Source: Firmicutes bacterium ZOR0006
GTDB lineage: Bacteria > Bacillota_I > Bacilli_A > Culicoidibacterales > ZOR0006
NCBI GenBank assembly: GCA_000798955.1
Contig: JTLC01000091.1
Coordinates: 25,956 to 63,201 of the forward strand
DNA length: 37,246 nucleotides
Reading direction: 5' to 3'
Shown here: piece by piece, positions 1 through 37,246 of the stretch
Layout: each line of letters starts with the position of its first letter
Numbering within the stretch: position 1 is the first letter of the stretch
The notes under the pieces: generated by a model
The model's input: only the letters and a program-made list of their open reading frames with translations
Told to the model about the DNA's origin: nothing
Database searches by the model: none
Made by a program: the position numbers and the translations under genes

Positions 1-12
1 GAACAATATAAA

Positions 13-88
13 TGGTGGAGCCTAGCGGGATCGAACCGCTGACCTCCTGCGTGCAAGGCAGGCGCTCTCCCAGCTGAGCTAAGGCCCC
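13..88 (-). tRNA. tRNA-Ala (anticodon TGC)
   Basis: A 76-nt cloverleaf is readable on the minus strand. It starts GGGGCCTTAGCTCAGC, has a CCTGC/GCAGG anticodon stem around loop CTTGCAC (anticodon TGC) and a GGTTCGATCC T-arm, and ends with an encoded CCA. It lies 8 nt after tRNA-Ile on the same strand, so the two are probably processed from one precursor. The left edge of the window follows directly, so what comes after (often rRNA in this context) is not visible. Confidence 0.97.
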
Positions 89-96
89 ATTTAAAA

Positions 97-173
97 TGGT
101 GGGACTAAATGGACTCGAACCATCGACCTCACGCTTATCAGGCGTGTGCTCTAACCAGCTGAGCTATAGTCCC
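97..173 (-). tRNA. tRNA-Ile (anticodon GAT)
   Basis: A 77-nt cloverleaf on the minus strand begins GGGACTATAGCTCAGC and ends TCCCACCA with an encoded CCA. The anticodon loop CTGATAA gives GAT (isoleucine). The Ile-Ala pair is the one normally found between 16S and 23S rRNA genes, but no 16S rRNA precedes it here. A promoter-like sequence sits just upstream instead. Confidence 0.97.
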
Positions 174-202
174 GTTTTTTCGTTCCCTTGAGAACAATAT
201 TT

Positions 203-231
203 ATTATAGCGGTAATTTTAAATTTTAGCAA
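203..231 (-). promoter_or_regulatory. Promoter of the tRNA-Ile/tRNA-Ala unit
   Basis: On the minus strand TTGCTA and a perfect TATAAT are separated by exactly 17 bp, about 30 bp before the 5' end of tRNA-Ile. This suggests the tRNA pair is transcribed from here rather than from a distant rRNA promoter. Confidence 0.75.
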
Positions 232-334
232 GCTTTTTTTTTATTTTTTTGTTTTTTTTGTATTTCCACTTTTTTAAAAGTGACGTTTAGCCGCTTAAAA
301 TCTACATTCACGCCCTATCTCACTCACTAAAATT

Positions 335-393
335 AGAAAAAGAATTACACTGAACACAGCCTATTTTTCTTGTGTTCAAAGTAATTCTTTTCT
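335..393 (-). terminator. Terminator after the MarR-type gene
   Basis: An inverted repeat pairs AGAAAAGAATTAC...TGAACACA with TGTGTTCA...GTAATTCTTTTTCT on the minus strand and runs into a T-rich tail. It begins about 11 bp after the stop codon of the MarR-type gene. Confidence 0.7.
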
Positions 394-404
394 CTAGAAA
401 TGGA

Positions 405-902
405 TTATTTCTCTTCTTTATTTAGCCGTGCAAGTAACATTTCTTCTTTCCAATCGTGTAAATACGAATGAATGTCACTCATTTCATTTTCAATCATATA
501 ATCATCAAATGCTTGATATAATTTGACAGCTAAGTTCAAAAATTGTTGACGCTCTTCGTCACTAAAGACACTCCAAATGCTTTCGTGAAGATCAGACATT
601 CTGATATCCAATTCTGTGAAAGCTTTTTGGCCTGCTTCCGTAAAATAAAGCGCATAACTTTTTTTGTTGATTGGTTCACGAACAATCATCCCCTCATCAA
701 CAAGTGACTTAATTGTTCGAGAAATTTGTGCCTTATCAAAAGTTGAGCGTTGTTGAATACTTTGCATTGTTAATCCTGGATGGACGTTAACAAAGTACAT
801 GACTAAATACTCCATTTTGTTAAACCCACTCTTTTGAATATGGTGGCGGATTAACGTGTCTTGTGCTCTAGCAGCAAAATAGAATAATAATTCTTCATTC
901 AT
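405..902 (-). CDS. MarR-family transcriptional regulator
   Basis: The 165-residue protein has the size and layout of a MarR-family winged-helix DNA-binding protein. A helical N-terminus is followed by the recognition region around residues 43-75 (TMQSIQQRSTFDKAQISRTI), then the wing (EGMIVREPINKKSYALYFTE) and a C-terminal dimerisation helix. MarR proteins usually bind palindromes as dimers and release them on binding phenolics, oxidants or metals. No ligand can be read from the sequence. The ATG is preceded by GAGGTGA at good spacing. The gene stands alone between its own promoter and terminator, so its targets are not obvious from context; autoregulation would be typical of the family. Confidence 0.88.
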   Translation of the reverse strand: MNEELLFYFAARAQDTLIRHHIQKSGFNKMEYLVMYFVNVHPGLTMQSIQQRSTFDKAQISRTIKSLVDEGMIVREPINKKSYALYFTEAGQKAFTELDIRMSDLHESIWSVFSDEERQQFLNLAVKLYQAFDDYMIENEMSDIHSYLHDWKEEMLLARLNKEEK

Positions 903-924
903 GGCGATTCACCTCACTAGATAA

Positions 925-952
925 ATCATAGCACATATATAGATTAATTCAA
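925..952 (-). promoter_or_regulatory. Promoter of the MarR-type gene
   Basis: TTGAAT and TATGAT are separated by 16 bp on the minus strand, with a TG one base before the -10 (extended -10). It lies about 25 bp upstream of the ATG. Confidence 0.6.
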
Positions 953-968
953 CAAAAAGTTTGCGCTT

Positions 969-1013
969 ACAACTTAAAATAAAGCTGTTTAAACCTGTTT
1001 TAATTTAAGTTGT
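969..1013 (-). terminator. Hairpin at the end of the aminopeptidase gene
   Basis: A perfect 10-bp inverted repeat (ACAACTTAAA / TTTAAGTTGT) flanks a loop with further A/T pairing. It starts inside the stop codon of the M29 aminopeptidase gene. There is no immediate T-run after it on the minus strand, so it may be a weak terminator or an mRNA-end stabiliser. Confidence 0.4.
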
Positions 1014-2129
1014 ATGTAACAAGTTTTCAGGGTTTAAAGCTTCCAATTCTGGGAGCACAAAACGGCCATTTTCACGAATTAAACGCCCATCAAAATAGAT
1101 GTTCCCTCCACCATACTCTGGTGTTTGAATCAAAACGAGGTCCCAATGCACACTTGATCGGTTCCCATTATCCGCTTCATCTTCATACGCAGCACCTGGT
1201 GTAAAGTGAAAGCTTCCCGTAATTTTTTCGTCAAAAAGAATATCTCCCATTGGCTTCGTAATTAAAGGATTTACCCCTAACGCAAACTCACCGATATAGC
1301 GTGCACCTTCATCAGTATCAAGAATATGATTAAGTCCTTCACTATCATCCGCTGTTGCTTCCACAATCTTTCCATCTTTAAAAGTAAAGGTAACATCGTG
1401 GTACACTTTCCCGCGATATGGACACGGTGTATTATAACGAATCGTTCCTTGCACGCTTGTTTTTATTGGTGCTGTAAAAACTTCACCATCAGGAATGTTA
1501 CACTCACCTGCACAAGGGATAGCTGGAATATTCTGAATCGAAAACGTTAAGTCAGTCCCTGGCGCTGTAATATGCACCTGATTTGTTGCTTCCATTAGTG
1601 TTTTTAAGGCTGACATTGCCTTTCCCATCTGTTGGTAATCAACGCTACTAACCGCAAAGACATAATCGGCATACGCCTCTAAACTCATCCCAGCTTTTTG
1701 TGCTGCCGCATACGTTGGCCAATTTAATAAAACCCAGCGTAAATTTTTAACCACATATTCGCTTGCTGGTCGCATAATTTTACTGTACTCACTAAAGCGT
1801 TGCGCCTCAATTTGAGCGAATTCACTATCGTTATTTTCGCCAATAATTAAAATCGAAGCATCCATTTGTTCGTATAGCTTCATTTGCCATGTTAAGTCGG
1901 CTTCCGCTTGTTTTGGAGACACACCTTCTAGCAAGTAGCGCTTCACCTCATCATCATACATTAATGTATGTGGATAGGCTCCTAATGCATAAATTTCGGT
2001 AATGAGTGCTCGCACAAGTGGTTTACTATCAATTGTAAAGCGAATCAAAATATGATCACCGGCTTGAACTTTCACTGAATGATGCACCAATTGTTGTGCC
2101 ACTTTGTTTACACGTGGATCCTGTAGCAT
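1005..2129 (-). CDS. M29-family metallo-aminopeptidase (AmpS/PepS/AmpT type)
   Basis: The 374-residue protein is a thermophilic-type (M29) aminopeptidase, a cytoplasmic dinuclear metal enzyme that removes N-terminal residues from peptides. The expected metal and catalytic positions are present in order: E216 in NIPDGEVFTAP, E281 in IGEFALG, H308 and Y315 in SFHFTPGAAYED, and H328 and D330 in SSVHWDL. Length is slightly below the usual ~400-410. The ATG overlaps the stop of the upstream Ntdp gene (TAATG on the minus strand), so translation is probably coupled. It is the last gene of a probable thioredoxin-like/Ntdp/aminopeptidase operon. Confidence 0.93.
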   Translation of the reverse strand: MLQDPRVNKVAQQLVHHSVKVQAGDHILIRFTIDSKPLVRALITEIYALGAYPHTLMYDDEVKRYLLEGVSPKQAEADLTWQMKLYEQMDASILIIGENNDSEFAQIEAQRFSEYSKIMRPASEYVVKNLRWVLLNWPTYAAAQKAGMSLEAYADYVFAVSSVDYQQMGKAMSALKTLMEATNQVHITAPGTDLTFSIQNIPAIPCAGECNIPDGEVFTAPIKTSVQGTIRYNTPCPYRGKVYHDVTFTFKDGKIVEATADDSEGLNHILDTDEGARYIGEFALGVNPLITKPMGDILFDEKITGSFHFTPGAAYEDEADNGNRSSVHWDLVLIQTPEYGGGNIYFDGRLIRENGRFVLPELEALNPENLLHTT

Positions 2130-2689
2130 TATTTTCCCCCCTCATTTTCCCGAGCAAGTTGTTGCTGAAGAATTTCATACCATTCTTCCATAAATCCACG
2201 AGCAAATGGTCCACGACGTTCACGAACCATTTTTACAAGGAATTCCAACTCAGCATGTAAAATAACATCAATGTCTTCACCATAACCCATACGCACCTTA
2301 TGGCGAGCATATTCATCTCGATCAAGGACACGTTGGCTATAATCTGGATAGACTTTCACATCTAAATCATAATCAATATATTTCATCTTATCATTATCAA
2401 ATACATATGGTGAGCTCAAGTTACAATAAAAGTGAACCCCATCTTGACGAAGCATACCAATCACATTAAACCAATGATTTTCAAAAAATACGGAAATGGC
2501 TGGTTCACGTGTAAACCACGTTCTTCCATTGTGCTCTGTGACCATTGTTCGACGATTAGCAATAACAACATATTGATGAGAGATAGCAAGAACTGTTGAT
2601 TCTTCCCATTCGCGATGTACTGAACCATCATGCTTAAAACTTAAAATTGCGACTTTTTGACCGATTTCTGGCAAGTTCACAACTTTCAC
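2129..2689 (-). CDS. DUF402 nucleoside tri-/diphosphate phosphatase (Ntdp-like)
   Basis: The 186-residue protein matches the DUF402 family of Bacillota, whose Staphylococcus member Ntdp hydrolyses nucleoside tri- and diphosphates with divalent metal. Features visible are the N-terminal SFKHDGSVHREWEE segment, the central TREPAISVFFENHWFNVIGM strand region, and acidic and basic residues in YIDYDLDVKVYPD and DRDEYARHK that resemble the family's metal and phosphate binding patches. It lies between a thioredoxin-like gene (24 bp upstream) and the M29 aminopeptidase (overlapping stop/start). The functional link among the three is not obvious. The substrate range is inferred from the family. Confidence 0.85.
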   Translation of the reverse strand: MKVVNLPEIGQKVAILSFKHDGSVHREWEESTVLAISHQYVVIANRRTMVTEHNGRTWFTREPAISVFFENHWFNVIGMLRQDGVHFYCNLSSPYVFDNDKMKYIDYDLDVKVYPDYSQRVLDRDEYARHKVRMGYGEDIDVILHAELEFLVKMVRERRGPFARGFMEEWYEILQQQLARENEGGK

Positions 2690-2713
2690 CTACTTTCTTT
2701 TCGATTTTCTTCT

Positions 2714-3004
2714 TTATTTCCTTTGCGTTTGACAAAACTGATAGATATTGACAACATTCGCAAAAATATATAATTTCGCTTGCGTTTCTGTACTTATCAA
2801 ACAAGGAACCTGCTCAATTTGAAACTGCTGAGCGAAAGACGGGAAATGGTTTAAATTAATTGCAAGTGTATCGAATTGCTGAGCTTGTTCAACAATTTCA
2901 ACCATTTGCTTCGCTATCACACATGCCCCACACAGTGGTGTATAGAAATACAAAAAGGGCGGTAAAACTTCTGTTTCTAACTCTAACTGCGTCAATTCTT
3001 GCAT
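2714..3004 (-). CDS. Thioredoxin-like protein with CGAC motif
   Basis: The protein has a thioredoxin fold signature: strand FLYFYTP, the redox motif CGAC (C25-C28 from the chosen start), then helix VIAKQMVEIV, and a cis-proline in QVPCLI. It is short (96 residues) and the active site differs from the CGPC of housekeeping thioredoxin, so it is probably an accessory thiol-disulfide protein of the cytoplasm. An ATG 30 nt further upstream is open, but it directly abuts a TATAAT element and has no ribosome site. The chosen ATG has GGAAGGAAG 8 nt before it. It is the first gene of a probable operon with Ntdp and the aminopeptidase. Confidence 0.78.
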   Translation of the reverse strand: MQELTQLELETEVLPPFLYFYTPLCGACVIAKQMVEIVEQAQQFDTLAINLNHFPSFAQQFQIEQVPCLISTETQAKLYIFANVVNIYQFCQTQRK

Positions 3005-3037
3005 GTGTAATGCTTCCTTCCCAAAATACTCCATTTA

Positions 3038-3043
3038 ATTATA
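3038..3043 (-). promoter_or_regulatory. Possible -10 element of the thioredoxin-like operon
   Basis: A perfect TATAAT sits about 33 bp before the chosen start. No convincing -35 is found at 16-18 bp, so the call rests on the -10 and its position. Confidence 0.4.
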
Positions 3044-3045
3044 AC

Positions 3046-3081
3046 AAAAAAACACCGGACTTGTATGACTAAGTGTGTTTT
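3046..3081 (-). terminator. Second terminator-like hairpin before the thioredoxin-like gene
   Basis: On the minus strand AAAACAC and ACTT pair with AAGT and GTGTTTT, followed directly by TTTTTTTG. It lies downstream of the stronger terminator at 3130-3161 and could act as a backup for transcripts coming from the uracil permease side. Confidence 0.45.
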
Positions 3082-3129
3082 TATCCTGTTTTTAAGTTTT
3101 TTTGTCAAAAACAAATAACCAAATAATAG

Positions 3130-3161
3130 AAAAAAGGGGCACTCAGTTATCTGAATGCCCC
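3130..3161 (-). terminator. Strong intrinsic terminator
   Basis: GGGGCATTCAG / CTGAGTGCCCC with a 4-nt loop is followed by TTTTTT on the minus strand. It ends transcription from the uracil permease gene and from the promoter found just after that gene. Confidence 0.9.
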
Positions 3162-3247
3162 TCACAAAGTAAATAATTGTGTGATAGTTTAATTTTTACC
3201 ATTTAAAATGATAAATAGAATTATTTACTTTATAGTTGGTTAACTAC
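3136..3247 (-). ncRNA. Candidate structured small RNA or leader RNA (unrecognised)
   Basis: Between the uracil permease stop and the thioredoxin-like gene a good promoter (TTGCAT, 17 bp, TATAAT) would start an RNA of about 110 nt ending at the strong terminator. The RNA has layered pairing: a short 5' hairpin (UAGUU-AACC-AACUA), a perfect 13-bp stem (AAAGUAAAUAAUU with AAUUAUUUACUUU) enclosing a 7-bp hairpin (UAUCAUU-UUA-AAUGGUA), then the terminator stem. The 5' end (GUGU.AGUU) could also pair with AACU...ACAC inside the large loop. No credible coding sequence or known riboswitch pattern is seen. It could be a standalone sRNA or an attenuated leader of the next operon. Expression is not shown by sequence. 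Confidence 0.4.
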
Positions 3248-3253
3248 ACAAAT

Positions 3254-3282
3254 ATTATACTGATTTTTTTCGCAAAATGCAA
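3254..3282 (-). promoter_or_regulatory. Promoter just after the uracil permease gene
   Basis: TTGCAT and a perfect TATAAT are separated by 17 bp on the minus strand, starting 17 bp past the permease stop codon. It points into a stretch with no gene for about 240 bp but with strong hairpins. Confidence 0.65.
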
Positions 3283-3298
3283 GTAACTGGGGCAATGG

Positions 3299-4621
3299 TT
3301 AAATGACTTGTTCGATTGGATCAGCTTCATGAACTTGCGGCTCACCTTGGCCAAGTTCTTTTTCTGGTAAAATCTGGTGTAATACAATCCCAACAATTGC
3401 TGCTAAAGCCATTCCACTTAAATTCACAGCACCAACACTTAAGACTGCACCACCAAGACCAATGACAAGGATAATCGCAATAATAACCATGTTGCGTTGT
3501 GCTAATAAGTTAATACGATTATTTACCAATACACGGACTCCATTTAATCCGATTAAACCAAAGAGTAAAATTGAAATCCCACCCATCACTGGTGATGGAA
3601 TTGTGGCAATTAACGCTGAAATTTTCCCAATAAATGCTAAGGCGATTGCAAAAATTGCAGCCAAAGCAATTACCCAAATACTTGCAACACGTGTCATCGA
3701 AATAACACCAGTATTTTCCGCATATGTCGTATTCACTGGACCACCAAGAATCCCGGCAACAAATGTCGCTAAACCATCACCAAGTAACGTACGGTGTAGT
3801 CCCGGTGATTTCAATAAATCACGATTCACGATGCTTCCGAGCACAACATGATCACCGATATGCTCTGCAACAGTAACAATTGTCACAGGAATCACAAGCC
3901 AGAACACCTCTAAGCTAAAAGCAGGTTGATAATGAATAAACGGAATATTGACTTCTGGTAAGGCAAACCATGATGCTTCTAGAACTGGCGTGAAGTCAAC
4001 GATTCCCATAACAACTGCAAAAATATAACCAACAATTAAACCAACAAGAATCGGAATTAATTTAAAGTATCCTTTGGCATAAACTGAAACAATGACTGTT
4101 GTCAGTAATGTCACTGTTGCAACAAGTACAGATGTCATATCATAGACACCATCAACGTACATTGCATTATTCACAGCAACAGATGATAATCCTAGCCCGA
4201 TAACCATAATAACTGGACCAATAACAACCGGTGGTAAAATTTTGTTTAACCATCCTGTACCAGCTACGCGCATAATTGCCGCTAGAATGAGGTAGACCAT
4301 TCCGACCATCATTACTCCAAGGCCAGCATTTGCCAATCCTGCACCATTCTCAAGAGCAATTGCTGCTTGTAATGGAGCAATATACGCAAATGACGAACCA
4401 AGGTAAACTGGTGATTTTGCTTTCGTTGCCACCATATAAATGAGTGTTCCAATCCCACTACATAATAAACCAACACTAATTGGTAAGCCAACTAAAATTG
4501 GTACTAATACCGTCGCCCCAAACATAGCAAAGACGTGTTGAAAACTTAAAAGTAACCATTGAATTTTATTTGCTGGTTGCTGATGCACATCCAAATATAA
4601 GTTGTTTGCTTTCTTTGTCAT
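3299..4621 (-). CDS. uraA: Uracil permease (NCS2 family)
   Basis: The 440-residue protein is a UraA/PyrP-type uracil:proton symporter of the cytoplasmic membrane. It opens with the family pattern around QWLLLSFQHVFAMFGATVLVP, has about 12-14 hydrophobic segments, and contains the substrate-site helices near TVAEHIGDHVVLG and NTTYAENTGVISMTRVAS (residues roughly 250-330), with conserved Glu residues in AEH and YAEN. An upstream in-frame ATG would add 20 residues but lies in the leader terminator. The chosen ATG has AAAAGGAGAATAATT before it. It follows a leader-peptide attenuator, consistent with pyrimidine control. It imports uracil for salvage by uracil phosphoribosyltransferase, whose gene is not in this window. 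Confidence 0.95.
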   Translation of the reverse strand: MTKKANNLYLDVHQQPANKIQWLLLSFQHVFAMFGATVLVPILVGLPISVGLLCSGIGTLIYMVATKAKSPVYLGSSFAYIAPLQAAIALENGAGLANAGLGVMMVGMVYLILAAIMRVAGTGWLNKILPPVVIGPVIMVIGLGLSSVAVNNAMYVDGVYDMTSVLVATVTLLTTVIVSVYAKGYFKLIPILVGLIVGYIFAVVMGIVDFTPVLEASWFALPEVNIPFIHYQPAFSLEVFWLVIPVTIVTVAEHIGDHVVLGSIVNRDLLKSPGLHRTLLGDGLATFVAGILGGPVNTTYAENTGVISMTRVASIWVIALAAIFAIALAFIGKISALIATIPSPVMGGISILLFGLIGLNGVRVLVNNRINLLAQRNMVIIAIILVIGLGGAVLSVGAVNLSGMALAAIVGIVLHQILPEKELGQGEPQVHEADPIEQVI

Positions 4622-4651
4622 AATTATTCTCCTTTTTCTGGTAGTTTTTTT

Positions 4652-4686
4652 CAAAAAAAAATACGAAAGCCAAAAGGCCATCGTAT
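4652..4686 (-). terminator. Leader terminator (attenuator) of the uracil permease gene
   Basis: ATACGA-tg-GCC / GGC-tt-TCGTAT with a TTTT loop is followed by nine T residues on the minus strand, upstream of the permease ribosome site. The 5' arm directly follows the stop codon of a short leader ORF, and the same ATACGA can instead pair with TCGTA just before it. This is the layout of a transcription attenuator. Confidence 0.85.
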
Positions 4687-4751
4687 CAATACGAAAAAGT
4701 GAATGAAGAAAAATATTTTCCCGTTCCGACTTGCGTTGTTACTCGTTTCAT
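4686..4751 (-). CDS. Leader peptide of the uracil permease attenuator (21 aa)
   Basis: A 21-codon ORF begins at an ATG preceded by AAGGGAG at 9-nt spacing and lies about 28 nt from the likely transcription start. It reads MKRVTTQVGTGK then YFSSFTFSY and stops at TGA, one base before the 5' arm of the leader terminator. The second half is encoded by U-rich codons (UAU UUU UCU UCA UUC ACU UUU UCG UAU). There is no run of one amino acid of the kind used in amino-acid attenuators. A perfect 11-bp inverted repeat links the start region (TGAAGAAAAAT) with the U-rich part (ATTTTTCTTCA). The arrangement resembles enterobacterial pyrBI, where a ribosome closely following a UTP-starved polymerase prevents the terminator from forming. 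Translation is inferred. Confidence 0.6.
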   Translation of the reverse strand: MKRVTTQVGTGKYFSSFTFSY

Positions 4752-4785
4752 TTTTCTTCACTCCCTTCAAACTCTCTAATTCAAA

Positions 4786-4814
4786 ACAATAATTCATTTC
4801 CAATCAAAAGTCAA
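4786..4814 (-). promoter_or_regulatory. Promoter of the uracil permease leader
   Basis: TTGACT and TATTGT are separated by 17 bp on the minus strand, immediately after the guanine permease stop codon. The predicted start is about 28 nt before the leader-peptide ATG. Confidence 0.55.
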
Positions 4815-4818
4815 TATT

Positions 4819-6114
4819 TTATAGTAAGAAATTTAAGATAAAGACAAAGAAGAGACCGATCATAATTGGGTTTACTTCTTTAATACGCTTAGAGAATGCC
4901 ATCAATAACACATATGCCATAAATCCAAAAGCAATACCTTGTGCAATTGACGCTGTTAAGATCATCATAATAATTGTAAAGAAAGCTGCAAACGCTGTTG
5001 GTTGATCAATCCAGTCAATTTCTTTTACTGACTCTGCCATTAATCCGCCGACAATAATTAACGCTGGCGCTGTAACCGCACTTGTAAAAATTACTAAGAT
5101 TGGTGAGAAGAATAACGCTACTAAGAATAATGTCGCTGTTGTTGCCGCTGTTAAACCTGTACGTCCACCTTGTTCAACACCCGTCATTGATTCTACATAT
5201 GACGTCACTGATGACGTACCTAGTACAGCACCAATTGTTGTTGATAAAGCATCTGAAACCATTGCTTTGCTACCATTTTTAATTTGGCCGTCTTTTGTCA
5301 TCAATCCCGCACGGCTCGCAACTGCCATTAATGTTCCAGCAGTATCAAAGAAATCAACAAATAGAAACGCAAAGATAACTAATAAGAATTCTGGTTTGAG
5401 AATTTCGCTAAATCCCGCAAAAACTTGTCCAAATGTTGGTGCAATTGATGGTGGCATCGAAACAATCATTGTTGGCATTTCTGATAAACCAAAGACTAAA
5501 CCGACAATTGCTGTAATAACCATTCCGACAAAAATTGCAAACCGTTGCTTCAACATCATTAATAAGAGGGTAATTACTAGTCCAAAAAGTGCTAATAATA
5601 CTTGTGGATTACTGATATCACCAAAGGCTACTAGCGTATCGGCATTTCCTACAACAATCCCGGCATTTTTTAATCCAATGAAAGCAATGAAGAAACCAAT
5701 TCCCACACCAACAGCAATTTTTAACGAATGCGGAATAGCAGTGATAATTTTTTCGCGAATCCCTGAGAATGATAAAATTAAAAATAAAATACCTGAACAG
5801 AAAATTCCAGCTAAAGCAGCTTGCCAGCTATATCCCATTCCTAAAACTACCGAGAAGGCAAAGAACGCGTTCATTCCCATACCTGGTGCTTGTGCAATTG
5901 GTAAATTTGCCACAAATGCCATAATATATGTCCCAATTGCTGCTGACAAACACGTTGCAACAAAGACAGCACCACTATCCATTCCTGCATTTCCTAAAAT
6001 TAGTGGGTTAACTGCTAAAATGTACGCCATTGCTAAGAATGTTGTTACTCCCGCAACTAACTCCGTTCGTACATTTGTCTTGTTGGCTTGCAAGCCGAAA
6101 ATTTTCTCTAACAT
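4819..6114 (-). CDS. pbuG: Guanine/hypoxanthine permease (AzgA-type NCS2)
   Basis: The ~431-residue membrane protein belongs to the AzgA-like branch of NCS2 transporters (PbuG/PbuO in Bacillus). Recognisable parts are the N-terminal NVRTELVAGVTTFLAMAYILAVNP, the AQAPGMGMNAFFAFSVV segment, the FLFVDFFDTAGTLMAVASRAG segment, and GTSSVTSYVESMTGVEQGGRTGLTA. These are hallmark sites of purine-specific members. A GTG one codon upstream is also possible; GGAGGAATAAC precedes both. A guanine riboswitch with terminator lies directly upstream, which supports guanine or hypoxanthine as substrate. The gene imports purine bases for salvage. Confidence 0.95.
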   Translation of the reverse strand: MLEKIFGLQANKTNVRTELVAGVTTFLAMAYILAVNPLILGNAGMDSGAVFVATCLSAAIGTYIMAFVANLPIAQAPGMGMNAFFAFSVVLGMGYSWQAALAGIFCSGILFLILSFSGIREKIITAIPHSLKIAVGVGIGFFIAFIGLKNAGIVVGNADTLVAFGDISNPQVLLALFGLVITLLLMMLKQRFAIFVGMVITAIVGLVFGLSEMPTMIVSMPPSIAPTFGQVFAGFSEILKPEFLLVIFAFLFVDFFDTAGTLMAVASRAGLMTKDGQIKNGSKAMVSDALSTTIGAVLGTSSVTSYVESMTGVEQGGRTGLTAATTATLFLVALFFSPILVIFTSAVTAPALIIVGGLMAESVKEIDWIDQPTAFAAFFTIIMMILTASIAQGIAFGFMAYVLLMAFSKRIKEVNPIMIGLFFVFILNFLL

Positions 6115-6141
6115 CACGTTATTCCTCCAAAATTTTTTCGT

Positions 6142-6173
6142 AAAAACAAAAAGAGACTTCCCTTTGAAGTCTC
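6142..6173 (-). terminator. Terminator of the guanine riboswitch
   Basis: GAGACTTC / GAAGTCTC with a 5-nt loop is followed by TTTTTGTTTTT on the minus strand, between the aptamer and the permease ribosome site. The sequence CTTCGT just before the 5' arm can pair with ACGAAG of aptamer helix P1, giving a plausible antiterminator when ligand is absent. Confidence 0.85.
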
Positions 6174-6228
6174 ACGAAGAACAGTGACTATTTTCATCGA
6201 CACAAAAAGTGCGTGTTTAAACAGTACT

Positions 6229-6300
6229 CACTTCGTAGTCGGCCTATTTAAGGTTAGCCGGTAGAAACTTCTGGACCATATTACCAGTTTTATACGAAAT
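6229..6300 (-). promoter_or_regulatory. Purine (guanine-class) riboswitch aptamer
   Basis: The minus strand shows the purine aptamer: P1 TTCGTAT.../...CTACGAAG, then AATATGGTCCAGAAG, the invariant GTTTCTACCGGC, then AACCTTAAATAGGCCGACTACG. Hairpins P2 and P3 carry the usual loop-loop partners. The specificity base in the GAC of GACTACG is C, as in guanine riboswitches (U in adenine ones). Ligand binding should favour the downstream terminator and switch the permease off. Confidence 0.95.
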
Positions 6301-6318
6301 ATTATTTATTACGTTCCT

Positions 6319-6348
6319 ATTTTAAAGGTTTTATCGTCAAAATGTCAA
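6319..6348 (-). promoter_or_regulatory. Promoter of the guanine riboswitch/permease transcript
   Basis: A perfect TTGACA and TAAAAT are separated by 18 bp on the minus strand, about 20 bp before the aptamer. The remaining 6349-6516 stretch, up to the next plus-strand gene, holds only AT-rich sequence and a weak TATAGT element near 6473. Confidence 0.65.
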
Positions 6349-6516
6349 CGTTTTCTCATTTTTTTGTTTTTTTGCACAAAAAAGCGACTCTGGGAACCGT
6401 TTTCTTTCGTATTCTCTAATAAAAACTACTTCCTTTTTCAGATTCACAATGGTTACTCTAGCAATTTTATGTTATAGTTATTACGCACGATTACTTATGG
6501 AAAGGAGCCATTTTTT

Positions 6517-7038
6517 ATGGATGCACATGCAATTATTGCCACAACTTTTCCTGGTGGTTTCATTATTATTGCTGCGATTTTAGCTAATTTTACTGCGCAA
6601 ATGTATAAATTTATTCGCTATTATCTCGATACAAAAAAATGGGATTTAGCTTACCTTTTTACGACCGGTGGCATGCCCTCATCACACTCATCATTTGTTG
6701 TTGCAACAGTTGTTGCTATCGGTATTATCGATGGTGTGAATACGACACTTTTTGCTTTAGCTTTCATTTTTGCTGCTGTTGTCCTCCATGATGCGCTCGG
6801 AATTCGTCGCCATGCTGGTCGACAAGCACAAGTGATTAACCAAATTATTCAAGACTTACAAGGTGTCCAAGAGGCATTAATGGAAGGTGGATTTTTTAAT
6901 AATCCTAAGTATGATCGTCGTTTAAAAGAACTACTTGGTCATGAGCCTATCGAAGTTGTCGCCGGAACAATTTGGGGAATTGCCTCGACATTACTTTTTT
7001 ACTGGATTACGCTCACACTTATTCAAATGAATCTCTAA
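6517..7038 (+). CDS. Divergent PAP2-family membrane protein (DUF212, YuiD-like)
   Basis: The 173-residue protein belongs to the divergent PAP2 (DUF212) family, related to membrane phosphatidate/undecaprenyl-pyrophosphate phosphatases. It has an N-terminal hydrophobic helix, the signature GGMPSSHSSFVVATV (residues 51-65), a second hydrophobic stretch (LFALAFIFAAVVLHDALGIRRHAGRQAQ) with the conserved DALGIRRHAG segment, and a C-terminal helix. The substrate is unknown for the bacterial members. It is preceded by AAAGGAG and followed by a terminator shared with the convergent DUF2834 gene, so it forms a single-gene unit. Confidence 0.88.
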   Translation: MDAHAIIATTFPGGFIIIAAILANFTAQMYKFIRYYLDTKKWDLAYLFTTGGMPSSHSSFVVATVVAIGIIDGVNTTLFALAFIFAAVVLHDALGIRRHAGRQAQVINQIIQDLQGVQEALMEGGFFNNPKYDRRLKELLGHEPIEVVAGTIWGIASTLLFYWITLTLIQMNL

Positions 7039-7067
7039 AAAAAACCAGCATGATGCTGGTTTTTTAT
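7037..7067. terminator. Bidirectional terminator
   Basis: AAAAACCAGCAT-GATGCTGGTTTTTT is a compact hairpin with A and T runs on both sides. It lies between the convergent divergent-PAP2 gene (+) and DUF2834 gene (-) and can serve both. Confidence 0.9.
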
Positions 7068-7068
7068 T

Positions 7069-7407
7069 TTATTCACGTGGTTTTTGTTGTAAAGTGCGCT
7101 CACGCAAATAGAGAAACATCGGCAAAGCAAAACAGAGTCCGATCAGAAAATTACCAATAATAGCAATCCACCAATAGTGAATCCGATGTTTTTTTACTTC
7201 TTTATACACAAAGATCCAAAAAACACCAACAGTCAATAACAAATCAATCGCAAAAAATTGTGCTCCTGGATTCGCAAATGCCCCTTGAATAAAGAGCGTA
7301 AAATCAAATCCCCCTTGATTCAGATAGACAAAACCCAAAAAGAGATTCGGAACAATTGCACCAATTACAGCTAAAATTCCATAAATTCGTTTCACTTCTA
7401 CCGCCAC
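7069..7407 (-). CDS. DUF2834 small membrane protein
   Basis: The 112-residue protein has three hydrophobic segments: YGILAVIGAIVPNLFLGFVYL, FFAIDLLLTVGVFWIFVY and WWIAIIGNFLIGLCFALPMFLYL. The spacing and FANPGAQFFAIDLL / GLCFALPMFLYLRE motifs fit the DUF2834 family, whose function is unknown. The start is a GTG five bases after AAGGA; an internal GTG four codons later is a less likely alternative. It lies 18 bp after the pseudouridine synthase gene on the same strand and ends at a bidirectional terminator, so it is probably the last gene of the nadK-rluA transcript. Confidence 0.75.
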   Translation of the reverse strand: MAVEVKRIYGILAVIGAIVPNLFLGFVYLNQGGFDFTLFIQGAFANPGAQFFAIDLLLTVGVFWIFVYKEVKKHRIHYWWIAIIGNFLIGLCFALPMFLYLRERTLQQKPRE

Positions 7408-7425
7408 CCGCTTCCTTTTGTAGCG

Positions 7426-8301
7426 TCAGTATACTGGATTATTCTCAACCTGGCAAGTAGTCAGAAATTTTTTACATATCGGCAGCATCACAGTTACTTG
7501 TTGCTGCGTAACTGGATGCATAAACGCAAGTGCATAGCTTTGTAGATATGGGTGCTCTGCCACATCCGCATCACCATACAGATAATCGCCTAGTAGCGGA
7601 TGCCCAATTGCCGCCATATGCACGCGGATTTGGTGTGTTCTACCAGTTTCAAGTTCCAGTTCAACTAAATCACAGCCTTCCCCTCTGGCCTTGAGCCAAT
7701 AGCGCGTACACGCCTCTTTTCCTGTTGGATGGCACTCACGTCTTGTCCCTTCTGCCCGGCGAATCGAAAGCTGTATTTCACCGTCTTCCGCTTCTAAATG
7801 GCCTTGAATTACGGCATAATAGCGCCGAGAAATTTTTTGATTATGAAGTTGCTGTTTCGCATAATGATTTTTGGCAATTAATACCAAACCTTTCGTCCCA
7901 ATATCCAAGCGTGTCACAATATGAGCATTACTGCCCTGTACATTTTGCTTTTCAAAATAAGCAAGCACGCGTTGAATCAATGAATCTTGATTATTTTGCC
8001 ACGAAGGAATACTTAACAACCCTGCCGGTTTGTTGACAACGATAAACCAGTCATCTTCATAACAAATTTCAATTGCCTGTTGGCTTCTTCTCAAGTGAGT
8101 TTGCGGCAGCTCAGTTGGTAAAATAATTTTCAACTCACCTAACTGCACTTGATCATTTAAGCGCCGTTTGATTCCAGCTTGCCAAACTGTACCTGCATAC
8201 TGCACTTTTTTCAGTAGTCGTTTCGAAAAAGCGCGTTCATACCGTAAGTAGTTCCCAATTGTTTGCGTTGTACGCTCCTCAATAATAAAGCGAAGTTCCA
8301 T
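7426..8301 (-). CDS. RluA-family pseudouridine synthase
   Basis: The 291-residue protein has the catalytic domain of RluA-type RNA pseudouridine synthases: VVNKPAGLLSIPS (residues 88-100), the active-site block with catalytic D133 in VTRLDIGTKGLVLIAKN, then RRYYAVIQG, LETGRTHQIRVHMAAIGHPLLGDYLYG. The residue before the RLD core is Thr instead of the usual His. The N-terminal 70 residues look like the preceding S4-like region. The gene is longer if an upstream ATG inside nadK is used, but the chosen ATG lies 4 nt after the nadK stop, consistent with coupling, and matches the family N-terminus. The nadK-rluA order is the same as ppnK-yjbO in Bacillus. Target uridines are not deducible. Confidence 0.9.
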   Translation of the reverse strand: MELRFIIEERTTQTIGNYLRYERAFSKRLLKKVQYAGTVWQAGIKRRLNDQVQLGELKIILPTELPQTHLRRSQQAIEICYEDDWFIVVNKPAGLLSIPSWQNNQDSLIQRVLAYFEKQNVQGSNAHIVTRLDIGTKGLVLIAKNHYAKQQLHNQKISRRYYAVIQGHLEAEDGEIQLSIRRAEGTRRECHPTGKEACTRYWLKARGEGCDLVELELETGRTHQIRVHMAAIGHPLLGDYLYGDADVAEHPYLQSYALAFMHPVTQQQVTVMLPICKKFLTTCQVENNPVY

Positions 8302-8305
8302 CTTT

Positions 8306-9091
8306 TTACTCGATAAAAGAATTATTGACCCGTTCCCAGAACGGTCGTTTTTTAAATCGGGCAAATTGGGCTTTATGACGGTGCAGGCGACACCGAATTG
8401 TTGCGACAGCCAGACAATCATGGACTAAGTGATCATATGTAACGGTCACACTATTTGAATATTGGATATCAAGATCAATATATTGTTTCTTATAAAAAAC
8501 GAGTGGTGAGCCAATTGTACGATAAACTTTATTATTAATCGATGCAATTTCAGTCATTTGAAAAGCTTCAACACGTGGATGAATCACCGCTCCCCCAAGT
8601 GATTTATTGTAGCCAGTACTTCCCGATGGTGTCGAAATACACAGGCCAGTTCCACGGAAAGTTTCAAAGTGCTCGCCATCGATTTTCACATCAATTTTAA
8701 GCGTCTTGGCTGGATCACTAATAGTTAATTCGTTCAGTGCAAGATACGAACATGCCCCACAGCCTCCATCCATCATAATCTCTAAGACAGGGAACCCAAC
8801 GGTAGTGTAATGTTTTGCCAACATCGCTGTCAATAAATCATCTAGCTCTTCCACAGTCCAATCAGTATAGAACCCCAAACTTCCTGTATGTACTGCAATA
8901 AACTTAACATGATGAAGTTGATAATTATACTGTTGGAACGCTTGAAGCATCGTACCATCGCCCCCAATTGAAATTACAAAGTCTGGGCGATGCTCATCAT
9001 ACTCCCATCCGCCTTCAACCAAGGTAGTCATAATTTTTTGTTTGATTGCTTCGGAATGATCATCAGCACGAATTATTGTTGCAAAGCGCAT
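8306..9091 (-). CDS. nadK: NAD kinase
   Basis: The 261-residue protein phosphorylates NAD to NADP in the cytoplasm. It has the GGDGT motif (residues 43-47), HTGSLGFYTDW, the conserved NE pair in LALNELTI (120-124) and the glycine-rich STPSGSTGYNKSLGGAVIHP block (about 153-172). The small size matches the Gram-positive PpnK group. The ATG follows GAGGGAGAAAA. Its divergent neighbour is a CYTH-domain gene, as is often found near nadK in Bacillota, but the (p)ppGpp synthase gene that usually separates them is absent. Confidence 0.96.
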   Translation of the reverse strand: MRFATIIRADDHSEAIKQKIMTTLVEGGWEYDEHRPDFVISIGGDGTMLQAFQQYNYQLHHVKFIAVHTGSLGFYTDWTVEELDDLLTAMLAKHYTTVGFPVLEIMMDGGCGACSYLALNELTISDPAKTLKIDVKIDGEHFETFRGTGLCISTPSGSTGYNKSLGGAVIHPRVEAFQMTEIASINNKVYRTIGSPLVFYKKQYIDLDIQYSNSVTVTYDHLVHDCLAVATIRCRLHRHKAQFARFKKRPFWERVNNSFIE

Positions 9092-9108
9092 TTTTCTCCC
9101 TCATTTCC

Positions 9109-9138
9109 TTGTCATCTGCTTTTCCATTATACTATAAT
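9109..9138 (+). promoter_or_regulatory. Promoter of the CYTH gene
   Basis: TTGTCA and a perfect TATAAT are separated by 18 bp, ending 31 bp before the CYTH ATG. On the other strand another TATAAT (9126-9131) overlaps it and could serve nadK, so the two divergent genes may share a face of DNA. Confidence 0.65.
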
Positions 9139-9168
9139 TGGAACAACGGTGAAAGGAGAACGACGAAA

Positions 9169-9738
9169 ATGAAAAAAGAACTCGAAATTGAATTTAAAAA
9201 CTTAGTATCTGCCCCGGAGTTTACGAAACTCACACAAGCATTTACAATTACAGACTTTACCGAGCAAACAAACACATACTTTGATACTTTTGATGGTAAA
9301 ATCAAAGCCCTGGGCGGTGCACTCCGGATTCGTCAAAAACACTCTAAATGCGAATGCACCCTCAAGTTACCAAATCCAAATGGTGCCGGACTTTTTGAAT
9401 TTACCCAGCAATTACCTGATGCGACGACCATTACCCGCGAGCTTCTCACTCAGGCTCTTGACGTCTTAACACATCTAGAACAGTATCATATTCGCTCTGC
9501 TGAATTGCAGTTGTTAACGAGTTTAACAACGCGACGCTGCGAAATTCCGTATCGAAATGGATTACTTGTTTTTGATGAAAGTTTTTATAATGGGCATCAT
9601 GATTATGAACTTGAATTTGAACATGCTGACTTCAATGAGGGAAGCCGTATTTTCCAAGAGTTACTAGCTCAATATGATATCCCTATTCGTGAAACACCAA
9701 ATAAAATTAAGCGGGCCATGGCTTCGCTTGCCAAGTAA
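9169..9738 (+). CDS. CYTH-domain (triphosphate tunnel) protein, YjbK-like
   Basis: The 189-residue protein begins KKELEIEFKNL, which holds the ExExK signature (E6, E8, K10) of CYTH triphosphate tunnel enzymes. It continues with NTYFDTFDGKIKALGGALRIRQK, CTLKLP, CEIPYRNGLLVFDESFYNG and DYELEFEH, all fitting the eight-stranded tunnel of basic and acidic residues. Such enzymes hydrolyse inorganic or organic triphosphates with metal. The start was chosen by GAAAGGAG; an upstream frame into the nadK region is not coding. The gene overlaps the 3' end of coiA on the opposite strand by 32 bp. Confidence 0.9.
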   Translation: MKKELEIEFKNLVSAPEFTKLTQAFTITDFTEQTNTYFDTFDGKIKALGGALRIRQKHSKCECTLKLPNPNGAGLFEFTQQLPDATTITRELLTQALDVLTHLEQYHIRSAELQLLTSLTTRRCEIPYRNGLLVFDESFYNGHHDYELEFEHADFNEGSRIFQELLAQYDIPIRETPNKIKRAMASLAK

Positions 9739-10681
9739 GGCGATAGGCTTGATAGAGCTGTTCCATCGTCGGCACTTGGCGCTGGTAGGTTTGATACCTA
9801 TCAGCTTTTTTTTGACACACACCAAGCCTGACTAAGATATCAAGATAAAATTGCTGGCTCCAAGACAAGTCGGAACAAAGTAAGTATTCACCATTTGCTA
9901 AGCGATAGCAACACTCTCCTTGCCAGATTACCGGTAGGACTTGGTTCAATTCACTCATAACGATTGGTATCGGAATCCCCACATATTCAGGCAATTGTTC
10001 TGAACGCATCCCCCACCGATAGAGCACTTGTGCAATTTCATCTTGGACTTTTGCTGAACGAAATGAGTAGGTTTGGCGCCATTTCAACAAATAACTAGCT
10101 CCCTTCACAAATTGCTGATAACTCAGGCAATTTGAATGACTCTTCGTCAGTTCTAGGAAAAAAACATCCCAACAAATAATTCGTTTTATTGCTACTCCTC
10201 GCTGTTTCGTCAATGGGTGAAAATTACAGTAGCACTCACAATATTCTGGATGATAGCGGTAGACTTTTCCAAAACGATCGAGACACTGCCAGGCTTGTTC
10301 CGGTCGCTGCCAATTTGGTCCTAACAACCAATGGAGTCGTGAGCGATAGTTTTGTTGACGCAGCTGAATTTGTTGCTGTTGAATCATACTTACTTGTATT
10401 TCAATCACTTCTTTTCCATACATAACATCTGCTCGACAATGTCCAATTTTTTGCTCAAAACAGAGAGTTTCCTCGAGACTTTCAAGATGGTGTTTAATCA
10501 GCTTGTGTTCGTGTCCCTCCCCACCCTTACGATGAATTCGTAGATGTGCAAAATATGGCCGTCCCACTTTACTTTGACGTAATGCCACTACTTGCTCGCA
10601 TTCAAGGCAAAAATACGGTTCTTCTTTTTTTGCCAATTGGCTCGAAATACATCTTCCTTGCATATTTTTTGCTAGAAACAT
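9707..10681 (-). CDS. coiA: Competence protein CoiA
   Basis: The 324-residue protein matches CoiA, needed during natural transformation for handling incoming DNA with RecA. The N-terminus has a two-cysteine motif (YFCLECEQVVALRQSKVGRPYFAHLR), followed by the nuclease-like core CRADVMYGKEVIEIQVSMI (D, E-x-Q pattern of PD-(D/E)xK-type folds) and QQNYRSRLHWLLG. The long Trp- and Cys-containing C-terminus is typical. The ATG with AGAGAGGTGG 5 nt before it is preferred over a GTG three codons upstream. No other competence gene is in the window. Its ribosome site lies inside the terminator hairpin of the upstream cls gene (see finding). Confidence 0.88.
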   Translation of the reverse strand: MFLAKNMQGRCISSQLAKKEEPYFCLECEQVVALRQSKVGRPYFAHLRIHRKGGEGHEHKLIKHHLESLEETLCFEQKIGHCRADVMYGKEVIEIQVSMIQQQQIQLRQQNYRSRLHWLLGPNWQRPEQAWQCLDRFGKVYRYHPEYCECYCNFHPLTKQRGVAIKRIICWDVFFLELTKSHSNCLSYQQFVKGASYLLKWRQTYSFRSAKVQDEIAQVLYRWGMRSEQLPEYVGIPIPIVMSELNQVLPVIWQGECCYRLANGEYLLCSDLSWSQQFYLDILVRLGVCQKKADRYQTYQRQVPTMEQLYQAYRLTWQAKPWPA

Positions 10682-10732
10682 AAAAACCACCTCTCTTACT
10701 TATACGAAAAAAGTACGAGTGGTGGCTTTTTT
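10682..10732 (-). terminator. Terminator after cls that contains the coiA ribosome site
   Basis: On the minus strand AAAAAGCCACC pairs with GGTGGTTTTT, with an inner CTC-GTAC / GTA-A-GAG stem. The T-run ends at the coiA ATG, and GAGGTGG in the 3' arm is the only good Shine-Dalgarno sequence for coiA. A TATAAG element lies in the loop, but no -35 partner is evident. Confidence 0.6.
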
Positions 10733-12271
10733 TTAAAATATTGGAGCAAATAAACGGGTGCAACTTTCACTCACTTTTTGATAATATGAACGCTTTTTCC
10801 ACCCACGCAACTCAACTCGTTGTGACTGTTGGAAGTCTGTTGCTAAAATTTCAGCCAACTGTTCAATTGTTTCATTATTCGAAAGGAGTGCCATCGCTTC
10901 AAAATTAATCAGTAATGACCGATAATCCAAATTCACCGTCCCACAGGCTGCAAATTCATCATCGAAAACCCACACTTTACTATGTTGGAAAGTATCGGTC
11001 AATAAGTAAATCTGAACCCCAGCTTCAATCAATTCTTCAATATAACTCTGCGTGCATCGATAAATCATTTTTTTATCTGGATTTCCAGGAATCGAAATCC
11101 GAACATCAACACCTGAGAGGGCAGCTGACTTCAGTGCTTGTAAAATATCATTTGGTAAAATCAAGTATGGCGTTGATAACCAAATTCGCTGTGTCGCTGT
11201 GTTAATTAATTTATATAAGCTATTTTTTAGTGGCCGTTTTCGAGTATCTGGACCATCAGAGATAATTTGGACAATATCAGTTGTCGATACAGTGGTACAT
11301 TCTGGAAAATATTGATTACTCTGCTCACTTGCAAAATGTTCATGTGTTGAAAAATGCCAATCTTCCAAGAAAATTGTTTGCAAGCTCCTTACTGCATCAC
11401 CTACTAATCGCAAATGTGTATCTCGCCAATTTTTCGTTTTATCATCACCAAAAACATATTCACGACCAAGATTGAAGCCGCCAATAAATCCGATTGTCCC
11501 ATCGATAACGACAACTTTGCGGTGATTTCGCCAATTCACGGTTGAATCGAGAACCAATGATTGTGGATCACCAAAGAAAGCAAAGAGGACACCAGCTTCA
11601 ACCAAATCACGAATGACGACATCACTCAATGTTCGAAAGCTGCCTCCGGCATCGACAAGGAGTCGCACTTCAACACCAGCTCGTGCTTGTTCACAAAGAG
11701 CCGTAAAAATCGGTTGTGTCACATCATCATACCTGACAATATAGAACTCAAGATGAATATGATGCTTCGCTCCTTGAATGGCAGTTAGTAACTCAGTAAA
11801 AAATTCTTGGCCAACGTGAACGTGCGTATGTGTATTTTGGTACATTGGTCGAGCTGCAATCGTTTGAAGAAATTGGTATTGCCGTTGTTGGTAGATTTCC
11901 GCGTGCTCTAACTGTAGTGGCACAAAAGCTTCATATTGATAGTCAAACTGTAAATTTTGTTCAATTTTACGCTGAAACTGGACGATATAGCGTTTATTTC
12001 TACCAAAAAGAAAGAACAAGCTCACACCAAGAATAGGTAGTGCAAAGATAATGATAATCCACGCCCATTTCGTCGTTGGATCACGGTGGCTAAAGAAAAT
12101 AAAAATAAAGACTCCAAACGAAAGGAGTAATTGAAATATTGTCAGAATTAGACTATTCGCATATTGAATAAATATGCTCGCTGTAATTAAAATACCGAGT
12201 ATCACGACAATTAAAAGCCACACAAAACGTGTACGGCTTTTTAACATCCGCCACTTTTTCCCCTTTACCAT
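10733..12271 (-). CDS. cls: Cardiolipin synthase
   Basis: The 512-residue protein has two N-terminal membrane helices (FVWLLIVVILGILITASIF and LILTIFQLLLSFGVFIFIFF), a third hydrophobic segment near residues 70-90, and two phospholipase-D motifs: HRKVVVIDG (H250, K252, D257) and HSKVWVFDD (H430, K432, D437). This is the usual length and order for bacterial cardiolipin synthase, which joins two phosphatidylglycerol molecules in the membrane. The ATG follows AGGGGGAATAAA, which itself directly follows the spx terminator. No separate promoter is visible, so expression may depend on read-through from spx or on a promoter inside spx. Confidence 0.95.
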   Translation of the reverse strand: MVKGKKWRMLKSRTRFVWLLIVVILGILITASIFIQYANSLILTIFQLLLSFGVFIFIFFSHRDPTTKWAWIIIIFALPILGVSLFFLFGRNKRYIVQFQRKIEQNLQFDYQYEAFVPLQLEHAEIYQQRQYQFLQTIAARPMYQNTHTHVHVGQEFFTELLTAIQGAKHHIHLEFYIVRYDDVTQPIFTALCEQARAGVEVRLLVDAGGSFRTLSDVVIRDLVEAGVLFAFFGDPQSLVLDSTVNWRNHRKVVVIDGTIGFIGGFNLGREYVFGDDKTKNWRDTHLRLVGDAVRSLQTIFLEDWHFSTHEHFASEQSNQYFPECTTVSTTDIVQIISDGPDTRKRPLKNSLYKLINTATQRIWLSTPYLILPNDILQALKSAALSGVDVRISIPGNPDKKMIYRCTQSYIEELIEAGVQIYLLTDTFQHSKVWVFDDEFAACGTVNLDYRSLLINFEAMALLSNNETIEQLAEILATDFQQSQRVELRGWKKRSYYQKVSESCTRLFAPIF

Positions 12272-12285
12272 TTTATTCCCCCTAT

Positions 12286-12311
12286 AAAAAAAGAGTGTCG
12301 AAACACTCTTT
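12286..12311 (-). terminator. Terminator after spx
   Basis: AAAGAGTGT / ACACTCTTT with a 4-nt loop is followed by TTTTTTTAT on the minus strand and overlaps the spx stop codon. The cls ribosome site comes directly after it. Confidence 0.88.
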
Positions 12312-12741
12312 AGTTAGCAATAACGCCACGAACACCCTGACAAGTTGGATATTTCTCACAACTTTCACAGCTGACACATAAGTCTCGTAATTCTCGTGGT
12401 ACAAACGTCCGAATTTCATCATCATTATACCCGACTTGTAATCGTTTATCATCAATAATGATTGGTCGACGTAACACACTTGGATTCGTTTGCACAAATT
12501 CAATCAAGTTATTTAAACTCATTGAATCAATATCAATATCGCCTTCCATAATGACCTTCGAACGGCGTGAAATAATATCTTCCGTCCCATTTTCAGTTCG
12601 TTCTAAAATATAGCGCAGCTCATCGGCTGTTAGCGGTGTAACAAATAAGTTTTTTTCACGGTATTGAAGCCCGTATTCTTCAAGCCATTTTTTTGCTTTG
12701 CGGCAAGATGAACAGCTTGGTGTTGTATAAATAGTAATCAT
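12310..12741 (-). CDS. spx: Spx/ArsC-family transcriptional regulator with extra C-terminal cysteines
   Basis: The 143-residue protein has the ArsC/Spx fold. It contains the N-terminal redox motif C10-SS-C13, the conserved ENGTEDIISRRSKV region used to contact the RNA polymerase alpha subunit, and NPSVLRRPIIIDDKRLQVGYNDDEIRTFVPRELRDL. In Bacillus, Spx binds RNA polymerase and redirects transcription under thiol-oxidative stress, and is degraded by ClpXP. This protein is about 12 residues longer than the usual ~131. It ends with four cysteines at 122, 125, 128 and 134 (CxxCxxCx5C), which ordinary Spx lacks. It has its own promoter and palindrome upstream. Confidence 0.88.
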   Translation of the reverse strand: MITIYTTPSCSSCRKAKKWLEEYGLQYREKNLFVTPLTADELRYILERTENGTEDIISRRSKVIMEGDIDIDSMSLNNLIEFVQTNPSVLRRPIIIDDKRLQVGYNDDEIRTFVPRELRDLCVSCESCEKYPTCQGVRGVIAN

Positions 12742-12796
12742 CAGTTTTTCCTCCCGACTTCAGATTAGCTTCGAGATTATTCTCAAATCATTTTCT

Positions 12797-12825
12797 ATTT
12801 TACCGAATTTATGCTCGAAACTCAA
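12797..12825 (-). promoter_or_regulatory. Promoter of spx
   Basis: TTGAGT and TAAAAT are separated by 17 bp on the minus strand, about 55 bp before the spx ATG. Confidence 0.6.
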
Positions 12826-12827
12826 CG

Positions 12828-12844
12828 AAAGTTTAATTAACTTT
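12828..12844. promoter_or_regulatory. Palindrome upstream of the spx promoter
   Basis: AAAGTT-TAATT-AACTTT is a perfect inverted repeat two bases upstream of the spx -35. It is a possible regulator binding site; no family is recognised. It is too AT-rich to rule out chance. Confidence 0.35.
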
Positions 12845-12861
12845 AGCTAGCAAACATAATT

Positions 12862-12894
12862 AAAAAAACGGAGCCCGTTTATGACGGTCTCCGT
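12862..12894 (-). terminator. Terminator of the opp operon
   Basis: ACGGAGaCCGT / ACGGgCTCCGT with a 5-nt loop is followed by TTTTTTT on the minus strand, 7 bp after the oppF stop. Confidence 0.92.
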
Positions 12895-12900
12895 TCAATT

Positions 12901-13842
12901 TTATTTTTTATCAGCTAATTGTTTTTCGTATGCAACTAACTCAGCTTTGTTGGCACGAATGAAGTGCCCCGGACGGATTTCCACCCATTCAGGTCCTTCT
13001 TGCGAATAATCATGAACATCAGCCGTATATGGAATACGTTGGCGATTACGTTCATAAATTGGATCCGGTTCTGGAATTGCTGATAGAAGTGATTTTGTAT
13101 ATGGATGCAATGGGTGTGCGTAGAGTTCATCAGCATCTGCTAACTCGACTAGCTTCCCATGATACATAACCCCAACACGATCACTAATATATTTTACCAT
13201 TGATAAATCATGAGCGATAAATAAATACGTTAAACCAAATTCTTTTTGGAGTTTTTGCATTAAATTCACTACTTGTGCTTGAATTGAAACATCAAGTGCT
13301 GAAATTGGCTCATCGGCAATGATAAATTTTGGTTGCGTAATTAACGCTCGTGCGATCCCGATACGTTGACGTTGTCCACCTGAAAATTCATGTGGGAAAC
13401 GGTTGGCGTGGTCTGGTGTTAATCCGACGATTTCTAAAATTTTATAGACTTTTTCTAAACGTTCTTGTTTATTTTTCGCTAATTTATGGATATCAAGTCC
13501 TTCAGCAATAATATCTACAACTTTCATACGTGGATTTAAACATGCATATGGATCTTGGAAAATCATTTGAATCTCACGCGTTAACGTACGCTTTAAGTCA
13601 CCTTTGATTTTCCCACTAATTACTTGACCATCAAATTTAACTTCTCCGCCAGTAATGTCGTATAAACGAATGATTGAACGTCCAGTTGTTGATTTCCCTG
13701 AACCAGATTCACCAACAAGGCCGAAAACTTCACCTTTATAAATATCAAAGCTTACATCATCAACGGCTTTAACGACGCGTCCACCGCCAACTTTAAAGTG
13801 TTGCTTTAAATTTTTGACTTCTACTAATTTCTCTTTTGCCAT
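12901..13842 (-). CDS. oppF: Oligopeptide ABC transporter ATPase OppF
   Basis: The 313-residue protein is the second ATPase of an oligopeptide importer. It has Walker [10 protein letters not shown] (near residues 44-52), the Q-loop [14 protein letters not shown], signature LSGGQ-type [15 protein letters not shown], and Walker [13 protein letters not shown], followed by the Opp/Dpp C-terminal extension ([19 protein letters not shown]). OppF proteins work with OppD to power peptide uptake through OppBC. Its ATG overlaps the oppD stop codon (TAATG). It is the last gene of oppBCDF. Confidence 0.96.
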
Positions 13843-14879
13843 TAGTCAAGTACGCCTCCTTCCGATGAAAATGATTCACGTAAACGTACAACGATTGCTG
13901 GTGGTTGTACTTTTGGTGCTGCTGGATGTAACAACCATGTTGCCGCAAAGTGAGTCGAGCTCACTTGGAACATTGGTGGTTGTTGTTCAAAATCAAGCTG
14001 TAATGCCCATTGGTTACGCGGTGCAAAAGCGTCCCCTTTTGGTGGGAATAACAGGTTTGGTGGCGTTCCCGGAATCGAGAACAATTCACCTTCAGCATCC
14101 ATTGACGGCATCGATGCTAATAACCCCCATGTATATGGATGTTGAGAATTATAGAAAACTTCATTTGACGTTCCGATTTCAACTAACCGTCCTGCATACA
14201 TTACGGCTACACGATCAGCAACATTGGCAACGACTCCAAGGTCATGGGTGATGAAAATCACACCAACTCCTGTTTTCTTTTGAATATCTTTCATCAGTTC
14301 AAGAATTTGCGCCTGAATTGTTACGTCTAGTGCCGTTGTTGGTTCATCGGCAATTAACACTTTTGGATTACATCCTAAAGCAATTGCGATAACAATACGT
14401 TGACGCATCCCTCCTGAGAATTGGTGAGGGTATTGCTCAAAACGTAATTCTGGATCAGTAATTCCAACAAGTGTTAACAATTCAATTGCTTTCACTTTCG
14501 CTTCTTCTTTCGAAACTTTTTGGTGCTTAATAATCCCTTCCATGATTTGTTTTCCGATTTTCATCGTTGGATTTAACGATGTCATTGGATCTTGGAAAAT
14601 CATTGCGATTTCCCCACCACGCATATCTTCTAATTCTGTTTTTGAAAATTTTGTAATATCTTTTCCTTCAACAAGGATTTCACCGTGCTTCACATATCCG
14701 TTACTCGCTAAAATCCCCATGATTGCTCGAGTAGCGACTGATTTCCCAGATCCTGACTCACCAACAATCGCCAGTGTTTCACCTTTATTCAATTCGAAGT
14801 TTACACCACGAACTGCATGAACTTCACCAGCATTGGTCTTGAAAGAAATATGTAAATCTTTTACTTCTAATAAAGCCAT
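13842..14879 (-). CDS. oppD: Oligopeptide ABC transporter ATPase OppD
   Basis: The 345-residue protein is the first ATPase of the peptide importer. It has Walker [25 protein letters not shown], signature FSGGMRQRIVIAIAL, Walker B VLIADEPTTALD, and the OppD C-terminal block QHPYTWGLLASMPSMD...IPGTPPNLLFPPKGDAFAPR (shown in parts). Many OppD proteins carry a cysteine-rich tail that binds Fe-S; no such cysteines are seen here. A GTG three codons upstream is possible, but the ATG has AAAGGGTGG at good spacing. The start lies 14 bp after oppC. Confidence 0.95.
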   Translation of the reverse strand: MALLEVKDLHISFKTNAGEVHAVRGVNFELNKGETLAIVGESGSGKSVATRAIMGILASNGYVKHGEILVEGKDITKFSKTELEDMRGGEIAMIFQDPMTSLNPTMKIGKQIMEGIIKHQKVSKEEAKVKAIELLTLVGITDPELRFEQYPHQFSGGMRQRIVIAIALGCNPKVLIADEPTTALDVTIQAQILELMKDIQKKTGVGVIFITHDLGVVANVADRVAVMYAGRLVEIGTSNEVFYNSQHPYTWGLLASMPSMDAEGELFSIPGTPPNLLFPPKGDAFAPRNQWALQLDFEQQPPMFQVSSTHFAATWLLHPAAPKVQPPAIVVRLRESFSSEGGVLD

Positions 14880-14893
14880 GTTCGCCACCCTTT

Positions 14894-15850
14894 CTATTTC
14901 ATTTTTGGATCAAACGCATCGCGCAGACCATTTCCTAATAAGTTAAAGCTAATCATTAATGCTGTCAGCACTAATGCTGGAATTAATAACATGTGTGGAT
15001 ATAATAACATCGACTTAAAGCCATCACTGATTAAAATCCCTAATGATGGAAGCGGTGCTGGTAATCCAAGACCTAAGAATGCTAAGAATGATTCAAAGAA
15101 AATTGTACTTGGAATCGAGAACGAAACCACGACAATTAATTGTCCAACAACATTTGGTACTAAGTGCTTAAAGATTAAGCGTCCATTTGATGCTCCTAAC
15201 GTACGTGCAGCTAAAATAAATTCATACTCTTTGTACTTCAAAATCTGGCTACGAACAACACGTGACATCCCAACCCAACTCGTAAACGATACGGCGAAGA
15301 TAATTGTTGGAATACTTGGTTTGAAAACAACAAGTAATAATGTTAATAATACTAAACTTGGGATACTTGAAATAATTTCTGAAATACGTTGCATCACAAT
15401 ATCAAGTGTTCCCCCGTAGAATCCTGAAATTCCACCGTATGTTGTTCCGATTGCTAATTCAATCATTGCAACTGTAACAGCGATGAATAATGAAATTCGT
15501 GCTCCGTACCATGTACGTACCCATAAGCTCCGACCAATATCATCAGTACCAAACCAGTCAGTTCCGTTTGGTAATTGGCTTGAATTTGCTAAATCTTGTG
15601 CTGCATAGTCGGCACCACCATTTAAATATGGCCCGATAATTGACATGATTACAATTCCTACGATGAAAACAAGACCAGCGATTGCTAATTTGTTTTTGCG
15701 CAAGTTAATCCAAGCTTCACGCCAGAATGACGTGTTTTTTGATTCGATTTTTTCGCTTGCTTCTGCATGCATTGGTGCCAAAACTAATAATGACTCTTCA
15801 ACTTCAATTGTGTCGTTTGGACCAACATAGTGTTGCTTCATTGCCTCCAT
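14894..15850 (-). CDS. oppC: Oligopeptide ABC transporter permease OppC
   Basis: The 318-residue membrane protein has a cytoplasmic N-terminal stretch with SFWREAWINLRKNKLA, a first helix (GLVFIVGIVIMSIIGPYL), the periplasm-side GTDDIGRSLWVRTWYGARISL block, and four further helices. The EAA loop is ILAARTLGASNGRLIFKHLVPN. This is the normal OppC/DppC architecture. GGAGGTGG precedes the ATG, which overlaps the oppB stop (TAATG). Confidence 0.95.
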   Translation of the reverse strand: MEAMKQHYVGPNDTIEVEESLLVLAPMHAEASEKIESKNTSFWREAWINLRKNKLAIAGLVFIVGIVIMSIIGPYLNGGADYAAQDLANSSQLPNGTDWFGTDDIGRSLWVRTWYGARISLFIAVTVAMIELAIGTTYGGISGFYGGTLDIVMQRISEIISSIPSLVLLTLLLVVFKPSIPTIIFAVSFTSWVGMSRVVRSQILKYKEYEFILAARTLGASNGRLIFKHLVPNVVGQLIVVVSFSIPSTIFFESFLAFLGLGLPAPLPSLGILISDGFKSMLLYPHMLLIPALVLTALMISFNLLGNGLRDAFDPKMK

Positions 15851-16779
15851 TATTTGCCACCTCCTAAACGAATTCGTGGATCAATAACTCCATAAAGGAC
15901 ATCGATCACTAAAATAATTGCAATGTTTAATGCTGCATAGAATAATGCAAGTGAAAGCGTTAAGGTGTTATCGCTACTATTAATCGCATTAACTAACACA
16001 TTCCCGAGTCCTGGAATACCGAAGATACGCTCAATAACAAGTGATCCTGTTAAAATCGACATTGATAATGGTCCGACAACCGTAATAACCGGAATTAAGG
16101 CATTTCGAATCGCATGTTTCCAAATAACTGTGTTGTGTTTTAACCCTTTTGCTTGTGCTAATAAAATATAGTCACTTCCAAGAACCTCAACTAATTCTGT
16201 ACGCATATAACGCGTTACCGTTGAAATAGCATACATTGATAATGCAAAAATTGGTAATACCAACGATAACATATTAGTTGATGAATAGATGATTGGTACT
16301 AACCCAAATTTAAAGGCAAAGAAGTACTGAAGCAATGTTGCAAAAACATAACTCGGTACTGAAATCCCTAAAACCGTTAAAATGGTAATTCCATTATCAA
16401 GTAATTTCCCACGTTTTAACGCTGAACCAATCCCCGCAAATAACCCAACTGTAACTCCAAAGATGATGGCTGGTAAACCAATACTCATTGAAACAACAAT
16501 TTTGCTACTAATGATTTCTGTAATCGGGGCACTCGGTTGTACTTTTAATGATGTCCCCAAATCACCTTGTAATAAATTTCCTAAGTAGCGAGCGTACTGT
16601 TGTGGTAGTGGGTCTTTTAGACCATATTGTGCTTCCACGTTGTCACAGACTTCCGCTGGTAATTTCGAGCGGTCACAAATTCCGCCAGGCATTAGTTGTA
16701 ACAGTCCAAAGAGAACCGTTGCAATTACCCATAGTGTTAAGATCGCAATTAAAATACGCTTGATAATATACTTTAACAC
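15850..16779 (-). CDS. oppB: Oligopeptide ABC transporter permease OppB
   Basis: The 309-residue membrane protein has the OppB N-terminus LKYIIKRILIAILTLWVIATVLFGLLQLMPGG, six hydrophobic segments, and the EAA loop YILLAQAKGLKHNTVIWKHAIRNALIPVIT with the GPLSMSILTGSLVIERIFGIPGLG region. The start is taken as GTG because AGAGGAGG sits 7 nt before it; an ATG six codons upstream with AAGGAAAG is an alternative. It is the first gene of oppBCDF. No gene for the substrate-binding lipoprotein OppA lies before or after the cluster here. Confidence 0.95.
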   Translation of the reverse strand: MLKYIIKRILIAILTLWVIATVLFGLLQLMPGGICDRSKLPAEVCDNVEAQYGLKDPLPQQYARYLGNLLQGDLGTSLKVQPSAPITEIISSKIVVSMSIGLPAIIFGVTVGLFAGIGSALKRGKLLDNGITILTVLGISVPSYVFATLLQYFFAFKFGLVPIIYSSTNMLSLVLPIFALSMYAISTVTRYMRTELVEVLGSDYILLAQAKGLKHNTVIWKHAIRNALIPVITVVGPLSMSILTGSLVIERIFGIPGLGNVLVNAINSSDNTLTLSLALFYAALNIAIILVIDVLYGVIDPRIRLGGGK

Positions 16780-16840
16780 TTGAGTTCCTCCTCTCATTTC
16801 TTTCCTTCTTGATAGTTATATTTTTTCAAATATTTATTTA

Positions 16841-16869
16841 ATGATATGCAAATTAGAGATACAATTCAA
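16841..16869 (-). promoter_or_regulatory. Promoter of oppBCDF
   Basis: TTGAAT and TATCAT are separated by 17 bp on the minus strand, about 60 bp before the oppB start. Confidence 0.5.
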
Positions 16870-16921
16870 GCTTTTTCAAAAATAAATCGGGTAAATACCA
16901 GTAATAATCAATATTTATCAT

Positions 16922-16937
16922 AAGAAATCGTTTTCTT
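16922..16937. promoter_or_regulatory. Possible cre (CcpA) site between oppB and the DUF3899 gene
   Basis: AAGAAATCGTTTTCTT is near-palindromic around CG and matches the GAAAnCGnTTTC core of CcpA sites, but lacks the usual TG/CA ends. The roughly 330-bp space between oppB and the DUF3899 gene is otherwise very AT-rich and holds only the two promoters. Confidence 0.35.
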
Positions 16938-17083
16938 GATTGGAAATAGAAAAAATATTGCATGATGATACAAAATTATCATAAAGATAAATTTTTATTA
17001 TTTAAGACTAATTGTCGCTTTTTCACCAAAATTATGTTGATTACGAAAACTTATGAGCATTTGTTTAGCTTTTATAAAAAGTA

Positions 17084-17092
17084 TGCTATAAT
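17084..17092 (+). promoter_or_regulatory. Extended -10 promoter of the DUF3899-trpS unit
   Basis: TGCTATAAT is a consensus extended -10 element. The best -35 at 17 bp is a poor TTTAGC, as expected for extended -10 promoters. The transcript would start about 12 nt before the ATG. Confidence 0.6.
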
Positions 17093-17110
17093 TTTTAATT
17101 GGTGATACAA

Positions 17111-17482
17111 ATGAAAAAATACAAATTATTCTTGATATTAATTGCTGTCAGCTTACTCGCTGCCATCGTGCTTGGTCTCTTTCAGCAGTCACTTGTCTTA
17201 TTTATTAATAGTCTCTTTGTTATTGGGATTATCCTTGTCGTTATCGGTGCTTGGCTCTACATTTTAGACCAAGGATTTTTCCGTGTGATTACGTACGGTT
17301 TCAAAAAATTACGCCGGCATCTACCAGGCTTTTCAAAAATTAAAGATAGTGACGAAGTCTTTGAACAACCCGTTGATGATGAAATACTCTATACAACGAA
17401 AACACACACACATACCCAATCATTTATTTGGAGTGGGGTCTTACTCGTTATTCTATCGTATGTAAGTTTATTATTTATTTAG
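17111..17482 (+). CDS. DUF3899-type small membrane protein
   Basis: The 123-residue protein has two N-terminal membrane helices (YKLFLILIAVSLLAAIVLGLF and LVLFINSLFVIGIILVVIGAWLYIL), a hydrophilic loop with basic residues (FKKLRRHLPGFSKIKDSDEVFE), and a C-terminal helix (FIWSGVLLVILSYVSLLFI). This fits the DUF3899 family of Bacillota, of unknown function. The loop ends in a short Thr-His repeat (THTHTQ). An upstream TTG in frame is too close to the promoter to be used. It lies 26 bp before trpS on the same strand and probably shares its transcript. Confidence 0.72.
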   Translation: MKKYKLFLILIAVSLLAAIVLGLFQQSLVLFINSLFVIGIILVVIGAWLYILDQGFFRVITYGFKKLRRHLPGFSKIKDSDEVFEQPVDDEILYTTKTHTHTQSFIWSGVLLVILSYVSLLFI

Positions 17483-17505
17483 ACTCATCTAGGGGAGGAT
17501 TTTAA

Positions 17506-18517
<1,012 letters not shown>

Positions 18518-18519
<2 letters not shown>

Positions 18520-18548
18520 AAATTGCTAGTCTCTAGCAATTTTTATTT
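18518..18548 (+). terminator. Terminator of trpS
   Basis: AAAATTGCTAG / CTAGCAATTTTTATTT with a 3-nt loop begins at the trpS stop codon. Confidence 0.92.
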
Positions 18549-18577
18549 ACCAAATTTTTTCTTTAAGGAGTTACTTT

Positions 18578-19408
18578 ATGCAAAACCAACACTTAATTGT
18601 TATTGATTTAGACGGTACTGCGTTGCAAAACCATCATGAACTTGCACCATTTACCTTAAAAGCCCTTCACGAATTACAAAAACGTGGTCACATTGTCATG
18701 ATTGCCACTGGTCGTTCATATTCAACATCAAAAATTTTTTATGAGCAATTAAATAATGCATCACCAATTAGTAATTTAAATGGTGCGATTGTTCATCATC
18801 CACAGCGTGAAACATTCCCCACCTTACAACATTTTGTTGATGCTACACAGCTAGCAAAACTTTGGGATAAGACACTTTTCCCTGAAGTTGATATCATTTG
18901 GTTAGATCAGCATCACCACGCAGTTATGTCAGGAACAAATTCACAAATTGAACAATTATTACATGATCAAAATTTTGTCGCTGAAACAACTGTAAAACCG
19001 CTTCTACCAACGGACTTGTTGACTGCACATGCTTGCACTGTCGTCACAACTCTTGGAATGGAACAACAGTTTATGGAAAAAGCCCACACAATTTTTGGTG
19101 ATGCAATTGCTTTACGCTCGTGGGGATCGGCTTTTCCAAACTTTATTGAACTTTTTTCACCGACAATTTCGAAAGCATCGGCGATTGCCCACGTCCAACA
19201 TCATTATCAAATTGCGAATGAGCATACGATTGCTTTTGGTGATCAAACAAATGATTTAGAAATGTTCGAATATGTCCCACATAGTGTTGCCATGGCAAAT
19301 GCAGTTCCAGAATTAAAAGCAATTGCTCTCGCAACAACAACTTTACCAAATACAGCTGGTGGTGTTGGTCACTACTTGAACCAGTATTTTCAATTGAATT
19401 TAGACTAA
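18578..19408 (+). CDS. Cof-type HAD-superfamily phosphatase
   Basis: The 276-residue protein is a HAD hydrolase of the Cof (type IIB cap) group. Motif I is DLDGT (D10 nucleophile, D12), motif II is the Thr-containing IATGRSYSTS, motif III the lysine in TISKASAIAHV, and motif IV GDQTNDLEMFEYV. Such enzymes dephosphorylate sugar phosphates, flavin or cofactor phosphates; the exact substrate cannot be read from sequence. AAGGAG precedes the ATG. The gene lies between the trpS terminator and the msrA promoter. Confidence 0.92.
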   Translation: MQNQHLIVIDLDGTALQNHHELAPFTLKALHELQKRGHIVMIATGRSYSTSKIFYEQLNNASPISNLNGAIVHHPQRETFPTLQHFVDATQLAKLWDKTLFPEVDIIWLDQHHHAVMSGTNSQIEQLLHDQNFVAETTVKPLLPTDLLTAHACTVVTTLGMEQQFMEKAHTIFGDAIALRSWGSAFPNFIELFSPTISKASAIAHVQHHYQIANEHTIAFGDQTNDLEMFEYVPHSVAMANAVPELKAIALATTTLPNTAGGVGHYLNQYFQLNLD

Positions 19409-19411
19409 TAC

Positions 19412-19440
19412 TTGTGTTATCGCTAGATTTTCTCTATAAT
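19412..19440 (+). promoter_or_regulatory. Promoter of msrA
   Basis: TTGTGT and a perfect TATAAT are separated by 17 bp, 31 bp before the msrA ATG. Confidence 0.7.
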
Positions 19441-19471
19441 TTGTCTAATAAAAAAAAGAGGTGACCCTATT

Positions 19472-19966
19472 ATGAAACGAATTATTTTAGCTGGTGGATG
19501 CTTTTGGGGTGTTGAAGCATATTTCCAACAAGTTCATGGCGTTCTAACAACTCGTGTCGGCTATGCCCAAGGAGATGTTCCTTTCCCGTCTTATGAACAA
19601 GTTTGTACTGGAACAACAGGACATGCAGAAGCCTGTGAAATCGAATATGATGAAACAATTTTACCATTAGAAAAGTTATTGACGCATTTCTTCTTAATTA
19701 TCAATCCAACGATTATCAACCGTCAAGGTAATGACCGTGGTCATCAATACCGTACTGGTGTGTATTATTTCGATGAGACTGATCGCCCAATCGTCGCTGA
19801 CTTTTTCGTGACTCAGCAACCGAATTATGATAAACCAATCGTCGTTGAGCTCGAACCAGCAAAAATCTTTTATGTTGCTGAAGATTATCATCAAAATTAT
19901 CTCAAAAAAAATCCTAATGGCTACTGCCATATCAATCTAAATCTTATTCATAAATTACAACCATAA
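19472..19966 (+). CDS. msrA: Peptide methionine-(S)-sulfoxide reductase MsrA
   Basis: The 164-residue enzyme reduces methionine-S-sulfoxide in proteins and free methionine. It has the catalytic [11 protein letters not shown] block (C10), TRVGYAQG, the ligand residues in [14 protein letters not shown], and [13 protein letters not shown]. It has no MsrB domain and appears to use few cysteines: C10, C46 in QVCTGTTGH and C55, plus C151 near the end (NGYCHIN), the last a candidate resolving cysteine. It has its own promoter and a terminator, so it is monocistronic. Confidence 0.97.
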
Positions 19967-19968
19967 AC

Positions 19969-20002
19969 AAAAAAACTTCGGGTATACACTCGAAGTTTTT
20001 TT
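19969..20002. terminator. Bidirectional terminator between msrA and yitT
   Basis: AAAAAAACTTCG...CGAAGTTTTTTT with a 10-nt loop has T-runs on both strands and separates two convergent genes. Confidence 0.88.
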
Positions 20003-20008
20003 GTGCTG

Positions 20009-20875
20009 TTATTTTACCTTCGCAAAACGTCCTTGAATTTGATGTGTTGGTAAAATATCAACAAATGCTTGTTGATCAACTCGATGGATGAGTTCTTGGC
20101 TATCATATAATTGATAACTGGTCACAACCGTCATTAACGTTTTTTTCGGCTGATTCGTATATGCCCCAACCGCATCAAAAACAGTAATTCCCCGATGATT
20201 GGCTTGGGTTAAGGCATCTATCAGTTCATCAGCTTGACTAGTAATGATAAAGAGCGTGTACTTCATATGACTTGTATGAATTGAATTCACAACTAGCGAT
20301 TGTACGTAGAGCAAAATTAATGTATACAACGCTGGTTGAATATCATTTAAAATCGCTGCAAAAAAGATAATCACAATATTCATGACGAGCGAATACTTCG
20401 CGAACGATTGGTCAGACTTCCCTGCCAAATACATCGTAATAATATCCATTCCTCCCGTTGAACCACCATAACGTAAGCTCAAGCCTACACCACTTCCGAC
20501 CAGAATCCCACCAAAAACGACATTCACAATAGTGTCATCAGAAATCGCAATTGGTGGTAGCACAGCAAATAAAGTACTCGTTATCCCGACTGATAAAATT
20601 GAGAGTAAGGTGAAACGTCGGCTCACTTTAAACCAGCCAAAAATAAATAATGGAATATTCAAAGCAAACAAAATTACACCTAAATCAAGTGGAATATTGA
20701 AAAAGCGCTCACTGACTAAAACGAGGAGCTGACTCACACCCGATAGTCCACCACTATATAACGCTGCTGGTTGAATAAACAGTTTAAATCCGACCGCATA
20801 CACAACGGCACCAATGATAACTGCTAAAAACTGATACATTCGACTTTGTCGATCAAAATAATTTAATACAGACAT
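20009..20875 (-). CDS. YitT-family membrane protein (DUF161/DUF2179)
   Basis: The 288-residue protein has five to six N-terminal hydrophobic segments with the family motifs FIQPAALYSGGLSGVSQL, GSGVGLSLRYGGSTGGMDIITMYLA, and a cytoplasmic C-terminal domain (residues ~205-288: SHMKYTLFIITSQADELIDALTQ...HRGITVFDAVGAYT). YitT proteins are widespread in Bacillota and of unknown function. It starts 35 bp after the AI-2E-family gene with AGGAGTAAAAG before the ATG, and is probably the last gene of the long vtt-addB-addA transcript. Confidence 0.9.
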   Translation of the reverse strand: MSVLNYFDRQSRMYQFLAVIIGAVVYAVGFKLFIQPAALYSGGLSGVSQLLVLVSERFFNIPLDLGVILFALNIPLFIFGWFKVSRRFTLLSILSVGITSTLFAVLPPIAISDDTIVNVVFGGILVGSGVGLSLRYGGSTGGMDIITMYLAGKSDQSFAKYSLVMNIVIIFFAAILNDIQPALYTLILLYVQSLVVNSIHTSHMKYTLFIITSQADELIDALTQANHRGITVFDAVGAYTNQPKKTLMTVVTSYQLYDSQELIHRVDQQAFVDILPTHQIQGRFAKVK

Positions 20876-20910
20876 TTTCTTTTACTCCTCGAACTTCCAC
20901 ATCTTTCTTA

Positions 20911-22038
20911 TTACTGCTGATTGGCAGCTTGCTGTCGCTCTACTCGCAAGGCTTTCACTTTTTTCCGTAACGCACGCCAACGCATTATCCGTGTAAATTT
21001 CATTGTATGTAAAATCACAATTAATCCCGGTAAAGCAAATACCATACCGACAAAACCAAATAGTGTACTACCGACATATAAGGCAAGTAAAATTAAAATA
21101 TCATTCACTTTAATTGCTCGTCCGTAGACTTTTGGTTGAATAAAATTCGATTCAAACTGCACATAAATTAATAATGTGACAATGACTTGCACAAATAACC
21201 AAAATGACATTGGTAACGTCACGATGACGACAAAAATGAGGCCTAGCGCTGTTCCAAAAATTGGGATAACTTGTAACAGATTAATCACAATGGCTAATGG
21301 AATCGCATTTGGCACACCAAAGAAGGTTAAAATAATAGCGAACGCTGTTGCACCAATTACAATAATTGTTCCTAAAGCACCTATATAGCTTCGTAATGAT
21401 TTTCCTAATCCTGCTAAATATTCACGAAGTTGTTTCCGTGAGCGGACAGGGAAAATATTTAAGAACGAATCAACGAGATTATGATAATCGACTAGCATAT
21501 AGAGACTAATGATAATTGTTAATAACGTTGTCAATAAAATATTGACTGTTGATGAAAGATAGTTGACACCATCAGAAACAATCCAGGTTTGAATTGAAGC
21601 AAGGAGTTCATTATAGTTTTTAACAATCCAATTTGTTGCCTCAGAAACGATATCAATCTGCCATTCCGTTGAAATCCAGGTCACAAATTGTGTACCAGAT
21701 TCACCCAATGCCACTAATTGTTTAATAATCAGCGGTGCGATATTGAAAAAGGCAAAGAAAATAATACCCGCAACTAAGATAACAACAATGAGTGCCGATA
21801 ACGCTCGGAGCTTCCCACGAAATACTTTCTTTTGAATCACTGTCACTAATGGATTAAAAAGAAAAGCAATAATAAAACCGCCCACAAATGGTGTTGCTAC
21901 TTGTTGAATGGAACTGAAAACAGCTCGTAAAGCTTCAAATGAATACACCCCCATCAAAATAGCAACTAGAATAACTAGCATATTAATGACTCGCCAATTC
22001 GGCCGATTTTTTAAATATTTTTCAAAAAATTTATTCAT
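20911..22038 (-). CDS. AI-2E-family permease (PF01594)
   Basis: The 375-residue membrane protein has about seven to eight hydrophobic segments: two near the N-terminus, a central amphipathic region (QLVALGESGTQFVTWISTEWQ), and the conserved C-terminal part IPIFGTALGLIFVVIVTLPM then ESNFIQPKVYGRAIKVNDILILLALYVGSTLFGFVGMVFALP. Members of this family have been linked to autoinducer-2 export or sodium/proton transport; function here cannot be assigned. It lies 33 bp after addA, with AGGGGGATGTACCT before the ATG. Confidence 0.9.
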   Translation of the reverse strand: MNKFFEKYLKNRPNWRVINMLVILVAILMGVYSFEALRAVFSSIQQVATPFVGGFIIAFLFNPLVTVIQKKVFRGKLRALSALIVVILVAGIIFFAFFNIAPLIIKQLVALGESGTQFVTWISTEWQIDIVSEATNWIVKNYNELLASIQTWIVSDGVNYLSSTVNILLTTLLTIIISLYMLVDYHNLVDSFLNIFPVRSRKQLREYLAGLGKSLRSYIGALGTIIVIGATAFAIILTFFGVPNAIPLAIVINLLQVIPIFGTALGLIFVVIVTLPMSFWLFVQVIVTLLIYVQFESNFIQPKVYGRAIKVNDILILLALYVGSTLFGFVGMVFALPGLIVILHTMKFTRIMRWRALRKKVKALRVERQQAANQQ

Positions 22039-22071
22039 AGGTACATCCCCCTAACTTTCAAATGTTAGACT

Positions 22072-25000
22072 CTAAAACTGTAAACTCTGTTGAGCTTGGA
22101 AAAAATAAAGTTCTCCGCGGATTGTTTTGCCTGAATCAGCAAAAATTTTCCGTGCTGCTGCTAAATATGTTGTCATTTGTAATTGATAACGTTCACGTAA
22201 TTGTACCTGTGTTTGTTGATCGAATTGACCAACATAATCTGTCTTATAATCAACAATAATGATTTCCGTCTCAAGATGATAAATCGCATCAAAAATTCCT
22301 CGTAAAATGACTGCTTGATCTGGCTCTTCCCAGTTTGGATAAACATCCGTCGTCTGTTGGAACATCGTAAAAGGTAATTCTCGTTGGATAAATTCAGCTT
22401 GTTGAAACTGTTTTCCTAACTTTGTCCTCAGAAATTGCACCAACCAGTCACTTTCCAAAAATGCTTGATGGATTGTTAAACGTTTTTCAGTTGCTAAGTA
22501 TGTCTGAATATCTTGTTCAGTTGCAACTGTCTGTGGTAAATATTGCATAGCTGCATGATATGCATTTCCCCGTTGGAGTGCGTGCTCCTGCTTGGATTCA
22601 GCCATAAAATTTGGTAATGGTAACACTGCTGACATTGGTGAATGACCACGGCCAGGCTGCAATGAATACGTTGTGGCCTCTTGCTGTGCTTGTACTTGAG
22701 CAAAACGCTTTAAATCACTAATTGAAACTTGTGCATAATGTCTTGTTGCTTCTGGGTTTGGATAAGAAAATGACAAAGATTTTTCAACAAGTGGTACAAG
22801 TTCACCGTCTAGTAACCGTGCTTGCTGAATTGCTTCAGCAAAGTGGGCTGTATCCCGACGACTTTCGATTGTTTGGCTAAAACTCTCTTCATAATAATTC
22901 ACTTGTAAGGCCAGTGGTGCTTGGGTAATAAGCGTTGGTGCGACTGGAAACTGACTTTGAAAAGGGCTGAGACTTTGATGACGAATTACCGCTTGCCATA
23001 TCCAATCAAAATACGATTTGGCACTTTGTCGAACTTCTTGACTCAATAGTTGCTGCCCTTGACTTAAAACTACACTTCCACGTTCTAGCAATTTCTCTCG
23101 TTCTTTTCCTTGTGCAACCAAAATCAACTTCTCTTTCGCACGCGTAAGCGCAACATACAAAATTCGTAATTCTTCAGCAAGTTGTGCTTGTCCAATTGCT
23201 TCACCAATGTATACATGCATCAATGAATTCACACTGTAATTCCGCTCGATGTTGACGTAGCGTAAACTTGCTCCGTGTTCTTTATCTAGCACTAATGTTT
23301 GATGCAAATCTCGTTCATTAAATTGCTTTTCGAGCTCAGCAACTATTACTACTGGAAATTCTAAGCCTTTTGATTTGTGAATTGTCATTAATTGCACAAC
23401 GTTCTCTTGTTCGGCAATTGAACGTGAATTTGTAAAATCTTGATTTTGTTTCTGCATTGCAACGATAAAACGATTAAATTTAAACAGTCCGCGGAAGCCG
23501 ATGGTTTCGTATGTTCGTGCCTTGTCAATCAAAGCATCAATATTTGCTTGGCGATGAATCCCATTCGGTAACCCACCAACAAAATCATAATACCCTGTTT
23601 CGAGTAAAACTCGTTCTATCCACTCAACAAGTGAGCGTTGTTTCGCCATTATCCGCCAACGTTGTTCATATATTTTCGCTTGTTGGAGTTTTTGCGAAAG
23701 TATCAAGTCACCATCCTGTTCGGTAAACTGCTGAACGGCTTCACAAAATGATTTACCCTCTGCACGTAATCGAACTGTTAACAATTCATTTTCATCTAAA
23801 CCTATAATTGGACTTCGTAACCAACTCGCATATTCAATATCATCATATGGATTATCGATAATCCGTAGAATTGCGAGTAAGTTACGAATTTCACTAGCAT
23901 CAAAATAGCCACCTTGTTCCTGGGCGACGTATGGAATTTGTGATTCTTTTAAAAGTTCACTCACTCGCTCAAACAAATCAGAGCGGCTACGAAAGAGCAT
24001 CGCAATATCAGCATAGCGAATCGGTCGACTTCCAGCTGCTGTCGTTATCAGTGTCTCACTCGCAATTAATTTTTGAATCCGTTGCACAAGATACTGTGCT
24101 TGATTCTCAATTTTATCTTCACCATCTGGCAAAGCTAAGCAATCGAGTTCAACTTGCATGTGTTCATGCTCAGGATAAGCTGCACCTGCATATAATTTCG
24201 CCTGTTCATCGTAGGCAATTTCTGCAAATTCACGATCCATAATTTGCTCAAAAACAAAGTTAATAAAATCGATTACTTGTTCACGACTTCGGAAATTTTG
24301 ATTTAAATCAATCCGAACCCCCGCTTGTTGGTCACTCGCATACAATTGATATTTTTGCTGAAAGAGCGTTGGATCTGCTGAACGGAAGCGGTAAATTGAT
24401 TGTTTCACATCACCAACCATAAAAATATTATTACCTCGGCTACAAAAACGTACAATTGTTTCTTGCACTTCATTTGTATCCTGATACTCATCAACCAATA
24501 ATTCTTGAATTCGCTGTTGGTATTCGCTGGCAATTGTTGATTCTTGTTGTAATAATATGAGGGTTTTTCGTTCTAAGTCACTAAAATCAACAATGTTTCT
24601 TTGTCTTTTCAATCTCGAAAAATTGTCTTCATACGCCTCACTCAGTAAAAAAAGCTGCTGCACTTGTTGCTGTATGTCCCCAAATTGTTCAGATAAAGTT
24701 TTGGCAGATACGTGGTATTTTGTTTGGATACTTTCCCACTGCTTTTTAAGCGTATCCAGTGATTGCTTGATCAACGGTGCTGCTTTCGGTGGCCAACGAT
24801 CAACTTCAATTTTGCATAAACCATCACTAAATTGTTGCCAATTTCCTTTTTTTAAGACTTGTGCATGATTAGCAAACGCTGCACGATATGTTTCGACAAT
24901 CCGTTGCACTTTTTCAGCATTTTTTTCAGTTAAATCCTGTTCTGCTAACGCCTTTACAAGTATTTGTTCCCATTGCTCAAACTGTTTAGTCAAGCGACTT

Positions 25001-25638
25001 TGCACCATTTTCCCAACCGGTGTCGCTAAAAAATCGGTTTGAATCGTATAATTTGCGAGTGCTTGTTGCTCCCATGCCTGCGGATTGACTAATGAATGTT
25101 TAAAATTTGTTATTTGGTAAATCAAACTTTGTACAGCATCATCCCCACGATCATTACTATATGCTTCGATGAATGTCACAAATTCTGAACTATTTTCAGT
25201 ATAAAATTGTTCAAGTGTTGTTTCCATTGCTTCTACTTTTAGTAAAGCTAATTCAAATTCATCACCAATCCGAAACTGTGGGTCCAGATCAATTGCATAA
25301 TAATATTGCCGGAGTAATTGAATACAAAAAGCATGAAATGTTGAAATTTGCGCCTGATTTAATAACTGCAACTGTTGTTGTAGATAGAGTGCTTGTTCGC
25401 CGCGACTCACACTCACTTCGCGCTCGAGTCGATTCCGAATTCGTAGTCGCATTTCTGCTGCCGCTGCGTTAGTAAAAGTCAAAACAATTAACTCATCGAT
25501 TTGACAATGACGCTGTAAAATTTTCTGAATAATGCGCTCAACAAGCACTGCTGTCTTCCCACTTCCAGCAGCTGCAGCAACGAGGATATTCGTCTGCTGT
25601 TGATCAATCGCTTGTTGTTGGGCTAGTGTAAACTTCAT
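22072..25638 (-). CDS. addA: ATP-dependent helicase/nuclease subunit A
   Basis: The 1188-residue protein is the UvrD-like helicase and nuclease subunit of the AddAB complex, which resects double-strand breaks for RecA repair. Walker A is AAAGSGKTAVL (GSGKT 25-29). Further helicase motifs are VLTFTNAAAAEMR, LLVDEYQDTNEVQ, MVGDVKQSIYRFRSADP, LMTIHKSKGLEFPVV and RILYVALTRAKEKL. The C-terminal RecB-type nuclease shows D1117 in GIFDAIYHL and D1130/K1132 in IVDYKTDY. Length is normal. It begins 2 bp after the addB stop with GAGGAATAATC before the ATG, so the two are co-translated. Confidence 0.98.
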   Translation of the reverse strand: MKFTLAQQQAIDQQQTNILVAAAAGSGKTAVLVERIIQKILQRHCQIDELIVLTFTNAAAAEMRLRIRNRLEREVSVSRGEQALYLQQQLQLLNQAQISTFHAFCIQLLRQYYYAIDLDPQFRIGDEFELALLKVEAMETTLEQFYTENSSEFVTFIEAYSNDRGDDAVQSLIYQITNFKHSLVNPQAWEQQALANYTIQTDFLATPVGKMVQSRLTKQFEQWEQILVKALAEQDLTEKNAEKVQRIVETYRAAFANHAQVLKKGNWQQFSDGLCKIEVDRWPPKAAPLIKQSLDTLKKQWESIQTKYHVSAKTLSEQFGDIQQQVQQLFLLSEAYEDNFSRLKRQRNIVDFSDLERKTLILLQQESTIASEYQQRIQELLVDEYQDTNEVQETIVRFCSRGNNIFMVGDVKQSIYRFRSADPTLFQQKYQLYASDQQAGVRIDLNQNFRSREQVIDFINFVFEQIMDREFAEIAYDEQAKLYAGAAYPEHEHMQVELDCLALPDGEDKIENQAQYLVQRIQKLIASETLITTAAGSRPIRYADIAMLFRSRSDLFERVSELLKESQIPYVAQEQGGYFDASEIRNLLAILRIIDNPYDDIEYASWLRSPIIGLDENELLTVRLRAEGKSFCEAVQQFTEQDGDLILSQKLQQAKIYEQRWRIMAKQRSLVEWIERVLLETGYYDFVGGLPNGIHRQANIDALIDKARTYETIGFRGLFKFNRFIVAMQKQNQDFTNSRSIAEQENVVQLMTIHKSKGLEFPVVIVAELEKQFNERDLHQTLVLDKEHGASLRYVNIERNYSVNSLMHVYIGEAIGQAQLAEELRILYVALTRAKEKLILVAQGKEREKLLERGSVVLSQGQQLLSQEVRQSAKSYFDWIWQAVIRHQSLSPFQSQFPVAPTLITQAPLALQVNYYEESFSQTIESRRDTAHFAEAIQQARLLDGELVPLVEKSLSFSYPNPEATRHYAQVSISDLKRFAQVQAQQEATTYSLQPGRGHSPMSAVLPLPNFMAESKQEHALQRGNAYHAAMQYLPQTVATEQDIQTYLATEKRLTIHQAFLESDWLVQFLRTKLGKQFQQAEFIQRELPFTMFQQTTDVYPNWEEPDQAVILRGIFDAIYHLETEIIIVDYKTDYVGQFDQQTQVQLRERYQLQMTTYLAAARKIFADSGKTIRGELYFFQAQQSLQF

Positions 25639-25640
25639 GA

Positions 25641-28600
25641 TTATTCCTCCTCGCTCATACTCGCTAAAACGTCACGCTTATGTTGTGTCGTTGCATAACA
25701 TCCAGGGTTTTCAGGTAACTGCTGATCAAACTGACACAATGAACGATATGGGCAATAGCCACATGGGAGTTGTTTAATTCCTTTTGGTTCAATTGGTACT
25801 TCACCAGCAACAATTTTCTCCGCACTCTCAATCAATTTTTCATTAGTAAATGTTGTTAGACTGACAAGCTCTTTTTTCGATAACACGGTGCTATTTTGAT
25901 AAAAACCAGATTTCCCTTTGCGAATTCCTCTTATGTATGCTGTTTTCCCATTTACAATAAAGGTATCGTCCATCTGAGCAATGATTGTCTCATCCGCTAA
26001 AGCATAGCCCATCAATTGTTGTTGTGGTGTTCCTGTTTGCAAACTGACTTCATTTTGTTCAATTCTGACTTTTTTATTTTGAATTGTAAAATAGAACATT
26101 CCTGCTGCTTGGGCTTCCGGTAAAATATCGTGTGTTGCAACATCTAAATACATCGGCATCTGTAGTGAGAGACCATGATAAATTTCATCAAAATCAATAC
26201 TTTTATCTGTTGATTTATAGTCAATAATACGTACATATGTGCCCGTAGCAGTTTCAAGTGTATCAATGCGATCAATTTTCCCTCGTAAACTTAACGTGTA
26301 ATCCGGAGCAATTGGATATTGCCTTGCCGCATAGGCACTTTGTTTCTGCCCAAAGCTCACCTCAGCAAATCGTAATTGAAACTGTGAATGCTGATCAATT
26401 TGCACAAGGCGTTCAATACTTACAATCACATTTTGTTGGAGTTTGTGTAACAGATAACGACTTCTTGCCGTTTCATAAAAAGCATTATACGTTAAATATG
26501 GTTCGAGTTGCTGTATTGCCTGATGCGTTAATGCAATGATTTCATCTCGTGTTAGATCAGCAAATCGCTGCTTGTTGGCAAATAAATGTAAGGATATTAA
26601 CTCTAAACAATGATGGTATAAATTACCAATTTGTAAAAAAGCAATTTCATAATCATTTGGTTGTTCTAAGTGCAACATATACTGTGCATAAAATCGATAT
26701 GGACACCGATTATACGTTTCAATTCGGGTTGCTGTTCCACTAATTTTTTTCTCAAAGCACTGATCCAGTAATTTTTTTTCAACCGTGACAGCAGAATTTC
26801 GATAATTAAGTGAACGTTGCACAAAGTAGGACTGTTCATGATGTTGCATGAGCCAATTATATGTCGCTTGCCACTGTTCAGCTAACTGTTCACCTTGTAG
26901 CGCCTGTTGTAAATGATGGTGTAAATACCGATAACTTGCCTGCGCTGTCAGTGCATATGGTTGTAAAATTTGGCCTAATTCTTGCGGATAAAGTTGTGGC
27001 GTTATCGCAAATTGTTCGCAAATTTGTTGGAGAATTCGGGCCGGATACATCTCACTTTCACCATTTTCACCATCTGCTAACACATAACTCAAAGTAATGC
27101 TCTGGCGTGCACTTGTTGCCACCATATAGAAATTCAGTGCTTGCGATGCAATTGATTCCGACACATTTGGTGCTAATTGGATTGCGGCATCTTTAAAGTA
27201 TTGCCGATCCTGTTCAGTTAATAGGCCCACAGCCGGTGCTGTAAAAGGAACAACACCCTCATTAATTCCTAAAATAAAGGCATGTTCGATTCCCATCCCT
27301 TGATGATTTTTTGCCATCTGAAAGCGAGCACGTTCAAAATCACCAACTAGCACTTGATCTAGTGCCGGTGGTGCAATCTGAAATTGAAGTTGTTCCAATC
27401 CTGTTTCAAGAATTGTAACATAATCTGCTAGGCTTACTTCTTGGCTACCAGCAACTGTGACTAATTCTTCAAATACTTGGATAAGTTGTTGCCAAACTTG
27501 TTGATTTTGTTTTGCTTGGATGACATCACCACGTTGTTCAGCATCCGTGATTTGTTGTGTAAGTTGCTTTGGTACATCGAGTCCTGTGACTAGAAAGTCA
27601 AAGATAGCTTGACTATATTCAGCAACTGTTTTAGCTTTTTTGAATGCTTGCTCCAACTGGTGTAACGGCTCCGTAATCTGTGTTTTCATTGCTCGTAACC
27701 ATGCTGTCATTTCTACTTCAGCTTTTGTCAGTGGCCGTTGGAGATGTTCAATCGTTTCAAATTCGCGATACTCCCATTCAACTTGATCAATCCAGTGCTT
27801 GCGGCCGAATTTCCCACGCTTCAAACAGTAGCGTTCAAAAACAGCTAGTTCTTGACTATAGACGGATTCATCTTGTTGTTCCCAATTAAAAAATCCAGCT
27901 TTTAATGTCCGAAACAACTCTTCATATTGCCAATTGTTCTTAATTGTTCCCAAGCTTCCTATTATTGTTTCTAACACGGGATGAAAATGCATTGATGTTT
28001 TTTCATCCAAGAAAAACGGAATATCATATAACGGAAAAATACGTTTTATCAAATGAAAATAGGCATCTTTTTGGGACACATACACAGCAATTTCATGGTA
28101 TTGACTTCCTTGCAAAATACGCTGCCGTACTTTTTGGGCAAGTGCTTCAACTTCACGAAGTCGATTCATCGCGCCAATGACCTGAATTTCATCATGATGA
28201 ACACGGTGTGGCATCGCTACACTGTCTGGTGCCGCCAACCACTTCTCAAGATACTGCAAACTCATTTTTTGGCTTCGCATAAAGTCAGTAGGATTGAGCC
28301 AAACTTCTTCGACTTCTGCTTGAGCAAAAGCTTGGGTCGTAAATTGGCGAAATTGCCAATATGTTCTCCCACTAATAAAAAAAGTTTGACTCTGCTCATA
28401 TTCAGAGCTCTGGTATGGACGATCAACAGTCAATACGAGTGTTGTCTGTTTGACAATGACACTCAATGCTTGTAAAAAGTTTTGTTCAAGTTTATTAAAA
28501 CTATGAAAGCCATCAATCACAATTGTTGCTTGTGACAATCCAAGTTCGGTCACCAATTTTTGATCTGATAACAGTTCTGTTGCCATTGCCAGTTGCTGTG

Positions 28601-29144
28601 CTGGTGTCCAAAGTCCTTGTTCAGCAATTTTTTGTGCAACTTCTTGTTGAATTAACGCTAAATCTGCCAACTTATTTTGAAAAGCAACGTTATCACTTTG
28701 ATCACTTACTTGTTGATACGCTTCTGTATGAATTTGCCAGTTTTGAAATTCATGTAAACTTTCTCGGACATAATTCGCAAAGCCAGGTTGCTTCACAACA
28801 CTCTGGTACACTTTTAATTGTTTCTGTTGTTCTAAAAGCACTTGTCGGATAATCATTTGCAACCCTAAATCACTAATTGGCTGCATATTTGCTGCCTGTT
28901 GCTGCTGCCATGCTGTGAGAATCAGACTGACAATGTTTTTAAAACTATAGCTGAAAATATTACTCGCAATTTGATTAGGAAAGCGGCGTAATAATTGCCA
29001 CTCTGCTTGAAAACTCATTTGATCAGGTACAAGATAAAAAAATTGTTCTTTTCCCAAGCTTTGTTGTGCTTGCTTGACAAACTGTTGCATCACATATTCG
29101 CTTTTACCGACACCACTCCGACCAATTACATATTGAAAACGCAT
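25641..29144 (-). CDS. addB: ATP-dependent helicase/nuclease subunit B
   Basis: The 1167-residue protein is the second subunit of AddAB, recognising Chi and cutting the other strand. It keeps Walker A GRSGVGKS (residues 8-15) and the nuclease block RGKIDRIDTL then VRIIDYKSTD. The Fe-S cysteines are visible: one in YNRCPYRFYAQYM and three at C1128, C1131 and C1137 (LPCGYCPYRSLCQF). This is the Bacillus AddB type. It has many glutamines. The start has only a weak ribosome site (GGGGGCTG). It lies 21 bp after the VTT-domain gene and 2 bp before addA. Confidence 0.97.
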   Translation of the reverse strand: MRFQYVIGRSGVGKSEYVMQQFVKQAQQSLGKEQFFYLVPDQMSFQAEWQLLRRFPNQIASNIFSYSFKNIVSLILTAWQQQQAANMQPISDLGLQMIIRQVLLEQQKQLKVYQSVVKQPGFANYVRESLHEFQNWQIHTEAYQQVSDQSDNVAFQNKLADLALIQQEVAQKIAEQGLWTPAQQLAMATELLSDQKLVTELGLSQATIVIDGFHSFNKLEQNFLQALSVIVKQTTLVLTVDRPYQSSEYEQSQTFFISGRTYWQFRQFTTQAFAQAEVEEVWLNPTDFMRSQKMSLQYLEKWLAAPDSVAMPHRVHHDEIQVIGAMNRLREVEALAQKVRQRILQGSQYHEIAVYVSQKDAYFHLIKRIFPLYDIPFFLDEKTSMHFHPVLETIIGSLGTIKNNWQYEELFRTLKAGFFNWEQQDESVYSQELAVFERYCLKRGKFGRKHWIDQVEWEYREFETIEHLQRPLTKAEVEMTAWLRAMKTQITEPLHQLEQAFKKAKTVAEYSQAIFDFLVTGLDVPKQLTQQITDAEQRGDVIQAKQNQQVWQQLIQVFEELVTVAGSQEVSLADYVTILETGLEQLQFQIAPPALDQVLVGDFERARFQMAKNHQGMGIEHAFILGINEGVVPFTAPAVGLLTEQDRQYFKDAAIQLAPNVSESIASQALNFYMVATSARQSITLSYVLADGENGESEMYPARILQQICEQFAITPQLYPQELGQILQPYALTAQASYRYLHHHLQQALQGEQLAEQWQATYNWLMQHHEQSYFVQRSLNYRNSAVTVEKKLLDQCFEKKISGTATRIETYNRCPYRFYAQYMLHLEQPNDYEIAFLQIGNLYHHCLELISLHLFANKQRFADLTRDEIIALTHQAIQQLEPYLTYNAFYETARSRYLLHKLQQNVIVSIERLVQIDQHSQFQLRFAEVSFGQKQSAYAARQYPIAPDYTLSLRGKIDRIDTLETATGTYVRIIDYKSTDKSIDFDEIYHGLSLQMPMYLDVATHDILPEAQAAGMFYFTIQNKKVRIEQNEVSLQTGTPQQQLMGYALADETIIAQMDDTFIVNGKTAYIRGIRKGKSGFYQNSTVLSKKELVSLTTFTNEKLIESAEKIVAGEVPIEPKGIKQLPCGYCPYRSLCQFDQQLPENPGCYATTQHKRDVLASMSEEE

Positions 29145-29165
29145 TTTTCAGCCCCCGTTTCTTGA

Positions 29166-29789
29166 TTAGTTCTGCTTTTGATCCCAATAACTTTGAATTT
29201 TTTTGACAATAAATGTTGTACCAAAAATAACAACCAGCGCACCGACCAAGATAAACGGGTTGTCAAACATTTTCATGATCCCAGTACCCAAAAACGTGGC
29301 CATCAAAATCATAATTGCCTCACCACAGACAAGACCAAGAAAATACGTTTTATGATCAATATTTGATAATCCAGCAGCAATCGTCACTGGCACTGGAGAT
29401 ACGATTAAAATCAATGGACCATACAACATCGTGACGTAGGTAAATCCGCGCGCCTCAACTTTTTCCATGATTTCTCGAATTGATTCACTCATCTTAAATC
29501 GATTAATGAGTTTCCACAAATATTTTCCGACACTATAGCGAAATAAAATAAAAAACGAATATGTTCCTAGTACAATCCCTATGAGTGAAACAAGAAAGCC
29601 AATCAGTGGGCCAAAAACAACTGTATTCATTGCAACAATAATCATTGTTGGAATAAAAAAGAGATATACTTGTACAAATGAAATTCCAATGCCAATCAGT
29701 GGTACTAGTAATGGATATTGATGGTTAAATTGTGTTAAAAATGTTTGAAATTGCTCGAAGAATATTTGTAATTGATCAATGATATCCAT
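29166..29789 (-). CDS. VTT-domain (TVP38/TMEM64, DedA-like) membrane protein
   Basis: The 207-residue protein has the VTT/SNARE-associated layout: PLLVPLIGIGISFVQVYLFFIPTMIIVAMNTVVFG (shown in family form), the F-x-G motif VFGPLIGFLVSLIGIVLG, a cytoplasmic helix with KMSESIREIMEKVEARGFTY, then RLxP-like YGPLILIVSPVPVTIAAGLSNI and two more helices. Family members include lipid scramblases and undecaprenyl-phosphate translocases; the role here is not known. AAAGAAAGGTGG precedes the ATG. It is the first gene of the addBA transcript. Confidence 0.85.
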   Translation of the reverse strand: MDIIDQLQIFFEQFQTFLTQFNHQYPLLVPLIGIGISFVQVYLFFIPTMIIVAMNTVVFGPLIGFLVSLIGIVLGTYSFFILFRYSVGKYLWKLINRFKMSESIREIMEKVEARGFTYVTMLYGPLILIVSPVPVTIAAGLSNIDHKTYFLGLVCGEAIMILMATFLGTGIMKMFDNPFILVGALVVIFGTTFIVKKIQSYWDQKQN

Positions 29790-29825
29790 CTCACGACCAC
29801 CTTTCTTTTTTTTTATATCTTTCTT

Positions 29826-29846
29826 AGTATATCAGGTATTTCCTGA
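29826..29846 (-). promoter_or_regulatory. -10 element and adjoining palindrome of the vtt-addBA unit
   Basis: TATACT lies about 40 bp before the VTT gene ATG. Directly upstream of it is a perfect inverted repeat TCAGG-AAATA-CCTGA, in the place of a promoter spacer, so a bound protein would block the promoter. No clear -35 is seen. Confidence 0.4.
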
Positions 29847-29877
29847 CTTTTCTGTAAAATTAAGTTGATAACAGTGA

Positions 29878-29918
29878 AAAAAAGCGTAACTCCCGAAAAT
29901 CGGAAAGTTACGCTTTTT
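29878..29918 (-). terminator. Terminator of msmK
   Basis: AAAAAGCGTAACTT / AGTTACGCTTTTTTT with an inner CCGA/TCGG stem lies directly after the msmK stop on the minus strand. Confidence 0.92.
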
Positions 29919-29921
29919 AAA

Positions 29922-31019
29922 TTAACGAATACGTAATTCAGTTTCTTTATCAAAGAAGTGTGCTTTGTTCATGTCAAATGCTAATGTTACTTCTTTCCCC
30001 ATCTCCATTGTTTCACGAGCTGGAACAACAGCAGTAATTGAAGCTTCTCCTAACATTGTATGGATAATATAATCAGGTCCAAGTAATTCCGCAACATTGA
30101 TTGTTGATTTAAATGTTGCATCAGCGAATGTTTCTAAGAATAATGGTTCCCCACCAATTCCCTCAGGACGAATTCCTAAAACAACATCTTTTCCTTCATA
30201 ACCACCTTTTTCTAAGGCAGCATATTTTCCACCAGGAATCCCAAATTCTTTACCAGCAACAACAAATTTTCCATTTTTGATTGTTCCATTGATAAAGTTC
30301 ATTGTTGGTGACCCGATGAATCCGGCAACGAATAAATTTTCTGGCATATCATAGATTTCTTTTGGTGTATCAATTTGTTGAACAACACCGTCTTTCATAA
30401 CAACGATACGATCTGCCATTGTCATCGCTTCTGTTTGATCATGCGTTACATAAATAGTTGTTGCACCAACATTTTTATGTAATTTAATGATTTCAGCACG
30501 CATGTGTCCACGTAATTTTGCATCTAAGTTTGATAATGGCTCATCCATTAAGAATACTTTTGGATGACGAACAACTGCACGTCCTAAAGCAACACGCTGA
30601 CGTTGTCCACCTGATAATGCTTTTGGTTTACGATCTAATAAGTGATCTAAACCTAACATTTTCGCCGCATCTGTTACCTTTTTATCGATTTCAGCTTTAT
30701 CGACTTTACGTAATTTTAAACCGAATGCCATATTATCATATACACTCATGTGCGGATATAAAGCATATGATTGGAATACCATCGCGATGTCACGATCTTT
30801 TGGTTGCACATCATTGACTAAACGCTCATCGATATAAAATTCACCTTTTGAAATGTCTTCTAATCCTGCAATCATTCGCAATGTTGTTGATTTCCCACAT
30901 CCTGAAGGTCCAACGAACACGATAAATTCTCCATGTTCAATATCAATATTAAAATCTTTCACGGCTTCGAACCCGTTATCATAAATTTTGAAAATGTTCT
31001 TAAGTTGCATTGTTGCCAT
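29922..31019 (-). CDS. msmK: Sugar ABC transporter ATPase (MsmK/UgpC type)
   Basis: The 365-residue protein is a carbohydrate-importer ATPase of the MsmK/MalK/UgpC group. It has Walker A GPSGCGKST (37-45), Q-loop VFQSYALYPHMSVYDN, signature LSGGQRQRVALGRA, Walker B VFLMDEPLSNLDAKLR, the H-loop VTHDQTEAMTMAD, and the C-terminal TOBE regulatory domain (from ~240: GSPTMNFINGTI). In Gram-positive bacteria such ATPases are often shared by several sugar importers, and this one stands alone, without binding protein or permeases. A cre site and a palindrome precede it. Confidence 0.93.
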   Translation of the reverse strand: MATMQLKNIFKIYDNGFEAVKDFNIDIEHGEFIVFVGPSGCGKSTTLRMIAGLEDISKGEFYIDERLVNDVQPKDRDIAMVFQSYALYPHMSVYDNMAFGLKLRKVDKAEIDKKVTDAAKMLGLDHLLDRKPKALSGGQRQRVALGRAVVRHPKVFLMDEPLSNLDAKLRGHMRAEIIKLHKNVGATTIYVTHDQTEAMTMADRIVVMKDGVVQQIDTPKEIYDMPENLFVAGFIGSPTMNFINGTIKNGKFVVAGKEFGIPGGKYAALEKGGYEGKDVVLGIRPEGIGGEPLFLETFADATFKSTINVAELLGPDYIIHTMLGEASITAVVPARETMEMGKEVTLAFDMNKAHFFDKETELRIR

Positions 31020-31085
31020 AAGTAGATACCCCTTTTATCTTTTCTTTTTCGTATATTTCAGCTTTATTGCTTGCTGACACTTTTG

Positions 31086-31129
31086 ATTATACGTTCAAGG
31101 AAAGCGTTTGCATATGTGCAAGTTGCACA
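31086..31129 (-). promoter_or_regulatory. msmK promoter region with cre site and palindromic operator
   Basis: A perfect TATAAT (31086-31091) lies about 65 bp before the ATG. Just upstream, TGCAAACGCTTTCC (31099-31112) matches the CcpA cre consensus at nearly every position and covers the -35 area. Next to it is the perfect 15-bp palindrome TGTGCAAGTTGCACA (31115-31129). This arrangement suggests catabolite repression plus a second, specific regulator. Confidence 0.7.
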
Positions 31130-31173
31130 ATTATCGAAAAAATTTGTGCTTTTCTCATCTTTTTCTTCTAATT

Positions 31174-31218
31174 ATAAAAAATGACAACATTTACGGCGCG
31201 CGCTTCATGCTGTCATTT
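31174..31218 (-). terminator. Terminator of the rhodanese pair
   Basis: AAATGACAGCAT / ATGTTGTCATTTTTT is a long hairpin with a GC-rich loop (GCGCGCGCC) on the minus strand, 13 bp after the second rhodanese stop. Confidence 0.82.
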
Positions 31219-31230
31219 CCAAAGTATTCG

Positions 31231-31521
31231 TTATTCTAGTTCACCTGTCCAGGCCATTGTACCACCGAGCACATCAGTCACTCGATAGCCTTGTAACATT
31301 AATTGCTCAACAACTAACGCACTCCTCCCACCAGCTTGGCAGACAATATAATATTCCGTATCCTTATTCAATAAATTACTTGCTTGTTGGATTGCAATAC
31401 CGACAGGGATATTTTTTGCAGTCGGAATATGACCAAAGGCATATTCATTTGGTTCACGAACATCGATTAATTCGACCGTTCCAATCAGTTGAGTAAGTTG
31501 TGCCATCGTTATTTGCTTCAT
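31231..31521 (-). CDS. Single-domain rhodanese
   Basis: The 96-residue protein is a stand-alone rhodanese (sulfurtransferase). It has LIDVREPNEYAFGHIPTAKNIPVG near the N-terminus and the active-site loop around C61 in YIVCQAGGRSA, then the conserved LGGTMAWTGE tail. Such proteins carry persulfide sulfur on the active cysteine in the cytoplasm. It lies 30 bp after a membrane-anchored rhodanese on the same strand; the pair follows a CsoR/CstR-like palindrome. GGAGAACAATT precedes the ATG. Confidence 0.92.
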   Translation of the reverse strand: MKQITMAQLTQLIGTVELIDVREPNEYAFGHIPTAKNIPVGIAIQQASNLLNKDTEYYIVCQAGGRSALVVEQLMLQGYRVTDVLGGTMAWTGELE

Positions 31522-31551
31522 AATTGTTCTCCTTTATCTTTGCTTACTTAG

Positions 31552-31917
31552 TTAGTGAAAATTTTTTGGTGCAGCATGGATGCCACCTTTTAAATTCACC
31601 ACTTGATACTCGTGCTTTTGTAAAAATTTTGCAGCTTGTGCTGAACGCATACCACTGGCACACATCACGACAATTGGGCGTGTTTGATCAAGCGTTGCTA
31701 ACTGTGTTGCCAAGGTATCCAAGGGAATATTTCTGAACTTTGCTAAATGTCCACTTGTAAATTCTTGCTTCGTTCGTACATCAATTCTTTGATAATTTTG
31801 ATATGTTTCATCCACCATCAATTGTTCAAAGCTAATTGCGGCTATTGATTGCTGACGTTTGATTTGCCAAAAAACAAGACCAATGATAATAATTGTTAAT
31901 CCAATTAAAAGTTCCAT
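31552..31917 (-). CDS. Membrane-anchored rhodanese
   Basis: The 121-residue protein starts with one transmembrane helix (LLIGLTIIIIGLVFW) followed by KRQQ, so the rhodanese domain should face the cytoplasm. The domain has RIDVRTKQEFTSGHLAKFRNIP and the active loop around C86 in VVMCASGMRSAQA, then LKGGIHA. It is similar to YrkF/YqhL-type anchored rhodaneses. AAGGAG precedes the ATG. It is the first gene of the rhodanese pair, behind a palindrome typical of persulfide or copper repressors. Confidence 0.92.
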   Translation of the reverse strand: MELLIGLTIIIIGLVFWQIKRQQSIAAISFEQLMVDETYQNYQRIDVRTKQEFTSGHLAKFRNIPLDTLATQLATLDQTRPIVVMCASGMRSAQAAKFLQKHEYQVVNLKGGIHAAPKNFH

Positions 31918-31931
31918 CTATTCCAACTCCT

Positions 31932-31949
31932 TATACCCTATAGGGTATA
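31932..31949. promoter_or_regulatory. CsoR/CstR-like operator palindrome
   Basis: TATACCCTATAGGGTATA is a perfect 18-bp palindrome 15-32 bp before the ATG of the first rhodanese, overlapping the likely -10 region. Half-sites of the ATACCC/GGGTAT type are known for DUF156 repressors of the CsoR/CstR family, and CstR controls rhodaneses in staphylococci and enterococci. No such repressor gene is in this window. Confidence 0.6.
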
Positions 31950-31982
31950 TTGTTTTTGGTTTTTCCGCAAGAGTTTTTCATA

Positions 31983-32007
31983 AAAAAAATGCTAAATAGC
32001 ATTTTTT
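31983..32007 (-). terminator. Terminator after the PucR-type gene
   Basis: AAAAAATGCTA / TAGCATTTTTTTT overlaps the stop codon of the PucR-type gene on the minus strand. Confidence 0.85.
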
Positions 32008-32605
32008 AATGTGTTAAGTTGATGGTAGCATATAGCATCATTGCCCCATAGAACGTGCGAACATCAACACCAGTTACCTGTAAGAGTTTTTCAATTCGAT
32101 AATTTAACGTATTTCGATGGACGTATAAATGTTTAGCAGCTTTTGATAAATTTAAGTTCGTTGCGCAAATTGCTCGAATCGTTTCTCGATGTTCCGGTGT
32201 TAACTGCTTTCGCAGTGGTTGCAATAAATGACTAATCGCCTCACTATTGATCATCAGCCCCATACTATCTACAATAACTTGTTCGAAATGAAGGATGGCC
32301 TGGTGATTTCCTTGCGCAATTTGGATGATTTGTTGTTGTCGCTCCCAACTTGAAACCTCAAATTCTGGTTTACCAACAATAATACTCATTGCCGTCATAA
32401 AATCTTGCTCTAACATCGAGGCAATCGCTCGCCAATCTGCTTGTTCATTGGGATAACCTAATGTTACCACTTCTAAACATGCTGTCGTTGTCGTCATATG
32501 ATGCAGTTGTATTGCATGAGCCTCAAGATAAGAAGCAACAACCTCTAGACATGTTTCCCATTCAATTGGATGCTTACTAATTAAAAATATCGGTTGAAAA
32601 AACAT
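32006..32605 (-). CDS. PucR/CdaR-type helix-turn-helix protein
   Basis: The 199-residue protein ends with the PucR-type HTH domain (PF13556 type): IRAICATNLNLSKAAKHLYVHRNTLNYRIEKLLQVTGVDVR (given in family form), residues about 140-185. The N-terminal part (residues 1-130) has no sensory domain I recognise; it resembles the middle region of CdaR-like regulators in size only. Such proteins regulate carbohydrate, purine or amino-acid catabolism genes. It lies 21 bp after the amylase gene on the same strand, so it may be co-expressed with it and could be its regulator. Confidence 0.75.
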   Translation of the reverse strand: MFFQPIFLISKHPIEWETCLEVVASYLEAHAIQLHHMTTTTACLEVVTLGYPNEQADWRAIASMLEQDFMTAMSIIVGKPEFEVSSWERQQQIIQIAQGNHQAILHFEQVIVDSMGLMINSEAISHLLQPLRKQLTPEHRETIRAICATNLNLSKAAKHLYVHRNTLNYRIEKLLQVTGVDVRTFYGAMMLYATINLTH

Positions 32606-32626
32606 CGCTTATCACCACTTTCAAAA

Positions 32627-34165
32627 CTATTCTGCTAAAGCAATGATTGCTGAACTAAATGGTGGCAATACTGCTTTTCCTCCTGTTATTGTACCATAGA
32701 TAGCGGTTGCATTGACGTCATCAATGCGAACTTCTTGTGAATTTTTACTCAAGTTATGAATAACTTGTATCTTACCGTCTGAATTTTCAAGCTTGTAATT
32801 TACTAATTTACTTTTACTTGTTGTTTCAATAACGTCAACTTTTCCCGTCACTAACTGTGAATGCGTTGCACGCAATTTAATCATCGTCCGATAATGATTA
32901 TACAGTGAGGCTGGGTTTTCTTGCTGCTCTGCTACACTCGCAATATTTTGATTCAACTTCACCACTTCCCAAGTTGTTTCACCACCCAATCCATCTGCTT
33001 GCCAAGGAAAAGGTTCACGAATTCGTTCATCCGGTTTGACTCCTAGCATCCCTAGTTCCTCTCCATAGTATAAATAACTTGTTCCCGGCAAAGTGAGCAA
33101 TAAACTCGCAGCTAACCGTGCCCGCTCTTGATCTTGAAAAACCGCACTCATTACACGCGATTGATCGTGATTCGTTAAAAATTGAGTCATCATTGCTTCT
33201 GGATTTACTGCTTGGAAGCGTGTCATATTTTCAACATATTGCTGAATATAGCCAGTCTCTCCTCGATTTACTGCTTTAATCATGGCTTCTGCTAAATCAA
33301 ATTGAAAAAGAGCATCATTCCCCGCATAATAGGGAGCCATTGCGCTTGTGTTTAACCAGACTTCCGATACAAAGTAAACATTGGGATTTATCTGTTGTGC
33401 CGCGCGCTTCAATTGTTGAAGTACCTCAACTGCTTGTTGCGTTGGATCTTCAATCACTTTTAGTTCCCCCTGATTGTAAAAATGTTTAACTGCATCAAAG
33501 CGAAATCCATCAACACCTTTTTTTAGCCAAAACTGCAGAACATTCTGCCACTCTTGTATAACTTGAGGATTATCTAAGTTGAGTTCTGGCATATTCGGAC
33601 TAAAAAAACCATAATAATGTTCGGTTGCATTTAATTGATGCCATGCACCTACTCGTGGAAAATCAGGATCAGTATTATCATTTAACGCATAATAGTCACG
33701 ATACTGACTTTCTGGATTCGTTTTCACATCTACAAACCATGGGTGTAAATTGCTTGTATGATTAAAAACCATATCCATCACAATCTTCATATCGCGCTCA
33801 TGAATTTCAGCGATAAGTTGCTCAAAATCAGCGAGTGTCCCAAACTGCTCATCAATTGCGTAGTAATCTTCAACATCATATTTATGATATGACTGTGAAG
33901 GATGTACCGGTGTTAACCAAATCCCATTTACCCCTAATTCCTCAAGGTAGTCTAATTTTTCAATAATTCCTTGGATATCTCCGACACCATCATTATTACT
34001 ATCAGCAAAAGAATAGACAAAAATTTGATACATTGTTCCTACTTCATTTTGCCAATTGCTCATATCCCGTTTTGGTCGTAATAATTCTAATCCCATTAGA
34101 CTCACAGCAACGGCAATCAGACTAACTACCATGATACTCCCGACTCTCTTCCAATTCATTTTCAT
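32627..34165 (-). CDS. Membrane-anchored GH13 alpha-amylase-type hydrolase
   Basis: The 512-residue protein has an N-terminal signal/anchor (VGSIMVVSLIAVAVSLMGLELL) without a lipobox cysteine, so it is exported and probably stays anchored. The GH13 conserved regions are present: DMVFNH (131-136), GFRFDAVKHF with nucleophile D224, VSEVW with acid/base E268, and TNHDQSR with D334, plus a calcium-type site in SFADSNNDGVGDIQG. A C-terminal beta-sandwich follows (after ~430). It hydrolyses alpha-glucans or maltodextrins outside the cell. Upstream are a promoter and a cre site; the msmK ATPase and a PucR-type protein are nearby. Confidence 0.93.
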   Translation of the reverse strand: MKMNWKRVGSIMVVSLIAVAVSLMGLELLRPKRDMSNWQNEVGTMYQIFVYSFADSNNDGVGDIQGIIEKLDYLEELGVNGIWLTPVHPSQSYHKYDVEDYYAIDEQFGTLADFEQLIAEIHERDMKIVMDMVFNHTSNLHPWFVDVKTNPESQYRDYYALNDNTDPDFPRVGAWHQLNATEHYYGFFSPNMPELNLDNPQVIQEWQNVLQFWLKKGVDGFRFDAVKHFYNQGELKVIEDPTQQAVEVLQQLKRAAQQINPNVYFVSEVWLNTSAMAPYYAGNDALFQFDLAEAMIKAVNRGETGYIQQYVENMTRFQAVNPEAMMTQFLTNHDQSRVMSAVFQDQERARLAASLLLTLPGTSYLYYGEELGMLGVKPDERIREPFPWQADGLGGETTWEVVKLNQNIASVAEQQENPASLYNHYRTMIKLRATHSQLVTGKVDVIETTSKSKLVNYKLENSDGKIQVIHNLSKNSQEVRIDDVNATAIYGTITGGKAVLPPFSSAIIALAE

Positions 34166-34198
34166 AACTTTCCCCTTTTTGATGACGTTTTCCTCTTC

Positions 34199-34254
34199 AG
34201 TATACGCAATCTATTTTTAAACAACAATTGTTTCGGCATTGTTAACGATAACAA
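34199..34254 (-). promoter_or_regulatory. Promoter and cre-like site of the amylase gene
   Basis: TTGTTG and TATACT are separated by 17 bp (34199-34227) on the minus strand. The -35 overlaps the palindrome AACAATTGTT. Further upstream TTGTTATCGTTAACAA (34239-34254) fits the cre consensus WTGNNANCGNNNNCAW and is almost symmetrical, so CcpA or a LacI-type sugar repressor is likely to bind. Confidence 0.65.
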
Positions 34255-34294
34255 AAAGTGATGATTAGCCTGGATTCCTGCTTATCATCACTTT
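34253..34294 (-). terminator. Terminator of uvrA
   Basis: AAAGTGATGAT...ATCATCACTTTTT with inner AGC/GCT-type pairing follows the uvrA stop by a few bases on the minus strand. Confidence 0.9.
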
Positions 34295-34299
34295 CAAGA

Positions 34300-37131
34300 T
34301 TAATGCTGTTCTTTTAATAACGGTGCTAAATATTGGCCTGTATATGAAGTTGGTACCTCACTGACAACTTCTGGTGTTCCCGTTGCAACAACTTCGCCAC
34401 CTTCATCACCACCTTCTGGACCAAGATCAATAAGATAATCAGCAACTTTAATGACCTCAAGATTATGTTCAATCACTAAAACACTATCGCCATTATCAAC
34501 AATTCGTTGTAACACGCGAATTAATTGGGCAACATCATCTATATGTAGTCCTGTTGTTGGTTCATCTAAAATATATAATGTTTTTCCGGTCGGGCGCTTA
34601 TGCAGTTCGCTCGCCAATTTAACTCGCTGTGCTTCTCCACCTGATAATGTCGTTGCTGCCTGCCCAAGCTTGACATAACCAAGGCCAACATCAACAATTG
34701 TTTGTAGCTTACGGATAATTTTGGGAATATTATTGAAAAATTCAACTGCATCTTCAATTGTCATCTCTAAAACATCATAGATATTTTTACCTTTATAGTG
34801 AACCGTCAACGTTTCCGCATTATACCGTTTACCATGACAAATTTCACATGGTACGTACACATCCGGTAAAAAGTGCATTTCAATTTTGATAATTCCATCA
34901 CCTTGGCAAGCCTCACATCGACCACCTTTGACATTAAATGAGAAGCGTCCTTTTTTATATCCACGTAATTTTGCTTCATTTGTTTGGGCAAATAAGTCCC
35001 GAATATCATCAAAGACTCCAGTATAGGTTGCAGGATTTGATCGTGGTGTCCGACCAATCGGTGATTGATCAATATCAATAATTTTATCAATATGCTCAAT
35101 ACCGTCTAAACCATCAAATTTCCCTGGTCGTTCCTTACTCTTATTCACACTTTGTGCCAAAGCACGATATAAAATATCGTGGACAAATGTTGATTTCCCA
35201 CTTCCTGAAACACCTGTCACACAAGTAAATGTTCCTAAAGGGATATCGACTGTTATCCCTTTCAGATTATTTTCATGTGCATTTCTTACGTGTAAAAACT
35301 TGCCATTCCCTTCACGTCTTGTCTCTGGCACTGGAATAAATTTTTGACCTGATAAGTATTGACCCGTAATTGAATTGGGATTCGCCATTACTTCCGCCGG
35401 TGTTCCGGCAGCAACAATTTCACCACCATGGATTCCAGCACGAGGCCCAACATCAATTAAATAATCAGCTGCTCGCATCGTATCTTCATCATGCTCAACA
35501 ACAAGAATGCTGTTACCTAAATCTCGCATGCCTTGCAATGTTGCAATTAAGCGATCATTGTCCCGTTGATGCAAGCCAATTGATGGTTCATCTAAGACGT
35601 AGGTTACTCCCGTTAATCGTGACCCGATTTGCGTTGCTAAACGGATTCGTTGTGCTTCACCACCTGATAACGTTCCTGCCATCCGGTTTAAGTTCAAGTA
35701 ACCAATTCCGACATTTTGTAAAAAACTTAAACGATCCCGAATTTCTTTTAAAACTAAATGCGCGATTTGTTGTTGTGTTGGTGTTAAAGTAACCGTATCA
35801 AAAAACTCAAGAGCATCCCGGACTGATAAAGCTGTTGTTTGCGCAATATTTTTATGGTCGACTTGAACGGCTAATGCCTTTTCATTCAGGCGATTTCCAT
35901 GACAACTTGGGCATAATTGTTCACTCATATATTGGTGAATTTGATCACGCATAAAGCTACTCGATGTTTCCCGATATCGTCTTTCTAAGTTATTGATAAT
36001 TCCTTCAAATGTTCCTTGGCGTTGATGAACTTGACCACTTTCAGTTTGGAATGTAAACTCTAACATTTTTTGACTACCATATAAAATGAGTTCACGTTCT
36101 TTTTTAGTAAAGTCTTTCAATGGTTTTTGAATATCTAATCCGGCTTCTTTTGCTGCCGTCATCATCATTGAATAGTAAATTGAATCAACTGCCCACCCAG
36201 AAATACCTAATAGTAATCCTTCCGCTAATGAACGATTCGGATCTTTAATCACAAGTGTTGGATCAATTTCCATTTTCGTTCCGAGTCCATTACATTCGGC
36301 ACATGCACCAAAAGGAGCATTAAAAGAAAACAGTCTTGGTTCTAATTCACCAACGCTAAAATCACAGTACGGACATGAAAAATGTTCACTGAAAAGAATT
36401 TCTTCCGCTTCACCATCAACAAGAGCAATTGCTCGGCCATTTGCGAGTTTTGTCGCTATTTCTAAAGAATCATGTACCCGACTTTGACTATCAGCTTTTA
36501 ATGCAATCCGATCGACAATTACTTCAATTGAGTGTTTTTTATTTTTTTCTAAGCTGATTTCTTCTTCAAGTAGTTGTATGTCACCGTCAATCCGAACTCG
36601 AACATACCCATCTTTGCGTAATTGTTCGAGTACTTTCGCATGAGTACCTTTCTGACCTTCGATAACTGGTGCTAAAATTTGCATTTTCGTTCGCTCAGGG
36701 AATGCTAGTAATCGTTCCGTCATTTGCTGAATTGTTTGCGATTCAATTGGAATATGATGGTTAGGACAATACGGTGTTCCTATTCGAGCATATAATAGTC
36801 GTAAATAATCATAAATTTCAGTCATTGTCCCGACTGTTGAACGTGGATTGCGACTTGTTGTTTTTTGATCGATTGATATCGCAGGTGATAAACCTTCAAT
36901 TGTATCAACATCAGGTTTTTCCATATTACCTAAAAATTGTCTTGCATACGCCGATAATGATTCGACATACCGTCTTTGACCTTCGGCATAAATTGTGTCA
37001 AAAGCCAACGATGTTTTTCCACTTCCTGACAACCCCGTCATAATTACGAGTTGGTTTTTAGGGATATCGATATCAATATTTTTTAGATTATTTTCTCGTG
37101 CACCTTTAACACGAATAAATTTTTGTTCCAT
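34300..37131 (-). CDS. uvrA: UvrABC excinuclease subunit A
   Basis: The 943-residue protein is the damage-recognition ATPase of nucleotide excision repair. It has two ABC modules: Walker [10 protein letters not shown] (about residue 30) and [10 protein letters not shown] (about 640), signatures [14 protein letters not shown] and [14 protein letters not shown], and two zinc sites ([10 protein letters not shown]...CAEC and CEACQGDG...CEIC). The ATG giving [15 protein letters not shown] is preferred; a GTG three codons upstream is possible, both behind GAGGTGA. uvrB usually precedes uvrA in related genomes, but uvrA has its own promoter here and uvrB is not in the window. Confidence 0.98.
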
Positions 37132-37161
37132 ACCACTCACCTCATCTATTTATCTACTCTG

Positions 37162-37189
37162 AGTATATCATGAAATGTCATTTTGACAA
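37162..37189 (-). promoter_or_regulatory. Promoter of uvrA
   Basis: TTGTCA and TATACT are separated by 16 bp on the minus strand, about 30 bp before the uvrA start. The -35 is part of an inverted repeat TGTCA-TTT-TGACA. A second, extended -10 element (TGCTATAAT, 37222-37230) lies further upstream, with its -35 beyond the window edge. No SOS box of the GAAC-N4-GTTC type is seen. Confidence 0.6.
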
Positions 37190-37246
37190 GTGATTCCCGA
37201 GTGTTTTTCTACCTTTCTGTTATTATAGCAAAAGTCAAAAAAAAAA

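Follow-up and report, generated by a model that had tools for sequence, protein, structure and literature searches.

Attenuation of pyrimidine genes

Attenuation that senses UTP through the coupling of ribosome and RNA polymerase is known from Escherichia coli and its kin, and Bacillota are described as controlling their pyr genes through PyrR. The PyrR-dependent pyr attenuators of Bacillota (RF00515) exert their control through a leader terminator, and they include the gene class that concerns us here, pyrP/uraA. Two accounts of E. coli pyrBI state that proximity of the ribosome prevents termination (PMC4824070; PMC5021804, citing Roland 1988); one of them describes the terminator as prevented by tight coupling over the leader (PMC5021804), and the other describes it as working at normal UTP (PMC4824070). 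Within Bacillota, leader ORFs whose translation controls an intrinsic terminator have been described for hisS/hisZ in bacilli and for vmlR, where they sense amino-acid supply or stalled ribosomes via regulatory codons or alternative RNA structures (PMC2965389; PMC9226507). A search of the open-access literature, with subscription papers outside its scope, found no report of a pyrBI-like device in Bacillota.

The window, a 37,246-nucleotide stretch of the Firmicutes bacterium ZOR0006 genome, contains a minus-strand leader (4652-4814) flanked by the genes for a purine permease and a uracil permease. Like the pyrBI leader (pyrL), it has a putatively translated ORF with a good Shine-Dalgarno (SD) sequence, and it presents a hairpin, a U-rich stretch and an intrinsic terminator in the same order before a pyrimidine gene. 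It differs in its Bacillota host, in having a transporter gene in place of pyrBI, in its length of 21 rather than 44 codons, and in a stop codon that lies at the start of the terminator, whereas that of pyrBI lies beyond it; no sequence homology was seen between the two, and a strong hairpin predicted to close the ribosome-binding site (RBS) is present in the window's genus. Unlike the RF00515 attenuators, the leader has neither a PyrR loop nor an accompanying pyrR gene, and a translated ORF would replace the binding loop. In contrast to the hisS/hisZ and vmlR leaders, it lacks both a run of regulatory codons and a conserved antiterminator. We consider it probable (about 0.77) that this leader attenuates transcription in the manner of E. 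coli pyrBI, sensing UTP through ribosome coupling, and that it controls uracil uptake in a Bacillota lineage that has lost PyrR. What would be new is the recurrence of a pyrBI-like design in Gram-positive relatives that lost PyrR, and it is unusual that the controlled gene serves uptake, not synthesis.

Anatomy of the uracil permease leader

The anatomy proposed in the preliminary description, namely a promoter, a 21-codon ORF with its own ribosome site, and a terminator, was located in full. The promoter (4786-4814; like all window features below, on the minus strand) starts 5 nt beyond the stop codon of the purine permease and comprises a -35 element TTGACT (4814-4809), a 17-nt spacer and a -10 element TATTGT (4791-4786), with 9 of 12 matches. 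It is followed by a strong SD, AAGGGAGTGA (4758-4767), and by the leader ORF, MKRVTTQVGTGKYFSSFTFSY*, which runs for 21 codons from ATG to TGA (4686-4751) in a design that is conserved in relatives. The second half of the ORF (4689-4718) is U-rich and is the proposed region of UTP-dependent RNA polymerase pausing. The intrinsic terminator (4653-4686), ATACGAtGGCC-TTTT-GGCtTTCGTAT then T8, has a predicted energy of -13.9 kcal/mol and comprises a 5' arm (4686-4676), a loop (4675-4672), a 3' arm (4671-4661) and a U tract (4660-4653). The stop codon had been described as adjoining this 5' arm, and indeed the last base of the UGA is the first base of the arm. As a matter of geometry only, a ribosome completing the leader would overlap the terminator hairpin; relative to the called start of the 5' arm, the end of the stop codon lies at +2 in the window and at -3 in its congener.

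The pyrimidine gene is preceded by an SD-bearing ORF and then by an intrinsic terminator. When the window leader is shuffled with its dinucleotides preserved, 2% of the shuffles contain an SD-ORF of 15 codons or more that ends at the terminator, and no other terminator-like site with a U-rich ORF ending there was found in about 126 kb of the genome (both strands counted).

Family and structure matches agree with the earlier naming of the gene behind the leader (3299-4621) as a uracil permease, and place it in the NCS2 family, UraA/PyrP type. Its best match is the NCBIfam uracil permease PRK10720, at 423 bits and under the 477 cut-off, and its nearest solved structures are those of UraA (PDB 3qe7, E 2.8e-100). 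The upstream gene (4819-6117) encodes an NCS2 family (purine) permease and sits behind a purine riboswitch (6216-6317; RF00167, 82 bits). No terminator was seen between this riboswitch-controlled gene and the attenuator (window 4819-4686); transcription that reads through from the purine side may therefore cross the putative UTP attenuator as well.

Absence of PyrR

No PyrR-binding loop had been noticed in the leader at first inspection, and searches of both leader and genome concur. An Rfam-type search that detected positive controls elsewhere found no PyrR-binding site in the window leader, and no PyrR RNA (RF00515) was found in the window's genome. This genome, estimated to be 100% complete, has no pyrR gene above the cut-off; the best match in the search is a phosphoribosyltransferase at 32 bits against a cut-off of 138 bits. 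On these grounds control of the leader by PyrR was rejected.

The window's order, Culicoidibacterales, is small and is represented in the analysis by four genomes that include one congener (G001/L001). A further member, G003, carries a pyrR gene; its orthologous permease, at locus L092, shares the synteny and is preceded by a PyrR site that matches RF00515 with 45.7 bits, below gathering. This points to a swap of regulators within one order. Across the wider sample, pyrR was found in 1 of 32 leader-bearing genomes versus 13 of 14 comparison genomes, the latter having been chosen partly for PyrR-type leaders and the lone pyrR-less one being 55% complete. Fisher's test, run with 1/31, gives p 2.6e-9, a value to be taken as several lineages agreeing, because the relatives are not independent. 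The single genome that carries both a translated U-rich leader and pyrR, G305 (L050, L156), might reflect either mixing in the assembly or a state of transition.

Recurrence of the leader design

Comparison of the leader in related genomes, which the preliminary description had proposed as a check, reveals that the ATG, SD, open frame, U-rich end and stop/terminator contact are kept while the sequence drifts. The congener's permease is 87% identical to that of the window, and its leader has diverged such that the BLAST alignment is limited to the 37-nt terminator region. It nevertheless keeps the promoter spacing, with TTGACA-17-TAAAAT in the same place as the window promoter, an SD (AGAGGTGA), and an ORF, MDVTTGTAVFFISMFFI* (L001 2877-2930), in which U6 occurs twice and whose UGA lies 3 nt from the terminator. 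The same leader design is found in three more genomes of the window's class (G045, G107 and G137).

A search of public genomes for relatives of the permease showed this layout in several uncultured clostridia that lack PyrR motifs. Overall, 30 of 36 terminator-bearing permease leaders feature an SD-ORF stopping in or at the terminator, versus 0.86 expected from shuffles. Because the loci outside the clostridial family were picked by eye, the unselected sample of that family provides the cleaner figure, with 19 of 24 terminator-bearing leaders versus about 0.6 expected. Leader ORF lengths range from 17 to 43 codons across the relatives, most of which are metagenome assemblies that are not mutually independent. 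Judged by its layout, the same design recurs in unrelated Bacillota lineages without pyrR. If the pyrBI-type reading holds, the combination of an SD-ORF, a U-rich end and a stop codon in the terminator offers an annotation signature for uracil-salvage leaders that match no Rfam family.

Features conserved within the leader ORF

The U-richness noted in the second half of the window ORF extends to every leader compared. The U fraction averages 0.245 in the first half and 0.52 in the second, which is the richer in 30/30 leaders (p 1.7e-6). The rise occurs at the first (0.16 to 0.43), second (0.29 to 0.55) and third (0.29 to 0.58) codon positions, and C stays near 0.10. Since U increases at all three positions with C flat, these data indicate that U itself is under selection. 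Between close leader pairs, pS is 0.205 and pN 0.210; this near-equality implies that the peptide sequence is unconstrained, and selection on the leader peptide was ruled out on this basis. The elements that are kept are the frame, the position of the stop codon and the U content, but not the peptide. This pattern matches a UTP-dependent pause read by a ribosome, and would not be expected if the leader encoded a membrane or arrest peptide or served as an amino-acid attenuator.

Hairpins over the leader

The short competing hairpin of the preliminary description, TCGTA-TTGA-TACGA, exists in the window (4694-4681) but is absent from the congener, and hence is probably not essential; as a conserved antiterminator it was rejected. 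A much stronger hairpin, described here as P1 (4695-4768), had gone unnoticed. In P1, the SD and start codon (4768-4749) are predicted to pair with the U-rich half of the ORF (4715-4695), followed by UUUUUCG, and a run of U5 or U6 lies directly 3' of the hairpin in both species of the genus. Its energy falls below that of shuffles with z of about -2.2 to -2.7 in the window and -5.0 to -7.6 in the congener; against shuffles that preserve the two halves, z is -2.2 and -5.0, respectively. When folding is modeled on the growing transcript, the predicted unpaired fraction of the SD is about 0.85 at first and drops to 0.06 or less after synthesis of the U-rich half. P1 may act as a pause hairpin, as an RBS gate, or in both ways. 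Pairing within the leader ORF exceeds that given by composition across the wider set (25/30 negative, p 4e-7). RBS closing was rejected as a general feature, being strong in the window's genus alone; elsewhere RBS pairing is barely above what U-rich composition gives (p 0.05).

Proposed mechanism

From this arrangement we infer that the ORF is translated, that polymerase pauses in a UTP-dependent manner, and that the ribosome blocks the terminator. With ample UTP, polymerase would cross the U-rich half fast and outrun the ribosome; the terminator would then fold, leaving the permease gene untranscribed. At low UTP, polymerase would stall in the U-rich stretch, allowing the ribosome on the 21-codon ORF to close the gap. 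When polymerase resumes, a ribosome at or near the UGA would cover the 5' arm of the terminator, and transcription would proceed into the permease gene. Runaway transcription has been reported for Bacillota such as B. subtilis (PMC7858274, citing Johnson 2020); in such organisms, coupling over a short leader would have to come from the pause. P1 stands directly before the U run, the position expected of a pause hairpin, and probably sharpens the switch in this genus, as the ribosome site would stay accessible no longer than it takes to make the U-rich half.

A tentative extension, possible but more doubtful than the pyrBI-type reading itself, assigns P1 a gating role. P1 would shut the leader ribosome site after synthesis of the U-rich half, such that leader translation and readthrough occur only when low UTP slows polymerase, and PyrR-free attenuators of this kind would have taken the place of PyrR on several occasions within Bacillota. 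This proposal assumes organisms whose polymerase normally outruns ribosomes. If the pyrBI-type reading is true, several Bacillota that lack PyrR re-establish coupling at a single gene through UTP-dependent pausing, and the leader provides a compact, directly testable case of regulation under runaway transcription.

Alternative explanations

Several points count against the pyrBI-type reading: the pyrB operon of the same genus, which is the site of the device in E. coli, has no attenuator, and the clostridial pyrB leaders likewise lack one; transcription in Bacillota such as B. subtilis runs away from translation; most of the relatives are metagenome assemblies that are not independent; and G305 has pyrR besides its leader. 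Other readings of the leader must also be weighed. Were P1 the site of a ligand or protein, as in a new riboswitch or a PyrR substitute, the ORF would be incidental; both species of the genus indeed have a strong P1 (z -2.2 to -7.6), which hides the SD. However, no Rfam family fits the leader, the sequence of P1 is not conserved between the two species, RBS pairing outside the genus hardly exceeds U-rich composition, and the ORF design recurs without P1 being alike, which together render a binding leader unlikely. An attenuator that responds to amino acids or to general translation status, where the leader is rearranged independently of UTP by ribosomes that stall at Phe, Ser or Tyr codons or by poor translation, gains some plausibility from the small alternative hairpin over the terminator arm in the window, and from the fact that U-rich codons necessarily encode Phe, Ser, Tyr, Leu and Ile. 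Yet that hairpin is absent from the congener, there is no conserved mutually exclusive antiterminator, the leaders share neither an amino acid nor a codon run, third codon positions are also enriched in U, and pN about equals pS. Sensing amino acids would, moreover, make little sense for uracil uptake, and we regard this explanation as distinctly unlikely.

The U-rich stretch could instead be a pause motif for NusG or a loading site for Rho, rather than a sensor of UTP. Bacillota NusG pauses at TTNTTT (PMC9226507), and a 2026 study connects the bias of genes towards purines with escape from Rho termination where transcription is runaway (PMC13323073). The motif is nonetheless not enriched (47 observed versus 50.6 expected from composition), so it was rejected as the basis of the U-rich half, and the U-rich half of the window leader contains no copy of it. 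The C content shows no rise, and every counted case has an intrinsic terminator; control by either factor appears very unlikely. Finally, several clostridial leader peptides are hydrophobic in their second half, which might suit a genuine gene for a small membrane peptide with a shared promoter and its own terminator, the permease being expressed by readthrough. The near-equality of pN and pS speaks against this, as do the spread of lengths from 17 to 43 codons (the window peptide has merely 21 residues) and the enrichment of U at codon positions 1 and 3 besides 2, and we find such a gene scarcely credible.

Related pyrimidine loci

Judged by the order and sequence of its ORFs, the pyr operon of the window's genome reads pyrB, pyrC, carA, carB, pyrK, pyrD, pyrF, and a family search confirmed pyrB; pyrE comes next in the congener's operon. 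No attenuator was found at the pyrB operon of the window's genus, nor one of the present kind in clostridial pyrB leaders. The pyrB promoters of both genus species share a nearly identical stretch, TATCATAGCGAAAGTATAAAAAAYG, which features neither a terminator nor a PyrR site and lies in the genome's own pyrB leader (L088, minus strand, just upstream of 9001) and at about 6230-6283 of L090.

In some uncultured clostridia, the uracil permease carries a fused C-terminal uracil phosphoribosyltransferase, as at L162:1486-3507 (NCBIfam upp, 289 bits versus a 208-bit cut-off). Similarly long open frames of 660-690 aa occur at L158, L159, L161, L166, L177 and L180. Such a fusion places import and UMP formation on one chain, and in this part of the clostridia ties the controlled gene to UMP/UTP supply. 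A skipping-rope RNA was also detected near a uracil permease locus (L171:277-372; RF02924, 45.5 bits).
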